Under the pieces are notes generated by a model. That model was not told the origin of the DNA. It ran no database searches and saw only the letters and a list, made by a program, of their open reading frames with translations. Below, piece after piece: positions 1 through 62,896 of a DNA stretch of 62,896 nucleotides. Positions within the stretch are counted from its first letter, which is position 1. Each line of letters starts with the position of its first letter. A program made the position numbers and the translations under genes. Source of the DNA: an uncultured Actinomycetes bacterium (lineage in GTDB: Bacteria; Actinomycetota; Thermoleophilia; Miltoncostaeales; Miltoncostaeaceae); contig CAJAPZ010000175.1 in assembly GCA_903943955.1 (NCBI GenBank), positions 1-62,896 on the forward strand. Direction: 5' to 3'.

Positions 1-2430
1 CCCGACTTCGTGGCCGGCCACCCCGGGGAGACCGCCGACGTGGCACTGGCGCGTATCTGCGGCCATGCACTGCGGGATCGCTACCCCGATGGGCCCGGGC
101 GGGCTGAGGCCCTCAAGCGGCTGGATGAGGAACTTGGGCTCATCCGCCACCACGGACTCTCCGGATTCTTTCTGCTGCACCGCGACATCCTGGAGATCGC
201 ACGGGAGGTTGCGCTCGAGGTGCGGCCTGCAGGCTCCGCACGTCGCATGCTGCCGCCCGGCCGCGGGCGCGGATCGTCCGTGGGGTCGATCGTGTGTTAC
301 CTCACGGGCCTCTCGCATATCGACCCGATCGAAAGCGGACTCTTCCTCGGCAGGTTTCTCAACAAGGATCTGCGTTCGGTGCCAGACATCGACCTCGACT
401 TTCCCCGCGACGTCCGTGCGCGTCTCATCGAGGAGATCATCCGCCGCTATGGCCACGAGCATGCCGCGCTTGTGGCGGCATTCCCCACGTTCCGTGCCCG
501 CATGGCCATTCGCGAACTGGGGGCGGCACTCGCGCTGCCCCCCGCCGACATCGAGCGCCTCGCGCGATTGTCGGATGGCTGGTCGTCAGCCGAAGCGGTG
601 GAAGACGAGATCCGTCGCATGCCCGGTGGCGAGGACCGCCTGCAGTCACGTCGCTGGCGTGCGCTGGCATCGCTGGCCCGGGAGGCAGCGGGGATCCCGC
701 GGCACCTCGCCCAGCATTCGGGGGGAATGATCGTGAGCGCCACCCCCCTCATCGATCTGGTGCCGGTGGTACCTGCGGCATTCGCCGGCAGGCAGATCTG
801 CCAGTGGGACAAGGATTCCTGTGCCGATGCCGGGTTCGTGAAGATCGACCTGCTCGGCCTGGGGATGTTGAGCGCGGTGGAGGAGTGCCTCGACCTCATC
901 GCCACCGCGCATGGTCGGGCACCCGACCTCTCGCGCATCGGCTTTGACGACCCAGGTGTGTACGCCGAAATCCAGGACGCCGACACCATGGGTGTGTTTC
1001 AGATCGAGAGCCGTGCCCAGATGCAGAGCCTGCTGCAGACCCGGCCCGCAAACCTCGATGACCTCACCGTGCAGGTGGCGCTCATCCGCCCGGGCCCCGT
1101 GAGTGGTGGCGCCGTGCACCCCTATGTGGCCCACCGCCGGGCCCTTCGACGCGATCCCCACTTCATTCCGCCATACGACCACCCGCTGCTTGAGCCGGCG
1201 CTTCGTGAGACCCTCGGCGTCATCGTATTTCAGGAACAGGTACTCGAAGTCTCGATGGCCCTCGCAGGATTCACTCCGGGAGAGGCCGAGGACCTGCGCC
1301 GGGCGATGAGCCGTAAACGCAGTCGCACGGCGATGATGCGTATGTGGGAGCGCTTCCAGCAGGGGGCACGCGATCGTGGTGTTCCCGACCACACCATCCA
1401 GACGGTGTTCACCAAGTTGGTGGGCTTCTCCAACTTCGGATTCCCCAAGGCCCACTCGGCTGCGTTTGCTGTGCTGGCCTACCAGAGCGCGTGGCTGCGG
1501 CGGCATCACCCCGCAGAGTTCCTGGCCGCACTCATCAACGCCCAGCCCATGGGGTTCTATCCGCCCGCCAGCCTGGTGCGCGACGCCGGCCGGCGTGGCG
1601 TGCGCACGCTGCGTACCTGCATTCGCCGCTCACAGGTGGGGTGCACGGTGGAAGACGGGTCGGTGCGACTTGGCCTGGGCATGGTGCGCACCCTCGGTGA
1701 GGTACCCGCCCACCGCGTGGTTGACGAACGTGAGGCCCGCGGCCATTTCACCGGGCTCGCCGATCTCATTGCCCGCACCGGCCTGCGCCCGGAGCAGATG
1801 GCGATGATGGCCCGCGCCGGGACCCTCGACGCCTTCGAGGTGCCCGAGCGGGAGATGCTGTGGCAGGTGGCCACCCTCGCCCGGCCCCGGCGTATCGCAG
1901 GTGCAGAACAACTTCCCCTGCCGCTCGATCCGGCTGCCGCACCGCCGCTCCCTGCCCCCGACCGCATCGACCGTGTTATCGCCGAGTACGAGACCACAGG
2001 TGTCTCCACCGGCTGGCACCTGATGACCCTCATCCGCCCGGCGTTGCCAAAGGGCACCATCACCGCAGAGGCGCTCAAGAACACCCGCCACGGCACCGAC
2101 GTGATCGTGGCGGGAATGGTGGTGGCCCGACAGCGCCCCGCCACCGCCAAGGGCATCGTGTTCCTGCTCATCGAGGACGAAACGGGACCCATCAACGTGA
2201 TCGTGCGACCCGACCTCTACGAGGCCGAGCGGTCGCTGCTGCGAGCAGACCCCCTGCTGGTGGTGCGCGGCCGTCTGGAGCGCCGTGAGCGGGTGGTAAA
2301 CGTGCTGGCAACCGCTGTGGAGGCCGCACATCTGCCTGCGCGCGAGCCCGTGCCCCTCGAGACCACAGGTGATTCCCGTGTGCGCGCGGTGGTGCCCGCG
2401 GCCCAGAGCTTCGCCCGGGGGCGACGCTAG
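1..2430 (+). CDS. dnaE2: Error-prone DNA polymerase III alpha subunit (DnaE2), 5' end outside window
   Basis: Lesion-tolerant DNA polymerase of the SOS mutasome, normally working with ImuA/ImuB. The reading frame is already open at base 1, so the N-terminal PHP domain and part of the palm are outside the window; about 809 residues are seen of a family length near 1050-1100. The first GTG, at 10, is internal and not a real start. Catalytic aspartates are visible in PDIDLDFP (about 382-405) and FVKIDLLGL (about 834-860). A C-terminal OB-fold lies around VIVAGMVVARQRPATAKG (about 2101-2155). The QWDKD...KIDLLGLGML arrangement and compact C-terminus fit DnaE2 better than replicative DnaE1. The gene converges on the thiolase gene, and the two stop codons share CTAG. 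Any ImuA/ImuB partners would lie upstream, unseen. Confidence 0.93.
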   Translation, partial: PDFVAGHPGETADVALARICGHALRDRYPDGPGRAEALKRLDEELGLIRHHGLSGFFLLHRDILEIAREVALEVRPAGSARRMLPPGRGRGSSVGSIVCYLTGLSHIDPIESGLFLGRFLNKDLRSVPDIDLDFPRDVRARLIEEIIRRYGHEHAALVAAFPTFRARMAIRELGAALALPPADIERLARLSDGWSSAEAVEDEIRRMPGGEDRLQSRRWRALASLAREAAGIPRHLAQHSGGMIVSATPLIDLVPVVPAAFAGRQICQWDKDSCADAGFVKIDLLGLGMLSAVEECLDLIATAHGRAPDLSRIGFDDPGVYAEIQDADTMGVFQIESRAQMQSLLQTRPANLDDLTVQVALIRPGPVSGGAVHPYVAHRRALRRDPHFIPPYDHPLLEPALRETLGVIVFQEQVLEVSMALAGFTPGEAEDLRRAMSRKRSRTAMMRMWERFQQGARDRGVPDHTIQTVFTKLVGFSNFGFPKAHSAAFAVLAYQSAWLRRHHPAEFLAALINAQPMGFYPPASLVRDAGRRGVRTLRTCIRRSQVGCTVEDGSVRLGLGMVRTLGEVPAHRVVDEREARGHFTGLADLIARTGLRPEQMAMMARAGTLDAFEVPEREMLWQVATLARPRRIAGAEQLPLPLDPAAAPPLPAPDRIDRVIAEYETTGVSTGWHLMTLIRPALPKGTITAEALKNTRHGTDVIVAGMVVARQRPATAKGIVFLLIEDETGPINVIVRPDLYEAERSLLRADPLLVVRGRLERRERVVNVLATAVEAAHLPAREPVPLETTGDSRVRAVVPAAQSFARGRR

Positions 2431-3611
2431 AGCGCCTCCACCACCATTGCCACGCCCATGCCGCCACCCACACACAGCGCCGCGCAGCCCAGGCGGGCCT
2501 CGCGATGGCGCATCTCGTGCAGGAGCGTCACGAGAATGCGCGCGCCTGATGCACCCACGGGGTGCCCCAGCGCAATGGCGCCGCCATTGACGTTGAGCAC
2601 CTCACGGCCGATTCCAAGTTCGCGCTGCACGGCCACTGCCTGAGCGGCAAAGGCCTCGTTCACCTCAAACAGCTCAATGGCCCGGATGTCGTCCACACCG
2701 GCGCGGTCCAGTGCGGTGCGGATGGCCTGCACGGGGCCCATACCCATAATCTCGGGCGCCACCCCATTCCAGGCGTAGCCGAGAATGCGGGCCATTGGCT
2801 GCACGCCGAGCTCGGCCGCCCGGGCCTCCGACAACACGAGCATCGATGCGGCGCCATCATTGATTCCGGATGAGTTCCCCGCGGTCACCGTTCCATCAGC
2901 CCTGAATGCGGGTCTCAGTGCGGCGAGGGTCTCCACGGTGGTGTCGGGGCGCGGGTGCTCGTCGGTGTCCACCAGAACCGGGTCGCCGCGTCGCTGGGGC
3001 ACGGGAACGGGAACGATCTCGTCGGCAAAGTGCTTGCGCTCGAGCGCGAGCCCCGCGAGCCGCTGGCTCTCAGCAGCGAAGGCGTCCTGATCCTCACGGG
3101 TCACACCGAAGCGTTCCGCCACGACTTCGGCGGTGCCGCCCATGTGCTGATCGGTGAGTGCGCACCACAGGCCATCGGCGATGAGCGTGTCGCGTAGCGC
3201 CACGTCACCCATGCGCTGCCCCTGTCGAATGCCATCGGCAACGTGGGGCGCGCGGCTCATGTTCTCCATGCCCCCGGCCATCACCACGCCGGCATCGCCG
3301 GCGCGGACCGCCTGCGCCGCCATACCCACCGCACGCAGGCCGGATCCGCACAACATGTTGATGGTGGTCGCCGGGACGGAATCGGGTATCCCTGCCGCGA
3401 CTGCGGCCTGCCGGGCAGGGCCCTGCCCGAGGCCGGACTGCAGGATGCACCCCAGCAGAACGTCGTCCACCTGGTCGGCTGGCACCCCTGCGCGGACGAT
3501 GCTCTCGCGCATCACGATGGCGCCAAGTTCGGTCGCGGGAACCGACGACAGCGCACCCATAAAGGCGCCGATAGGCGTCCGGACCGCGCCGGCAATGACG
3601 GGGGTGGTCAC
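2427..3611 (-). CDS. Acetyl-CoA C-acetyltransferase (thiolase)
   Basis: Condenses two acetyl-CoA to acetoacetyl-CoA, or the reverse, in the cytoplasm. Length is 394 residues, normal for the family. The nucleophile Cys88 sits in NMLCGSG; the C-terminal active site has [21 protein letters not shown] (His) and the second cysteine in CVGGGMG. I chose GTG at 3611, which gives the usual N-terminus [15 protein letters not shown]; the frame stays open 36 codons further up but with low-complexity sequence. The start lies 4 nt after the stop of the IscA-type gene, so translation is probably coupled. Substrate range, biosynthetic or degradative, cannot be read from sequence. HEAFA is the commoner form of the third motif; here it is NEAFA, which also occurs in the family. 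Confidence 0.94.
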
Positions 3612-3615
3612 GGGG

Positions 3616-3936
3616 TCAGGCGGTGAAGGACTTGCCGCAACCGCACGACCCGGTGGAGTTGGGGTTATTGATGCGGAAACCCGCGCCCTGGAACCCCTCC
3701 TCGTAGTCGAACTCGGCACCGAGCAGATACGGCATGCTCAGGCGGTCGACGATCACGTGCACACCGTGCTGCTCCACCACCTCGTCGCCATCCGCCGCGT
3801 GGTCGAACGTCATCGAGTACTCAAAACCTGAGCAGCCGCCGGGAAGAACCTTCACGCGCAGCCCGGAGCCGGGATCGGCCTCGGTCGCGAGGATCTCGCG
3901 GAGCTTGTCACCGGCAACGGGTGTGAGGGTGATCAT
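3616..3936 (-). CDS. IscA/ErpA-type iron-sulfur cluster insertion protein
   Basis: A-type carrier that passes Fe-S clusters to apoproteins. It has 106 residues, the standard size, with the three conserved cysteines: one in GGCSGFEY (middle) and two in the C-terminal CGCGKSF. ATG at 3936 is preceded by a clear GGAGG (3944-3948), 7 nt upstream, which rules out the longer open frame that would reach back towards 4017. It is followed closely by the thiolase gene. No other isc/suf gene is in the window, so whether it behaves as ErpA, IscA or SufA is unresolved. Confidence 0.93.
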   Translation of the reverse strand: MITLTPVAGDKLREILATEADPGSGLRVKVLPGGCSGFEYSMTFDHAADGDEVVEQHGVHVIVDRLSMPYLLGAEFDYEEGFQGAGFRINNPNSTGSCGCGKSFTA

Positions 3937-4013
3937 CCAGCATCCTCCAAAGTGTCCAAACCGCGCGTTCATGCGCGAACCGGAGTGTGCCACGGCATGC
4001 GGATGGGGTCCAC

Positions 4014-5192
4014 TCAACCGGCTCCAACCACACTCCAGTCGGCGGTGGTGGAGTGACCCGCGCGGTCCCGGACCCGTGCGTGCAGGGCCAGAGTGCCCAT
4101 GGGAAGGGCAGATGCGCGGATCTGGAGGGTGTACGGAGTGATGCGGGCGCGACGGGTCATATCCACGCCGTTCACGGTGATCGTGGTGCGTGCCGGGTCG
4201 ATTCCGGTGCCGCCCGTCTCATCCGAGTACCGGATCGACAGCACTCCACGCACCACGTCGTGGTCTGCCGGCGTACGCGCCACAATGCGGGGGGCACGAC
4301 CCGGCACCTGCCGCCCGCGGGGGCTCGTGGGGATGGTGCGGCCGCCCCATGCAAGGGCCGCCAGCGAGGTGGCAAACAGCGATGTGGGCTGTCCTGATGC
4401 CACCCGCACGCCCCCATCAGCACGTTGCAGCACCTCCAGCGCTGCCAGCGGGCTCCCTCCTGATGCCCACACACCGCGGTCCGGACGCTCCCCGAGCGCT
4501 CTGATGGCCAGCACGGCCCAGGCGGTGGGCACGGCGGCACGGGCGAATGTGCCACCAGAATCCCGAAGCGACAGCAACCGCGCACGGGCGGCCACGAGTA
4601 CCGGGTCGCGCACGCCCACGCGGGCCGCCCGCAGCGCCTGCATCACAGTCGCCGTGGTCACCACGTCGGATTGCGGCGCACCGCCTGCAGACCAGCCGCC
4701 GTCGGGCAACTGCAACGATTGAAGTATTGCCACCGCACCCGTCACCCGGGGGTCGTCGGGAGGCACGGCAGCAGCAATAAAGGCCATCACACCCCACGCC
4801 GTCACCGCGGTGCCCCCCGGAAATGCACCATCCGCCGATCGCTGAGCCGAAACCCGGTCGGCCATTGCCGGATCGAGTGTGCCCGCGGCCCTCTGGGCCA
4901 TCGACAGCCGGAGCACATCACCGATGGCGTCACCGGGGAGCGCCTCAACGGCGTCCCCAAGCCCGAGACCAGCACCGTGCCAGGCCGAGGGATCCTCACC
5001 GGCACCCGCCACGGCCATTGCCGCCCACGCAGTATCCGCTGCCTGCCCGGGGCCGGCAGGACCGATGGCGCCTGTGAGGGAGTCCTGCCGGGCTGAAAGG
5101 TGATCGAGCGCCTTCTCAAGCGGCGAGGCCGCTGCGACCGGAGCGATACCCACCACGACGGCGAGGGCGATGAAGGCGATGGCGCGGCGCAT
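4014..5192 (-). CDS. Secreted protein with terpene-cyclase-like alpha/alpha toroid repeats and an Ig-like tail
   Basis: Function unknown. The 392 residues start with a signal peptide (MRRAIAFIALAVVVG..APVAAA). Residues about 25-290 carry repeats of the prenyltransferase/squalene-cyclase toroid type, with recurring TAWAAMAV, TAWGVMAF, TATVMQAL and TAWAVLAI helices and QLPDGGWS turns. A terminal region (about 305-392) looks like a bacterial Ig-like fold with a VRDRAGHS strand pair. The DxDD catalytic motif of squalene-hopene cyclase is not present, so it is probably not a cyclase; a binding or surface role is more likely. ATG at 5192 has AAGG about 8 nt upstream. It may be co-transcribed with the downstream IscA-type and thiolase genes, with a 77-nt gap. 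Confidence 0.7.
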   Translation of the reverse strand: MRRAIAFIALAVVVGIAPVAAASPLEKALDHLSARQDSLTGAIGPAGPGQAADTAWAAMAVAGAGEDPSAWHGAGLGLGDAVEALPGDAIGDVLRLSMAQRAAGTLDPAMADRVSAQRSADGAFPGGTAVTAWGVMAFIAAAVPPDDPRVTGAVAILQSLQLPDGGWSAGGAPQSDVVTTATVMQALRAARVGVRDPVLVAARARLLSLRDSGGTFARAAVPTAWAVLAIRALGERPDRGVWASGGSPLAALEVLQRADGGVRVASGQPTSLFATSLAALAWGGRTIPTSPRGRQVPGRAPRIVARTPADHDVVRGVLSIRYSDETGGTGIDPARTTITVNGVDMTRRARITPYTLQIRASALPMGTLALHARVRDRAGHSTTADWSVVGAG

Positions 5193-5287
5193 GCCCGGAA
5201 CCTTGCCCGACCGCGCCGGACGCGGTACTCCGCGCTGTCGCCCGATGACCTCGCCGGGGGCCCGGGAGCCGACAGTGCCGCGGCCGC

Positions 5288-6199
5288 TCAGGGGTGGTCA
5301 GTCCCACGGGCGTCAAGCAGTTCGCCAAAGCGCGTTGCACTGCGCAGTGCAAAGTCGCCGTGGTTGTTGTTGAACACCACCGCCACCTCGCTTGCCGCGC
5401 GGGCCATGTCCATCACCGGATCGATCCACTCCCCCAACTCCTCGTCGGAGTACTGCCAGTCGAAGCGCTCGGCCACGGTGCGACTGCCCTGCCAGGTCGC
5501 CGCATTGCGTCCATGCAGGCGCAGGTATGCCAGCCCAGGGGAGGTGACCTCCACGATGGGCGGCATCGCGCTTGCCACGTCAAGCCGCGGGGCATCAACG
5601 CATACCCATGCCGCATCGCGCTCCCCAAGCATCTCCACCGCCGCCTCGCGCTCGCCCGGTGCCGTCCACGAGGCGTTCCTGAACTCCACGGCGGTGCGAA
5701 GGGGTGACAGGCGCTCGATGATGCGCCCGATCTCTGCACGCTGCTCCGGACCCGACGTCACATGCGGAGGCAGCTGCAGCAGTACCGACCCCATCTTGGA
5801 CCGAAGCGGTGCGATCACTTCGACGAATGCATCAATGACCGCATCGCGAAGCTCGCGTGACGGCTTGCGAATGCGGCCCCGGCCGTCGGCCTCGTATGCC
5901 AGCTCGCGCAGCGGCTCGGGCAGCCGTGCCGGATCGGCCGCGTGCCCGCTGATCACCTGGTTCGCCTTCACGTGAAACCGGAAATCATCAGGTGTGCGCT
6001 CCGCCCACCCGTCCACGGTCGATCGGCGCGGAATGGCGTAGAAGGTTGCATTCACCTCCACCATGGGAAATTGCGATGCGTAGTACCGCAGCCGGCCCTC
6101 GGCGTCGTTCTTCACGTCGTCCGGGTACCAGCCCGCCTTGATGAACTCGGGGTCGGTCCACGATGCGGTGCCGATGCGGATTCCATCTGTCCTGCTCAT
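5288..6199 (-). CDS. DUF72 family protein (YecE-like)
   Basis: TIM-barrel-like DUF72 protein of 303 residues, cytoplasmic, with no established biochemical role. Family hallmarks are the N-terminal RIGTASWTDPEF, the conserved YASQFPMVEVNATFYAIP segment, FRFHVKANQVISGH, VLLQLPP, TAVEFRNASW, YLRLHGRN and the C-terminal VVFNNNHGDFA. The ATG start overlaps the ccmH stop as ATGA, so it is the last, translationally coupled gene of the operon that begins at the deoC-like gene. The association with cytochrome c maturation genes is positional only. Confidence 0.9.
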   Translation of the reverse strand: MSRTDGIRIGTASWTDPEFIKAGWYPDDVKNDAEGRLRYYASQFPMVEVNATFYAIPRRSTVDGWAERTPDDFRFHVKANQVISGHAADPARLPEPLRELAYEADGRGRIRKPSRELRDAVIDAFVEVIAPLRSKMGSVLLQLPPHVTSGPEQRAEIGRIIERLSPLRTAVEFRNASWTAPGEREAAVEMLGERDAAWVCVDAPRLDVASAMPPIVEVTSPGLAYLRLHGRNAATWQGSRTVAERFDWQYSDEELGEWIDPVMDMARAASEVAVVFNNNHGDFALRSATRFGELLDARGTDHP

Positions 6200-6642
6200 T
6201 CCGAGTGCTTGCGCAACTCATCTTCGAGGAGCGCGGCGTCCTCGGGCGAGATCTCGGGTGCCGGGGTCTCGCCCGCTCGCCTGCGGGCCCAGGCCCGGGT
6301 CACGAAGGGGATGGCGGCGAGCCCCACGACCACGAGAAGGATCGGCACGAGCCACGCCACCAGGTCAAAGCCCGACTTCGGCGGAGTGGCCAACACCTCA
6401 CGTCCGAACTCGGCCACGAGTGCATCGAGGATTTGTTCTTCCGACTGCCCCTTTGCCACCCGAACGGCGATGAACTCTTTGATGTCCAGTGCGGCAGGCG
6501 AGTTCGAAATATCGAGGGGCGTATTGCACGTGGGGCACCGCGTCTCGCGATAGATCTCCTGCGAGGTAACTCCCAGCGCAGGGGCCACCGCTGCGGTCAG
6601 GGCGACGATTGACAGCACCACCACGAGGGCGCGACGCATCAC
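6196..6642 (-). CDS. ccmH: Cytochrome c biogenesis protein CcmH-like (apocytochrome thiol reductase)
   Basis: Membrane-anchored thiol-disulfide protein that helps reduce apocytochrome c before haem attachment. The 148 residues comprise a signal peptide (RRALVVVLSIVALTAAVAPALG), a CPTC motif at residues 36-39 within RCPTCNTPLDIS, the helical family core (EEQILDALVAEFGREVLATPP), one transmembrane helix (about 93-115) and an acidic tail. The start is either GTG at 6642, overlapping the tlpA stop as GTGA, or the next codon ATG at 6639. It is paired with the thioredoxin-like TlpA upstream. CcmF, CcmE and CcsB are not in the window. Confidence 0.88.
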   Translation of the reverse strand: MMRRALVVVLSIVALTAAVAPALGVTSQEIYRETRCPTCNTPLDISNSPAALDIKEFIAVRVAKGQSEEQILDALVAEFGREVLATPPKSGFDLVAWLVPILLVVVGLAAIPFVTRAWARRRAGETPAPEISPEDAALLEDELRKHSE

Positions 6643-7238
6643 TTCTCCGCCAGAACCTGGTCAAGGGGCACAGTGATCTGCCGAAGCTCGGTGACCTGCC
6701 CGGTGATGTGGAGCGCGATACGGCCCTGCTTGTCGATGATGTACGTCTCCGGCACGCCGGTGGCCTCCAGATCGCGCTTGCTGGCATCGCTGCCGTCACG
6801 CAGCGATGGGTAGGTGATGCCGTACTCGCGAAGGAATGCCAGAGCATTCCCGCTGAGGTCCTGAAGGTCGAGACCGAGCACCAGGGCACCCTTGCCCCTA
6901 TAGCGCTCCCACGCGGTCTCGAAGATGGGGGCCTCGTCGCGACAGGGGCCGCACCACGACGCCCACAGGTTGAGCACCACGGGGGTGCCCTTGAGCGACG
7001 ACAGCGACACCCGTTGCCCGGCCGGCGGAAGCCCCGGACCGCTCACGAGCACCGGGAGCGTGATGTCGGGCGCGGGCGGGCGTTGCCCTGAGACCAGCGC
7101 ATCGTCAATCGCCGTTGAGCCCCCGCTGGCGGCGAGGCCCACCACGAGCAACGCGATGATGAGCACTGCCGCGACCCCGCCCGCAATGAGCCCGATCAGG
7201 CGCCGGCGGTCTGAACCGCTGTCGTCGGCCTCGACCAT
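6639..7238 (-). CDS. Membrane-tethered TlpA/ResA/DsbE-type thioredoxin
   Basis: Extracytoplasmic thiol-disulfide oxidoreductase, likely supplying electrons to CcmH or apocytochromes. It has 199 residues: a short cytoplasmic N-terminus, a membrane anchor (about 14-37), then an AhpC/TSA-like thioredoxin fold with WASWCGPC (Cys96, Cys99), the PVVLNLWAS strand and the cis-proline region in GVPETYIID. I chose ATG at 7238, whose A is shared with the TGA of the upstream beta-helix gene (TGATG). The frame is open further upstream, but that stretch lies inside the beta-helix gene and is arginine-rich. ccmH overlaps its end. The pair points to a system II-type or mixed cytochrome c maturation route. 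Confidence 0.9.
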   Translation of the reverse strand: MVEADDSGSDRRRLIGLIAGGVAAVLIIALLVVGLAASGGSTAIDDALVSGQRPPAPDITLPVLVSGPGLPPAGQRVSLSSLKGTPVVLNLWASWCGPCRDEAPIFETAWERYRGKGALVLGLDLQDLSGNALAFLREYGITYPSLRDGSDASKRDLEATGVPETYIIDKQGRIALHITGQVTELRQITVPLDQVLAEK

Positions 7239-8512
7239 CAGCCGAACGGTGCGTAGGTGGCGCGTGCGGTACCGAGCAGTGAGGTACCGAGAATGGCCTG
7301 CATCCCGCCCCTGATGCGGCGGCTCGAGGGCACCTTGGTCCACTTGCCGGCGCCACGCCACACGGCGGCGCCGCGGTCAAACCGCACCACGGCACGGCGT
7401 GATGCCACGACTGCGGTGGCACCGATGGAGAGCGCCGCACCGCTTCGGGCGCGGCCGCCAGCCGTCGGCGCCACGATTCCCATGCGCGCAGCGGGCACGC
7501 CGGATACCCGCACGGCCGAGGGCTCGCCGATGAGCGAGAAGCCCCCACCGGCATCGAGGCCGACGTATGCACCGCCGGTACGGGAGTCGGCGGTAAACAA
7601 CAGGTCACCCCCGCCATTGCTGCCGTCAAGGGTGATTCCCGAGAGACCGAATCCGCTGCCGTCACCCAACCGCACGCCTGCGCCGGTATTCCCCGACACC
7701 ACGCTCTCGCGAACCCCAATGCGCAGGCCACCGCCGCTCATGAGCACACCATTACGGGCATTGGATGACGCGGTGACCCCCACCAGCGAGATATCCGACG
7801 TACCGGAATCCTCGCTGGCGATGCCATCCACCGCGTTACCAGTGGCGCGAAAACCCGTCACATCGAGTCTGGTCACATCGTCCGCCAGGCGGAGGCCATC
7901 CTGCCCCGCCCCTGAGACCGAACCGCCGGTGATCGCATAGGGGCCGGCCGCGGTCAGCGACGTGAGGCGGATGCCATCGCGCTTGGTCGCCGTGACCACT
8001 GCATCTGCAATCACGATGCCGGTGCCCCCAGTCACCGCGATGCCGTCCACACCAGCGCCGTCCACTGCAATACCGCGCAGCACGATGCCGCCCTCGGCGT
8101 TGGGAGGCGTGACATTGATGCCGGTGCGCGCCGCACCCCGGCACACGATTCCGTCGAGGGTCACTGGCCCGCGCGTGATGTCAATGCATCCGCCGCCGGT
8201 GTCGTCTGTGCCCCCGGAGCCCGCGATCACGGCGCTGCCCGGAGGATCGGCCGCGACGGTGAGATTGCGCTGGGTGATTGCGGCGTCGCCATACGTGCCG
8301 GCCCCGATGGCGAGTGCCCACGGGCGCGCGTCTGATCCGCGCAGCGCCTGTACCGCACCGAGGGCGTCGCGGATGGCGTCGGCCCCCGACCTGGTGTCGA
8401 TGAGCGTGCCCAACTCGTCGTGTACCTCAACGGTGCCCGGAGTCGGCACCGCGCCCGCCGTGGCGGCTGCGACGGCAAGGAGCAGCGCTGCGGCTGCAAG
8501 GCGGCGGGTCAG
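7238..8512 (-). CDS. Secreted right-handed parallel beta-helix repeat protein, probable CTG start
   Basis: Function unknown. The protein is a long run of beta-helix coils (GIVLRGIAVDGAGVDGIAV, GIVIADAVVTATKRDGIRL, GVLMSGGGLRIGVRESVVSG and so on), as in polysaccharide lyases and surface adhesins, with no recognisable catalytic set. The first GTG, at 8449, would leave it without an export signal. The in-frame codons just upstream encode TRRLAAAALLLAVAAATAGA, a clear signal peptide, reachable from CTG at 8512. That CTG overlaps the trpC stop as CTGA and has GAGG (8521-8524) exactly 8 nt upstream. I therefore place the start at 8512 (424 residues). It sits inside the trp operon between trpC and tlpA. 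Confidence 0.72.
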   Translation of the reverse strand: MTRRLAAAALLLAVAAATAGAVPTPGTVEVHDELGTLIDTRSGADAIRDALGAVQALRGSDARPWALAIGAGTYGDAAITQRNLTVAADPPGSAVIAGSGGTDDTGGGCIDITRGPVTLDGIVCRGAARTGINVTPPNAEGGIVLRGIAVDGAGVDGIAVTGGTGIVIADAVVTATKRDGIRLTSLTAAGPYAITGGSVSGAGQDGLRLADDVTRLDVTGFRATGNAVDGIASEDSGTSDISLVGVTASSNARNGVLMSGGGLRIGVRESVVSGNTGAGVRLGDGSGFGLSGITLDGSNGGGDLLFTADSRTGGAYVGLDAGGGFSLIGEPSAVRVSGVPAARMGIVAPTAGGRARSGAALSIGATAVVASRRAVVRFDRGAAVWRGAGKWTKVPSSRRIRGGMQAILGTSLLGTARATYAPFG

Positions 8513-9300
8513 TCCGACGACCTCGCCGACCCGAGGAGCGCACGCACAGCCTCACCGGTGTCATCGCTTCGCATCAGCATCTCGCCCACGAGGATTGCAT
8601 CAACACCCGCCACTTCGAGGCGCTCAACGTCCGCGCGCGACGTGATACCGCTCTCGGCCACCACAATTGTTCCGGCCGGCGCATCCGGCAGCAGCCGCAG
8701 CGTTGTCTCCGGATCCACCTCGAGCGTATGCAGATTGCGGTTGTTCACGCCGATGATCTCGGCACCGGCCTCGATGGCGATCTCCATCTCGTCCTCGTCG
8801 TGCACCTCCACAAGGCAATCAAGCCCGGCGGCGGCGGCGATCTCCTGCAGTTCGACCAGGCGATCAGGGCTTACGGCGGCAACGATGAGCAGCACGGCAT
8901 CTGCCCCGGCAGCCCGGGCTTCGACGATCTGGTACTTCGTGACGATGAAATCCTTACGCAGCAGGGGAAGGTCACATGCGGCGCGCGCCTCGATGAGGTC
9001 GTCCAACGAGCCACCAAACCACGCACCCTCTGTGAGCACCGAGCAGGCCGACGCGCCACCGGCCTCGTAGGCCCGCACGATGTCGCTCACTGTGGCATCG
9101 GGACGGATAGGCCCCTTGGACGGGCTCGCCCGCTTCATCTCGGCGATCAGTGAGATTCCCTCGGCGATGAGCGCTTCGGAAAATGGTCGGCTCCGACGGG
9201 GTTCGATGCGCGCCTCGAGCGCCTCGATGGGAACCGCTCTGGCACGTGCATCGACATCAGTGCGCGTGCGCTCGATGACCTGGTCGAGAAACGTGGGCAT
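8509..9300 (-). CDS. trpC: Indole-3-glycerol phosphate synthase
   Basis: Converts CdRP to indole-3-glycerol phosphate in tryptophan synthesis. It has 263 residues, a full TIM barrel. Signature segments are SLIAEMKRASPSKG (catalytic Lys), RKDFIVTKYQI (catalytic Lys), LVEVHDEDE, IIGVNNRNLHT, VAESGI and ILVGEMLM. ATG at 9300 gives the usual MPTFLDQVIERTR start; the frame is open further up but that stretch lies within the trpD 3' end. It follows trpD by 19 nt, and its TGA overlaps the inferred CTG start of the beta-helix gene. trpF, trpB and trpA are not in this cluster. Confidence 0.97.
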   Translation of the reverse strand: MPTFLDQVIERTRTDVDARARAVPIEALEARIEPRRSRPFSEALIAEGISLIAEMKRASPSKGPIRPDATVSDIVRAYEAGGASACSVLTEGAWFGGSLDDLIEARAACDLPLLRKDFIVTKYQIVEARAAGADAVLLIVAAVSPDRLVELQEIAAAAGLDCLVEVHDEDEMEIAIEAGAEIIGVNNRNLHTLEVDPETTLRLLPDAPAGTIVVAESGITSRADVERLEVAGVDAILVGEMLMRSDDTGEAVRALLGSARSSD

Positions 9301-9319
9301 GTGGGGTGTGCTTCCCTCT

Positions 9320-10357
9320 CTATGCCGCGGGCGCCAGGCGCCCGGTCGTATTGATGAAGCGCTCAAGCACATCCTTCGCCGCGCCCGAGGTGGCGGCCTC
9401 CTCGGCACGGGCCATGCCGTCCTGCAACGACGATGCGATACCCGCCATCCACAGCGCGGCGGCCGCGTTAACCACAAGGATGTCGCGCACCGGCCCGGCG
9501 GCGCCGCCGATCGCACGCACCAGAATGCGCGCGCTGTCATCGGGCCCGCCGCCGGCAAGATCACCGGGTGACGGCGGCATCAGCCCGAGCGACGCCGGGT
9601 CAATCACAAAGGCATCAAGGCGGTCCTCCTCGATGAGCACAGCGTCGGTGGCCTCCATGGTGCTGATCTCGTCAAGTCCATCCCGGCCGCACACCACGAT
9701 GGCGCGCTCGGTGCCCAGCCCGCGGATCGCCTGCCCAACACGTTGGAGGTAGTCACGGCTGTTCACCCCGATCACCTGACGGCGCGCCCCTGCGGGATTC
9801 GCGAGCGGGCCGAGCAGATTGAATGCGGTACGCACGCCGAGCGCTTTGCGCGCAGGGCCCACATGCCGGAATGCCGGGTGGTGGCCCGGCGCAAACATAA
9901 ATCCCAACCCGACCGTCTCGATGCACTCGGCAACCGCCTCAGGGGCGAGATCCACCCGGGCGCCCATTGCTTCCAGCACATCGGCGCTGCCGCATGACGA
10001 CGTCACCGCACGATTGCCGTGCTTGGCCACATGCGCACCGGCCCCGGCGGCGAGGAATGCGGCACCGGTGGAGATGTTGACCGTGGATGGTCCGCCCCCT
10101 GTGCCGCAGGTGTCCACCAGGGTGAGCGAAGGATCGACCGTGACGGCCTCGGCCCGCATGCGCACGGCGTCGGCGATACCCGCCAGCTCCTCAGCAGTCT
10201 CCCCCTTCGCGCGCAAGGCGATGAGAAACCCGGCGACCTGGGCATCCTCCACTGCCCCATCCATGATCACGCCAACGGCCGCCTGCGCGCCGGCCCGGCC
10301 GATGTCCTCGCGGGAGAGCAGGCGTTCGATGGCGTCGGTGAGGATTGGGTCAGGCAC
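9320..10357 (-). CDS. trpD: Anthranilate phosphoribosyltransferase
   Basis: Joins anthranilate to PRPP in the second step of tryptophan synthesis. It has 345 residues, full length. Diagnostic motifs are LVDTCGTGGGPSTVNISTG (PRPP loop), HGNRAVTSSCGSADVLEAMG, GLGFMFAPGHHPAF, GVRTAFNLLGPLANPAG and the D-E metal pair in RDGLDEIS. GTG at 10357 shares its first base with the TAG stop of trpG (TAGTG), indicating coupled translation. It is part of deoC-hisIE-trpE-trpG-trpD-trpC. Confidence 0.97.
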   Translation of the reverse strand: MPDPILTDAIERLLSREDIGRAGAQAAVGVIMDGAVEDAQVAGFLIALRAKGETAEELAGIADAVRMRAEAVTVDPSLTLVDTCGTGGGPSTVNISTGAAFLAAGAGAHVAKHGNRAVTSSCGSADVLEAMGARVDLAPEAVAECIETVGLGFMFAPGHHPAFRHVGPARKALGVRTAFNLLGPLANPAGARRQVIGVNSRDYLQRVGQAIRGLGTERAIVVCGRDGLDEISTMEATDAVLIEEDRLDAFVIDPASLGLMPPSPGDLAGGGPDDSARILVRAIGGAAGPVRDILVVNAAAALWMAGIASSLQDGMARAEEAATSGAAKDVLERFINTTGRLAPAA

Positions 10358-10938
10358 TAGATTCGTGTGTCCAGAAAGTTGCCGAGCAGGGTACGCCCCG
10401 CATCGGTGAGGATGGACTCGGGGTGAAACTGCACACCCTCCACGGGAAGTTCGCGGTGGCGCAGCCCCATGATGACGTCACCATCGCACCATGCCGATAC
10501 CTCAAGCACGTCAGGGAGCGTGGTCGGATCGACCACCAGCGAGTGGTAGCGAGTGGCGGTCATCGGCTGGGGCAGCCCGGAAAACACGGTACGCCCGTCG
10601 TGGCTGATCTCACTCGTCTTGCCGTGCACCGGCGCAGCCCCTCGCACCACGTCACCGCCAAATGCCTGGCCGATGGCCTGATGCCCGAGGCACACGCCGA
10701 AGATGGGCACCTCCCCGGCCATCTCGCGGATGACGTCCAGCGAGATACCGGCCTCGTCGGGCGTTTTGGGCCCGGGTGAGATGACCACGTGCGTGGGCCG
10801 AAGGGCACGTATGCCATCCACCGTGATGCGGTCGTGGCGGTGCACATCCACCCGCGCGCCCAGCTCGGCGAGATATTGGAAGAGGTTGTACGTGAACGAG
10901 TCGTAGTTATCGACGATGACGACGTGGGGGCTGTTCAC
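10357..10938 (-). CDS. trpG: Anthranilate/aminodeoxychorismate synthase glutaminase subunit
   Basis: Class I glutamine amidotransferase that delivers ammonia to TrpE, and possibly also to PabB. The 193 residues hold the nucleophile cysteine in [11 protein letters not shown] and the His-Glu pair in [23 protein letters not shown] is the typical N-terminus. GTG at 10938 overlaps the trpE stop as GTGA. Since no pabB is seen in the window, an amphibolic TrpG/PabA role is possible but not shown. Confidence 0.96.
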
Positions 10939-12467
10939 CAGTCCTCCTGCTGCGCCGCCACCTCGATGGCCCGAAACATACCCGCAGCCTTGCGCTGGGT
11001 CTCCTCGAATTCTGATTCGGCGTTGCTGTCAGCCACCACGCCGGCGCCTGCCTGCACGTGGCACCCACCGTGACGACACACGATCGTGCGGATCGTGATG
11101 CAGGTGTCGAGGTCCCCATTGAACCCCAGGTACCCCACCGCACCGCCATACGGCCCGCGCTTGGTGGGCTCCAGCTCGTCGATAATCTCCATTGCCCGCA
11201 CCTTGGGGGCACCGCTCAGCGTGCCCGCCGGGAACGTTGATCGCAGCGCGTCCACGGCCCGGCGCCCCTCGGCAAGATGCCCCACCACGCTGCTCTCGAT
11301 GTGCATCACGTGGCTGTAGTACTCGACCACCATCAGATCCTTCACCCGTACGCTTCCCGGCTCGCACACACGACCCAGATCGTTACGGCCGAGGTCCACC
11401 AACATGACGTGTTCGGCACGTTCCTTGGGGTCGGCCAGCAGTTCCTCGGCCAGCGCCAGATCCTCCGCGCGGTCAGCACCGCGTTGGCGGGTACCGGCGA
11501 TGGGACGGGTCTCAACGACGCCCCCGGTCACCTTCACCAGCATCTCGGGCGACGATCCGGCCAACTGCACATCGCCGGTGTCGATGAAGAACATGTACGG
11601 CGATGGATTGACCGTGCGCAGGCCGCGGTAAATGGCGAAGGGCTCCAGGTCGGTCTGTACCGAGAACCGCTGCGAGGGGACCACCTGAAATGCATCGCCG
11701 GCGTACACGTACTCGCGTACGGCCTCCACCCCGGCGCAGAACCGGTCGTGGCCGATATTGCTCTCCACCATCCCGATCTCGGCGGGGACATGAGGTGTCG
11801 GCGTCGGCACCGGGCCCGCCAGGCGCGTCTTGATGGCCTCAATCACACCGATGGTGGTGGCGTAGGCCGGGGCCGGGTCAACACCCGTCTGCAACGGACA
11901 CGGGGCCATGATGGTGATGGACCGGCGAAGGTGGTCAAACAGCACAACGGGGCCAGTCACCATCATCACCATGTCGGGAATCGCCAGATCGTCATTGGGC
12001 ACGTCGGGCAGGTGCTCCACCGTGCGCACCAGGTCGTACCCGAAGAAGCCCACGGCACCGCCCCAGAACGCCATCTCGTCGGCCGGCGGGGCAACCGCCG
12101 CGTCGAGCACCACGGACTGCACTGCGCCAAAGGGATCGGAGGCGTCGAGATCGGTCTCGGTGCCGTCGTCACGACGCATCACCAGACGCCCGCCCTCGGC
12201 GCGGATAATGGCCTGTGGGTCGATGCCGAGCATCGAGTAGCGGCCGATGCGCTGCCCCTCCTCGGCAGACTCGAGCAGGAAGCATGGGCCGCCATCACGC
12301 AACTTCAGCATGGCGCCCACTGGCGTCTCGCAGTCGGCGAGATACGTGTGAAACACCTGCACCTGACGGTACTGCGGGGAGAGCGCCCGTACCTCGTCCA
12401 GCGAAGGGGTCGCCGCGATGCCCGCCCCGGGGGTGCGCGCGGGCACGTCGATGCGAAGGGTGGTCAC
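10935..12467 (-). CDS. trpE: Anthranilate synthase component I
   Basis: Forms anthranilate from chorismate using ammonia from TrpG. It has 510 residues. The N-terminal LLESAEEG segment is the tryptophan feedback-binding element. The chorismate-binding half shows [41 protein letters not shown] and [20 protein letters not shown] at 12467 overlaps the hisIE stop as GTGA. Retention of LLES suggests the enzyme is feedback-inhibited. No leader peptide or attenuator can precede it because hisIE abuts directly. Confidence 0.97.
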
Positions 12468-13114
12468 CCCTGCTCCCGCCTCCGCGATGCCAGTTCCTCG
12501 GCCACGTCCTCCAGGCGCACGTCAAGCGACTGCCACAGCACCACCAGGTGGTAGAGGAGATCGGCGCTCTCGTAGATGAGCTGGTCGCGCTCCTGGCCCT
12601 TCGCCGCGATGGCCACCTCGGTGGCCTCCTCGCCGATCTTCTTGCACATGGTGTCAATGCCACGGTGAATGAGCGACGCCGTGTACGACGACTCGGGGTC
12701 GGCCTCGGCCGCGCGGGCACGGACGATGGCCTCGAGGTCGGGAAGCATGGCGTAGGGCGCATTGTCGGCACCCACCGTGCCGCTCAGGGGCACGTGAAAG
12801 CAGCTGTTCGCACCGGTGTGGCATGCAGGGCCGGCGGGGCGCACCGACACCACGATGGCGTCGTCGTCGCAGTCGGTGGACACGCCGGTTACCACCTGCG
12901 TGTTACCGCTGGTGGCGCCCTTGTTCCACAACTCCTGGCGCGAGCGGCTCCAGAACCAGGTCTGGCCGGTCTCGAGCGTGCGCCCCAGTGACTCGGCGTT
13001 CATCCACGCCAGCGTGAGCACGCGACCGGTATCGGCATCCTGAACAACAGCGGGCACGAGCCCGTCGTCGCCGAAGACGATGTGGCTCGCAGGATCGCCC
13101 GGCGCAGCGCTCAC
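12464..13114 (-). CDS. hisIE: Bifunctional phosphoribosyl-AMP cyclohydrolase / phosphoribosyl-ATP pyrophosphatase
   Basis: Catalyses steps 2 and 3 of histidine synthesis. It has 216 residues in two fused domains. HisI (about 10-115) carries [21 protein letters not shown], the metal-binding DCDDDA and CHTGANSCF. HisE (about 125-205) carries [21 protein letters not shown] and [15 protein letters not shown] at 13114 overlaps the stop of the deoC-like gene as GTGA, and its own TGA overlaps trpE. No other his gene is nearby. HisI/HisE fusion is common, but placing it at the head of a trp cluster is less so. Confidence 0.96.
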
Positions 13115-13791
13115 GCGGCCACGCCCATAAGGGTGTCCACCATCACAGGGGCGGCGTTCGTCGAAACCCGCTGCGCTCCTGCATCCAGAAGGGTGATGGC
13201 GGACGCCAGGTCATGGACCGCACCGGCTGCGATGACCCCCACGCCCACTGGCAGCGCCTCGCGCATGATTTCAACATCCTGGGTGCGGGCCTCGCCCCCG
13301 ACGCCGGTGGCGGTCACCGCGAAGTCCGCGCCCACCAGGGCAACCACGCCGCAGGCGCGCCGAAGAAGACGTTCGCCCAGCAGGGGGGCCTCGAGGACGG
13401 CACGCACCATCACCCGGGCGCTGGTACCGCCACGCGCAGCATCCACCACGGCGCCGAGATCGGCGCGGGCCGTTCCGAAGCGCCCCGCCAGCAGCGCCGA
13501 GACGTCCATCACCACGTCCACCTCGCGTGCGCCAGCGGCCACTGCGGCGCGTACCGCCGCGGCTTTCACGGACGTGTCGTCGAACCCGAATGGGTAGCTC
13601 ACCACGGTGCCCACCTTCACATCACCACCGCGCAGTGCATCGGCCGTCATGGCCACCATCGACGGGGGCACCACCACGCTGGCCACGTGCAGACGCGACG
13701 CCGTGGCGCAGTGAATCGCCACGTCGTCGGCAGTGACTCCCGCCCGTACGAGCGTGAAGTCGAGGCTCTTCGCGAGTTCGCGGGCCCTCAT
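13111..13791 (-). CDS. DeoC-like aldolase homologue lacking the catalytic lysines
   Basis: By fold this is deoxyribose-phosphate aldolase: 226 residues with [19 protein letters not shown] (Asp92 kept) and GADF..TATG. However, the Schiff-base lysine of the GADFVKTSTG motif is Val159 ([10 protein letters not shown]), and the second lysine of VGVKASGG is Ile187 (VGVIAAGA). The DHTLL segment near the N-terminus also reads DFTLV. An ordinary aldolase reaction is therefore unlikely. I would call it a DeoC-family protein of unknown function. ATG at 13791 is preceded by a TATACT -10-like box, and the gene heads the his/trp operon, overlapping hisIE by GTGA. The frame is open and alignable end to end, so it does not look decayed. 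Confidence 0.85.
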
Positions 13792-13828
13792 CGTGCCGTC
13801 TCGTCCCGGGGTCGTGACATGGCGCGGA

Positions 13829-13834
13829 AGTATA
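13829..13834 (-). promoter_or_regulatory. Probable -10 box (TATACT) of the deoC-like/his/trp operon
   Basis: On the minus strand TATACT lies about 38 nt before the ATG of the deoC-like gene, in the only sizeable gap (76 nt) between era and the operon. No convincing -35 is visible. The same hexamer precedes the tRNA-Ala gene, which supports it as a housekeeping -10 element. Confidence 0.5.
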
Positions 13835-13867
13835 GGGAGATCGCGGCGACTCCCCGACACCACGCCG

Positions 13868-14752
13868 CTAGAGCCCGAGGCGGTCCAGCATGGCGTCATC
13901 GCGCCGCCATCTGGGCCTCACCTTCACCTGAAGGTTGAGGTGCACAGGCTGCTTGAAGAAGTCGGCCAGCACCATTCGTGCCTGGGTACCGATGTCGCGG
14001 ATCATCGTGCCCCCCTTCCCCACCACGATCCCTTTCTGACTCTCGGCCTCCACGTAGATGTAGGCCTCAATGCGCACGCCCTCCTTCGCGTCGCTGATGT
14101 CCTCGACGTGCACGGCGAGCGCGTGGGGTATCTCGTCACGCATACGCTGAATGGCGGCCTCACGGATCATCTCGGCCGCCATCTCATCCTGCGTCTGGTC
14201 GGTGCTCACACCATCGGGGAAGTACGACGGCCCTTCGGGAAGAAGCGCCGGAAACTCTTCGCGCAGCGCATCCAGCCCCTCGCCCGTAAGCGCGCTCACC
14301 GGGTGCAGCGCCACGAAGTCGGGCAGCAACTCGGATGCCTGCAGGATGACCCGCGCCACCACGTCTGCCTCGACGCGATCCACCTGATTGACCACGATCA
14401 CCACGGGCAGGCCACTGGCCTTGAGGCGGTGAGCGATAAACCGGTCGCCCTTGCCCACATCTTCTGCCGCATTGAGCAGAAACAGCGCCGCATCCGTGTC
14501 GCCCACCGTCCGGTCCACCGTATCCTGCATGCGCTCCGTCAGGCGATCAGCCGGTCGCTGGAACCCCGGGAGGTCGAGCAGCACCGCCTGCCACCCCTCT
14601 CCCCGTGCGACCGCCAGCACCCGACGACGGGTGGTCTGGGGTCGGTCGCTCACGGCCGCCACGTGGGCACCCGCCAGCGCATTGGCCAGCGTGCTCTTGC
14701 CCACGTTGGGGCGGCCTGCAAGTGCGACCAGCCCTGAATGAAGCGGCGTCAT
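13868..14752 (-). CDS. era: Ribosome-assembly GTPase Era
   Basis: Binds the 3' end of 16S rRNA and acts in 30S maturation. It has 294 residues: a GTPase domain with G1 GRPNVGKST, the switch PQTTRRRVLAV, G3 DLPG (usually DTPG) and G4 NQVD (usually NKxD), then a C-terminal KH domain with VVGKGGTMIRDIG and ARMVLADFF. ATG at 14752 follows the stop of the lipid kinase/phosphatase gene by 1 nt. It is the last gene of the long murJ-to-era run. The altered G3 and G4 positions are the only oddities; the rest is well conserved. Confidence 0.96.
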   Translation of the reverse strand: MTPLHSGLVALAGRPNVGKSTLANALAGAHVAAVSDRPQTTRRRVLAVARGEGWQAVLLDLPGFQRPADRLTERMQDTVDRTVGDTDAALFLLNAAEDVGKGDRFIAHRLKASGLPVVIVVNQVDRVEADVVARVILQASELLPDFVALHPVSALTGEGLDALREEFPALLPEGPSYFPDGVSTDQTQDEMAAEMIREAAIQRMRDEIPHALAVHVEDISDAKEGVRIEAYIYVEAESQKGIVVGKGGTMIRDIGTQARMVLADFFKQPVHLNLQVKVRPRWRRDDAMLDRLGL

Positions 14753-14753
14753 G

Positions 14754-15527
14754 TCATCCCCAGATCTGAAAAAGGATCAGCGTCACGCCGGCACCCAGCA
14801 TTGCGCCGGCCACTGTCTCGACGGCTGAGTGGATCCCCGCCTCCACCCGTGACTGCGCCACGAGCAGCGCCATCATGAAGGCAAGGGTGGAGACAAGTGC
14901 TGCGTGCGTCCATGGTGCCACCACGAGTGTGATCGCCATCCAACCGGCAAATGCCACCGCTGCGTGACCTGATGGGAACCCACCGCGCAGCGGCGTGCCC
15001 CGGCCCACGTAGGCCTTGATGGCGATGACCGCGAGCGCGGTCACGACGAGGGCGATGAGCACCACGTGAGTGGGTGCCTGACGCACCCCGCGAAGCAGAT
15101 TGCGCCCGGGCTCGGTCAGCCGTCCGTAGAGCACCAGATAGGCGATGGCCGTCGCACACGCTGCGGCGATGAGCACGGCACCGGCTGCCACATCCTTCGC
15201 AACTTTCACGAGGGGGTGGTAGCTGGTGACCACGGCGTCCACCGCCGCCTCGATCGCGGTGTTGAACATCTCGGCCACAAGCACCAGGCCCACGGCACCC
15301 ACCAGGGCCAGCAATTCAAGGCGACTTACGCCGAGCGCCAGGGCGAGAATGAACACCCCGATGCCCGCGGCCACGTGCAACTGCATATTGCGCTGTGTGC
15401 GCAGCACGAACACGATGCCCTCGAAGGCCCACGTAAATGACCACCGCAGCGACCCCTGACGCGGAAGCGCCCCGGCACGCGGGCGGCGCAGCAGCCGCTG
15501 AACCGGGCGCTGGTCGTCGTCGTTCAA
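14754..15527 (-). CDS. Fusion of DgkA-type lipid kinase and PAP2 phosphatase
   Basis: Polytopic membrane protein of 257 residues joining two opposing activities. The N-terminal half (about 25-125) is a DgkA/undecaprenol-kinase domain, with the EMFNTAIEAAVDAV signature and LVKVAKDVAAGAVL. The C-terminal half (about 140-257) is a PAP2 phosphatase with GGFPSGHAAVAF (motif 2) and SRVEAGIHSAVETVAG (motif 3, Glu in place of the usual Asp). The likely substrate is undecaprenol or its phosphate, recycled for cell-wall synthesis. TTG at 15527 overlaps the ybeY stop as TTGA. Separate dgkA genes normally occupy this site between ybeY and era. Confidence 0.86.
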   Translation of the reverse strand: MNDDDQRPVQRLLRRPRAGALPRQGSLRWSFTWAFEGIVFVLRTQRNMQLHVAAGIGVFILALALGVSRLELLALVGAVGLVLVAEMFNTAIEAAVDAVVTSYHPLVKVAKDVAAGAVLIAAACATAIAYLVLYGRLTEPGRNLLRGVRQAPTHVVLIALVVTALAVIAIKAYVGRGTPLRGGFPSGHAAVAFAGWMAITLVVAPWTHAALVSTLAFMMALLVAQSRVEAGIHSAVETVAGAMLGAGVTLILFQIWG

Positions 15528-15937
15528 CGGACCTCCGCCGCGTCCACGATCTCATCCTGCAGTGCCAGCATCTCGCCGTCGTCCGTCTCGTGGTCGTAGC
15601 CCATCAGGTGCAGCAGGCCATGAATCGCAAGTGTGGTGAGGGGCTCCTCAGCAGCATCTGGGCAGATAATGATGTCGCCGAGTTCGGGCGGCGGGCCATC
15701 GTCTGGCCAGTCGAGGGCCTCAGGGCCATCCACCGGGAATGACAGTACGTCGGTGGGCGTGGGCGTGTCGCGGTGCTCACCGTTGATGCGTGCCATCTCA
15801 TCAGGCCCGATCACCATCAGTCCCACCGTCGCACGCTCCACACCCACCCGCGCGCAGGCAAACCGCACGTGATCGGCGAGCTGATCAAGGTCGACGGGCG
15901 CGAGGCCGTCTGCGGCGGATGCCTCGATCTCGATCAG
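15524..15937 (-). CDS. ybeY: Endoribonuclease YbeY, probable CTG start
   Basis: Metal-dependent RNase for 16S rRNA 3'-end maturation and ribosome quality control. The zinc site HGLLHLMGYDH and the PTDVLSFPVD segment are intact. Two starts are possible. GTG at 15952 adds five residues, overlaps phoH by 19 nt and has GAGGAG about 11 nt upstream. CTG at 15937 overlaps the phoH stop as CTGA and gives [10 protein letters not shown], matching the usual YbeY N-terminus (compare SIEVANESG in mycobacteria). I prefer CTG (137 residues) because the same junction recurs elsewhere in the window, but GTG cannot be excluded. Confidence 0.93.
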   Translation of the reverse strand: MIEIEASAADGLAPVDLDQLADHVRFACARVGVERATVGLMVIGPDEMARINGEHRDTPTPTDVLSFPVDGPEALDWPDDGPPPELGDIIICPDAAEEPLTTLAIHGLLHLMGYDHETDDGEMLALQDEIVDAAEVR

Positions 15938-16899
15938 CGTGTGCCACCCCACGGATTGTCGCTCTCCTCATGCACCCGGTATGCCTCCACGATGTGCTGC
16001 ACCAGTTTGTGGCGCACCACGTCCTCGTGCGAGAAGTGGACGACCTCGATGGCGGGAATACCGCCGAGCACCTTCTCAATGTCCGCCAGGCCGGACCGGC
16101 GGTCACGGGGAAGATCCACCTGCGTGATGTCCCCGGTCACCACCACCTTCGACCCGAAGCCCAGCCGCGTGAGGAACATCTTCATCTGTTCCACCGTGGT
16201 GTTCTGGGCCTCGTCAAGGATGATGAATGAGTCGTTGAGCGTGCGCCCCCGCATAAATGCGAGCGGCGCCACCTCAATCTGGCCGCGCTCGAGGTACTCC
16301 TGCGCGCGGTCCGCGTCCAGCATGTCGTGCATGGCGTCAAAGAGCGGACGCAGGTACGGGTCCACCTTTGCGGCGACGTCCCCGGGCAGGAACCCCAGCT
16401 TCTCCCCCGCCTCCACGGCCGGACGGGTAAGGATGATGCGCCCCACCTCGCGGCGCGACAACGCAGCGGTGGCCAGCGCCACGGCAAGGTAGGTCTTGCC
16501 GGTGCCCGCCGGGCCGATACCGAAGGTGATGGTGTTTCGGCGGATGGCATCCACGTATTCCTTCTGGCCCGCCGTGGTGGGCGTGATGCTGCGCTGACGG
16601 TGTCGCCACACCACGTCGCCCAGCAGGGCATCGGGCCGCCCGGACTGCTCGATGGAGGCGGCCACGGCCTCGATCATGGTGGGGGCCAGGGTGCGGCCCG
16701 AATCCACAAGGCGCGCCAGTTCGTCAATCACCGCCACGCCGCGCTCCACGCGCACGTCCTCTCCGGTGAGCACCACACGGTTGCCCCGCAGGTTGATGTC
16801 GAGCCGCAGGCGCTCCTCGAGCGCGCGCAGCACGGCGTCGTGCTCGCCAGCCAGTTCGACTGCCACACGGTCGGCCACCTCAATCGCGCGTTCGGTCAT
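15934..16899 (-). CDS. phoH: PhoH family P-loop ATPase
   Basis: ATPase often linked to RNA metabolism and found next to ybeY. It has 321 residues: an N-terminal KH-like/R3H-like region ([17 protein letters not shown]) and a PhoH core with Walker [12 protein letters not shown], the [16 protein letters not shown] segment, Walker [10 protein letters not shown] and [15 protein letters not shown] at 16899 has AGGAG about 7 nt upstream; the frame is open further up but those codons lie in the HIT gene. The context phoH-ybeY-era is the classic conserved trio. Confidence 0.95.
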
Positions 16900-16909
16900 C
16901 CTGCTCCTG

Positions 16910-17254
16910 TCACATTGAGTCCGAGAGTTGGGTACCGCCCAGCACGTGCCAGTGCAGGTGGAAAACGCTCTGCTGGCCGTCCGGTCCGTGGTTGGTGGTG
17001 ACGCGATAGCCCGACTCGTCGAGCCCCTCCTGTGTTGCCACCTCCGCAATAAACGCGAGCATGTCCGATCGCTCGGCCTGCGTGAGCCCCGTGACCCCGG
17101 CAAGCGACTGCACGTGGCGCTCCGGGATTACCAGCACGTGCACGGGGGCCTTTGGCGAGATGTCACGAAACGCCAGCAGGCCATCGCTGCGACGCACCAC
17201 CTCGGCAGGAATCTCCCCCGCCACGATGCGGCAGAACAGGCAATCATCCGGCAT
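16910..17254 (-). CDS. HIT-family nucleotide hydrolase/transferase
   Basis: HINT-like histidine triad protein of 114 residues with the signature FHLHWHVLGG, the N-terminal DCLFCRIVAGEIP metal-like motif and VLVIPERHV. Such proteins hydrolyse aminoacyl- or lysyl-adenylates and similar phosphoramidates. ATG at 17254 sits 7 nt after GGAGG; a GTG two codons earlier (17260) is too close to that site. It lies 10 nt before phoH and 18 nt after rsmE. The physiological substrate is unknown. Confidence 0.92.
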   Translation of the reverse strand: MPDDCLFCRIVAGEIPAEVVRRSDGLLAFRDISPKAPVHVLVIPERHVQSLAGVTGLTQAERSDMLAFIAEVATQEGLDESGYRVTTNHGPDGQQSVFHLHWHVLGGTQLSDSM

Positions 17255-17272
17255 GTCCACTCCTCCGTCGGG

Positions 17273-18010
17273 TCACCCAAGCCCGCCGAGCGCACCCAGA
17301 GTCAGTGCGGCCGCGGTGATCGCAGCGGTCTCGACGCGCAGCACACCGGCACCCATCTGTACGGCGGTGAATCCACCCGCGACGGCCGCATCGGCCTCGC
17401 CGTCAGAGAACCCCGTGTCCGGCCCCACCAGCAGGGTCACTGCGTCCCCGACGGCGCGGGTGCCAAGCGCATCGTCAAGCGATGTGCCTGCGCGGGGGTC
17501 AAGGATGATCCCCTGGCCCGAAGGTGTGGTCTCGATCACGTGCGCCCACGGTACCAATCCCATTTGAATGGGGCGCACCCCGCGGCCCGACTGTCGCGCT
17601 GCCGAAACGGCGAGGCGCTGCATGCGCGCGGCGCGGCGATCCCATGCGTCGGCATCCGGTACGCGCTTGGCACGTCCGGTCACCACCACACCCAGACGCC
17701 TCACACCCAACTCGGCCGCCTTCTCGGCCACCAGATCAAGCCGGCCAGGCTCGGTCAGACCAACCCAGAGAGTCACGTCACACGCCGGCGGCGCCGGCCG
17801 GGCAGGGCCGACGACACGCACGGTGGCCGGGCGACCGACGGCAACCACCTCGCACGGCCACAGATCACCGGCCGGGGCAATCACCTCGACCGGGTCGCCC
17901 ACCTGCCGGCGCACCACCCGCGACAGATGGTGCGAATCGTCGTCACACAGCGTGATGAGGTCGCCCTCGGCCGGATCCCCTTCAACCAGATACCGGAAGA
18001 CATGCCTCAC
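17273..18010 (-). CDS. rsmE: 16S rRNA (uracil1498-N3)-methyltransferase
   Basis: Methylates U1498 of 16S rRNA. It has 245 residues: a PUA-like N-terminus (SHHLSRVVRRQVGD) and a SPOUT-type knotted domain with LLVGPDTGFSDGE (usually GPEGGFS) and QMGAGVLRVETA. I chose GTG at 18010: it overlaps the prmA stop as GTGA, has GAGG exactly 8 nt upstream (18019-18022) and gives the normal start MRHVFRYLVEG. An upstream ATG at 18034 would add eight residues encoded inside prmA. Confidence 0.93.
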   Translation of the reverse strand: MRHVFRYLVEGDPAEGDLITLCDDDSHHLSRVVRRQVGDPVEVIAPAGDLWPCEVVAVGRPATVRVVGPARPAPPACDVTLWVGLTEPGRLDLVAEKAAELGVRRLGVVVTGRAKRVPDADAWDRRAARMQRLAVSAARQSGRGVRPIQMGLVPWAHVIETTPSGQGIILDPRAGTSLDDALGTRAVGDAVTLLVGPDTGFSDGEADAAVAGGFTAVQMGAGVLRVETAAITAAALTLGALGGLG

Positions 18011-18831
18011 CGGCGCATCCTCACCGAGGCCCATCCATCCTCCTCGAGCCTCCGAACCTCGTGTAGGCCCAGAGGAGCGAACGCCGCCACGGCCTCGTCC
18101 ACCTCGTACACGCGCAAGCCACTCGCCACGAGATGATCCGGGGCCTGCCCCTCGAGGGCCCCGGCGAGAATGCGCAGGACCTCGAGCGTGAGGTTTGCGA
18201 GCACGATGGGCGCATACGGCAGCGGATCGGTGCCGATGCGCATCTCGTGCACCGCGAGATGCACCATGTTGGCCCGCGCCCCGGCACGAGCGGCCCGTAC
18301 GGCGTGGGGGTCGTGGTCAATCGCGACGATCGGACCAAACCCCAGCCGGGCGGCGGCAATGGACAGCACGCCGGTGCCACAGCCAGCATCAAGGGTCGCG
18401 CCCGGTGGCACCTCGGCCAGCAGTTGGAGGGTCGTGCGCGTGGTGGGGTGCTGTCCGGTGCCAAAGGCCATTCCGGGGTCGATCACCACATCCAGCATGC
18501 CCGGCGCCGCAGGCACCCATGGCGGGCGCACTCGAATGTGCCCTGCCACCACCGGTTGATGGAAGTCCCGCAGCGCACTGCGCCAGGCATCCGACTCCAC
18601 CTGCTCATGCACCTCGGCGGTGATCCCGGCGTTTGCGAGCGCCGCGCGCAGGGCACCAGCCCCGGGATTGGTGACCCCCGGAGCCCACAGGTCGAGCACC
18701 ACGACGCCATCGATCGGATCGCCCTGGCGGCACCCACCGCCTGTGAGCGCGCAGCCCTCGGCGATGGCCAGGTCCGTGTCGGCTTCGGCCACCCGGACCG
18801 TCAGCCGCACCAGACGATCAGCGGAAGGCAT
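18007..18831 (-). CDS. prmA: Ribosomal protein L11 methyltransferase
   Basis: SAM-dependent trimethylation of L11. It has 274 residues; the N-terminal L11-binding part is followed by the Rossmann methyltransferase with DPGMAFGTGQHPTTR, LDAGCGTGVLSIAAA, VAIDHDPHAV and ANLTLEVLRIL. ATG at 18831 overlaps the end of dnaJ by 14 nt. The frame is open further upstream only within dnaJ. It lies in the heat-shock/rRNA-modification operon between dnaJ and rsmE, as in other Gram-positives. Confidence 0.94.
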   Translation of the reverse strand: MPSADRLVRLTVRVAEADTDLAIAEGCALTGGGCRQGDPIDGVVVLDLWAPGVTNPGAGALRAALANAGITAEVHEQVESDAWRSALRDFHQPVVAGHIRVRPPWVPAAPGMLDVVIDPGMAFGTGQHPTTRTTLQLLAEVPPGATLDAGCGTGVLSIAAARLGFGPIVAIDHDPHAVRAARAGARANMVHLAVHEMRIGTDPLPYAPIVLANLTLEVLRILAGALEGQAPDHLVASGLRVYEVDEAVAAFAPLGLHEVRRLEEDGWASVRMRR

Positions 18832-19939
18832 GCCGGAGGCGGCCGAAGAACCCCTCGTCGTCGCCATCGTCACCCGACTCGGCGAGATGTTCAGCCAGCG
18901 GGCGAAGCGCCTCCCGCCCCTCATCGGATGTGATGCGCGGAATGCGCACGTCCACGACGACCACCTGATCGCCGTGGCCGCGGCCCTGCACCTGCGGAAA
19001 TCCCTTGTCCTTCAGCCGGATCTGCTCGCCGGGCTGCACGCCCGCGCGCAGATCCACCTCGCGCTCGCCCTCGATGGTCGGCACCGTCACCGTGGTACCC
19101 ACCATGGCATCGGTGGCGCTGATGTGGGCCTCGCAGATGATGTCCAGATCGTCGCGGATAAAGCGGTCGTCAGACATCACCTTCACCTCGACGTACAGGT
19201 CGCCCGCTGGCGCGCCCCGCTCGCCCGCACCGCCACGCCCTGACATGCGAATGCGCTGCCCTGCCGCGATGCCAGCAGGAATACGCACCGACACCTTGGA
19301 CCGCGCGCGCACACGCCCGCGGCCGCGGCAATCGCCGCAGGGGTCGGTGATGTGCAGGCCCGATCCGCTGCACGCCGGGCAGGTCCGCGCGCGGGCGAAC
19401 TGGCCGAGCGGCCCGTTCAACACCTGGCGTACCTGTCCATTGCCCTCACAGGTGGTGCAGGTGGTGGGGCTGCTGCCGGGCGTCGCGCCTGACCCGTCGC
19501 ACACCGCGCACTCCTGCACGCGCTCCACCGACACCTCCTGCTCCACACCGGTGGCCGATTCGACAAACGACACCGACGTGCCCACCAGAATGTCGTCACC
19601 GGCCTGCGCGCCCGCTGCACCGCCACCGAATGGGTCGCCGCCGAAGAAGGCGCCGAAGATGTCCTGAAACGACCCGAAGTCCTGCGCGCCACCGCCACCG
19701 CCGCTCGCACCACGCACGCCCTGATGCCCGAATCGGTCGTACCGGGCGCGCTGGTCGGGGTCGGAGAGCACCTCGTACGCCTCGGCCACCTCTTTAAACC
19801 GTGCCTCAGCTGTGGGGTCATCGTGGTTTACATCCGGGTGCAGCTCGCGGGCAAGCCGGCGGAATGCCGACTTCAGATCCCGATCGGAGGCATCCCGGGA
19901 CACCCCGAGGATCTCGTAATAGTCACGCGTCGTCGGCAA
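18818..19939 (-). CDS. dnaJ: Chaperone DnaJ
   Basis: Hsp40 co-chaperone for DnaK. It has 373 residues: a J domain with YYEILGVSRDASDRDLKSAFRR motif elements and HPD (LHPDVNH), a G/F-rich linker, four zinc motifs (CAVCDGSG, CTTCEGNG, CPACSGSG, CGDCRGRG) and the C-terminal substrate-binding domains. The start is TTG at 19939, giving MPTTRDYYE, 1 nt after the stop of the preceding hypothetical gene. It is in the hrcA operon, the usual place for a second DnaJ in actinobacteria. DnaK and GrpE are not in the window. Confidence 0.96.
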   Translation of the reverse strand: MPTTRDYYEILGVSRDASDRDLKSAFRRLARELHPDVNHDDPTAEARFKEVAEAYEVLSDPDQRARYDRFGHQGVRGASGGGGGAQDFGSFQDIFGAFFGGDPFGGGAAGAQAGDDILVGTSVSFVESATGVEQEVSVERVQECAVCDGSGATPGSSPTTCTTCEGNGQVRQVLNGPLGQFARARTCPACSGSGLHITDPCGDCRGRGRVRARSKVSVRIPAGIAAGQRIRMSGRGGAGERGAPAGDLYVEVKVMSDDRFIRDDLDIICEAHISATDAMVGTTVTVPTIEGEREVDLRAGVQPGEQIRLKDKGFPQVQGRGHGDQVVVVDVRIPRITSDEGREALRPLAEHLAESGDDGDDEGFFGRLRHAFR

Positions 19940-19940
19940 C

Positions 19941-20612
19941 CTAGTGCCCGTGCGACCCTTCGGAATCGTCGTCTGAGTGCTCTTCGGGATGCGTGGCCAG
20001 ATTGGCCTGTGCCGACTCCACGAGCGCCTGCGCCTCCTCGAGCGTGGTCGATTCCAGCAGCAGGCGGGCAAGGCTCCGTGCGTCACGGGCGGCCAGGTGA
20101 TCGACCGCCCCCTGCTCCACCCAGAAGGGAGCCGAATCGGGGTCCTGTCGCAGCATCTCCACCGCCTGGTGACCACAGTCGAGCGTGTAGGTGGCGATGG
20201 CCCAGCGGGTGGACGACGGCGCGTCGTCGGGCCCCCAGGGCACGAGCGGCGTCGAGCGCACCCCGCCTGGTTCCACAACCACCGATGACAGATCGATGTC
20301 GCGCCACTCCAGGTCAACCGGCACGCGCAGGTCAAACAGCAGATCCTCAGCCTGCTCGGGCTGCCCCTCGTTGCTGGCGATAACGGCGGCCACCCAGTGC
20401 GCCTCGGCAAATGTGAGGCCCGAGAACACGTCGGTCTCCTCCGACACCGGGTCGAACACCGAGTCAGGATCGGTGCTCACACCAACGGCGTACTCCTCGG
20501 GTCCATAGGCGCCGGCCTCGATGCGTGCGAGCACGCGTACTGCCGCGCGACCCTCCTCGCCGATGGGTCGTCGCCAGACCTCAAGGATCTCGAAACGCGG
20601 ATCGTCAGTCAC
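19941..20612 (-). CDS. Conserved-looking hypothetical protein between hrcA and dnaJ
   Basis: No family recognised. The 223 residues are acidic and apparently cytoplasmic, with no signal or membrane segment. The N-terminus (FEILEVWRRPIGEEGRAAVRV) and middle (TFAEAHWVAAVIASNEGQPEQAEDLLFDL) look like compact folded regions. The tail is Glu/Asp/His-rich (HPEEHSDDDSEGSHGH) and could bind metal. ATG overlaps the hrcA stop as ATGA, and dnaJ follows after 1 nt, so it is firmly inside the heat-shock operon. A proteostasis-related role is only a positional guess. Confidence 0.75.
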   Translation of the reverse strand: MTDDPRFEILEVWRRPIGEEGRAAVRVLARIEAGAYGPEEYAVGVSTDPDSVFDPVSEETDVFSGLTFAEAHWVAAVIASNEGQPEQAEDLLFDLRVPVDLEWRDIDLSSVVVEPGGVRSTPLVPWGPDDAPSSTRWAIATYTLDCGHQAVEMLRQDPDSAPFWVEQGAVDHLAARDARSLARLLLESTTLEEAQALVESAQANLATHPEEHSDDDSEGSHGH

Positions 20613-21664
20613 CCGTACACGTCCTCCACATAGGACGACAGCGCACGAGATGCCTCGCGCACAGTCGTTATCGCAAGGGCGTAGTCCATGCGGACCGGAC
20701 CGATGAGAGACACCGTGCCCAGATCACCCCGTGCGGGACCGTAGCCCGCCGCGACGATGGACACACCTGAGAACCCTGTCGGGAGTTCCGATCCAATGCG
20801 CAAATAAGTGCGCCCCGTGCCATCAATTGCATTTCGCAGCACGGCCAGGAGCACGTAGCGCTCCTCAAGCGCACGCATGAGACCATCGATCTCGTTGATC
20901 TCACCGCGGCGCTGCTCGGTGAGCACCCGCGACTGCCCTGAGACGTACACCGCCCGCTCCTCCTCCATCTCCAAAAGCGCCGGGGCAATGGCTCGTAGGA
21001 ATCCCATCTCCGAAACCCCGAGCGAGGGATCGGCGAGCCGGCTCGCGATGGTGCGGCCACCGATGGGGAGCCCCTCGGCACGATCGTTGAGAAATGCCGC
21101 GGCCCAATCGGCCAGCCCCGGATCCACCGGGTGGTCGAAGGCGAACAGACGCTTGCTCACATCGCCGGTTGACGTGATGACCACCACGGTCACCAGATTT
21201 GGCTGCAGTACGAGCACCTCGATGTGGCGCACGGTGGCTGATGCAACAGGCGGCCCGGTGACCACGCTCATGAGGTCGGTGACCTCCGAGATGGCCTCAC
21301 TCAGGCGTCGCATCGTCTGGTCTACCTCCACGTGCACCAGATCCTGGGCGATGGCGGCATCAACAGCGGCACGCGGTGCCGGCAGCGATCCCTTCGGAAG
21401 CAGTTGATCCACGTAGTAGCGGTAGCCCACGTCGGTGGGCACCCGGCCGGCCGAGGTGTGCGGGTGCTTGAGGTAGCCCAGATCCTCCAGCCGGTGGAGC
21501 TCGTAGCGGATCGTGGACGACGCCCATTCGAGATCGCCATTCCCGGCAATGTGCTTACTGCCCACCGGCTGGCCGCTGGTGATGTGACTCTCCACCACCG
21601 CCCGCAGGACCTCCTCCTGGCGAGAGGTCAGCGGCGGCTGGATGGCGTTGGTGGTATCGGTCAT
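20609..21664 (-). CDS. hrcA: Heat-inducible transcription repressor HrcA
   Basis: Represses chaperone genes by binding CIRCE inverted repeats. It has 351 residues: an N-terminal winged helix (SRQEEVLRAVVESHITSGQPVGSK..TIRYELHRLEDLGYLKHPHTSAGRVPTDVGYRYYVD elements), then the GAF-like domain. ATG overlaps the hemW stop as ATGA. I looked for a CIRCE element (TTAGCACTC-N9-GAGTGCTAA) near this gene and dnaJ and saw none, so the regulated promoters are probably elsewhere. Confidence 0.95.
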   Translation of the reverse strand: MTDTTNAIQPPLTSRQEEVLRAVVESHITSGQPVGSKHIAGNGDLEWASSTIRYELHRLEDLGYLKHPHTSAGRVPTDVGYRYYVDQLLPKGSLPAPRAAVDAAIAQDLVHVEVDQTMRRLSEAISEVTDLMSVVTGPPVASATVRHIEVLVLQPNLVTVVVITSTGDVSKRLFAFDHPVDPGLADWAAAFLNDRAEGLPIGGRTIASRLADPSLGVSEMGFLRAIAPALLEMEEERAVYVSGQSRVLTEQRRGEINEIDGLMRALEERYVLLAVLRNAIDGTGRTYLRIGSELPTGFSGVSIVAAGYGPARGDLGTVSLIGPVRMDYALAITTVREASRALSSYVEDVYG

Positions 21665-22776
21665 GCGAAGTCCATGAGTTTCTGCACAACTGCATTCTGA
21701 AGCAGGCGCCCACGGCGCGTAAGGCGCACGGTCCCGGGGGCGGTCTCGATAAGCCCCTCAGCCTCGAGCATCACCAGCGCCGCCGGGCGATCGGGAGGGC
21801 CGGCCCACGCCACATCAAGATCGGCATCCACCCGGGTGCCCAGCATCCAGCGCTCCCGGCGGCGCGTATCGGCGTCGAGCTCCTCGTGGGTTCGCACAGG
21901 CGCGTCTCCCGCCGCCAGTGCGACCGTGTAGCGATCAATCCCCGGAGCATTGCGCCACCGCCGCGGTGCGATGGTGCTCACCGCTCCCACGCCAATCCCC
22001 AGGTAGTCGCTTGCCGCCCAGTAGGCGAGGCTGTGCCGGCATTCGGCTCCAGGGCGGGCGAAGTTCGCCAGTTCGTACCAGCGGTAGCCGGCGGCTTCCA
22101 GACCATCAACCGCCGCGAGATAGAGGTCAGTGGCCATGTCCTCATCTGGCGGCGCCAGGTTGCCGCGCGCAATTGCGCTCCCCTCTTTGAACTCCAACTC
22201 GTACCACGACACGTGATCGGGCGCGGCGTCGCTGACCCACTCCAGATCGGCCGCGAGGTCGTCGGGCGACTGCCCGGGCACGGCGAGGATGAGATCCACC
22301 GACAGTGCGCCGATCCCGGCCGCGCGCGCAAGAGCCACGGCCCGCGCCGCGTCGTCGGGCGTGGCACGGCGGTCGAGTACTCCCAGCAGATGCGGACGCG
22401 ACGACTGCACCCCGAGCGACAGGCGCGTGACCCCGCCATTCACGATGGCGTCCAGCAAGGCCTCATCCACGGTCTCGGGGTTGGCCTCCATGCTCACCTC
22501 GGCACCCGGTGCGAGCAGGGGACCGATGGCGGCGAGCAGCTTCGCCAGGCGGTCGGCGCCCATCAGCGACGGCGTGCCACCGCCCAGGTACACCGTGTCG
22601 AGCGGTCCGAGCACCACTCGCTCGCGCTCCAACTCCATCAGCAGCGCATCGAGGTAGGCATCGCGCTGGTGCTCCTGCCCCACCTCCACCACGAACGCGC
22701 AATACCCACAACGCGACGCGCAGAACGGCAGGTGCACGTACAGGTGCGCGACCCCGTCGGGATCGCTCAGCATCAT
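21661..22776 (-). CDS. hemW: Radical SAM haem chaperone HemW
   Basis: HemN-like protein that binds haem and a 4Fe-4S cluster rather than oxidising coproporphyrinogen. It has 371 residues with YVHLPFCASRCGYC (CX3CX2C cluster motif), YLGGGTPSLM, SMEANPETV, RLSLGVQS and VDLILAVPGQ. ATG at 22776, followed by a second ATG, lies 2 nt after the lepA stop. The frame is open upstream only inside lepA. lepA-hemW-hrcA order is typical of Gram-positives. Confidence 0.93.
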   Translation of the reverse strand: MMLSDPDGVAHLYVHLPFCASRCGYCAFVVEVGQEHQRDAYLDALLMELERERVVLGPLDTVYLGGGTPSLMGADRLAKLLAAIGPLLAPGAEVSMEANPETVDEALLDAIVNGGVTRLSLGVQSSRPHLLGVLDRRATPDDAARAVALARAAGIGALSVDLILAVPGQSPDDLAADLEWVSDAAPDHVSWYELEFKEGSAIARGNLAPPDEDMATDLYLAAVDGLEAAGYRWYELANFARPGAECRHSLAYWAASDYLGIGVGAVSTIAPRRWRNAPGIDRYTVALAAGDAPVRTHEELDADTRRRERWMLGTRVDADLDVAWAGPPDRPAALVMLEAEGLIETAPGTVRLTRRGRLLQNAVVQKLMDFA

Positions 22777-22778
22777 TA

Positions 22779-24581
22779 CTAGGAGTTCTCGTCGAGCTGC
22801 AGCACAGCGAGAAAGGCCTCCTGCGGCACCTCGACATTTCCCACATGCTTCATGCGCTTCTTCCCGTCCTTCTGCTTCTCGAGCAGTTTGCGCTTTCGGC
22901 TGATGTCGCCGCCGTAGCACTTGGCGAGCACATCCTTGCGCTTGGCCTTCACCGTCTCGCGGGCGATGATCTTGCCGCCGATGGCGGCCTGCACCGGCAC
23001 CTCAAACATCTGGCGCGGGATCGTCGCCTTCAGGCGCTCCACGAGGCCCTTGCCGCGTGCGAACGCACTGTCGCGGTGCACGATCATCGACAGGGCGTCA
23101 ACCGGCTCGCCAGCCAGCAGAATGTCGAGCTTCACCAACGCACCCACGCGCCCCTCGATCATCTCGTAATCCAGTGAGGCGTAGCCACGCGTGCGCGACT
23201 TCAGCTGGTCGTAGAAGTCGAGCACGATCTCGGCCAGCGGCATGTCGTACACCACCTGCTGGCGATTCTCGATGGGGGTCATGGTCACGAAGTTGCCGCG
23301 CCGGTCCTGGCACAGACCCATTACGGCGCCCACGTGGTCCTGCGGCACAAGCACCGTGCAACGCACGTACGGCTCCTCGATCTGCTCGATGTGATTGGGG
23401 CTCGGCAGGTCCACCGGCGATCGCACGGCCACGACCTCGCCCGTTGTCGTGGTGACTTCGTACTGCACGTTGGGCGTGGTGGTGATCAGGTTGAGGTCGT
23501 ACTCGCGCTCGAGGCGCTCGCGAATGATGTCCATGTGCAGCAGGCCGAGGAACCCGCAGCGGAACCCGAAGCCGAGTGCCTGTGAGGTCTCGGGCTCCCA
23601 CACGAGTGAGGCATCGTTGAGCGAGAGCTTCTCAAGAGCGTCGCGGAGCCCCGGATAGTCATCGCTGTCCACCGGGAACAGGCCGCAGAAGACCATCGGC
23701 TTGGCCTCGCGGTACCCCGGCAGCGCCTCGGTGGCGGGAGCGGCGGCCACCGTGATGGTGTCGCCCACGCGGAGTTCGTGCAGGCTCTTCAGCCCCGTGA
23801 CGATGTATCCGCTCTCCCCTGCCGACAGACGCGCGATGGGGGTCATCACGGGTGACATCACGCCAACCTCCTCGGCGTCGAAGTCGCTTGCCGTGGCCAT
23901 GGCGCGCAGCTTGGTGCCGCCCGTCAGATACCCGTCCATCACGCGCACGAACGCCACCACGCCGCGGTACTGGTCGTACACCGAGTCAAACACGAGGGCA
24001 CGGGTGGGGGCATCGGGATTACCGCGCGGCGGCGGCATACGGGTGACGATGGCCTCGAGCACCTCCTTCACCCCCTGGCCGGTCTTGGCCGAGATGCGCA
24101 GCACGTTCTCGGGGTCGTCGCCGATCAGGTCGGCCAGCGCCCTCGCGTGCAGGTCGGGGTCGGCGGCGGGCAGGTCGATCTTGTTGAGCACCGGGACCAG
24201 TTCAAGATCCCCTTCAATCGCCAGATACGCGTTGGCCAGCGTCTGGGCCTCGATGCCCTGGCTGGCGTCCACCACCAAGAGCGCGCCCTCGCACGCCGCC
24301 AGGCTGCGCGAGACCTCATACGAGAAGTCCACGTGTCCGGGCGTGTCGATGAGGTTGATCTGGTAGGTCTCGCCGTCGTCGGCGGTGTACATCACCCTCA
24401 CGGCCTGCGCCTTGATGGTGATGCCCCGCTCGCGCTCCAGATCCATCGAGTCGAGTATCTGCGCCCGCATGTCGCGGTCGCTCACCGCCCCGGTGATCTG
24501 CAGGATGCGATCGGCCAATGTCGACTTGCCATGGTCGATGTGGGCGATGATCGAGAAGTTCCGGATATGCGATTGATCCAC
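22779..24581 (-). CDS. lepA: Elongation factor 4 (LepA)
   Basis: Ribosome-associated GTPase affecting initiation and elongation. It has 600 residues. The GTPase part has [13 protein letters not shown], the switch [24 protein letters not shown] and NKIDLP. Domains II, III and V follow, with the LepA-specific C-terminal end ([24 protein letters not shown]). GTG at 24581 gives [18 protein letters not shown]. It follows murJ by 10 nt. G motifs here are fully canonical, unlike in era and obgE of this window. Confidence 0.97.
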
Positions 24582-24591
24582 GCGGGCGACC

Positions 24592-26184
24592 CTATCGCAC
24601 GCCGCGTCGGGCGCTCAGCAGTCGTCGGCCCGCCGCGATCTCGGGCATCCCAAGCGCCTGTGCCGCCGCGAGGAACGCCGCGATGCAGGCGACCCCGGCC
24701 ATTCCCACGCTCACCACCTGCGCGGGGAACGACGTCCCGAGCCAGCCGTCCAGCACGTACCAGGTGGCACGGGCCAGAACCGCAGCCAACCCCGCGGCGA
24801 TCAGCGCCTTGACGAAGCCGTCGGCCACATGGCGCAGGTTCATGCCCCCAGTCCGCTTGCTGAGGAAGTGCAGCAAGAGGGCGAAGGTGACGAACGAGGT
24901 GATGCTGGTGGCGAGTGGGATGCCGCCAATCCCAAACGGCTTGAAGAAGATGGCATCGAGCACCACGTTGAGCAGCACCCCACCGCCGGCGATGAATGTG
25001 GGCAGCCACGGCTGCTGCATGCTGAAGAACGCGCGGATGAGCAGCAGGCTGGCGCCGTTGAACACCAGGCCGATCGTGAAGAAGAAAAGCGCCTCGGACG
25101 TGATGAGCGTGGAGTAGTCGTTAAACGCACCGCGCTCGTACACCAGTCGCACCGCGGGCATGGACAGCATCATGAGAAATGCCGTGGCAGGCAGAAGCAG
25201 GAAGAAGATCTGCCTGAGCCCCGAGTCGACCGCCGTCCGCAGGCCCGGCATGTCGTGCTTGGCGGCCATACGGGAGATGGTGGGAAAGAGCACGGTGGAG
25301 ATGGCGACGCTGAAGATTCCCTGCGGCAGGATGTACAGGCGGAATGCCGCGTCGATTGCGCGCACGGCCTGGTCGCTCACCAGGGTGGCGAAGACCGCGT
25401 CCACCAGGGCGTTGATATTGATGAGCCCGAGCCCCACCGTGACCGGCAGCATGAGAATGAGCACCCGGCGCACCATGTGGTTGCCAAACCCCATGCTGAT
25501 GGGGAATGGCCCGAAGCCCCGCATGTACGGCAGCAGGTAAAGCAGCTGAGCCACGGTGCCCAGCAGGATGCCGATGGCATACACCCAGATGCGCTCGTCG
25601 GATGCCACAAACGGGCTGATGCCCACCAGGCACAGCAGAATCACCGCGTTCCACAGCACGGGAACGAATGCGGTGGGCGTAAACCGCCCTTCGGCCTGCA
25701 GCACGGCGGCCACGATCCCCGTGAGCCCCAGCAGCGGCACGATGGGGAACATCACCTGCGACAGGCTGATGAGGTAATGCTGCAGCGACGAGTCGAGCCC
25801 GGGCGCGAGCAGCGGCATCACCCATGGCGCAGTGAGGATGGCCACCAAGGAGATGGCACTGAGTCCCAGCACGATGACGCTGGACAGCGCGCCCACCAGG
25901 CGACGGGCATCCTGCTTGCGCCCCTGCTCCTGCAGTTGCGTGTAGATGGGCACGAACGCAGCCGAGATGGCCGAATCGGCCACCAGGCTGCGCAACAGAT
26001 TGGGCACCTGGAACGCGATGACGAACGCGTTGATGGCGCCCTGAGTACCGAAGAGTGCAGCAGCCACCACCTCGCGGGCGAGCCCCGCAACGCGGCTGAC
26101 AGCGGTCCAGAATGAGAACACGGCCGTGGACCGGCCGAGGCCACCCTTGGGGCGCCCGTCGGTTCCTTCGGTCGTGTCCGTCAC
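24592..26184 (-). CDS. murJ: Lipid II flippase MurJ/MviN family
   Basis: Polytopic MOP-superfamily protein with about 14 membrane helices, 530 residues, exporting lipid II for peptidoglycan synthesis. Recognisable segments are [48 protein letters not shown] and [25 protein letters not shown] at 26184 is the best start; the frame stays open to 26262, but that part would run into the divergent rpsT leader. It is the first gene of the lepA operon. In many actinobacteria murJ is near the oriC end, so this position is different. Confidence 0.9.
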
Positions 26185-26214
26185 GCTCGTTCTGTCGCCC
26201 AGGTCATCCGTTGC

Positions 26215-26220
26215 TACGAT
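26215..26220 (+). promoter_or_regulatory. Possible -10 box (TACGAT) for rpsT
   Basis: TACGAT lies 36 nt before the rpsT start in the short gap that also contains the murJ start. A weak TTCTGT (26190-26195), 19 nt upstream, could be the -35. No stronger element is visible. Confidence 0.3.
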
Positions 26221-26255
26221 ACCCGGCCGACCTACAGGAATCGGGAGACCCACGC

Positions 26256-26516
26256 GTGGCAAACATCAAGCAGCAGAAGAAGCGCAACCGGAGATCGCTC
26301 AAGCAGCGCGACACAAACATCCGCTATCGCTCGACCGTCCGTTCGGGAATGAAGCGTCTTACGACTGCCGTCACGGAGGGTGAGAGCATCACTCCGGAGC
26401 AGGCTGCAGAGATGGTGAAGACCATCGATCGTGCGGCCGCCCGCGGTGCACTGCACAAGAACACCGCCGCTCGCCGCAAGGCGCGCGTCGCACGTCTGGT
26501 GACCAGAGCCGTCTAG
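26256..26516 (+). CDS. rpsT: 30S ribosomal protein S20
   Basis: Primary 16S rRNA-binding protein of 86 residues. The sequence ANIKQQKKRNRRSLKQRDTN and the C-terminal GALHKNTAARRKARVARL are typical of S20. The start is GTG at 26256, with GGGAGA about 8 nt upstream; the open frame runs further up but without S20 similarity. It is the only plus-strand gene between 2430 and 33188. It is followed by a strong hairpin that separates it from the convergent holA. Confidence 0.96.
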   Translation: MANIKQQKKRNRRSLKQRDTNIRYRSTVRSGMKRLTTAVTEGESITPEQAAEMVKTIDRAAARGALHKNTAARRKARVARLVTRAV

Positions 26517-26528
26517 CGATACAGGGTC

Positions 26529-26561
26529 GAGCCCCCGGTGCCGAGATGGCATCTGGGGCTC
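26529..26561. terminator. Bidirectional terminator hairpin between rpsT and holA
   Basis: GAGCCCC at 26529-26535 pairs with GGGGCTC at 26555-26561. Inside, GGTGCC pairs with GGCATC through one G-T wobble, giving about 13 paired positions around a GAGAT loop. There is no long T-run on either side, but the position between two convergent stop codons (26516 and 26568) fits termination in both directions. Confidence 0.7.
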
Positions 26562-26567
26562 CCCGGT

Positions 26568-27584
26568 TCACCCCCGGCAGGCACCCAGCAGGTCGCGTAC
26601 GCCGAGTTCCAGCACCATCCGCGCGCCGTCGCCGGACGCCTCGCCGAGGTCCTTCAGCGACGACACCCGTAGATCCAGTTCCAGATCGGCGAGCCGGGCC
26701 ACGCACCACTCACCCGCCCCCGGGCCAAGTTGCCGGGCCTGATCCACGGCCTTCTGCGCCGGATACCCCTTGAGGCCTGCGATGCGCTCAACGTCCGATT
26801 GCGTGGCACCCGGCCCCTGAGCAACGGCGATGCCCCTGAAATGCCGCGCCAGCATGCGCTGGATGACGATGGGCTCGGTGGTCTCGCTTCCACCCGCAAG
26901 GTCGGCAAGCATCGCGTACGCACCTCGGGCATCGGCCTGCACGATCAGATCACCCAGCAGATAGGCCTTTGCCTGCGGGTCAACCACCACAAGCGCGTCG
27001 ACATCGTCCTGGCTCACAGCGGCATCGCCAGCGGCCATCGCCAACTTGGTGGCCTCATTCGCCAGATGGCCGGCGTCCTCACCCGCGCGACCCGCGCGCG
27101 TCACGACCTCGGCGGCCAGCGTCTTGCTGATGCTGCTGCCGTACTTCTTCACCTCGTCCTGGACATACTTGGTGAACCACGCGATGCGCTCTTTCCCAGA
27201 CGCCTTCGCCGGCGGGCCGAACGCCAGCAACTGGCCCGAGGCCTCCACCGCCTTCAGCATCCTCGGTGTGGGTGCACTGTCAGATACAAACGCCAGGCAC
27301 GTCGAGGGCAAGGGGTCATCGAGGTAGTCGATGAGCGGCTCCATGTCAGCCGCCTTCCACTGGTCTGCACGACGCACCAGCACAAGACGTGTGCCGCCAA
27401 ACGACATGGCCTCACATGCCGCGCGCACCTCCAGGGCTGTCACCTCACCGGCTTCAAAGCGCTCGGCCGGCATGCCGCCTTCGGCCTCCACGCGGGCCAC
27501 CAGTCGGCGCAGGGCACGGTCGACCTTGGCCCGGTCCTCGCCGTGAATCCAATAGACGGGCTTCAGTGGTTCGGACTGAGACAC
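26568..27584 (-). CDS. holA: DNA polymerase III subunit delta
   Basis: Clamp-loader delta subunit that opens the sliding clamp. It has 338 residues. Typical features are PVYWIHGEDRAKVDRALRRL at the start, the Rossmann-like AAA+ domain without a Walker A, MSFGGTRLVLVRRADQW, and the C-terminal collar with LARHFRGIAVAQ and LELDLRVSSLKD. It follows comEC by 9 nt in the comEA-comEC-holA arrangement found across actinobacteria and firmicutes. Confidence 0.92.
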   Translation of the reverse strand: MSQSEPLKPVYWIHGEDRAKVDRALRRLVARVEAEGGMPAERFEAGEVTALEVRAACEAMSFGGTRLVLVRRADQWKAADMEPLIDYLDDPLPSTCLAFVSDSAPTPRMLKAVEASGQLLAFGPPAKASGKERIAWFTKYVQDEVKKYGSSISKTLAAEVVTRAGRAGEDAGHLANEATKLAMAAGDAAVSQDDVDALVVVDPQAKAYLLGDLIVQADARGAYAMLADLAGGSETTEPIVIQRMLARHFRGIAVAQGPGATQSDVERIAGLKGYPAQKAVDQARQLGPGAGEWCVARLADLELDLRVSSLKDLGEASGDGARMVLELGVRDLLGACRG

Positions 27585-27593
27585 ATCGTCAGG

Positions 27594-29954
27594 TTACCCG
27601 CGGCGCACGACGATCCCGCCCTGCCCCGCTCGAATATCCACATCCCCGCCCGAATCCGTGCGAAGCACCCCGGCGCCGGCATCCACCAGCGCCGTCAGCA
27701 CCTGTGCCCGCGGGTGGCCGTAATGATTGCCAGCCCCGCTTGATACCACCGCCACCACCGGGCGCAGGCGCGCAAGTACCGGGGGTATGGCCGGATCCTC
27801 CGACCCATGATGCGACACCACCAGCACCGGCGTGGGCGGCAGCGAGAGGTCGCGAAGCACATTGCCCTCGGCATCTCCGGGCAGAAGCGCCGACAGGCCG
27901 GGTGCACGGGCAAGCACCACGAGGCTACGGTCATTCGCCTCCGCGCTTCCGGCATCGTCCCGTCCCGGGCCGACGACGCGCGCGCTCCACGGCCCAAGTG
28001 AGACCTCGCTCCCCGCCGAGGCCCACGTCACTGGCACCCCACGCGCCATCGCATGCGCCGCCACCTCCCGCACCAGAGGAGCGTCGTGATCCGGATCGGG
28101 CAGCAGCACCCGGCCAACGGGCATGGCATCAATCACCGCAATGGCTCCTCCCGCGTGATCCAGCGCGCCATGGCTGATGATCATGACCCCCACCGAGTCC
28201 ATGCCGGCCCGGGCCAATGCGTCGATGACCGGCGGGGGCTCGCCCGGCGGGCCGCAGTCCACCAGCACGTCGGCCCGTGCACCGTTGCGCAGCACAGCCG
28301 CCGATCCCTGCCCGATGTCAAGCACGCGCAGCGCGGGCCCGGGGGGCAGTGCGCCCGGGCCGGTCCACCCCGGCAGCCCGGCGGTGGCAATCACGACGAC
28401 TCCCGTCAGGCCGATAAGACCCACGCGCATCCAATGGCCGTGCCCCGGCATTCCCCACCCCGGTCCCACCGCCGTCTGGGGTACCCGCCGAAGCCATGCC
28501 CACACCAACACGGGCGACGCGGCCACCAGCGCGAGGGGAACCACCCCCCAGCCCGGCACCGCCACCACCGCTCCCGGAATGGCCGCCGTGACGCGCGCCA
28601 CCCCCATCACGATGCCGGCCCCCATGGCTGCGATCCACGCCAGCCCCACCCCAGCAGGCCCCCATACCGAATGGGCCACGGTTCCGAGCAGCGCAACAAC
28701 CACCACCGGCCCTGCCACCGGGACCGCCACAAGGTTGGCCACCAGCCCGACTGTCGAGATTTGGCCAAACCCCGATGCAAGCACCGGCGCGGTGGCGAGT
28801 CCGGCTGCGCCCGACTGCGCAAGCAGGTCGGCAATACGGCCTGGCATGAATCCGCGCAGCCACACAGCCAGCGGGGGCGCAATGGTAAACAGCCCCGCAA
28901 CGGCGGCAAACGACAACTGAAGCCCAGGATCCTCGGCCGATAGGGGATCCAATGCCAGCAACACAACCAGCACGAGCATCAGCGCATACCACCGGGCGCG
29001 TGGCCTTCCGCCCAGATCGGCCATCAGCGCCACGGCCCCCATCAGCCCCGCACGCGCCACCGATGCGCCCCCGTCACAGGCCAGACAGTAGGCAGCCATT
29101 GCGGCGCCCGATGCGAGCAGCCGCGATCGACGGGATACCCCCGCGGCGCCCAGCAGGGCCCCCATGCCGATTCCCACCACCGCCACGTTCTGTCCACTTA
29201 CTGCGAGCAGATGCCACAGCCCCGCATCGCGCATGCGTTGCGCGGTGTCATCGGTGAGCCCTGCCCCTCCCCCCAGGGCCATCCCCCGCACAATGGCCCC
29301 CAGATCGCCGGAGAGTCCTGCCGCCACGTTGTCGCCTGCCCATCGCCGAAGGGCATCACGCGCGCCCATCGGCCCTTCCCTCACCCCCACCTGAGTCCAA
29401 CTGTGCGCACGCAGACGGCCCGCAATGTGCTGGCGCCGCAAATAGGCCCGCCACCACGCGGGGGCACTGGCTTCTGCGGCCGGCGCCACAGCCCCGCTCA
29501 ATTTGATGACGAACCCCACTTGCGGCACGGATGCGGAACTCGGCAGATCCAGCAGCAATCGCGTGCCCGGGGCGACGGCCACTGATCCCGAAAGGCGGTT
29601 CACCAGCACCTGAGCGCGAGCGCCATAGGTGGTGACAGCGGGCGGGGTATCAACCACCACCGTGCCGCTCGCCCCGCCCGAGTGGTGCATCGGCGCCACG
29701 TCGATCACCTGAACCCGGGCTGCTCCCCATGCGCCCCCGGCCATCAGGCACGCGGCCAGCAGCAGCGCGGTGGCTGCACCTGAATGCCGCTCACGCACCG
29801 CGATGGCCGCAGAGCATCCGCACCCGGCCGCCCCCATGGCCGTCCACGCCGCAGGCACGCCGTGAGGGCCCACCAGCAACCCCGCAGCAAGTGCGCACAG
29901 CATCACCAGCGGTGCATTCCGGACCAGTGCCGGCACACCGCCGGCGCCGGTCAC
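27594..29954 (-). CDS. comEC: DNA uptake channel ComEC/Rec2
   Basis: Inner-membrane channel that carries single-stranded DNA into the cytoplasm during natural transformation. It has 786 residues: an N-terminal OB-like domain, a competence membrane domain with many helices (LWHLLAVSGQNVAVVGIG is the family signature), and a C-terminal metallo-beta-lactamase-like domain with VLDIGQGSAAVL, ISHGALDHAGG, LLPGDAEGNVLRDL and VVSHHGSEDP. GTG at 29954 overlaps the comEA stop as GTGA. Presence of comEA and comEC suggests DNA uptake, but pilus genes are outside the window. Confidence 0.94.
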   Translation of the reverse strand: MTGAGGVPALVRNAPLVMLCALAAGLLVGPHGVPAAWTAMGAAGCGCSAAIAVRERHSGAATALLLAACLMAGGAWGAARVQVIDVAPMHHSGGASGTVVVDTPPAVTTYGARAQVLVNRLSGSVAVAPGTRLLLDLPSSASVPQVGFVIKLSGAVAPAAEASAPAWWRAYLRRQHIAGRLRAHSWTQVGVREGPMGARDALRRWAGDNVAAGLSGDLGAIVRGMALGGGAGLTDDTAQRMRDAGLWHLLAVSGQNVAVVGIGMGALLGAAGVSRRSRLLASGAAMAAYCLACDGGASVARAGLMGAVALMADLGGRPRARWYALMLVLVVLLALDPLSAEDPGLQLSFAAVAGLFTIAPPLAVWLRGFMPGRIADLLAQSGAAGLATAPVLASGFGQISTVGLVANLVAVPVAGPVVVVALLGTVAHSVWGPAGVGLAWIAAMGAGIVMGVARVTAAIPGAVVAVPGWGVVPLALVAASPVLVWAWLRRVPQTAVGPGWGMPGHGHWMRVGLIGLTGVVVIATAGLPGWTGPGALPPGPALRVLDIGQGSAAVLRNGARADVLVDCGPPGEPPPVIDALARAGMDSVGVMIISHGALDHAGGAIAVIDAMPVGRVLLPDPDHDAPLVREVAAHAMARGVPVTWASAGSEVSLGPWSARVVGPGRDDAGSAEANDRSLVVLARAPGLSALLPGDAEGNVLRDLSLPPTPVLVVSHHGSEDPAIPPVLARLRPVVAVVSSGAGNHYGHPRAQVLTALVDAGAGVLRTDSGGDVDIRAGQGGIVVRRG

Positions 29955-30541
29955 GGGGTCAGATGCGGCCGAAGGGCCTCAAGGCGTGCCGGGCCGATTC
30001 CCGGGACGTCGTCCACCTGGTCCACCGACGAGAACCCACCGTGCGCCTGCCGCCATTCCACAATGCGGGCGGCCAGAGCCGGTCCCACGCCATCGAGGGC
30101 TTCGAGGTCAGCCGCAGTTGCCGACGACAGGCTGATGGGGCCGCGCCGCGTGCCCGATGCAGATGCCATCCCATCCGCCGCTGCGCTCACGCGGGCCGGC
30201 ACGAGAATCTGCTGCCCGTCCGCCACCGGTGCCGCGAGGTTGAGCCCCTGCAGGTTCGCCCGGCCGGTTGGGCCGCCCGCCAGACGAATAGCCTGGATCA
30301 CCCTCGAGTCGCCCCCAATTCGGTACACGCCCGGATGCTGCACCTCACCAGCGACATGCACGACGGGCACTGAGGTGGTCACCGGTCGACGCACCACGCC
30401 CGCAGTGGATGTACCAGTGCCGCCGCCGGGAGACCCGTCGTGCCCCTCTGCGGCCCACCGGAATGCCACCACCGCCAGCACCACGGCGACAAGGGCATAC
30501 ATCCACCCACTCCTGCGAAGCCATGGCAGCAATCGGTCCAT
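29951..30541 (-). CDS. comEA: DNA-binding competence protein ComEA
   Basis: Membrane-anchored DNA receptor feeding ComEC. It has 196 residues: one N-terminal membrane helix (about 14-31), a Gly/Thr linker, an SLBB domain (VVHVAGEVQHPGVYRI...ANLQGLNLAAPVADGQQI elements) and a C-terminal double helix-hairpin-helix (LEALDGVGPALAARIVEW and VDDVPGIGPARLEALRP). ATG at 30541 is followed directly by the anchor. No terminator is seen between it and leuS upstream (67-nt gap). Confidence 0.93.
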   Translation of the reverse strand: MDRLLPWLRRSGWMYALVAVVLAVVAFRWAAEGHDGSPGGGTGTSTAGVVRRPVTTSVPVVHVAGEVQHPGVYRIGGDSRVIQAIRLAGGPTGRANLQGLNLAAPVADGQQILVPARVSAAADGMASASGTRRGPISLSSATAADLEALDGVGPALAARIVEWRQAHGGFSSVDQVDDVPGIGPARLEALRPHLTP

Positions 30542-30608
30542 GGCCCCACGCTATGAACCCGGGACACGCACGTGGGTGACACCCCGTGCCAACACCCGCG
30601 CGGGTTGG

Positions 30609-33149
30609 TTACTTCCCGCCCACCACCAGGTTCACGAGCTTTCCGGGCACCACAATCTTCCGCATAATCTCTGCCCCGCCGAGCGCTGCCTCTACCTTCG
30701 GCAGCGCAAACACCATCTCCAGTAGGGCGTCATCGTCCATGCCGGGGGCCACTTCAATACGGTCGCGCAACTTGCCGTTGACCTGCACCACGATGGTCAC
30801 CGAGTCGGCAACGAGGAACGCCGGATCGGCCACGGGCCAGGGCTCCTCCCACAGCCGCTCGCCGCCGCCCATGCGCTCCCACAACTCGCTTGCGATGTGC
30901 GGGGCAAAGGGAAAGAGCAGCGACACCGTGGTGCGTGCCGCATGGTGCAGGGCCCGGTGCCCCGTCGGCGTGTCGAGCGTGCCATCACCGGCATCGCGCG
31001 TAGCGTGGTTCACCAGTTCCTGAATGGCGCTGATGGCCGTGTGGAATGAAAACCGCTCGCCAATGTCCTCACTTACCTTGTCGACGGTGGCTTCGGCCTT
31101 TCGCACCAACGCCCGCGCAGCATCGTCACCCGCAAGTTCGTCCGAAGTGGGACGCTCGCCCGCCCCGTCGTCTGGAAGCGCCATCACGAGCCGCCACACA
31201 CGGTCGAGGAACCTCCGCTGCCCCTCAACGCCCGAATCGCTCCACTCGGCATCATCGGCCGCCGGGCCCATGAACAGGATGTACAGGCGCAGTGTGTCGG
31301 CACCAAACCGATTGATGATGTCGTCGGGGGGCACCACGTTGCCGCGGCTCTTGCTCATCTTGGCGCCCTGGTGGTGGATCATTCCCTGCGTAAACAGGCG
31401 CGCGAATGGTTCGCGGGTGCCCACCAGCCCCAGGTCGTGCAGCACCTTGGTGAAGAAGCGCGCGTAAAGCAGGTGCAGGATCGCGTGCTCCACCCCGCCG
31501 ATGTACTGGTCAACGGGCAGCCAGTAGTCGGCGATCTCGCGCGAGAATGGTGCGTCGCTCAGATGCGGGGCGGTGTAGCGCAGGAAGTACCACGACGAAT
31601 CCACGAACGTATCCATGGTGTCGGTCTCGCGCGTGGCGGCGCCACCGCAGGCCGGGCACGTGGTGTGCAGCCATTCGGTGGCCGACGCCAGCGGGCTCTG
31701 CCCCTTGGGCGCGTAGTCGTCGATGTGTGGCAGCAGCACGGGCAGATGGTCGTCGGGCACGGGCACCACGCCGCACTCGGGGCAGTTGACCACCGGAATG
31801 GGCGCACCCCAGTAGCGCTGGCGCGAGATGAGCCAGTCACGCAGCCTGAAGCCCACGGTGGCGTCGCCAAGATCGCGATCGGCAAGCCAGGCGCACATGG
31901 TCGCCTTGGCCTCCTCCACCGCCATCCCGTCAAGCACGTCGCTGTTCACCAGACGCCCGGGATCGGTCATGGCCTCCGGCAGCGGCGCATCCGCCTCGAC
32001 GCCCTCCTCTGCGATCACACGTCTGATGGGCAGTCCGAATGTGCTGGCGAACTGAAAATCGCGGTCGTCGTGCCCCGGCACGGCCATGATGGCCCCTGTG
32101 CCGTAATCCATCAGCACGTAGTCGGCCACCCACACCGGGATCGATTCCCCATTCACCGGGTTGATCACGTGCCGGCCCGTGAACACGCCGGTCTTGGTGC
32201 GCTCGGCGGAGCTGCGCTCGGCCAGCGGGGTGCGGGCAGCGGTGCCCACATAGGCGGTGACCTCGGCCTGCTCGGGCCGCCCCTCAATCAGGCGGGGCAC
32301 CATCGGGTGCTCGGGCGCAACGAGGAAGAACGTGGCCCCATGCAGCGTGTCGGGCCGCGTGGTGAACACCGGGATGGTTGCCGAACCGTCGTCGAGCCCG
32401 AATTCCACCCGGGCACCCACCGATCGCCCGATCCAGTTGCGCTGCATGGTGAGCACGCGCTCGGGCCAGTCGACCAGCAGATCCATGTCATCAAGCAGTG
32501 CCTGCGCGTAGTCGGTGATGCGCAGAAACCACTGCGGCAGTTGGCGCAGCTCCACCGGTGACTTGCATCGCTCGCACAGACCATCGACCACCTGCTCATT
32601 TGCAAGCACCGTCTGGTCCTCGGGGCACCAGTTGACCGCCGCCTCGCGCCGCTCGACCAGCCCCTTCTCAAGGAACCGCAGAAAGATCCACTGGGTCCAG
32701 TGGTAGTAGCCCGGGTCCGCCGTGGAGATCTCCACGTCCCAGTCGATTGAGAATCCGAGGCGCTTCAGCTGGGTGCGGATGGCGGCGATATTCCGGGCGG
32801 TGACCTCCGCCGGGGGCTCGCCCGTGCGGATTGCCGCGTTCTCGGCCGGCAGGCCGAAGGCGTCGTAGCCCATCGGATGGAACACCACGTGACCAGTGCG
32901 GCGCCGGTGGTGCGCGACCACATCGCCCATCGTGTAGTTCTTGACGTGCCCCATGTGGATCTCGCCCGATGGGTAGGGGAGCATCTCCAGCACGTACGCC
33001 TTGGGCCTCTCCGGGATGACTACGACCTCGCCGTCGCGGGCCACCGGCTCGGCATGGAAGGCCTTCTCGGCGTCCCAGATGCCCTGCCATCGGGCCTCGG
33101 CGGCCGCCGGGTCGTACCGTTCCGGGAGTTCGCTCGGTGGAGTCGTCAT
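30609..33149 (-). CDS. leuS: Leucyl-tRNA synthetase
   Basis: Class I synthetase of 846 residues. HIGH appears as HMGH in PYPSGEIHMGHVKNYT and KMSKS is exact in GAKMSKSRGNVV. The CP1 editing domain is present (TTRPDTLHGATFF, YGTGAIMAVPGHDDRD), and the zinc-ribbon insertion has NCPECGVVP and CPACGG. The C-terminal end is VVQVNGKLRDRI...KIVVPGKLVNLVVG. ATG at 33149 gives MTTPPSELPERYDPAAAEARWQ. It lies head-to-head with the GNAT gene, 38 nt apart, and marks the edge of the accessory block. Confidence 0.97.
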   Translation of the reverse strand: MTTPPSELPERYDPAAAEARWQGIWDAEKAFHAEPVARDGEVVVIPERPKAYVLEMLPYPSGEIHMGHVKNYTMGDVVAHHRRRTGHVVFHPMGYDAFGLPAENAAIRTGEPPAEVTARNIAAIRTQLKRLGFSIDWDVEISTADPGYYHWTQWIFLRFLEKGLVERREAAVNWCPEDQTVLANEQVVDGLCERCKSPVELRQLPQWFLRITDYAQALLDDMDLLVDWPERVLTMQRNWIGRSVGARVEFGLDDGSATIPVFTTRPDTLHGATFFLVAPEHPMVPRLIEGRPEQAEVTAYVGTAARTPLAERSSAERTKTGVFTGRHVINPVNGESIPVWVADYVLMDYGTGAIMAVPGHDDRDFQFASTFGLPIRRVIAEEGVEADAPLPEAMTDPGRLVNSDVLDGMAVEEAKATMCAWLADRDLGDATVGFRLRDWLISRQRYWGAPIPVVNCPECGVVPVPDDHLPVLLPHIDDYAPKGQSPLASATEWLHTTCPACGGAATRETDTMDTFVDSSWYFLRYTAPHLSDAPFSREIADYWLPVDQYIGGVEHAILHLLYARFFTKVLHDLGLVGTREPFARLFTQGMIHHQGAKMSKSRGNVVPPDDIINRFGADTLRLYILFMGPAADDAEWSDSGVEGQRRFLDRVWRLVMALPDDGAGERPTSDELAGDDAARALVRKAEATVDKVSEDIGERFSFHTAISAIQELVNHATRDAGDGTLDTPTGHRALHHAARTTVSLLFPFAPHIASELWERMGGGERLWEEPWPVADPAFLVADSVTIVVQVNGKLRDRIEVAPGMDDDALLEMVFALPKVEAALGGAEIMRKIVVPGKLVNLVVGGK

Positions 33150-33187
33150 CGGCGGGTGACGGTACCAACTCTTGGAGGATTCCACCG

Positions 33188-33619
33188 GTGACCACGATTG
33201 GCGCGCCCACGCAGATACGGCAGGTTGAGGTCGCTGACGACTTCCCCGGCATTCTGGCCGTGTATGCCGCAAATAATTGGAGTCATGCACGCACCCCGGA
33301 GCGCCTGCGCACTGCAGTGGAGCGGGCAGACCTCGCGCTGGTGGCCGTGCAGGACGACGTCATCGTAGGCTTCGTCCGCACCATGAGCGATGGCGCATTC
33401 GCCGTGTACATCGCTGACATTCTTGTGCTGCCCGACCGCCAGGGACAGGGAACCGGTCGGGAACTCCTGCGCACGGTGCTCGATCATTACCCCCTCGAAA
33501 CCTTCCACCACCAGGTGCTCATCGCCGAGCGTGATGCCGATGGTTTCTACCGCCGAATGGGAATGTCAGCGGTCGGGGCCTTCGGTTTGACCGCATTCAT
33601 CCGCACCCAGAAGAAGTGA
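33188..33619 (+). CDS. GNAT family N-acetyltransferase
   Basis: Acetyl-CoA-dependent acyltransferase of 143 residues, substrate unknown. The acetyl-CoA loop is RQGQGTGRELL (Q/RxxGxG/A) after the strand ADILVLPD. The C-terminal FYRRMGMSAVGAFGLTAFIR is typical of the fold. GTG at 33188 is 9 nt after GGAGG (33174-33178). It is divergent from leuS with only 38 nt between the starts. It is the first plus-strand gene of the accessory block. Confidence 0.9.
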   Translation: MTTIGAPTQIRQVEVADDFPGILAVYAANNWSHARTPERLRTAVERADLALVAVQDDVIVGFVRTMSDGAFAVYIADILVLPDRQGQGTGRELLRTVLDHYPLETFHHQVLIAERDADGFYRRMGMSAVGAFGLTAFIRTQKK

Positions 33620-33722
33620 TTATTTGCTTTGAGCGGGGAGAACTGTCCGCATTTGCACCAATTCGGTAACGCTGCACCGCTGAACTGGGCCTTCCGCCGG
33701 GGGGAGGACTAGCGTTCCACTT

Positions 33723-33741
33723 GATCACCCATCTGGTGATC
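33723..33741 (+). repeat. Perfect inverted repeat upstream of the cold-shock gene
   Basis: GATCACC and GGTGATC form a 7-bp perfect stem with a 5-nt CATCT loop, ending 78 nt before the csp start. It may be a leader RNA hairpin or an operator. The 33620-33819 gap holds no gene and no clear promoter. Confidence 0.45.
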
Positions 33742-33819
33742 TCAGCAACGCGTGGAAAAGCAGCCGTCGGTACAAAGCTCGGCGTGCAGTGGCATTCCTC
33801 GCCGAACAAGGTGGATAGC

Positions 33820-34023
33820 GTGCCGGAAGGCGTCGTGAAGTGGTTCAACGCCGAGAAGGGCTTCGGCTTCATCACCCCCGATGACGGGGGTAAGGATCTG
33901 TTTGTGCACTTCTCCGAGATCCAGGGTTCGGGTTACCGTTCCCTCGACGAGGGCCAGCGAGTGAATTTCGTCGCTGGTGAGGGCCCCAAGGGTCCGCAGG
34001 CACAGCAGGTCACGGCCGTCTGA
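33820..34023 (+). CDS. Cold-shock domain protein (CspA family)
   Basis: Single cold-shock domain of 67 residues that binds single-stranded [28 protein letters not shown] contains RNP1 (KGFGFI), and LFVHFSEI is RNP2. The start is GTG at 33820 with AAGGTGG a few nt upstream; the frame is open to 33721, but that stretch has no Csp similarity and is better read as a leader. Two hairpins follow the stop directly. It is likely a monocistronic, abundant transcript. Confidence 0.95.
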
Positions 34024-34028
34024 GCCGC

Positions 34029-34046
34029 GGGTGCCGTGAGGCACCC
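34029..34046 (+). terminator. First hairpin after csp
   Basis: GGGTGCC (34029-34035) and GGCACCC (34040-34046) form a perfect 7-bp stem with a GTGA loop, 5 nt after the csp stop codon. It forms a tandem with the stronger hairpin at 34060. Confidence 0.6.
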
Positions 34047-34059
34047 CCATTGATGTGCC

Positions 34060-34086
34060 GACGGGCTCCTCTTCGAGGAGCCCGTC
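34060..34086 (+). terminator. Second, strong terminator hairpin after csp
   Basis: GACGGGCTCCTC (34060-34071) and GAGGAGCCCGTC (34075-34086) form a perfect 12-bp stem with a TTC loop, followed by CTCGTTTT. This is the clearest rho-independent terminator on the plus strand. It also shows that a start for the next gene at 34055 is unlikely. Confidence 0.85.
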
Positions 34087-34111
34087 CTCGTTTTCGGGCA
34101 CCATTACGACG

Positions 34112-35032
34112 ATGAGTGCCTCGCCCGACACATCCTCCAACGCCTTCCGCGCACGCCGCTGGGCGGCCGCGCGCGAACGCATGCGGGCCACGGTCATCTG
34201 GACGGTGGTCGGGCTGGCGCTATTCGTGCCCCTGTGCACCTACGCCGTGGCTGAACGCGGGGCCACGTGGATGATCGTCACCGCCATCGGCACCTTCATC
34301 GTCGGGCTCGCATTCGCAGCCCTGTTGGCCTGGCAGGCCGCGGGCAAGCGGGCGTCGTCGCGCATGATCCGCGAGTGGGCCATCGCCAACGGGTGGGCAT
34401 ACTGGGGCCGGGACATGCCGACGGAACCCGCGCCCCAGCCGCACGAGGCGCGGTTCGACGACTTCATGCTTGCCAGCGAGACCTTCCCTGAGGCCACGGG
34501 CCTCCTCCGCAAGGGTGTTCGCCGGTACGTCACCGACGTCATCGCAGGAACGGTTGACGGCGTGCCCGTGCGCATTGCCAACCACACCTATGAGACCGAC
34601 ACCTACGACGGCAAGGGCAACCGCACCACCACCTACACCAACCACGTAGTTGCGCTAGTGCCGCAGGTGCCGGCGGTCACGCCTATGCGCCTGGTGCGCC
34701 GGTCCGCCCTGGGGCGGGCTTTGAAGGGTGCCGATGACCGCATGGCGGGGATCGGCAGCATGAAGGCCATCGACATGGAACGCCACGACTTCAACGAGAC
34801 GTTCTCACTGCGGGTGGCCGACGATGCCGACATGGTGGTGCTCTTCCGGGTCTTTGACCACGTCACGCAGGAGCGCCTGGCGGATGGCAGCGACATCCCC
34901 ACCATTGACCTGATGGAGGCCGAGGGCCCGTGGGTCATGCTGGCCGACGGCGGCACCGTGCGCGGCGACCAACTGACCAGAATCGAGCTGATGATCGCGT
35001 CCATCCGCTGGGCCCGCACCACGCTCGCCTGA
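34112..35032 (+). CDS. Hypothetical protein with two N-terminal membrane helices
   Basis: Function not recognised. From ATG at 34112 there are 306 residues: a basic N-terminus, two membrane helices (about 28-50, ATVIWTVVGLALFVPLCTYAV, and about 54-76) and a large, probably cytoplasmic, soluble part. The latter has motifs NGWAYWGRDMP, YVTDVIAGTVDGVPVRIANHTYETD and FNETFSLRVADDADMVVLF. An earlier ATG at 34055 falls in the csp terminator. No good Shine-Dalgarno precedes 34112, so the start is uncertain. The MFS gene follows after 66 nt. Confidence 0.75.
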   Translation: MSASPDTSSNAFRARRWAAARERMRATVIWTVVGLALFVPLCTYAVAERGATWMIVTAIGTFIVGLAFAALLAWQAAGKRASSRMIREWAIANGWAYWGRDMPTEPAPQPHEARFDDFMLASETFPEATGLLRKGVRRYVTDVIAGTVDGVPVRIANHTYETDTYDGKGNRTTTYTNHVVALVPQVPAVTPMRLVRRSALGRALKGADDRMAGIGSMKAIDMERHDFNETFSLRVADDADMVVLFRVFDHVTQERLADGSDIPTIDLMEAEGPWVMLADGGTVRGDQLTRIELMIASIRWARTTLA

Positions 35033-35098
35033 GCGGCTAGGGTGCTTGACCGCGCACGCACGCCGGCCTGCGCCCCGACCGCCTGAGGACCGCCTCCC

Positions 35099-36574
35099 GT
35101 GAGCACGACCGCTGCGACGACGCACGACGAAACGCACTACCGCCGCCGGTGGGCCATTCTGGCCGTGCTCGGCCTGGCGCAGCTGATGGTGGTGTTGGAC
35201 GCCACCATCGTGAACATCGCCCTCCCCTCCGCTCAGTCGGATCTTGGGTTCAGCGACGCCAACCGCCAGTGGATCATCACGGCGTACGCGTTGGCATTCG
35301 GTTCGTTGCTGCTGTTCGGCGGGCGCCTGAGCGACCTTCTCGGACGCAAGCGGGTGTTTATCGGCGGCCTCATCGGCTTCGCCGCGGCGTCGGCTCTTGG
35401 CGGCCTCGCCGAGGACTTCACCGTGCTGGTCACCGCGCGTGCACTGCAGGGTGCCTTCGGTGCGCTCCTCGCACCAGCGGCCCTGTCGCTTCTCACCACC
35501 ACCTTCACGGAGCCCGAGGAGCGCGGCAAGGCCTTTGGCATCTATGGCGCCATCGCCGGTGGAGGAGGAGCGCTCGGCCTGCTGCTCGGCGGGGTGCTCA
35601 CCGAATACCTGTCGTGGCGGTGGTGCCTCTGGGTAAATCTGGTCCTTGCGGTACCGGCGGCCATCGCCGCGGTCGTGCTGCTTGTGCACTCACGCCAGGA
35701 CAAGGTGCACCTTGACCTCCCCGGCACGATCACATCGGTGCTCGGGCTTCTCTCGCTGGTCTATGGCTTCGCAAAGGCTCAGACGGATGGCTGGACCGCA
35801 GGCATCACCATTGGCCTTCTCATCGCGGCGGTGGTGCTGCTCGCCATTTTCGTGATCATCGAGACCCGCGTGAAGCACCCCCTGCTGCCTATGCGGGTGG
35901 TACTCGACCGCAACAGAGGTGGTTCGTACCTGGGCCTCACGCTGGCCTCAATGGCCCTCTTCGGCGTCTTCCTGTTCCTCACGTACTACCTGCAGACCAC
36001 GCTCGGGTACTCGCCCATCAAGACCGGACTCGCCTTCTTGCCCATGATCGGGGCGATTATGGTCACCGCCACCACATCCACGGCGCTCCTGCTGCCCCGG
36101 ATCGGTGCGCGCATTCCCATCACCATCGGGCTGTTCCTTGGGGCCATCGGCATGGTGCTGTTCACCCAGCTGGGGGTCGATACGCCCTACGTCACGCATG
36201 TACTGCCGGGTCTCATCGTGACCGGCCTCGGTCTCGGTCTGGTGTTCGCCATCTCGTTCGAGGTGGGCACGATGGGTGTGGACGCCAACGACGCCGGTGT
36301 GGCCTCGGCTATGGTCAATACCACTCAGCAGATCGGTGGCTCGATCGGCACGGCGCTGCTCAGCACGATCTTCGCCACTGCCGTTGCGTCATTTCTGGTG
36401 GGTACGGGCGACCCCAGCACCCCGGAGGCCCAGGCTCAGGCCGCCGTGCATGGGTATTCGATCGCCTTCTGGTGGTCGGCGGTTATCTTCCTGGTCGCTG
36501 CCATCGCCTGCGGCGCACTGCTCACCAGCGAGGTGGCCGACCACGACCCTGACATCCCGGGGGCGACTGCGTAG
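35099..36574 (+). CDS. MFS drug exporter, DHA2/EmrB-QacA type
   Basis: Proton-driven exporter of 491 residues with about 14 membrane helices. Diagnostic segments are VVLDATIVNIALPSAQ (motif D1), the loop GGRLSDLLGRKRVFIGG (motif A), ARALQGAFGALLAPAALSL and GIYGAIAGGGGALGLLLGG (motif C, antiporter). GTG at 35099 has TGAGGA about 10 nt upstream. The substrate cannot be inferred; no regulator of the TetR or MarR type is adjacent. It probably leads an operon with the CorA-like mini-protein and the esterase. Confidence 0.92.
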   Translation: MSTTAATTHDETHYRRRWAILAVLGLAQLMVVLDATIVNIALPSAQSDLGFSDANRQWIITAYALAFGSLLLFGGRLSDLLGRKRVFIGGLIGFAAASALGGLAEDFTVLVTARALQGAFGALLAPAALSLLTTTFTEPEERGKAFGIYGAIAGGGGALGLLLGGVLTEYLSWRWCLWVNLVLAVPAAIAAVVLLVHSRQDKVHLDLPGTITSVLGLLSLVYGFAKAQTDGWTAGITIGLLIAAVVLLAIFVIIETRVKHPLLPMRVVLDRNRGGSYLGLTLASMALFGVFLFLTYYLQTTLGYSPIKTGLAFLPMIGAIMVTATTSTALLLPRIGARIPITIGLFLGAIGMVLFTQLGVDTPYVTHVLPGLIVTGLGLGLVFAISFEVGTMGVDANDAGVASAMVNTTQQIGGSIGTALLSTIFATAVASFLVGTGDPSTPEAQAQAAVHGYSIAFWWSAVIFLVAAIACGALLTSEVADHDPDIPGATA

Positions 36575-36595
36575 AAATCCCATCGGCGGCCCCGG

Positions 36596-36601
36596 TACGG
36601 T
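36596..36601 (+). promoter_or_regulatory. Possible -10 box (TACGGT) for a leaderless transcript
   Basis: TACGGT ends exactly 6 nt before the GTG of the CorA-like mini-gene, and no Shine-Dalgarno is visible. A -10 box at this distance is the pattern of leaderless actinobacterial transcripts. The alternative is simple read-through from the MFS gene. Confidence 0.3.
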
Positions 36602-36607
36602 CCCGGC

Positions 36608-36793
36608 GTGTCCACCACCATCATCTTCGCATTCACGCTGGTCGGAACGATTTACGGCATGAACTTCGACAACATGCCCGAACTCCACGGGCAGTACGGC
36701 GACCTGTGGGCGCTCTTCCTGATGCTCGTTACTGCTGCGGGTCTCTCCTTCATCTTCAAACGCACGGACTGGCTCTCGTCGCATGAGCGATGA
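36608..36793 (+). CDS. CorA-type C-terminal mini-protein (GMN pore segment only)
   Basis: A 61-residue membrane protein consisting only of what is normally the C-terminus of the Mg2+/Co2+ channel CorA. It has a first helix (TIIFAFTLVGTIYG), the selectivity motif GMN in YGMNFDNMPEL, a short external loop, a second helix (LWALFLMLVTAAGLSFIF) and the terminal RTDWL that matches the KKKWL end of CorA. The large cytoplasmic funnel domain is absent: the MFS stop lies only 33 nt upstream. GTG at 36608 is in frame, and the esterase start overlaps its end by 11 nt, which argues for a kept, translated gene. Whether it forms a pore, modifies another CorA or is a relic is open. Confidence 0.7.
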   Translation: MSTTIIFAFTLVGTIYGMNFDNMPELHGQYGDLWALFLMLVTAAGLSFIFKRTDWLSSHER

Positions 36794-37655
36794 GATGCAG
36801 CGGGCCCCGGCACTGCTACCGGGGATGGTGCAGCGTTATCGCGGTGAGCCCATGCACTGCGACGAAATGCGCGTGGATGATGCGCGGGATGCCCCCGACG
36901 CCATCCGCGATGCCCACACCGTGGTGGACGAGCACATCGCCGGGGTGCACTGCACGTGGATCAATCCGGAGCACCGCGCGAACGGCCTCATCGTCTCCCT
37001 GCACGGCGGGGGATACATCGTGGGGCCCGGCGCTGCGCATTGGGGATGGGTCAGCACCCTCTGCCGCGACACCGGTCAGGCGGGATTGCTCATCAGGTAC
37101 TCGCGTGCCCCGGAGGCCACCTACCCCACGGCACTCAATGAAGTGCTCGCCGTAGTGCGCACCCTCGACGGCTCGTGGCAGCTCATCGGTGACAGCGCCG
37201 GCGGTGGGCTCGGTCTCGCCACGACATTCAGCCTGCGCGACGCTGGCGAAATGGTGCCCACGGCAATGGTGCTCAGCTCACCCTGGCTCGACATCACCAT
37301 GGCCCACCCCGAACAGGCCGCCAACGCGCACATCGACCCGATGATGGGCATCCCTGCCCTCGACCATTACGCACGGGCGTACGCCGGCGCGACAGACCGC
37401 ACGCACCCTCACCTCTCTCCTCTCTACGGCGACCCCACTGGCCTGCCGCCCATGCTCATCACCGTGGGCACCGCGGAGCTCTTCCTATTTGAGACCCGCG
37501 ACTGGAAGGCCAAGTGCGACGCGATGGGTACCTCATGCAAGGTCATCGAGGTGGACGGCGCCATTCACGACTTCGCAATCATGCTGGGCCTCATGCCCGA
37601 GGCCAGCGAGGTGCTCCCCGCGCAGACGGCGTTCCTCGCAGATCACCGGGCCTGA
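36783..37655 (+). CDS. Alpha/beta hydrolase, HSL-type carboxylesterase
   Basis: Cytoplasmic esterase/lipase of the hormone-sensitive-lipase (acetyl-hydrolase) family, 290 residues. HGGGY (74-78) supplies the oxyanion hole and GDSAGGG the nucleophile Ser138. The acid is probably Glu232 (TAELF), and the histidine is His262 in AIHDFAI. ATG at 36783 lies inside the last codons of the CorA-like mini-gene, so the two are probably co-translated. The natural substrate is unknown; adjacency to an exporter could suggest detoxification but is only suggestive. Confidence 0.9.
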   Translation: MSDEMQRAPALLPGMVQRYRGEPMHCDEMRVDDARDAPDAIRDAHTVVDEHIAGVHCTWINPEHRANGLIVSLHGGGYIVGPGAAHWGWVSTLCRDTGQAGLLIRYSRAPEATYPTALNEVLAVVRTLDGSWQLIGDSAGGGLGLATTFSLRDAGEMVPTAMVLSSPWLDITMAHPEQAANAHIDPMMGIPALDHYARAYAGATDRTHPHLSPLYGDPTGLPPMLITVGTAELFLFETRDWKAKCDAMGTSCKVIEVDGAIHDFAIMLGLMPEASEVLPAQTAFLADHRA

Positions 37656-37663
37656 ATCCCGCG

Positions 37664-38098
37664 CTACTTCAGTGCAATTACCCACGAGTCGTTCAGCGTG
37701 CATGGCGTCCCGCCCTTGGGTGCCGATGCGGGCACGCTCGGCTGCGACACCACTCCCCCGCTCCTGGTCCAGTCGAACACGTTGGGCAGTCGGTCGCCCG
37801 GCTCCTGCAGGAACAGCGATACCCCGGTGTCGGTGACGACCAGCTGGCACGTGTAGCCCGGCGCGAGGATCACCGAGGGCGCCGCGAGGTTCGCCGCGGT
37901 GCCACCCCCACCCCCGCTCTCAGCCCAGGCGGTACTCAGTCCGTTGTCAGGATGGTTAAGCGCCACAACCGCCTCCGCAACCGGCGATGCCGCACTGGCC
38001 GTAGTGCCTGAGGTCCCGGTGCTGGAGGACCCACCGCAACCGGCAACAGCCAGCAAACCGCCGGTGAGCACGAACGGAACAACAAGCAGTCGAGTCAT
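37664..38098 (-). CDS. Predicted lipoprotein of unknown function
   Basis: A 144-residue protein with a lipoprotein signal peptide (RLLVVPFVLTGGLLAVAGC, lipobox LAVAGC), a Gly/Ser/Thr-rich linker and a small C-terminal domain with two cysteines (YTCQLVV, GTPCTLND) that could form a disulfide. ATG at 38098 is preferred; a TTG four codons earlier (38110) is possible. It converges with the esterase gene (8 nt between stops) and is divergent from the frameshifted secreted gene. No family recognised. Confidence 0.75.
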   Translation of the reverse strand: MTRLLVVPFVLTGGLLAVAGCGGSSSTGTSGTTASAASPVAEAVVALNHPDNGLSTAWAESGGGGGTAANLAAPSVILAPGYTCQLVVTDTGVSLFLQEPGDRLPNVFDWTRSGGVVSQPSVPASAPKGGTPCTLNDSWVIALK

Positions 38099-38238
38099 TC
38101 GCTGACGCAATGGGAGCCTTCATGGTGGTGTGCCCGTGGCGAGATGGTATCCGGAACGATCAAATGCAACGGCTCCCATCCGGGCGGTACGACTCAGCAC
38201 TGTCGCATCAGTCCCCGTCGCCCCTCAAAGGCCACCCT

Positions 38239-38983
38239 TTGCCCCGAACCCCGGCCTCTTACATAACGTCGCTGGCCTTCGGCTTGCTCGCCGTCGCGGC
38301 GGCCACTGCCGGGGCGACACCAATCACGCAGTGCGACTCGGTTGCGCCTACGCTCGGAACACATTGGACGGCAACCGTGATCTGCCAACGCGCCGACTCC
38401 GGCCAAAGAGCGGACACGATCACGGTGCCCGCCGGAACCGTCAGGATCGACGTCACCGTGCGCGGTGGGGGCGGCAAGCAACATCACGCCCAGCAATCAG
38501 TCGGTCTACATCAACAAAACGAAGTACCAGGTCGGCACGGGGCTCTGTCCCATCGTCACGGGCATGACGGTCTACAACAAGAGCCTTCAGGGCACGGGGA
38601 CGACCCCGAAGGGTGCCTCCACCATCTGGTCGAGCTTCGGAAGCCCGCCCTCGCTCCCGCAGTACAACGGCACGAGCTGGTCTGTGGCCGCTCCGCAGGG
38701 CGGATTGGTCACTGAGGGTGTGTCGCCCAACGCGGGGATGGCCAACTTCTGGGGATTCCCCTGTGCGGTGACCACACCCGTAACCATCGACGGAACCAAA
38801 TACCCGATGGCGATGTGTGCCGGCCCGCTCATGGAGAACATCGACAACCGTCCGGTTGCCCCGGGTTCGTCTATCTACACCGACAACCCCTCGGCCACGA
38901 TTCCGGTCGGCTTCGGTAAGCCTCTCACCGGCTCGCTCGCTGGGATGGACTCCTTCTTCATGAACCCGTTCCCAACGTCCTAA
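38239..38983 (+). pseudogene. Secreted protein gene interrupted by a frameshift at a G5 tract
   Basis: Two overlapping frames make one sensible product. From TTG at 38239 (AAAGG upstream) the first frame gives a signal peptide (SYITSLAFGLLAVAAATAGA) and a short mature part ending in RIDVTVRGGGG. The second frame takes over near 38467 with AASNITPSNQSVYINKTKYQ and runs to TAA at 38983. Removing one G of the G5 run (38467-38471) joins them into about 247 residues. It could be a real mutation, phase variation or a sequencing error. The mature protein has no recognised family. A perfect 18-bp hairpin follows the stop. Confidence 0.6.
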
Positions 38984-38989
38984 CCCGTT

Positions 38990-39033
38990 GAACCACGACC
39001 CCGGCGCTGTTGGCGGCGCCGGGGTCGTGGTTC
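38990..39033. terminator. Perfect 18-bp hairpin after the frameshifted gene
   Basis: GAACCACGACCCCGGCGC (38990-39007) pairs exactly with GCGCCGGGGTCGTGGTTC (39016-39033) around an 8-nt loop. It lies 6 nt after the TAA. There is no T-run, but the length and position fit a terminator or a transcript-end stabiliser. Confidence 0.7.
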
Positions 39034-39382
39034 GTATTCGGCGTCCTGCCTCAGCGGCGGGTCCGCAGACGTCATTATCTTGGCCCTCGCCGGCTGCGCA
39101 GTGACGCCCGTCTTCCCAAGGACCTTTGTGGTGATGGTCCATTTGCCCTTCGACCGGCGGATGGTGCGCCCTTAGGTGCGCGTGGCCTTTGCGCAGGTGG
39201 CGTATGTCTTCTGCCCACACCATCTCGCAGCGGAAGATGCCGTCAGCGCCCGTCAGCGTGCGAAGCTCGATATTTACGGCGACGAGCTGTTCTGCGTCAT
39301 GCGCCCCGCCGCCTCGTGGGATCGGGCACCGGCCACACGTCAGCCGTGTTCACAACGGGTGTCAGTAGGACACACCGGGGGC
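39034..39382. other. Non-coding gap with possible decayed minus-strand coding sequence
   Basis: About 350 nt with no intact gene. On the minus strand one frame reads CGQKTYATCAKATRT, a stop, then GRTIRRSKGKWTITTKVLG, which resembles the repetitive ends of secreted actinobacterial proteins, but it has stops and no start. I see no promoter or RNA here. Confidence 0.35.
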
Positions 39383-41293
39383 CTACCCCAGGTTGAGGCT
39401 CGCAGAGCGAATCATGAGGTTGTTCATGACCGCGTACCAGATCTCATTGAGCGCGAGCCTGGCGCCTGATTCCTCGCGGGGGGTTCCTCGGAGCGCCCGA
39501 TAGATGCCGGTCGACCACTCTCGCTGCCACACCGGGTAGCTCATGTTTTCTCCATTCCACTGCAGGAACGCCGTCCACTCGGCGATGGTTTGCTCGCCTC
39601 CCTCCACCGCGTTACGCAGGAGTTCGCGCTCGTATGCGCTCTGCGCATCCTTGTCGAAGCCGGCATCGGTGATGGTGGAGTCAGAGAAGCCGTAGGCGTC
39701 ACCGCTCGCCAACGTGGTGCCAAGGACGTAATACGTGGTGGCGTAGGCCGATTGCTGGATGGCCTCCTGCAGCGAGCCGGCCTCGGCCTTGGCGCCCTCG
39801 ACCTCATCGCGAAGGGCGGCGAGGACCTCGTAGGAGCCGGTGCCCCCTCCCGCCGTGCCGGGCGCTTTGGACAGGGCCTCGTAGAGCACCCGGTTGGCAC
39901 CGCCCGCGCGCGCCAGGAACGTGGAGTAGCCGGACATGAAGGCGGTGGCCTGCTCCTCGGGGACAGCCGTCCGTGAACTCGCCGCGCGCACGACCGCGAT
40001 AGCGTCAGGGCCCAGGTGTTCGAGCGCCAGGCGCTCGCCCTCGACGTCCCTGGCGATGTCCGCGAGCTGGGCGATCTGCTTGGCCTTGCCGACACCCACC
40101 ACCGGCTGCTTCAGCGCGGTGCCCGCTGCCTGCAGTACGGCCTGGGCATACACCACCCAACCCATTGCCGACGGCAGGGTGAGCCACTGCTCCACCCGGA
40201 GGCCGGCGGGGTTGGACTGCTGCTGGAACTGCGTGTTGGCCCGCGCAAGCAGGCTGGCGACGTCGCCAGCCAACGCCGTTCGTGCCGCGGCGACGCCCTC
40301 CTCGCGGGCAAGCGTGGTGACGCGAGCCCCCCCGCTGGCGCCGCCGATGCGGTAAAGGGCCTCCACTGCCCAGCCATAGGCCTCTCCCGCCCTGCCCGCG
40401 GCCATGGCTGAACGGGCGCTCCCAAGGTCGGCGGCGATTCCCGCGCGGGCGCGCTGCGGGATGAGGCTGCGATTGCGGACAAACGAGGCCTGCGCCGCCG
40501 CCAGGGTGCGACGGGTGGTGGCCACCGCAACCGTTCGGGCCTCGGGCGACAGGCTGGCCGGGCGCGCCGCAGGCGGCGCGATGGTCTCGCCCGTGAAATC
40601 CCGATACGCCTCGTTGATGTCGTGCACCGTGCGCACCGTCAGGCCGAGGGTACGACCGAGGGCGATGACGTCCACGACCTTCCCGGATGCCGAATCAACC
40701 GACATTCGGTTCCCCACCGGGATGAGGACGAGCGTAAACCCGTCCTTGGCTGCCGCGGCCACCTTCGCGGGCACGAGGCCCACGCGACCGATGGTGCCGT
40801 CGGGGAGGATGGTGCCCGTCATCACCACCTTCGGTCGCACGGTGTCACCGCGGATGGCGGCAATCGTGCCCAGGGTCAGGGCCGCACCACCCGAGGGGCC
40901 ATCAATGGGCCCAGTGATGTCATATCCCAGCGTGAGGGTGGCGGGGTCTGCGCCCGTGTAGAGGGTTGCAAGCGTGGCCGCGCTCGCCGTAGCGGCCAGC
41001 CACTGCGCGCCGGCGCCCTTGGTCGTGATGTCGCCGAGGTTGACTTCAAACGTGGGCTCTCCGGAGGTCTCGGCGAGAATCACCGCAGGCTCGATGCCCG
41101 CGCTGACCTTCCCGAACTCACCGGATGCAGCCCAGAGCACCGGGAATGTGATCTTGGTCCGGGGAATCTGCCACCAGGCTCCGGCCTGCTGCGCCTGCTC
41201 GCAGCCGGACGCCATAAGCACGGTTGCACCGATGGCAACCGCCCACGACGCGACGAAGAGCCGCCAGCGGGCGGGCGGGGAGTAGCGACTCAT
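39383..41293 (-). CDS. Lipid-anchored Lon-type (S16) serine protease
   Basis: A 636-residue extracytoplasmic protein. The N-terminus is a lipoprotein signal (RLFVASWAVAIGATVLMASGC, Cys31). Residues about 45-200 are a Lon proteolytic domain of the COG1750 type. The nucleophile Ser134 lies in GPIDGPSGGAALTLG, VVMTGTILPDGTIGRVG is the family strand pair, and the general base Lys177 lies in VPAKVAAAAKDG. No AAA+ ATPase domain is present. The remaining 430 residues are mostly helical, alanine-rich and unrecognised. ATG at 41293 is the best start; the open frame upstream lacks signal-peptide character. It stands alone, with decayed sequence on both sides. Confidence 0.82.
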   Translation of the reverse strand: MSRYSPPARWRLFVASWAVAIGATVLMASGCEQAQQAGAWWQIPRTKITFPVLWAASGEFGKVSAGIEPAVILAETSGEPTFEVNLGDITTKGAGAQWLAATASAATLATLYTGADPATLTLGYDITGPIDGPSGGAALTLGTIAAIRGDTVRPKVVMTGTILPDGTIGRVGLVPAKVAAAAKDGFTLVLIPVGNRMSVDSASGKVVDVIALGRTLGLTVRTVHDINEAYRDFTGETIAPPAARPASLSPEARTVAVATTRRTLAAAQASFVRNRSLIPQRARAGIAADLGSARSAMAAGRAGEAYGWAVEALYRIGGASGGARVTTLAREEGVAAARTALAGDVASLLARANTQFQQQSNPAGLRVEQWLTLPSAMGWVVYAQAVLQAAGTALKQPVVGVGKAKQIAQLADIARDVEGERLALEHLGPDAIAVVRAASSRTAVPEEQATAFMSGYSTFLARAGGANRVLYEALSKAPGTAGGGTGSYEVLAALRDEVEGAKAEAGSLQEAIQQSAYATTYYVLGTTLASGDAYGFSDSTITDAGFDKDAQSAYERELLRNAVEGGEQTIAEWTAFLQWNGENMSYPVWQREWSTGIYRALRGTPREESGARLALNEIWYAVMNNLMIRSASLNLG

Positions 41294-41469
41294 GGCCCAC
41301 ATTCTAGTGGCGGCCTTCGGTGTGTCCGTGTGGGGCGCAGATGTAGTGACTTCGGCCTGCACACCGCATTCGTCCCCGTGTGGGTGCGAGGAGGTGAGGG
41401 ACGGGGACCATACCCCGCGCCCGGACGTAAGGTTGCGGCGTGCCCCGCCCGAGCCAGTCCATGCATTCC
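41294..41469. other. Intergenic sequence upstream of the Lon-type lipoprotein gene
   Basis: About 175 nt containing the presumed promoter of the Lon-type gene and the out-of-register tail of the pentapeptide remnant. No clear -10/-35 pair or hairpin was found. Confidence 0.4.
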
Positions 41470-41619
41470 CGCGCCGTTACGGCAGGAGGTGTTGGAGAAG
41501 ACCGCGCCGCTGAGGCTCGCGCTGGCAGGCCACGCGTCGCCGAGGCTCACGCTGGTGAGGTTCGCCTGGGAGAGGCCCGCGTTGTTGAGGCTCGCGCTGG
41601 AGAGGACCGCACCGCCGGC
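41470..41619 (-). pseudogene. Pentapeptide-repeat protein remnant
   Basis: In one minus-strand frame the codons read AVLSS-ASLNN-AGLSQ-ANLTS-VSLGD-AWPAS-ASLSG-AVFSN-TSCRN, eight to nine consecutive A(N/S)LxX-type pentapeptides. The end TSCRNGA resembles the TTCPDGT cap of many actinobacterial pentapeptide proteins. A TGA lies immediately upstream (41620-41622), with no usable start before the repeats, and the downstream frame becomes Pro/Arg-rich. It is therefore a truncated relic, not a functional gene. Confidence 0.65.
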
Positions 41620-41734
41620 TCATCGCCCGTGAGGCCCGCTCATCCCCCCATTGGTGCCTGCACCATGCGGGAACTCATGGGAGCGGCCCGTGGCGGATTG
41701 GCTGCTCATCATCACCGCCGCGCCGACTTGGGTG

Positions 41735-41769
41735 AAAACGCCGAAAGGCCCGTCGGAACGGACCTTTCG
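41735..41769 (-). terminator. Intrinsic terminator of tRNA-Ala
   Basis: On the minus strand CGAAAGGTCCGT and ACGGGCCTTTCG pair over 12 positions (one T-G wobble) around a TCCG tetraloop (41742-41769), followed by GCGTTTT. This is a textbook rho-independent terminator 7 nt beyond the tRNA 3' end. Confidence 0.85.
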
Positions 41770-41776
41770 TATGAAG

Positions 41777-41849
41777 TGGAGGATGACGGGATCGAACCGA
41801 CGACCTCTACGCTGCCAGCGTAGCGCTCTCCCAGCTGAGCTAATCCCCC
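41777..41849 (-). tRNA. tRNA-Ala (anticodon GGC)
   Basis: A 73-nt cloverleaf: acceptor GGGGGAT/ATCCTCC (one G-T), D arm GCTC..GAGC, anticodon stem CTACG/CGTAG with loop CTGGCAG (anticodon GGC, alanine), and T loop TTCGATC. The T stem GTCGG/CCGTC has one T-T mismatch. CCA is not encoded. It lies between rsfS and the accessory block and has its own -10-like box and terminator. Confidence 0.93.
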
Positions 41850-41862
41850 GGGAACGCGTCGA

Positions 41863-41868
41863 AGTATA
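41863..41868 (-). promoter_or_regulatory. -10 box (TATACT) of tRNA-Ala
   Basis: TATACT on the minus strand ends 13 nt before the tRNA 5' end. The -35 region is GC-rich and not recognisable. The hexamer is identical to the one before the deoC-like operon. Confidence 0.6.
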
Positions 41869-41881
41869 GACGGCTCGCGGG

Positions 41882-42223
41882 CTAGGCGGGAGTGCTCTCG
41901 AACCGCTCTGTTGGCGCCTCCCGCCACAGGCGATCAAGGCGGTAGAAGTCGCGGGCTTCCGGCGTGAACACGTGCACGACCACGTCGAGTGCGTCCACCA
42001 GGATCCAGTCAGCCTCTTTTTCGCCTTCGACGCGGCGGATCTCGACGCCGTGCTCCTTTTTGAGCACTCCGCGGATCTCGGCGGCGATGGCCTTGGTCTG
42101 ACGCGGGGTGCGCCCGGTGCAGATCACCAGGTAGTCGGTGTAGTCCACGATGCCGCGCATGTCGAGGATCACAATGTCCTCCGCCTTCTTGGCGTCGGCG
42201 AGCTCTGCGGCGATACGGGCAAT
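41882..42223 (-). CDS. rsfS: Ribosomal silencing factor RsfS, start codon unclear
   Basis: Binds L14 and blocks subunit joining under starvation. The core DMRGIVDYTDYLVICTG, QTKAIAAEI and EGEKEADWILVDALDVVVHVF is typical. The first ordinary start, GTG at 42172, would cut off the conserved first helix. In-frame codons upstream read EEIARIAAELADAKKAEDI, which aligns with the normal RsfS N-terminus, back to a TGA at 42248-42250. No ATG, GTG, TTG or CTG lies in that stretch. I provisionally use ATT at 42223 (113 residues), but the true start is unresolved. A GGAGA sits at about 42244-42248. It follows nadD, as is usual. Confidence 0.88.
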   Translation of the reverse strand: MARIAAELADAKKAEDIVILDMRGIVDYTDYLVICTGRTPRQTKAIAAEIRGVLKKEHGVEIRRVEGEKEADWILVDALDVVVHVFTPEARDFYRLDRLWREAPTERFESTPA

Positions 42224-42297
42224 TTCCTCGGTATTCGAGGGGTCTCCTCAATCGGAACGACGAATCCCTGCGAGGCTAGTCGGGGTGCGGCCCCCCA

Positions 42298-42885
42298 TCA
42301 AGACGCCGGGGCAGACTCCAGCAAATCCGCAACCGCCGCCGGCACCAGATGACGGATCGAATCGCCCTGCGCCAGGTACTCGCGAACCAGAGTGGACGAC
42401 ACCGGCACCTCGGGCATCTCCACCAGATCGACGCGGCCAACGGCGATGCCGCGGGCGACGTCACCCGCCGCGCTCGCATCGGCACCGGGACGCATGGCCA
42501 CCGCGATGCGGGCCAGCGCCACGATGTCCTCGGGCCGGCGCCAGGATGCGAAGCCAGCCAGTTGGTCGACCCCCATCACAAACCACAGATCCGCTCCCGG
42601 ATACTGCGCTGCGATCTCCTCGAGCGTCTCGGCGGTGAATGTGGGGCCATCGCGATCGAGTTCGAGGTCGCTGGCCTCGAGAAGCGGATCATCGGCCACG
42701 GCGGCCTCCACGAGCGCCAACCTGCGCACGGCCGACATCGTTGCTCCATCAGGCTTGTGCGGGGGCGCCCCGGCCACAACCAGAAGCACGCGATCGAGGT
42801 GCAGTTGGCGGGCAGCCTCCTTGGCAAGCGCGATGTGGCCATTGTGCAGCGGATCGAAACTGCCGCCCAGCATGCCGATTCTCAT
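42298..42885 (-). CDS. nadD: Nicotinate-nucleotide adenylyltransferase
   Basis: Adenylates nicotinic acid mononucleotide in NAD synthesis. It has 195 residues with the nucleotidyltransferase motif GGSFDPLHNGHIALA, VAGAPPHKPDG, LWFVMGVDQLAGFASWRRPEDI and the C-terminal ISSTxxR-type VSSTLVREYLAQG. ATG at 42885 follows proA by 4 nt. It is part of proB-proA-nadD-rsfS, a fixed actinobacterial order. Confidence 0.96.
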   Translation of the reverse strand: MRIGMLGGSFDPLHNGHIALAKEAARQLHLDRVLLVVAGAPPHKPDGATMSAVRRLALVEAAVADDPLLEASDLELDRDGPTFTAETLEEIAAQYPGADLWFVMGVDQLAGFASWRRPEDIVALARIAVAMRPGADASAAGDVARGIAVGRVDLVEMPEVPVSSTLVREYLAQGDSIRHLVPAAVADLLESAPAS

Positions 42886-42889
42886 CGGG

Positions 42890-44152
42890 TCAGCGGATCT
42901 GACCGGTACCGGTGATGAGGTACTTCACCGTGGTCAGGTGAGACAGGCCGATGGGCCCGCGGGCGTGCAGTTTCTGCGTTGAGATTCCGATTTCTGCGCC
43001 CATCCCGAACTCGCCACCATCAGTAAACCGGGTGGACGCGTTGACGTACACGCATGCCGCGTCCACGCCCAGCTGAAATGCCTGCGCGGCTTCAAGCGAT
43101 GCAGTGATGATCGATTCGCTGTGCCCCGACCCGAACCGGTTGATGTGGTCAATGGCCTCGTCCACCGAGCCAACCACGCCGACCGAAAGGATGAGCGACA
43201 GGAACTCACGGGCGAAGTCGTCATCGGTGGCGGCAGGCAGGTCAGCCGCAGAAGGTCCGATGGCTGCCCGGGCCTCGTCGGACACACGCAGTTCCACACC
43301 CTGGGCGATGAGCGCCTCGGCGGCGCGTGGCAGGAACTCTGCGGCCACGTCGCGGTGCACCAGCAGCGACTCGGCCGCGTTGCACACACCCGGCCGCTGG
43401 CACTTGGCATTTACGATGATCGCGAGGGCATCGTTCAGATCGGCTGACGAATCGACGTACACGTGGCAATTGCCCGATGCGGCGTAGATGACCGGCACCC
43501 GGGCGTGCTCGATGAGATAGGCCTTGAGATCTTCGCCTCCGCGTGGAATGACCAGATCAACCTGACCCTCGGCGCGGATCATCTCGAGCATCTCATCGCG
43601 ATCGGTACCCAGCATCGTGATGGCACCATCGGGTACACCCGCACCCGCAAGCGCGGCCATCACCACATCACCGAGGATGCGGTTGGAGCGCGCGGCGATG
43701 CTGCTGCCACGAAGCACGATCGCATTGCCGCTCTTCAGGGCCAGCGCCGCGGCATCGGTCGTGACGTTGGGCCGGCCCTCATAAATGACCCCGATCACCC
43801 CCAGCGGCACACGCGTCTCGAGGATCTCGAGCCCGTTGGTCACCCGCCACCCCGCATCCACGATGCCAACGGGATCAGGCAGCGCAGCAACTGCGCGAAT
43901 GCCCTGTGCCATGGCATCCAGCCGGGAGTCGTCGAGCAGCAGGCGGTCCACCATCGCGGTGGGCGCTTTGGCGCGCCGGGCGGCCTGCACATCCTCGGCA
44001 TTCTCGGCCATGATGTCGGCCGATCGCGAGGTAAGGGCGCGGGCGATGGCCTCCAGTGCGTCCACCTTGTCGCCGGGGCTCATCACGGCCAGTGTGCGAC
44101 TGGCCGACCGTGCGGCCGCGAGGCGATCGTTCAATGAGGTCGTGGCGCTCAT
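42890..44152 (-). CDS. proA: Glutamate-5-semialdehyde dehydrogenase
   Basis: NADPH-dependent second step of proline synthesis. It has 420 residues of the aldehyde dehydrogenase superfamily with VPLGVIGVIYEGRPNVT, ALKSGNAIVLRGSS, the catalytic cysteine in AKCQRPGVCNAAE, and the ending TRFTDGGEFGMGAEIGISTQKLHARGP. It lies 12 nt after proB, with which it forms the usual pathway pair. Confidence 0.96.
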   Translation of the reverse strand: MSATTSLNDRLAAARSASRTLAVMSPGDKVDALEAIARALTSRSADIMAENAEDVQAARRAKAPTAMVDRLLLDDSRLDAMAQGIRAVAALPDPVGIVDAGWRVTNGLEILETRVPLGVIGVIYEGRPNVTTDAAALALKSGNAIVLRGSSIAARSNRILGDVVMAALAGAGVPDGAITMLGTDRDEMLEMIRAEGQVDLVIPRGGEDLKAYLIEHARVPVIYAASGNCHVYVDSSADLNDALAIIVNAKCQRPGVCNAAESLLVHRDVAAEFLPRAAEALIAQGVELRVSDEARAAIGPSAADLPAATDDDFAREFLSLILSVGVVGSVDEAIDHINRFGSGHSESIITASLEAAQAFQLGVDAACVYVNASTRFTDGGEFGMGAEIGISTQKLHARGPIGLSHLTTVKYLITGTGQIR

Positions 44153-44164
44153 CAGACGGTCACG

Positions 44165-45277
44165 CTATCGCACGTATCCATCGGCCCCGGCCAGCACAAA
44201 GCGATCGCGGTGCACGATCTCGCTCGGCGCACCGGGCAGCACGCCTGCGGCCTGGTCGGACCGCATACCGATTACCCGACGAACCTCATCTGCAGAGAGC
44301 TCCGTAATGCCCTTGCCCACCTCGGTGCCGTCCGGGCCGGCAACCACCACGGCATCCCCTGCACGGAAGGTGCCGTCGCAGGCGGTGACACCCACCGGCA
44401 GCAGCGATGTGCCCTTCTCGACGAGGGCGCGTACGGCGCCAGTATCGACGGTGATCGTTCCCATGCTGGGTTTGGCGTGACGGAGCCACATCTTGAAGGA
44501 GGCCTGTGGGCGTCCGGAGGCGGGAAACCGTGTGCCCACCGGCTCGCCGGCAGCCGCGGCAGGGATGACACCCGCGTCACGACCACTGGCGATCACGCAG
44601 GTAACACCGCATCCGGCGGCGATACCGGCCGATGCCAGTTTGCTTTCGATGCCACCACTGCCGATCCCCGACCCGGGGAGCACCGCCAACTCGACCTCAC
44701 GCGGGTCCGTGCCAACAGCCACCTCGCCGATCAGTTCAGGTCCGCTCGTCCCCGGTGCATACAGCCCATCACGGTCGGTGAGCAGCAGCAGTACCCGGGC
44801 GCGAAGCAGGATTGCCACCTGGGCGGCCAGCACGTCGTTGTCGCCAAAGGTGAGCTCATCGGTGGCGGTCGTGTCGTTCTCGTTGATCACCGGAACCGTG
44901 CCCAATGCCACAAGGCGCTCAAGCGTGTTCTGCGCGTTTACATAGGAGGTGCGGTGTTCAAGGTCGGCCGACGTGAGCAGAACCTGCGCGGGCACCACCC
45001 CGTGCGCGGCGAAGGCTGTGATGTACCGCGCGAACAAGGCCCCTTGGCCCACCGCGGATGCCGCCTGCAGGTCGGGAAGGGCGTCAGGACGGCTCGCAAT
45101 ACCGAGCACACCCAGCCCGCACGCGATGGCGCCGCTCGACACCAGCACCGGATTCATGCCGGCATCGCGCAGTGCAGCGATCTCGGCCACTCGCGCCACG
45201 AGCACGTCCTCGCGCAGCACGCCCTGCTCGTCCACCAGCGTGGATGAGCCGATCTTGATGACGATGACGTCGGTCAC
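44165..45277 (-). CDS. proB: Glutamate 5-kinase with PUA domain
   Basis: First, feedback-controlled step of proline synthesis. It has 370 residues: an amino-acid kinase domain (VIVIKIGSSTLVD, VLVSSGAIACG, VPVINENDTTATDELTFGDND, LLLTDRDGLY, GSGGIESKLASA) and a C-terminal PUA domain (GTITVDTGAVRALVEKGTSLL). GTG at 45277 overlaps the obgE stop as GTGA. The asparagine/aspartate feedback site region is intact, so proline inhibition is expected. Confidence 0.96.
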   Translation of the reverse strand: MTDVIVIKIGSSTLVDEQGVLREDVLVARVAEIAALRDAGMNPVLVSSGAIACGLGVLGIASRPDALPDLQAASAVGQGALFARYITAFAAHGVVPAQVLLTSADLEHRTSYVNAQNTLERLVALGTVPVINENDTTATDELTFGDNDVLAAQVAILLRARVLLLLTDRDGLYAPGTSGPELIGEVAVGTDPREVELAVLPGSGIGSGGIESKLASAGIAAGCGVTCVIASGRDAGVIPAAAAGEPVGTRFPASGRPQASFKMWLRHAKPSMGTITVDTGAVRALVEKGTSLLPVGVTACDGTFRAGDAVVVAGPDGTEVGKGITELSADEVRRVIGMRSDQAAGVLPGAPSEIVHRDRFVLAGADGYVR

Positions 45278-46203
45278 GCGATCCACTCGATCAGCGCGTC
45301 GCGGAGTTCGGGAATGCCCTCCCCGGTTTCCGCGGAGGTAGCGAAGTCGACGCCGTCCGGTGGGTCCTCGAGATCGCACTTGGTGGCGACGATCACCTGA
45401 CGGGCGCGCTCGGGGGCGTACGGCGCAATACCGGCGCGAACGAGGGCGATGCGCTCGTCGGCATCCCACGGGTCAGATGCATCAACGCAGTGCAGGATGA
45501 CCTTGGCGCGCTCCAACTGTCCGAGTGCGGCACCGTTGCGCTCGCTGCCGTCGGCGGCAAGCCCCGGAAGATCGGCCACCAGGTGGGGTTCACCGAAGCC
45601 ATCGTCCAGCGGGCCGAGCGCCGGCTCCTTCGTGGTGTGCGGGTACGGGGCGACCGTGGCGCTCGCACCGGTGATGGCATTGAGCAGCGAGGTCTTGCCC
45701 GAGTTCGGCATGCCCACGATGGCCACATCAACCGGCAGGCGCATCTCCAGTACAAGCCACGTGCCCTCGCCATCCTCGCCCGGCACGGTAATGCGGGGGG
45801 CGCGCTGCGTTGATGACCGGAAGGCGCGGTTGCCCACGCCACCACCACCGCCACGTGCCACCGACACGCGATCGCCCACCGCACCGAGTACGGCGATCTC
45901 CTCGTCATCGCGTAGCACGCGGGTACCGGGCGGAACGCTCACCTCGAGGTCGCCGCCATTCCTGCCGTGCTTATTGCGTCCCTCGCCGTCACCGCCAACG
46001 GTTGCCTTGTGGTGCACCGCGTGGCGGAACTGCGTCAGGTCGATCATCTGCTCGTCGGCGACCAGCACGACGTCGCCGCCGCGTCCGCCGTTCCCCCCAT
46101 CGGGGCCGCCCTTGGGCGAATGCGCCTCACGACGGAACGAGAGGCAACCGTTGCCCCCGCGTCCCGCCTGGACGTGGATCTGGGCCCGATCGGTAAATGA
46201 CAT
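45274..46203 (-). CDS. obgE: GTPase ObgE/CgtA, without C-terminal OCT domain
   Basis: 50S-assembly and stringent-response GTPase. It has 309 residues: the glycine-rich Obg fold (QAGRGGNGCLSFRREAHSPKGGPDGGNGG, in parts) and the G domain with GMPNSGKTSLLNA, YPHTTKEPALG, DLPGL and a G4 of TKCD where NKxD is usual. The C-terminal OCT domain found in mycobacterial and streptomycete Obg is missing. ATG at 46203 starts MSFTDRAQIHV. It follows rpmA by 28 nt in the rplU-rpmA-obg operon. Confidence 0.95.
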   Translation of the reverse strand: MSFTDRAQIHVQAGRGGNGCLSFRREAHSPKGGPDGGNGGRGGDVVLVADEQMIDLTQFRHAVHHKATVGGDGEGRNKHGRNGGDLEVSVPPGTRVLRDDEEIAVLGAVGDRVSVARGGGGGVGNRAFRSSTQRAPRITVPGEDGEGTWLVLEMRLPVDVAIVGMPNSGKTSLLNAITGASATVAPYPHTTKEPALGPLDDGFGEPHLVADLPGLAADGSERNGAALGQLERAKVILHCVDASDPWDADERIALVRAGIAPYAPERARQVIVATKCDLEDPPDGVDFATSAETGEGIPELRDALIEWIA

Positions 46204-46231
46204 GGTGCGGAGCCTCAGGCCCCGCCCCGGC

Positions 46232-46498
46232 TCAGGACGCCGGGGCCTCCACCGGGTGCACGAAGACGCGCCGACCCTTGATGCCATTTGTGAACTCCAC
46301 CCGGCCACTCACGGTGGCGAAGATGGTGTGGTCACGACCGATGCCGGTACCGTTGGCGGGCTTGAACACAGTGCCGCGCTGGCGGACGATGATCGAACCT
46401 GCCGGAATGACCTGGCCAGCGAACACCTTCACGCCGAGGCGCTTGGAGTTCGAATCGCGACCGTTGCGGCTGGAGCCGCCACCCTTCTTATGTGCCAT
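46232..46498 (-). CDS. rpmA: 50S ribosomal protein L27
   Basis: An 88-residue protein near the peptidyl-transferase centre: [42 protein letters not shown] and [10 protein letters not shown] are diagnostic. No N-terminal processing extension of the firmicute type is present. It lies 3 nt after rplU and precedes obgE. Confidence 0.97.
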
Positions 46499-46501
46499 TG
46501 C

Positions 46502-46798
46502 TCAGCCCCCGATTGCCGTGATGCGCACCCGCGAAAGGTGCGAGCGGTGACCCATCTTGCGCTTGCTGTCCTTCTTGGCGCGGTAGGTGAAAACCGTGAT
46601 CTTCGGTCCGAGAACGTGCTCCTCGACCTCCGCCGTCACGGTGCCCCCATCAGTGATGCCATCGGCGCTCCCGGTTGCGAGAACCCTGGGCGAGATGGAC
46701 TCACCGGGCTCGGCCGCAATGCGGTCGACGACGATACGCTCACCTTCACGCACCCTGTACTGCTTGCCCCCGAGGGCGATCACGGCATACTCAGCCAC
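46502..46798 (-). CDS. rplU: 50S ribosomal protein L21
   Basis: A 98-residue 23S rRNA-binding protein, with YAVIALGGKQYRVREGE at the start and HRSHLSRVRITAI at the end. GTG at 46798 (MAEYAVIALGG) is 6 nt after GGAG and preferred. ATG at 46804 directly abuts that site and is less likely. The leader contains a small hairpin (GACGGG/CCCGTC, 46818-46832). It is divergent from the substrate-binding protein gene. Confidence 0.95.
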   Translation of the reverse strand: MAEYAVIALGGKQYRVREGERIVVDRIAAEPGESISPRVLATGSADGITDGGTVTAEVEEHVLGPKITVFTYRAKKDSKRKMGHRSHLSRVRITAIGG

Positions 46799-46849
46799 GG
46801 ACATCTCCACTACTGACGACGGGACGCCCGTCTCCGGACGCGATCGCGC

Positions 46850-48499
46850 ATGGTAGCGACACCGGACCCGAAGTACCACACCGAAGGGGAAATCTCGCAC
46901 CCACGCATCGCACGTATCGCCGGTATCGGGCTCCTGATCGCGATTTCGGGCACCTCGCAGGCCCTCGCGGCCAGCGGTGAGCTACGCGTGGAGGCTGGGG
47001 GCAACCCGGACTTCCTCGACCCTGCACTGGCCCGGGACCCGCTCGCGTGGCAGATAATGGGAGCCACGCAGGGCGGTCTGGTGGCGTTCCGGCGTGCCGG
47101 AGGTACTCCGGGAACCACCGTGGTGCCAGACCTCGCCACAGCCCTTCCGGTCGTCTCGCCCAACGGTCTGACGCTCACGTTCACGCTGAGGGATGACGTG
47201 CGGTTTGGCCCGCCCGCCTCGCGCGTTGCGCTGCCAAGCGACGTGAAGAGCAGCCTCGAGCGCATGCTCATCCTCGACTCCCGTGGCACCGCGCTCTACA
47301 CCGCGATTGATGGCGCCCCGGCCGTAATCGCGGGGCGCACCCGACGGCTGTCCGGCGTCGTGGCCGACGACGCCGCGCGTACCGTCACCATCAGCCTCAC
47401 ACGACGAGACCCATCGCTCGTGCAGGCGCTCGCGCTGCCCTTTGCATCGGTCGTTCCCAAGGGCACCCGCGCGGTCGATCAAACCGTTGACCCACCGGCC
47501 GGCCTCGGGCCGTACGCCATCTCGGCCTTCGACCCCGACCGGCGCATCGTTCTCACACCGAACCCGGGCTACGTGGCGCGGGACGGCCTGCCCGCTGGCC
47601 ATGCAGCCCGCATCACCATCTCCCTCGGCTACACACCCCGAGCCGCGGCGGCACACGTCGCAACCGGGGAGGCCGACTACTCGGTAATGCCAATCGCCCA
47701 GGCGGCCACGCGTCGCGGTGGATACGCGGCCGGGGCCACCGCCAATTCCATCACCATCTCGGCGACGGCATACGTGGCAATCGACTCATCCCAGGCCCCG
47801 TTTACGAATCCAGGTGTCCGGCGCGCCGTCGGGCTAGCGCTCGATCGCACGGCGGCGGCAGCGGCGATCAGCACCGGGGCCCGTCCTGCCAGCCGCATGA
47901 TTCCCCCGGGCACGCCGGGGAGCCGTCCGGGGACCACTGCGCCCGACCTGCGGACCGCACGGGCACTGGTGTCCGGAGCGGGGGCCACCGGAACCGCGGT
48001 AACGCTCTGGACGGGAACCGGATCCGCTGAGCGCGCCATCGCCCCGGCAGTGCGTGACGCACTTTCGAAGATGGGCCTCGCCCCAGTCATGAGGGCGCTG
48101 CCAAAGAACTCGGGCCTCGGCCGCGCTGCCCCGCGTGCTGCGATCGCCACCGCCATCTGGACCCAGACGCTCCCAGATGGATCAGATGCCTATGCGCAAC
48201 TGCTGGGCACCACCGCTCCGGGCACGCCCGCCACCCCACCGGTACCCGCCATCACCGGCGATGCTGTCCTTCGATCGCGCGCCCGATCAGCCGCCAACGC
48301 GGTCCTCGGTACCGGGCGCGATTTGGCATGGGCACAGGTGGATGCCCGCGCGGTGGCCAACGGCCGTGTGGTGCCGGTCGCCACCCCCGTGGCAACGGAG
48401 GTCACCGCATCCGGTGTGTCCGGTGTGACGGTGAACCCCGTGCTTGGAGTACTGCTCGGATCGCTGCAGCCCGCGGGCGCGAGCGATCCCGCGCGTTAG
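46850..48499 (+). CDS. Orphan ABC transporter substrate-binding protein, family 5 (peptide/nickel type)
   Basis: Secreted solute receptor of 549 residues with signal peptide (RIARIAGIGLLIAISGTSQALA) and the SBP_bac_5 layout: PDFLDPALARDPLAWQI, PDLATALPVVSPNGLTLTFTLRDDVRFG, GLGPYAISAFDPDRRIVLTPNPGY and FTNPGVRRAVGLALDRTA. There is no lipobox. No permease or ATPase gene is next to it, so the ligand and transporter are unknown. It is the only plus-strand gene in the rsfS-clpX block, placed head-to-head with rplU and tail-to-tail with rng. Its TAG shares TTAG with the rng TAA. Confidence 0.85.
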   Translation: MVATPDPKYHTEGEISHPRIARIAGIGLLIAISGTSQALAASGELRVEAGGNPDFLDPALARDPLAWQIMGATQGGLVAFRRAGGTPGTTVVPDLATALPVVSPNGLTLTFTLRDDVRFGPPASRVALPSDVKSSLERMLILDSRGTALYTAIDGAPAVIAGRTRRLSGVVADDAARTVTISLTRRDPSLVQALALPFASVVPKGTRAVDQTVDPPAGLGPYAISAFDPDRRIVLTPNPGYVARDGLPAGHAARITISLGYTPRAAAAHVATGEADYSVMPIAQAATRRGGYAAGATANSITISATAYVAIDSSQAPFTNPGVRRAVGLALDRTAAAAAISTGARPASRMIPPGTPGSRPGTTAPDLRTARALVSGAGATGTAVTLWTGTGSAERAIAPAVRDALSKMGLAPVMRALPKNSGLGRAAPRAAIATAIWTQTLPDGSDAYAQLLGTTAPGTPATPPVPAITGDAVLRSRARSAANAVLGTGRDLAWAQVDARAVANGRVVPVATPVATEVTASGVSGVTVNPVLGVLLGSLQPAGASDPAR

Positions 48500-50019
48500 G
48501 CCCCTGCGGGCTTCGCGGCGGACCGGCTGCGAGTGGTGCGGGTACGCGAACGGCTCGCACCGCTCCCCGCGGCCCCACCACCCACGCGAGCACTCCCCGG
48601 TGCCAACGAGGCATCCGACTCCAGTGTGATCGAGAGGCCGAGGTCCTCCTCAATCGCCGCCAGCACCGCGCCGTCGTCTGCGGTGAGGAACCCAAGGACC
48701 TCCGGGTGAACACTCACGGCAACGGACGACTCAGATGTGCCGGTAAGCGCCATACGGATCTGGCGCTCGGCGTCAATGGCGTGGGTCTCGGCACTCACAA
48801 CGAATCCCTGCCCCCCACATGTGGGGCAGTGGTTGGTCATGATCTCGCGGGCACCGTCGCTGATGTTCTGACGCGTCATCTGCACCAGACCGAGCGGCGA
48901 GATCTCCACCACGAAGGTGCGGGTACGGTCGTTCGCGAGTGCGTCGTTGAGCGCCTGAGTCACCGCCCGGCGGTTCTTCGCGTTATCCATGTCGATGAAG
49001 TCGATAACGATGATGCCGCCGATGTCGCGCAGCCGCAGTTGGCGCACAACCTCGGTGGCCGCCTCGAGATTGGTACGGGTGATGGTGTCTTCGAGCTGGG
49101 TGTTGCCACGCCCCACGTTCTTGCCCGAGTTGACGTCGATCACCGTCATGGCCTCGGTGTCGTCGATCACCAGTGACCCGCCGGATGCGAGTGGTACGCG
49201 GCGATTGAGCGTGCCCCGGATGGCGTCCTCCACCCCGAAGTGCTTGAGCAACTGCCCCTCGCCGTCCCACACCTTCACGCGATCGGCGAGTTCCGGCGAC
49301 GTGCGTCGCAGGAACCCCACGATGCGCTCGTGCTGGCGGGCATCGTCCACGAGCACCTCGTCGACACTCTCGTTGAGGATGTCGCGGATGACCTTAAGTG
49401 ACGAGTCGGCCTCGCTGTAGAGCAGTGACGGAAGCGGCACCTGCGCCGACCGCTCGCGGATGGCCTTCCACAGCAGGTTGAGCGATGCGAGGTCGCGCGC
49501 AAGCTCAGTAGCCGATGCGCCCGCCGCCGCGGTACGCACGATCAGGCCTCCCCCATCGCGCGGCAACTTCTTGCAGATGTCGCGCAGGCGGTGGCGCTCA
49601 TCGTCATCAAGGCGCTTTGAGATCCCGATGCCGTCGCCGAACGGCACGTACACAAGAAACCGGCCAGCCAGCGACAACTGCATCGTGAGTCGTGCACCCT
49701 TGGTCCCCATCGGGTCCTTGACGGCCTGCACGATGACTTCGTCGCCTTTTTTGAGCATGTCCGCGATCAGGCGCTTCTTCTTGGGCACGCCCTCGGCCAC
49801 CACGTCATCCACATGGAGGAAGCCGTTCTTGCCGATGCCGACCTCGATGAATGAGGCCTCCATACCGGCAAGCACGCTCTCCACGCGGCCCTTCCAGATG
49901 TGGCCCACAACTGAGCCCTTGCCACGACGCTCAATCTGCACCTCGGCGACGCGCCCATCCTCAAGGATGGCCACGCGCGTCTCGGCGCGATCGATTGACA
50001 CCAGAATCTGCTTGATCAG
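48496..50019 (-). CDS. rng: Ribonuclease E/G family endoribonuclease, probable CTG start
   Basis: Single-strand endoribonuclease for rRNA and mRNA processing. It has 507 residues: an S1-like domain near GSVVGHIWKGRVESVLAGMEASFIEVG, the RNase H-like/catalytic part with MTVIDVNSGK and IIVIDFIDMD (metal Asp residues), the CPTCGGQG zinc-link motif and a short basic tail (SRSRTRTTRSRSAAKPAG). The first GTG, at 50001, would drop IKQILV, which belongs to the normal N-terminus. CTG at 50019 restores it, overlaps the preceding stop as CTGA and follows AAGGGGAAGAG. The flanks mreBCD-rodA and rplU-rpmA are the usual neighbours. Confidence 0.93.
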   Translation of the reverse strand: MIKQILVSIDRAETRVAILEDGRVAEVQIERRGKGSVVGHIWKGRVESVLAGMEASFIEVGIGKNGFLHVDDVVAEGVPKKKRLIADMLKKGDEVIVQAVKDPMGTKGARLTMQLSLAGRFLVYVPFGDGIGISKRLDDDERHRLRDICKKLPRDGGGLIVRTAAAGASATELARDLASLNLLWKAIRERSAQVPLPSLLYSEADSSLKVIRDILNESVDEVLVDDARQHERIVGFLRRTSPELADRVKVWDGEGQLLKHFGVEDAIRGTLNRRVPLASGGSLVIDDTEAMTVIDVNSGKNVGRGNTQLEDTITRTNLEAATEVVRQLRLRDIGGIIVIDFIDMDNAKNRRAVTQALNDALANDRTRTFVVEISPLGLVQMTRQNISDGAREIMTNHCPTCGGQGFVVSAETHAIDAERQIRMALTGTSESSVAVSVHPEVLGFLTADDGAVLAAIEEDLGLSITLESDASLAPGSARVGGGAAGSGASRSRTRTTRSRSAAKPAGA

Positions 50020-50876
50020 CTCTTCCCCTTCCGCCCCAGACGGGCGCGGATGAACGCTTTGACGGCGTCCTTCGGATCGATGTTCATGTCGTCGTCGAGC
50101 CGGCGCGAAATACGCTCCGTCGCCGCGGCAAGTGCCACGGTCGAGGCCCATGCGACAGCACCTCGCACCATCCAACTGGGTGCGGGCACGATACGTGATG
50201 CGCCGCGGGCGACGATGCCCACGGCGATACCCGTTGCGGTCGCTGCGACCACCTCGGGAATGCGCTTGGCGGAAAGACCCTGCCCCTCGGCAGACCCCAT
50301 TCGCACCACCATTGCGTGCTGGGCAGCCGCGCTGCCCGAGAACCAGTTGAGCGCGCCGGCAATTGCCGACTCCCGTGCGGCCACGTCGACCAGGTGGCGA
50401 TGCACCGGGTCCCGTAACGCCGGGTAGCGCCTGGCAGCGGGCACCATGCCCGTGCCGAGCGAGCGGATGACGGCCTGCATCACCGCACTCACAGATGAAT
50501 CGGACTCCAGATCGGGCACGAATGCCAGATCGCCGATCGTGACGTCATCCTCGGCGAGCAACTCGCGCTCGATGCGGCCACGCTCATGCAGTGCGCACAC
50601 GATGAGAACGAGCGTGCGATGGTTCTGCCGAGACCTGGCGGCAACTTCGAGGGCGGCGGCACGGACATCGTCACCGGCGCCCAGCGGGATAACCAGCAGG
50701 GTGGCTGCAGTCCGGTCGCCAACGGGTACGCCGAGCATCCCCGACAGCCGGCCACCCAGTACGGGGCTCGTCGGCAGGATCGCCATCACGCCTCCGTCGA
50801 GGGCCTGCTCGTGATGCTCGCGGGTGTCCTTGGCCACGCGGTTGACTCGCTTGGCCAGCGTGGTGATGGCGCCCAT
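50016..50876 (-). CDS. Membrane-associated hypothetical protein, DUF697-like
   Basis: A 286-residue protein between rodA and rng. The N-terminal half looks like an alpha/beta domain (TLLVIPLGAGDD, RTLVLIVCALHERGRIE, DLAFVPDLESD) without a P-loop. The C-terminal half resembles DUF697 (YcjF-type): AAAQHAMVVRMGSAEGQGL, RIPEVVAATATGIAVGIVAR and a second hydrophobic stretch MVRGAVAWASTVALAAATER, giving one or two membrane segments. DUF697 is usually attached to a GTPase; here it is not. ATG at 50876 lies 1 nt... directly after the rodA TAG, and the end overlaps rng as CTGA. A wall-synthesis link is positional only. Confidence 0.6.
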   Translation of the reverse strand: MGAITTLAKRVNRVAKDTREHHEQALDGGVMAILPTSPVLGGRLSGMLGVPVGDRTAATLLVIPLGAGDDVRAAALEVAARSRQNHRTLVLIVCALHERGRIERELLAEDDVTIGDLAFVPDLESDSSVSAVMQAVIRSLGTGMVPAARRYPALRDPVHRHLVDVAARESAIAGALNWFSGSAAAQHAMVVRMGSAEGQGLSAKRIPEVVAATATGIAVGIVARGASRIVPAPSWMVRGAVAWASTVALAAATERISRRLDDDMNIDPKDAVKAFIRARLGRKGKS

Positions 50877-52052
50877 CTATGCGGCTCCGGCGGCCTGAGC
50901 GGCGCGACCGCGCATGCCGATGCGAAGGAGGACGCCAACGGCGACAAGGTTTGTCAGTGTGTGGCTCCCGCCATACGACATCAATGGCAGCGGGATTCCC
51001 GTGATCGGCATGATCCCCACGTTCATGCCGATGTTAACGAACACCTCGAACGCCAGCATTGCGGCGATACCCGCCACCACCAGTCGCTCGAGTTCGGTGG
51101 GTGCCAATCGCATGATCACGATGGCCCGCCAGATGATGATGAAGTAGGCCGCGATGAGGAGGCCGCCCCCCAGAAATCCGAACATCTCGGCCACCACAGC
51201 GAAGATGAAGTCGGTGTGGTGCTCGGGCAGGAAGTCATTGATGGTCTGAGTGGCACCGGATGGGCCCTTGCCAAACGCACCACCCGAGCCGATGGCCACC
51301 TTGCTCTGCTCCAGCTGATATCCCGACTGCGTGCGATCGCCGCCCGAGTCCACGAACGAGGTGAGTCGATCCACCTGATACGGACGCAAAACGTCCAGCC
51401 CCGCTGCCGGAAGCACATAGAGAATCATTCCCGCCGCCGCCACGATGACCGCGCCTGCAACGATGAAGTGCGTGATGGGCTGCCCAGCCACCCAGAGGAT
51501 AGCCGCAGCGATTGCCACGTATACAAGGGCGGTTCCAAGGTCGGGCTGCAGAAACACGATGACCGCGGGCAGCATCGTGAGACCGAGCACCATCCACGAC
51601 AGCCGGGCCGGCTCGATCGCCTTCAGCCGTTCCACCACCACGACGGCAAGCACGAACGCGATCAGCACCTTGCCGAACTCTGACGGCTGCAAACGCACCG
51701 GGCCGAGCTCGATCCAGCGAGTGGATCCGCGGGCAGATGCGCCGAGCACCAACACGGCCCCCACCGACGCCACGAGAATCGCGTAGATGGTCCACACGTA
51801 ACGCGATAGATCGTCGAGGTTGAGCCGCAACATGAAGAACAGGCACACCAGTCCCACCACGGTGAACGCCAGTTGACGGGTGAAGTAGAAGCCCGAATTC
51901 GACGCCACGTCCGACTCCGTGGCGGCCCTGACCACAAACACGCCGAAGCCGGAGACCGCAAGGACCATTCCCAGCAACCACCAGTCGAGACCGGCGGCGG
52001 CCTGACGCGGGCGGGCCCCGACTCCGTGGGTCTCCCCGGTCAGGGTCGTCAT
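50877..52052 (-). CDS. rodA: Peptidoglycan glycosyltransferase RodA (SEDS family)
   Basis: Polymerises lipid II for the lateral wall, paired with PBP2. It has 391 residues and about 10 membrane helices, with the SEDS signatures RWIELGPVRLQPSEFGK, FLQPDLGTALVY, FLPEHHTDFIFAVVAEMFG and GIPLPLMSYGGSHTLTN. The ATG shares its first base with the TGA of mrdA (TGATG). It belongs to mreB-mreC-mreD-mrdA-rodA. Confidence 0.96.
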   Translation of the reverse strand: MTTLTGETHGVGARPRQAAAGLDWWLLGMVLAVSGFGVFVVRAATESDVASNSGFYFTRQLAFTVVGLVCLFFMLRLNLDDLSRYVWTIYAILVASVGAVLVLGASARGSTRWIELGPVRLQPSEFGKVLIAFVLAVVVVERLKAIEPARLSWMVLGLTMLPAVIVFLQPDLGTALVYVAIAAAILWVAGQPITHFIVAGAVIVAAAGMILYVLPAAGLDVLRPYQVDRLTSFVDSGGDRTQSGYQLEQSKVAIGSGGAFGKGPSGATQTINDFLPEHHTDFIFAVVAEMFGFLGGGLLIAAYFIIIWRAIVIMRLAPTELERLVVAGIAAMLAFEVFVNIGMNVGIMPITGIPLPLMSYGGSHTLTNLVAVGVLLRIGMRGRAAQAAGAA

Positions 52053-53989
52053 CAGTTGACCTTCGCCCCGCTACCGCAACGGCTTTCCGCGAACCCAAGC
52101 GACGCAGCCATGGTCACACACACGGCCGGGGCGGCCGAGTTGGCACCCTGCCCGCCGCGTTCCACCACCACAGCCACCACGATGGTCGGGTCATCTGCAG
52201 GCGCGTAGCCCACAAACCATGCGTGGTCGATTTTGGACGGGTTCTCGGCGGTGCCGGTCTTGCCCGCCACCTTGAATGCCGGGGGGAGGCCGCCGAATAC
52301 CGGGGTCGATGTGCCGCTATTACCGTTCGCCGCACGTTTCAGTCCCTGCTTGACCTGGTCGAGAACCCCGGCTGGAAGGCCCAGATCATGAATGGCTCGC
52401 GCGCTCAAAAGATCCCGCAGCACACGGCCATCGGCATCGACAACGGCGTTCCCGAGGGTGGGCGTGACCACCTTTCCGCCATTGCCGATCGCCCCGTATG
52501 CCACCGCCATCTGCACCGGCGTCACCAGAACATTGCCCTGCCCGATCGACATGTTGATGGAGTCGCCCGGCCGCCACGAGCAGTTGATCGGGTCCACCTT
52601 GCGATCACATGTCTGGCGCTTGTAGGCCAGATCAGGAATGAGGCCCGCACTCTCACCCTCGGTGAGATCGATTCCCGTGGCCTGCCCGAGGCCGAATCTG
52701 TGCGACCACTCCTGCAGCGGCCACCCGGGAACCCGGTATGAGCGGTCGCCGAGTGTGTAGAAGAACGTGTCGCTCGATACCTCAAGCGCCTGCGGCAGGG
52801 CAATCGGGCCATATGCCTCGTTGTTGAATCCGCGGAAGCGCGTCTTGTAGAGCACAAGGGAGCCGGGGGCCTCAATCTGCTCACCCGCCGTGTACAGCCC
52901 CGACGCGAGCGCGGCAGAGGCGGTGATGGCCTTGAAGGTTGAGGCGGCGGGATACTCGCCGCCGATGGCACGGTCGAGCAAGGGCCGTCCCGGGCTTGTG
53001 AGTACACGCTGGATCTCACGGGGAGTACCCGATTCGAATACGTCGGGCTTGAAGGTGGGCAACGACGCCATGGCCAGCACCGCGCCGGTTTTCGGATCGA
53101 TGGCCACCCCGGCCGCGCCGGTGGACGTGCCGGATGCTGCTACCTCGTGCGCCAGCGCCCGCTCAAGCGCCTTCTGCACGCTCAGATCGATGGAAAGGCG
53201 CAGAGTCTGCCCCGGACGGGGCGAGGTCTGCGAGATGACGCCCCGTCCCACGATGTCGCCGCGCGCATCCACCTCAACCTGCTGCCGGCCCGCGATGCCA
53301 CGCAGGTATCCCTCGTACTCACTTTCGATGCCGGCACGACCCACGGTTTCGTTGCCCAGATATCCCTGGTCCCGGTACTTGCGAGAGGACTCCACGGGAA
53401 TGGGACCCGTGTAGCCCAGAAGATGGGCAGCCATCGTCCCGTTGGGGTATTCGCGCTTGTAGGCGGCCTGAAGTTCGATGCCCGGAAGCTGCGCCCGGCG
53501 CTCCTCAACGTAGGCCTGCAACTGCGGCGACGCATCCTCCTGCAGCACCACTGCCTCAAACGGACTGGCCTTCTGGGCTCTGGCCACCTTCGCCGCGAAG
53601 TAGCCGGCGGGATGCCCCAGCGCGGCCGAAAGGCGAGTGAGCGTCCGGGCGCCGGCGTCGCCCACCAGATCCTGCGGCTGCGCCACGAGGTTGAGAACCT
53701 CCTTACTCGTTACCAGCGCCTTGCCGTTTCGGTCAGTAATCGCGCCACGCGGGGCTTCGGTAATGACGGTGCGAAGGCGATTGGCCTCGGCCCGCTCCTG
53801 ATATCCCGCACCCCCGATCACCTGAAGAAACCACAGGCGTACAACCAGCACCACCAGAAGAAGAATGGCGAGCCCGGCGAACGACGCCATGCGAAGCACG
53901 GACCGGGGCGGGCGCCCGGATCGCCGAGGCCGGCGGGGCGGCGGATCGTCAATCGGCGGCGTCGGGGTACGGGGTTGCATCGTGCTCAC
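52052..53989 (-). CDS. mrdA: Penicillin-binding protein 2 (transpeptidase of the elongasome)
   Basis: Class B PBP of 645 residues anchored by one N-terminal helix (FAGLAILLLVVLVVRLWFL). A dimerisation domain is followed by the transpeptidase domain with Ser350-Lys353 in YPAASTFK (usually YPPGSTFK), SSD in EVSSDTFFY and Lys577-Thr-Gly in AGKTGTAE. A CDRK...NCSW cysteine pair may form a disulfide, as in other actinobacterial PBP2s. GTG at 53989 overlaps mreD as GTGA. It works with RodA. Confidence 0.96.
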   Translation of the reverse strand: MSTMQPRTPTPPIDDPPPRRPRRSGRPPRSVLRMASFAGLAILLLVVLVVRLWFLQVIGGAGYQERAEANRLRTVITEAPRGAITDRNGKALVTSKEVLNLVAQPQDLVGDAGARTLTRLSAALGHPAGYFAAKVARAQKASPFEAVVLQEDASPQLQAYVEERRAQLPGIELQAAYKREYPNGTMAAHLLGYTGPIPVESSRKYRDQGYLGNETVGRAGIESEYEGYLRGIAGRQQVEVDARGDIVGRGVISQTSPRPGQTLRLSIDLSVQKALERALAHEVAASGTSTGAAGVAIDPKTGAVLAMASLPTFKPDVFESGTPREIQRVLTSPGRPLLDRAIGGEYPAASTFKAITASAALASGLYTAGEQIEAPGSLVLYKTRFRGFNNEAYGPIALPQALEVSSDTFFYTLGDRSYRVPGWPLQEWSHRFGLGQATGIDLTEGESAGLIPDLAYKRQTCDRKVDPINCSWRPGDSINMSIGQGNVLVTPVQMAVAYGAIGNGGKVVTPTLGNAVVDADGRVLRDLLSARAIHDLGLPAGVLDQVKQGLKRAANGNSGTSTPVFGGLPPAFKVAGKTGTAENPSKIDHAWFVGYAPADDPTIVVAVVVERGGQGANSAAPAVCVTMAASLGFAESRCGSGAKVN

Positions 53990-54579
53990 TCGTCAAGCAT
54001 CCCCGGCTCGACATCAATCGGGGCCCCCAGAAGTCTCCGCGCGACCAGCAGCACGGGGGGACCGAGCAGGGCCGAGAGCGCCACGGTGGGAACAACAATG
54101 CGCATCGCGATCACCGATGCCGTTGCATCCGTCCCGAGCAGCCACTGAAACGAGGCGTATCCCACCTGCACGAATGCCGCGCCCGCCACGATGAGGCCGA
54201 GTGGAAGGCCAATGGTGGATGCCTCGGGGCGATCGGCAAACCGCCCGCACCATGCACCCACTGCGAGGTAGAGCAATGCCATCACACCCAGAGTGCCGAC
54301 CGGCGTGGTCAGTTCCACGAGGAACCCGCACGCGAAGCCGGTGACCGCTCCCACCAACGGCCCTCGAAGCACCGCAATGGACACCACGGCGGCGATGACG
54401 ACGTCGGGTGACCCATCGGCAACCGTGATGCTTGGCATCACCGTGATCTGCAGGATCACTGCAGCCGCAGCGAGCAGCGCCACCCGCTTGAGCGCGGTGC
54501 CCCGATCGGGCAGTGCCCGGACCGGCCGCTGCCGGGCGGCGCGCACGCGTGCCGCCGCGCCAAGGGTTCGCTCGCTCAG
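53986..54579 (-). CDS. mreD: Rod shape-determining protein MreD, probable CTG start
   Basis: Small polytopic membrane protein of the elongasome, with five to six helices (ALLAAAAVILQITVMPSI, VVIAAVVSIAVLRGPLVGAV, GVMALLYLAVGAWCG and so on). The first ordinary start, GTG at 54546, lacks a Shine-Dalgarno. CTG at 54579 overlaps the mreC stop as CTGA and has a perfect GGAGG (54588-54592) exactly 8 nt upstream, so I place the start there (197 residues). The extra 11 residues (SERTLGAAARV) are not conserved, so homology cannot decide. Confidence 0.88.
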   Translation of the reverse strand: MSERTLGAAARVRAARQRPVRALPDRGTALKRVALLAAAAVILQITVMPSITVADGSPDVVIAAVVSIAVLRGPLVGAVTGFACGFLVELTTPVGTLGVMALLYLAVGAWCGRFADRPEASTIGLPLGLIVAGAAFVQVGYASFQWLLGTDATASVIAMRIVVPTVALSALLGPPVLLVARRLLGAPIDVEPGMLDE

Positions 54580-55448
54580 CCGGCTGCCCTCCGGCGCGCA
54601 GCGGCCGACTGTGGTGTGAGCACGGCGACGTCAACCAGCGTGCGCACATCAACATAGGGCGTCACCTGAATGGTCTGGAACGTATCGACGTCGCGCGATC
54701 CGACCCCGGCCACCAGCCCCACCGCGATACCGCGCGGGAACACTGATGGAAGTCGCAGATCTGCCGAGAACCCGGCTGTGCGCACGATGCCACCAGGCTT
54801 CACACGGAAGTCGCGTGGCACGCCACCCATCATCAACTGCCCGCCCACTGTCGGACGAAGAACGCCCAGCGCGCCACCCGACCCATCCACCGTAGCGCCC
54901 ACCCGGATGGAGGCGTCGGTGATGAATGTGACAACCGACGTGAAGGCCGAGGCCTCGGTGATGAGCCCCACGAGCGCGGCACCGGGCGCCGCACCGCTCA
55001 CCACTGGGCTGTTCACCACGATGCCGTCAGAGGTCCCGGCACTCAGGGTGGCGCGCGCGTACCAACTGGTGGGCGAGCGCCCCACAACTGAGGCAACGAC
55101 GGACTTGTAGCCCGAGGGAACGCTCCCATCAATGCGCAGCAGCGTCCGGAGGCGGGCGATCTCGGCCGACTGGTCCGAGAGCGCAAGAACGCGCGCCTGA
55201 AGCGCAGCATTCTGTGCCTTCAGATCCTCATTCTGGCCCCGGGCGTCCACAAGCCCAGTGACCCAGCTCCAGCCATCGCGAAATGGCTGCGACGCGCGCT
55301 CGGTGATCGATTGCAGGGGCATCGCTGCCGATCCCGCCATTTGCTGGGCGCCGTGCAGCGGGCCGCTGCCGGACTCGCGGAAGTACACCGTGAACACGAT
55401 GAGGCAGAGGGCGATGAGGCCGCCGATCACCCCGCGCCGGATCATCAT
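54576..55448 (-). CDS. mreC: Rod shape-determining protein MreC
   Basis: Extracytoplasmic scaffold linking MreB/MreD to PBP2. It has 290 residues: one N-terminal membrane helix (VIGGLIALCLIVFTVYF), a coiled coil (NEDLKAQNAALQARVLALSDQSAEIARLRTLL, in parts) and two beta domains (VVGRSPTSWYARATLSAGTSDGI). ATG-ATG at 55448 has GAGAAG upstream. The 129-nt gap to mreB holds no obvious terminator. Confidence 0.94.
   Translation of the reverse strand: MMIRRGVIGGLIALCLIVFTVYFRESGSGPLHGAQQMAGSAAMPLQSITERASQPFRDGWSWVTGLVDARGQNEDLKAQNAALQARVLALSDQSAEIARLRTLLRIDGSVPSGYKSVVASVVGRSPTSWYARATLSAGTSDGIVVNSPVVSGAAPGAALVGLITEASAFTSVVTFITDASIRVGATVDGSGGALGVLRPTVGGQLMMGGVPRDFRVKPGGIVRTAGFSADLRLPSVFPRGIAVGLVAGVGSRDVDTFQTIQVTPYVDVRTLVDVAVLTPQSAAARRRAAG
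54588..54592 (-). promoter_or_regulatory. Shine-Dalgarno GGAGG deciding the mreD start
   Basis: A perfect GGAGG on the minus strand lies inside the last codons of mreC, 8 nt before the CTG at 54579 and 41 nt before the GTG at 54546, so only the CTG is in range. Confidence 0.65.
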
Positions 55449-55577
55449 CCGGTGCTTCTCGGGGTCATTTCTTCTCGGCGATTCGGGGATTTCCGTCGTC
55501 TCCTCGACCAGTCACGGGCATCCGGTCCACGATATGGCACGGCGGCGGCCGATGGTCATGTCGCGGGTTCCGGTGAC

Positions 55578-56630
55578 TCAGTACCGGTTGCGCCTCGAGC
55601 GCCGCCGAGAGTGGGAGGAACGGCGCATGACCTCGAACTCCTCGAGTGATCGGCCCGAGCCCACCGCAACACAGGTGAGCGGGCTGTCGGCGAGGTGGAT
55701 CGGCATCTCGGTTTCGGCACGCAGGCGATCGACGAGACCATTCAGCAGCGAGCCGCCGCCTGCCAGAACGATGCCGCGGTCCATGATGTCGGATGCAAGC
55801 TCCGGCGGCGTTTGATCCAGCGTGGCCCGGACGGCCGCCACGATCTGCCCCACCGGCTCGTCAAGCGCATCGCGCACCTGCTCGCTGCTCAGCACGATGG
55901 TCTTCGGCAGCCCGCTGATCATATCGCGACCGCGGATCTCGGCCTGCATCTCGTCCTTCAGCGTGTAGGCAGATCCGATCTCAAGCTTGACCTCTTCAGC
56001 AGTCTGTAAACCGATCAGCAGCTTCCGCTCCCGCTTCACGTAGTTGACGATGGCCTCGTCGAGCTCGTCGCCACCCACCCGAATGGACTGCGCCACAACG
56101 ATGCCACCCAGGGAGATCACTGCAACCTCCGTGGTGCCGCCACCGATGTCCACAATCATGTTCCCGGTCGGCTCGCCGACGGGCAGCCCCGCGCCGATGG
56201 CAGCGGCCATGGGCTCCTCGATGAGATACGCCTGGCGCGCACCGGCAGACAGCGTGGCCTCCTCCACGGCGCGCTTCTCCACGCCCGTCACACCCGACGG
56301 CACGCACACGACCACGCGGGGGTGCGCCCATCTGTTCTGATGCACCTTCTGGATGAAGTGACGGAGCATCTGCTCGGTCACGTCGAAGTCGGCGATGACG
56401 CCATCTTTCAGCGGACGAATGGCGGTGATATTGCCCGGAGTGCGACCGAGCATGCGCTTCGCCTCAATGCCCACGGCGTGCACATCACCGGTCCGTTGGT
56501 CGATTGCGACCACAGACGGCTCAGACAAAACGATGCCGCGACCCTTGACGTAAACAAGGGTGTTGGCGGTGCCGAGGTCCACGGCCATATCGCGGCCGCC
56601 GAACCCCGTCAGGTAACCGAGAAACCCGAT
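55578..56630 (-). CDS. mreB: Actin homologue MreB, apparent ATC start
   Basis: Cytoskeletal ATPase that organises lateral wall growth. It has 350 residues with [74 protein letters not shown] and VLAGGGSLL. The membrane-binding N-terminus [13 protein letters not shown] begins at an ATC codon (56628-56630) placed 6 nt after TTGGAGG, where a start should be. The nearest ATG downstream (MAVDLG) would delete that N-terminus, and the ATG upstream (56669) places the Shine-Dalgarno inside the gene. The C-terminus is basic ([12 protein letters not shown]). Confidence 0.94.
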
Positions 56631-56636
56631 CGCGGG

Positions 56637-56643
56637 CCTCCAA
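56637..56643 (-). promoter_or_regulatory. Shine-Dalgarno TTGGAGG before the mreB ATC codon
   Basis: TTGGAGG on the minus strand ends 6 nt before ATC (56628-56630). No ATG, GTG, TTG or CTG lies at a usable distance; the first in-frame CTG is 6 codons further on. Confidence 0.65.
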
Positions 56644-56743
56644 TGGTGTGAGTGACGAGGGCATCGCACCCGGAGATGCTGCGGAAGCGTATCGCGCCCC
56701 TCAATTCATCTGCCTATGCAGGGGGATGCCTGCACGACGCGTT

Positions 56744-57328
56744 TCAGGTCGCCGTCCCCCACGGAGCGAGGCCGGCGGTGTCCAGCAGCAACCCCAGCGC
56801 ACCGATGGGGAGGCCGATAACGGTGGAGGGCTCGCCCTCGATACCCTCGATCAGCGCCCCGCCTGCGCCCTGCACGGCATATGCCCCCGCACGGCCTTGC
56901 CACTCCCCGCGCCCGAGGTACCAGCGAAGCACCTCATCGTCCATCGGCCGCATCCGCACAGTGGCTCGGGCAAGACACTCATGCTCACCCTGAGCGGTCA
57001 CCAGCACCAACCCGGTCATCACCGTGTGCTCGCGACCGGCGAGCGCCTGCAGCATGACGCGCGCATCGGCCTCGTCGGCCGCCTTGCCAAGTGCGATGCC
57101 ATCGAGCACCACCTCGGTATCCGCCCCGAGCACAGCACCGCCACCCGGAATACCCACACGACCGGCCACCTCGCGCGCTTTGCCGCGCGCGTGGGCCATC
57201 ACACGCTCCTCTGCCGGCAGCCCGGGGTCGCTGTCCTCGGCCTCATCGGAGGCCACGACGCGAAACGTGATGCCAAGCGCCCCCAGCAGCCCACGCCGCT
57301 GGGGGGACCGCGAGGCGAGGATGATCAG
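56744..57328 (-). CDS. maf: Maf family nucleoside triphosphate pyrophosphatase, CTG start
   Basis: Hydrolyses non-canonical or excess nucleotides such as dTTP/UTP. The first ordinary start, GTG at 57256, would remove the conserved N-terminus. The 24 codons upstream read [20 protein letters not shown], the Maf signature (ILASASPRR), back to CTG at 57328. That CTG overlaps the ndk stop as CTGA, with GGAG (57337-57340) exactly 8 nt upstream. This gives 194 residues, normal for Maf. Other motifs are [25 protein letters not shown] and [19 protein letters not shown]. Its position next to the mre genes matches many bacteria. Confidence 0.93.
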
Positions 57329-57744
57329 CCGAGCAACTCCGACGCGGCGAAGTGGATACCCAGCTCGCGCGCGGCACTCTCGGTGCCGTCGGAGCCATGG
57401 ATCACGTTCTGGCCCAGATCGAGCGCGTAGTCACCGCGGATGGTTCCAGGCGCGGCATCTTGCGGGTTCGTCGTGCCCATCATCATGCGGCACGCGGCGA
57501 TGGAACCCTCGCCCTCGATGGCCATCATCACGACCGGACCCGAGGTGATGAACTCCACCAGCTCGGCGAAGAACGGCCGGTCACGGTGCTCGTCGTAGTG
57601 CTCCTCGGCGGCCGCGCGAGTCATCACCGTCTTCTTGAGCCCCACCAGCTGAAAGCCGCGACGCTCGAATCGGGCGATGATCTCGCCGGAGATCCCGCGC
57701 GCGGTCGCGTCGGGCTTCACCATCACAAAGGTACGTTCGATCAT
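57325..57744 (-). CDS. ndk: Nucleoside diphosphate kinase
   Basis: Balances nucleoside triphosphate pools. It has 139 residues with [13 protein letters not shown], the catalytic histidine in NVIHGSDG and [20 protein letters not shown] at 57744 overlaps the stop of the zinc-ribbon gene as ATGA. Its TGA is part of the CTGA junction with maf, another nucleotide-handling gene. Confidence 0.97.
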
Positions 57745-58289
57745 GAGATTCCGGGCTCCGGGTCCTGGTTGGCGTCGTCACGGCGACGGCGCTCGATGCG
57801 CGTGTCGTCGAGGGTTCGGCTTGATGTGGGGGCCGCCGGGGCGGCGCAGAACGGGCACACCTGCCAGTGGGGCTCAAGCGGCTCGGAACAGCGTCGGCAC
57901 GGCTGACGAAGTGAAGTGGTGCAGTTGGGACACACGAGAAAACGCGGGCCCACGACACCGTCGCACGACGGGCAGCGAAGGCCTTCTACCTGACTCTCGA
58001 GGGCCAGGGTCTCCAGCTCGCGGTCGTGAGCGTCGGTCAAGTACTCCGGCGGACGGATGAACAGGTAGACCAGCGCGCCCAGAAACGGGATGATGAGCGC
58101 GATGGCCACGCATGCGGTGATGGCCCCCGAGTTCTCAAACCGGCGACGGGCGTCCTGATACACCCAGTAGGCCAACGCGAGCCACAGGGCCGCTGCGAAC
58201 ACCTGGATGAGCACCAGGGCGATGGTCCAGACGCTGGATCCGAAGAAATCGGATACCGACTGGAATGGATCACTGCTCAGAAAGGTCAT
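57741..58289 (-). CDS. Membrane protein with double zinc-ribbon domain
   Basis: Function unknown. The 182 residues carry two N-terminal membrane helices ([20 protein letters not shown] and [20 protein letters not shown]) followed by a cytoplasmic part with four CxxC pairs (CPSC, CPNC, CRRC, CPFC) forming two zinc ribbons, then an Arg/Asp-rich tail. ATG at 58289 overlaps the folC stop as ATGA; a TTG three codons earlier is less likely. Position between folC and ndk is a known slot for small membrane proteins in actinobacteria. It may be an assembly or protein-interaction factor. Confidence 0.78.
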
Positions 58290-59629
58290 TGACCCCAAAT
58301 CTCCTCGGCGCTTGCGTCCCGCCCGTGAGCGGCGGCGAGTCTACCACTGGCGTTTTCGCTGCCAGATGCCACCGCAATGGGTGCGAGATCGGACAGCAGA
58401 TGAAGGGATCCCGCCACGAGCACGGCCCCATCGGGACCTGCGTCGAGGCATGCGCGCTCCAGCGCGCGGGCGGGTCCGGGAACGACCTGCACTGGGACGC
58501 CACGGATTTCGAGCATGCGCGCGATGAACTCGGGCCTGATGGCCCGCCCCGACGATGCGCGGGTAACGCAGGCCGCACTGATCGCTGGTGCGAGGGCCTC
58601 ACAGATACCCGAGGCATCCTTGTCGGCCATCATTCCGATCACGGCCACCGGTCGGATGTCGCCCAGGATTTCCGGCAGCGTCGCGGCGAGTGCGGCGGCC
58701 CCGGCCGGGTTGTGCGCGCCATCGAGCACGATGATGGGTGAACCGAGAATGATTTGCAGGCGTCCCGGATTTCGCATCTCGCGAATGGCCCGCTCCACCC
58801 GGTCGCGATCCACACCACGCCCGAGCACCTGCTCAGCGGCGCCCACGGCCAGCGCAAGGTTGCCCCGCTGCCAGTCGCCGTGAACCGGTATGTCCATGTC
58901 GGCCAGCGCGCCGTTGGGAGTGGAGATCGTCACGAGGAGTCCGTTTCCGGATCGGACCGCGATCTCCTGCCCCACGGCCCATCCCGAGAGGCCCCTGCGG
59001 GCCATGATCGGTGCCACTGCGTCGCGGGCGTCGGGAGCGAGCGGGCCCAGCAGCACCGCACTCAGGCCATCGCGCGCCACTGCCAGTTTCTCTGCAGCAA
59101 TCTGCGGGAGGGTCTCGCCGAGAAGATCGGTGTGGTCGAGGTCCACACCGGTGACTGCCACCACATCGGCATCAACCACGTTCGTGGCGTCCAGGCGCCC
59201 CCCCAGGCCCGCCTCGAGAACAATCACCTCGGCGCGCGCGGTGCAGAGCGCATCCAGCGCCACCGCCGTGAGTGCCTCAAACTGGGTGATGGCACCCCCC
59301 GGAACACCCCGCACGGCATCACTCACCCGACTCGCCGCATGCGCAAAGGCCCCCGGCGAGATATCCACTCCATCAAGCGCGATGCGCTCGCCCCACCCGG
59401 TGATGTGCGGTGAGAGGTAGGCCCCGGTGCGTACCCCGTGGGCAGCGAGGATTGCAGCGGTCATGCGGGTAACCGACGACTTGCCGTTGGTCCCCACCAC
59501 ATGTACCGCGGGAATACCGGCAACCGGCTGACCGAGCGCAGACATGAGCGCCTGCATGCGCTCCAGCCCAAACTTCATCCCCATCCGGTCGAGGCCCTCA
59601 ATCCAGCGAACGGCGGCCCCGTGATCCAT
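58286..59629 (-). CDS. folC: Folylpolyglutamate synthase / dihydrofolate synthase
   Basis: Adds glutamate to folates. It has 447 residues of the Mur ligase superfamily, with P-loop VVGTNGKSSVTRM, SPHITGWGERI, TQFEALTAVALD, LEAGLGGRLDATNVV, VTGVDLDHTDLLG and DGAHNPAGAAAL. ATG at 59629 (MDHGAAVRWIEGLDRMGMKFGLERM) lies 7 nt after valS. The frame is open further up but only inside valS. valS-folC is a conserved pair. Confidence 0.95.
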   Translation of the reverse strand: MDHGAAVRWIEGLDRMGMKFGLERMQALMSALGQPVAGIPAVHVVGTNGKSSVTRMTAAILAAHGVRTGAYLSPHITGWGERIALDGVDISPGAFAHAASRVSDAVRGVPGGAITQFEALTAVALDALCTARAEVIVLEAGLGGRLDATNVVDADVVAVTGVDLDHTDLLGETLPQIAAEKLAVARDGLSAVLLGPLAPDARDAVAPIMARRGLSGWAVGQEIAVRSGNGLLVTISTPNGALADMDIPVHGDWQRGNLALAVGAAEQVLGRGVDRDRVERAIREMRNPGRLQIILGSPIIVLDGAHNPAGAAALAATLPEILGDIRPVAVIGMMADKDASGICEALAPAISAACVTRASSGRAIRPEFIARMLEIRGVPVQVVPGPARALERACLDAGPDGAVLVAGSLHLLSDLAPIAVASGSENASGRLAAAHGRDASAEEIWGQ

Positions 59630-59636
59630 TGCGGCC

Positions 59637-62135
59637 CTAGCCCAGGGCGTCGAGCCGCGCCAAGATCTCCTCGACCTCGGCGGTGAAGCGACGGGCCTTC
59701 TCGCGCTCGGCCTCCACCAGGTGGTCGGGCGCACGACTGGTGAAGCGCTCGTTGGCGAGTTGCTTCTCCGCGCGACTCAACTCACCGCGGGCACCGGCGA
59801 GGGCACCCTCTAGGCGGGCGCGCTCAACGGCCGGGTCGACCTTGGGTGCGGGAACCATGAGGCGCCCAAACGACACCGGCACCACGAGGGCGTCGCTGCC
59901 CACCTCGCCAAGCTCCACGCCGGCAATCGCAGCAAAGGCATCAGCCGGGAGCGCGCTCTGACCATCAACCGCGATGGTCACGGTGAGCGTCTCGCGAGGG
60001 CTGATGCCGTGCTCCGCACGGAATGCGCGCATGGCCTGCACGGCCTCGCGCAGGGCGCCCATGGCGGCCTCGGCGTCGGCGTCGCGTGGACCGATGGCAT
60101 GCGCGGGCTCATGAGTGAGCATCAAACCAGCCGCCCCGGGGAGTCTGCTCCAGCACTCCTCAGTGGTGAACGGGATAACCGGGTGTGCGAGCGAGAGCAC
60201 CTGCTCAAGTGCGGCACCGGCAAACGCCGGGTCTGCCAGATCGGCCTTCAGCAACTCGAGGTACCAGTCGCAGAGGTCATCGAAGATGAGGTGGTACAGC
60301 CCGTCGGCGAACTGACTGAACTCAAAGCCCTCCACCAGATGGTCGGACTGCTCGATGGCGCCGGCGATGACCGACGCGATCCAGCGGTCGCCGAGTGTGG
60401 TGGGCTCGGGGGCAACGCCCGCGCGCCCACCGCGGTCCACCACCAGGCGCGTGGCGTTCCACAATTTGGTGACCAACTGGCGCCCCTGCTTGATGCGATC
60501 CTCGCTGAAGCGCACATCCTGCGTGGAGGTGATCATGAGCAGGCCAAACCGCAGTGCGTCGGCGCCCTCGCGGTCGACCACCTCGAGCGGGTCGATGCCG
60601 GTGCCGAGGCTCTTGCTCATGCGTCGTCCATCGGGCGCCTGCACCACCGAGTGGATGTACACGTCGGTGAACGGCACCTCACCCATGTACTCAAGCCCCA
60701 TCATCACCATGCGGGCCACCCACAGGAAGATGATCTCGCGCGCGGTGGACAGGACGCTGGTGGGATAGAAACGCTCAAGTTCGGGGGTGCGATCCGGCCA
60801 GCCGAGGGTGGCAAAGGGCCAGAGCGCCGACGAGAACCATGTGTCGAGCACGTCGGGGTCGCGCTGCCACCCCTCGCCCTCGGGCGCCTCCATGCCCACG
60901 AACACCTCGTCACCGCGGTAGTACACCGGCAACTGGTGCCCCCACCACAGCTGACGCGACAGGCACCACGGACGGATCTCAGCCAGCCAGTCCTGGTACA
61001 CCCGTCCAAAGGTGGGCGGGGTAAATCGCACGCGCCCATCGGCCACCGCATCAATCGCAGGGGCGGCCAGCTTCTCCATGTCGCAGAACCACTGCAGCGA
61101 TAGGAGAGGCTCCACCCGTGCACCGGAGCGGTGTGAGAATGGCACCGTGTGCAGGTACTCCTCGGTACCGCGGATCAATCCGGCGGTGCTGAGATCGGCC
61201 ACCACGGCGGCCTGCGCCTCGGCGACGGTGAGCCCCCGGTAGGCCTCGGGCGCATTGGCGGTAATGCGGCCATCCTCGCCAATCACCTGAATGGCCTCCA
61301 GCCCGTGACGGCGCATGATCTCAAAGTCGTTGGGGTCATGCGCAGGAGTCACCTTCAGCGCACCGGTGCCAAACGCCGGGTCCACATGACTATCCCCGAT
61401 GATCGGCACCTCACGGCCCGACAGGGGCAGCGTGATGGTCTTGCCCACCATGTCGCGGTAACGCTCGTCGTCGGGGTGCACCGCAACCGCGGTATCACCC
61501 AGCATCGTCTCGGCACGCACGGTGGCCACCACGACCTCACCCGAGCCATCGCTCAGCGGGTAGGCGATGCGCACGAGGGTGTCGGTCACCTCCCGGTTCT
61601 CCACCTCAAGGTCGGAGATCGCCGACCCGAGACCCGGATCCCAGTTGACCAGATACGTATCGCGGTAGACGTAGCCCTTCTCATACAGGTCGACGAATAC
61701 CCGCAGCACGGCCTTTGCATAGCCGTCATCCATGGTGAAGCGCTCGCGTGTGTAGTCCATGGTGCAACCGAGACGGGTGAACTGCTCGATAATGCGACCG
61801 CCGTACTCGGACTTCCACTCCCACACGCGCTCAAGAAATTGCTCGCGGGTCAGGTCGGCGCGACGCACCCCATGCGTGGCCAACTCCTTCTCAACCACTG
61901 CCTGGGTTGCGATGCCGGCGTGGTCGGTGCCGCATATCCACTCAGTCTCAAATCCGGCCATGCGATGACGGCGGATGAGCACGTCCTGGATGGTGCCGTT
62001 GAGTGCGTGCCCCATGTGCAGGGCACCGGTGACGTTGGGAGGCGGCACTGCAATGACGTACGGCGCGCGCGGGCTTGATGGGTCGCCGCGCGTGACGCCG
62101 GAATCGCGCCATGCATCAACCCAATGGGGCTCCAT
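59637..62135 (-). CDS. valS: Valyl-tRNA synthetase
   Basis: Class I synthetase of 832 residues. PPPNVTGALHMGHALN contains HIGH (HMGH) and RRMSKSLGTGIDP the KMSKS. The editing domain is present (VRAETMLGDTAVAVHPDD, ALKVTPAHDPNDFEI), as are the WWGHQLPVYY segment and a C-terminal coiled-coil arm (ERARLEGALAGARGELSRAEKQL region). ATG at 62135 is the only ordinary start, but GGAG directly abuts it and the N-terminus looks short, so the true start may be some codons upstream. Confidence 0.95.
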   Translation of the reverse strand: MEPHWVDAWRDSGVTRGDPSSPRAPYVIAVPPPNVTGALHMGHALNGTIQDVLIRRHRMAGFETEWICGTDHAGIATQAVVEKELATHGVRRADLTREQFLERVWEWKSEYGGRIIEQFTRLGCTMDYTRERFTMDDGYAKAVLRVFVDLYEKGYVYRDTYLVNWDPGLGSAISDLEVENREVTDTLVRIAYPLSDGSGEVVVATVRAETMLGDTAVAVHPDDERYRDMVGKTITLPLSGREVPIIGDSHVDPAFGTGALKVTPAHDPNDFEIMRRHGLEAIQVIGEDGRITANAPEAYRGLTVAEAQAAVVADLSTAGLIRGTEEYLHTVPFSHRSGARVEPLLSLQWFCDMEKLAAPAIDAVADGRVRFTPPTFGRVYQDWLAEIRPWCLSRQLWWGHQLPVYYRGDEVFVGMEAPEGEGWQRDPDVLDTWFSSALWPFATLGWPDRTPELERFYPTSVLSTAREIIFLWVARMVMMGLEYMGEVPFTDVYIHSVVQAPDGRRMSKSLGTGIDPLEVVDREGADALRFGLLMITSTQDVRFSEDRIKQGRQLVTKLWNATRLVVDRGGRAGVAPEPTTLGDRWIASVIAGAIEQSDHLVEGFEFSQFADGLYHLIFDDLCDWYLELLKADLADPAFAGAALEQVLSLAHPVIPFTTEECWSRLPGAAGLMLTHEPAHAIGPRDADAEAAMGALREAVQAMRAFRAEHGISPRETLTVTIAVDGQSALPADAFAAIAGVELGEVGSDALVVPVSFGRLMVPAPKVDPAVERARLEGALAGARGELSRAEKQLANERFTSRAPDHLVEAEREKARRFTAEVEEILARLDALG

Positions 62136-62185
62136 CTCCAGGGGTTCGAGCCGGGCTGGCCACGCCCCGCCCTCACCCGCGGTGG

Positions 62186-62896
62186 CTATGCCGACTCCTC
62201 GGCCTCAACGAGCGGCAACCGACCCGTCGCCTCGGTGACAAGGGTGGGCGGCAACCCCTTCTCGATGGTCTCGCGAGTGACGACGCACTTGCGCACGTCG
62301 TCGCGGGACGGCAGCTCAAACATCACATCGCGGAGGGCATCCTCGATGATGGAGCGCAGGCCGCGCGCACCCGTCTTGCGCTCAAGCGCCCGATCGGCGA
62401 TGGCGTAGAGGGAGTCCTCGCTGAACACCAACTCGGCGTCGTCAAACGCGAAGAAGCGGCGGTACTGGCGCGTGAGCGCGTTCTTCGGCTCGGTGAGGAT
62501 GGTCACCAGGTCCTCGCGGGTGAGCTGGTTCACCGACGAGACGATGGGCAGGCGGCCGATGAACTCGGGGATGAGCCCGTAGTGCGTGAGGTCCTCCGGG
62601 AGGGTCTCACCAAAGAGATCGTGTTCCTTGGCCGTCCTACGGTTGCTGATATCAGCCGCGAACCCGACACCCTTGTTGCCGATGCGGCGCTCGATCACCT
62701 TGTCGAGGCCGGCGAACGCCCCACCACAGATGAACAGGATGTTCGTCGTGTCGATGGTGAGGAACTCCTGATGCGGATGCTTACGACCACCCTGCGGCGG
62801 CACTGAGGCAACGGTGCCCTCAAGAATCTTGAGCAGGGCCTGCTGCACACCCTCGCCCGACACGTCGCGCGTGATGGACGGGTTCTCCGACTTACG
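62186..62896 (-). CDS. clpX: ATP-dependent Clp protease ATP-binding subunit ClpX, 5' end outside window
   Basis: AAA+ unfoldase feeding ClpP. Only the C-terminal 236 residues are seen; the frame is open to the window edge ([16 protein letters not shown]). Characteristic parts are [26 protein letters not shown] (in pieces), [31 protein letters not shown] and [13 protein letters not shown] (sensor 2). The Walker A and N-terminal zinc domain lie beyond the edge. It precedes valS, with about 50 nt between, as in other actinobacteria. Confidence 0.97.

Follow-up and report, generated by a model that had tools for sequence, protein, structure and literature searches.

The window, a stretch of 62,896 nucleotides spanning positions 1 to 62,896 of contig CAJAPZ010000175.1, contains on its plus strand at 36608-36793 an open reading frame for 61 amino acids, with a GTG start codon at 36608 and a TGA stop codon at 36791-36793, whose product is MSTTIIFAFTLVGTIYGMNFDNMPELHGQYGDLWALFLMLVTAAGLSFIFKRTDWLSSHER. 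It is flanked upstream by a gene for an MFS transporter (35099-36574, plus strand), which ends 33 nt before it, and downstream by a gene for an alpha/beta-hydrolase (esterase; 36783-37655, plus strand), the ATG of which at 36783 creates an overlap of 11 nt. The only Pfam match of the product is to CorA (PF01544; E = 7.8e-14, score 52 bits, cut-off 27), and since it exceeds the curated cut-off this match is not due to chance. The alignment covers positions 241-292 of the 292 in the profile, that is, only the last 52. Both the overlap with the esterase start and the assignment as a C-terminal fragment of CorA, which had been predicted from the sequence alone, are thereby borne out.

These 52 residues comprise the end of the first transmembrane helix (TM1), the YGMNF loop, the MPEL motif, the second helix (TM2) and the terminal DWL. 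The product therefore has the hallmark of CorA/2-TM-GxN proteins, a GMN motif flanked by a pair of membrane helices at the C-terminus, and lacks the large N-terminal cytoplasmic (funnel) domain that in those proteins is joined via a long TM1. The original prediction of two membrane helices, a GMN motif and a DWL end is correct except that the first helix is shortened, beginning only at a deletion junction at 36619/36620. The funnel domain had also been said to be missing and not upstream, and indeed none was found in another frame between the MFS stop codon and the GTG; a piece of it is nevertheless present in the window, at 39184-39314, as described below.

The origin of the reading frame becomes clear on comparison with other genomes of the genus, the relatives named here all being metagenome assemblies. 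The corA tail is present in 11 of the 20 searched, at 50-100% identity, and the open frame that contains it has a length of 72 in the window and in G002, 114 in G017 and at least 330 in the remaining eight. Two close relatives, G003 and G009, encode an intact CorA of about 332 residues in this very slot, with the MFS gene on one side and the esterase on the other, and in G008 a full-length corA follows the same MFS gene. Alignment to these three genes shows that the sequence GTG TCC ACC ACC of the window is the start of the relatives' corA, and that the sequence ATC ATC TTC resumes after 828 nt (276 codons, numbers 5-280) of the G003 gene, all of which are missing at 36619/36620, where the junction is flanked by imperfect CCNCC microhomology. 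The GTG and the TACGGT box before it are thus corA's own, and the segment holding this putative -10 box and start codon (TACGGTCCCGGCGTG, 36596-36610, plus strand) is identical in all six genomes with the locus. The former corA stop codon TAG at 36776-36778 (plus strand) is TCG in the window genome (G000), in G002 and in G017, and this common change extends the frame to the TGA at 36791-36793, adding SSHER and creating the 11-nt esterase overlap; in G003 the stop codon of the intact corA is located 4 nt before the esterase ATG. The reading frame at 36608-36793 is accordingly an in-frame remnant of 61 codons, made up of the first four codons of corA, its last 52 and five of read-through.

The same 61-residue form, with the same junction, is found in G002 at 90% amino-acid identity. 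The remnant in G017 has 99 codons, nine from the start of the gene and about 90 from the end, and results from a different in-frame deletion of about 699 nt. Aligned against G003, the deletion of G000 and G002 includes the stretch deleted in G017; as the one includes the other, and as the omega of the stem branch is uninformative, the former may have been made either on top of the latter or independently of it.

In the three intact relatives (L034:2609-2638, L035:3602-3633 and L036:1986-2016) a near-perfect inverted repeat of 12-14 bp, CGCCGGGACCGT-GAGT-ACGGTCCCGGCG, reaches as far as the start codon of corA, with a predicted folding energy of -26 to -29 kcal/mol. The truncated genomes, all three of them, have a degenerated left arm (36581-36610 in the window; predicted -10 to -15 kcal/mol). 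The repeat could be a terminator for the MFS gene or an operator. On the other side of the MFS gene, an open reading frame for 325 amino acids without a Pfam match (34055-35032) is 95% identical to its counterpart in G017 and only 59% to those in G002 and G003, despite the adjacent MFS gene being 94-98% identical in all three; judged from these identities, this slot has probably undergone an allele swap by recombination.

The piece of funnel domain referred to above is a stretch of 131 nt at 39184-39314, on the same (plus) strand and 2.4 kb downstream of the first remnant. It corresponds to codons 45-88 of the G003 gene (83% nucleotide identity; 71% to corA of G009), is 99% identical in G002, has a stop codon just upstream in its frame, and originates from within the segment that is absent from the first remnant. 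Pieces of this corA, here called corA-1, are thus scattered over 2.7 kb, and the second piece may derive either from a second copy of corA or from a moved portion of the same gene; the contigs of G003, G009 and G017 stop short of this region. Elsewhere in the genome, on contig C117, there is a full-length second CorA (PF01544, 215 bits, profile positions 3-292), and a search of the genome with PF01544 returned nothing besides this protein and the remnant. Every one of the 20 genomes has the second type of CorA, whereas corA-1 is found in 11 and is absent from nine, which identifies corA-1 as an accessory, dispensable copy.

Selection on the fragment was assessed in several ways. Pairwise dN/dS in the corA fragment among the truncated genomes is 1.85 (G000-G002), 1.69 and 0.89, against 0.15 for the intact pair G003-G009. 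Over the same three truncated genomes the MFS gene is under normal purifying selection, with values of 0.09-0.12 (0.11 for G000-G002); the G000-G002 value is 0.16 for the esterase and 0.09 for a gene at 39383-41362 that encodes a protein of 659 amino acids. A codon branch model written for the present analysis, run with 11 taxa and with 6 taxa, yielded an omega of 0.66-0.70 on the foreground (post-truncation) branches and of 0.02-0.03 on the background of intact relatives. Equality of the two was rejected in likelihood ratio tests (p = 1e-7 with 11 taxa, 5-6e-7 with 6 taxa), and the foreground value did not differ from 1 (p = 0.55-0.60): selection was relaxed after the truncation. With only 52 testable codons, the foreground estimate of about 0.7 has an approximate 95% support range, obtained by fixing omega along a grid, of 0.22-3.1, so that purifying selection on the short protein was not detected and the data are compatible with weak constraint, at an omega above about 0.2.

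Because the deep branches of the model are saturated, simple codon counts were also given weight. Among the three truncated genomes the variable codons of the fragment comprise 10 nonsynonymous and two synonymous. The corresponding counts are five and 11 in the pair G003-G009 (Fisher p = 0.009), and in the MFS gene of the same trio they are 21 and 77 (p = 4e-5); the esterase of the trio, with 10 and eight, most of these changes involving G017, does not differ significantly from the fragment (p = 0.24). Positions that are invariant in the eight intact relatives have been lost: the proline of TM1 is retained in G017 and is leucine in G002 and phenylalanine in the window; the tryptophan after MPELx is glycine in the window and cysteine in G017; and the tyrosine following the loop glycine is aspartate in all three truncated genomes. 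The GMN and MPE motifs are retained in all three.

Short CorA tails were sought throughout the genus, the family, the class (399 genomes) and the phylum (396 genomes), with matches listed to E values of about 1e-4 for the class and 2e-7 for the phylum. Among the matches listed from the 399 class and 396 phylum genomes there was no conserved family of stand-alone short CorA pores, although more distant forms could be missed at these thresholds, and the only homologues of similar length were those of G002 (61 amino acids) and G017 (99 codons), two close sisters that belong to the same clade as the window and share its decay. A lack of homologues of this length elsewhere, together with frameshifts in close relatives, had been named in the original prediction as the mark of a simple deletion relic, and the distribution found agrees with this in substance. 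Six other short tails, lying away from contig ends, were examined and rejected as stand-alone pore genes, each being a relic of another kind: in G284 corA is split over three frames, in G535 it contains a frameshift, and in G409 it is 5'-truncated with an in-frame stop; in G654 only the tail is present, beside an unrelated gene, in G696 the GMN motif has changed to GMK, and in G718 the tail ends after 44 residues. Short hits in G208, G635 and G671, together with one in G009, lie at or near contig ends. The sequences in G654 (L064), G696 (L065) and G718 (L068), all other genomes of the phylum, are independent tail-only remnants of CorA; CorA paralogues have repeatedly been reduced to their tail. 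Searches of the openly accessible literature brought up no description of a naturally occurring CorA without a funnel.

The explanation of these results that we consider very probable is that the reading frame is a pseudogene remnant of corA-1, produced by ordinary gene decay through in-frame deletion. An ancestor would have carried the MFS gene, a full-length corA-1 and the esterase gene one after another. In G000, G002 and G017, which form one clade, corA has lost its stop codon and, through in-frame deletions, internal segments (828 nt in G000 and G002, about 699 nt in G017), so that the start of the gene is now joined to its 3' end. Since then the sequence would have drifted essentially without constraint at the protein level, the other fragment of corA-1 lying as debris 2.4 kb away, and the frame would still be open on account of its short length and the youth of the decay. 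The remnant may still be transcribed from the old corA start, and its translation into the esterase start may passively bring ribosomes to the esterase; the peptide itself most likely does nothing. The word 'relic' in the original prediction is therefore apt, since the orthologues that occupy this slot in G003 and G009 are full length and the reading frame is explained by an in-frame deletion, while the added suggestion that the relic is 'kept by coupling' describes something possible that is not needed. There is a counterpoint: both deletions are in frame, for which the chance is about 1/9, and no stop codon interrupts the frame in three species, as either coupling or function would require.

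It is on this point that a rather unlikely alternative draws, according to which the amino acids of the remnant are irrelevant and selection maintains its open frame as a leader that is translated: ribosomes beginning at the former corA GTG would terminate inside the esterase start and re-initiate, setting the right level of esterase. Neither a Shine-Dalgarno-like nor a -10-like sequence is seen immediately in front of the ATG of the esterase, a gene that is itself conserved. Each of the three truncated species has an open frame that overlaps this gene, the G003 stop falls 4 nt short of the ATG, and near-neutral amino acids combined with a kept frame are what such a leader would show. Survival of the frame is, however, also likely by chance, a 61-codon frame having stayed free of stop codons through 12 neutral substitutions in 71% of simulation runs, and five further genomes of the genus were found to have related esterases (52-55% identity) with no corA preceding them. 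Were the coupling real, the frame of a dead gene would be maintained solely to deliver ribosomes to the next gene.

The original prediction had also raised the prospect of a mini-channel or a CorA modulator, and neither is supported by the data. That the remnant should be a functional mini-protein, whether a channel without a funnel or a modulatory subunit that co-assembles with the cell's other CorA, is very improbable: two membrane segments and YGMNF are retained, the short version occurs in two species at 90% identity and an intact CorA partner exists in the genome, but dN/dS is near neutral, TM1 is cut short and has lost its conserved proline, the invariant tryptophan and tyrosine are gone, the remnants of sister genomes are unequal in length (61 and 99 codons), and beyond this clade the matches listed from the class and phylum genomes included no conserved short version. 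The variant in which such a small membrane protein, co-assembling with or modulating intact CorA, changes its amino acids rapidly through adaptation and not through decay is to be thought extremely improbable. Virtually no credence can be given to a truncated gene created by misjoined reads; most of the genomes, all of which are assemblies, come from metagenomes, but the same junction recurs in G002, assembled independently and 90% identical in amino acids, and G017 has a related but different deletion. A short, open, Pfam-positive reading frame that resembles a minimal channel can, then, be a recent gene remnant, and the two are told apart by whether the slot holds an intact orthologue in relatives and by dN/dS on the truncated branches.

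Channels of the CorA family are pentamers with large cytoplasmic domains that are thought to be regulatory (PMC6972854), and TM1, about 11 nm long, alone links the pore to the sensor (PMC6927688). With the CorA/2-TM-GxN channels (PF01544), of which CorA of T. maritima is the type, the remnant shares the last 52 residues; unlike full-length CorA it lacks the cytoplasmic funnel domain and most of TM1, and it is evolving without clear constraint. Small membrane proteins that modulate magnesium transport, such as MgtS, are conserved genes. The remnant resembles them in size and membrane character alone, with no sequence relation seen, and is a recent truncation. The closer likeness is to partially deleted bacterial pseudogenes, with which it has in common an intact orthologue at the locus, internal deletions, loss of the stop codon, relaxed dN/dS and scattered debris; it differs from them in that its frame is still open, and automatic annotation may consequently call it a gene.
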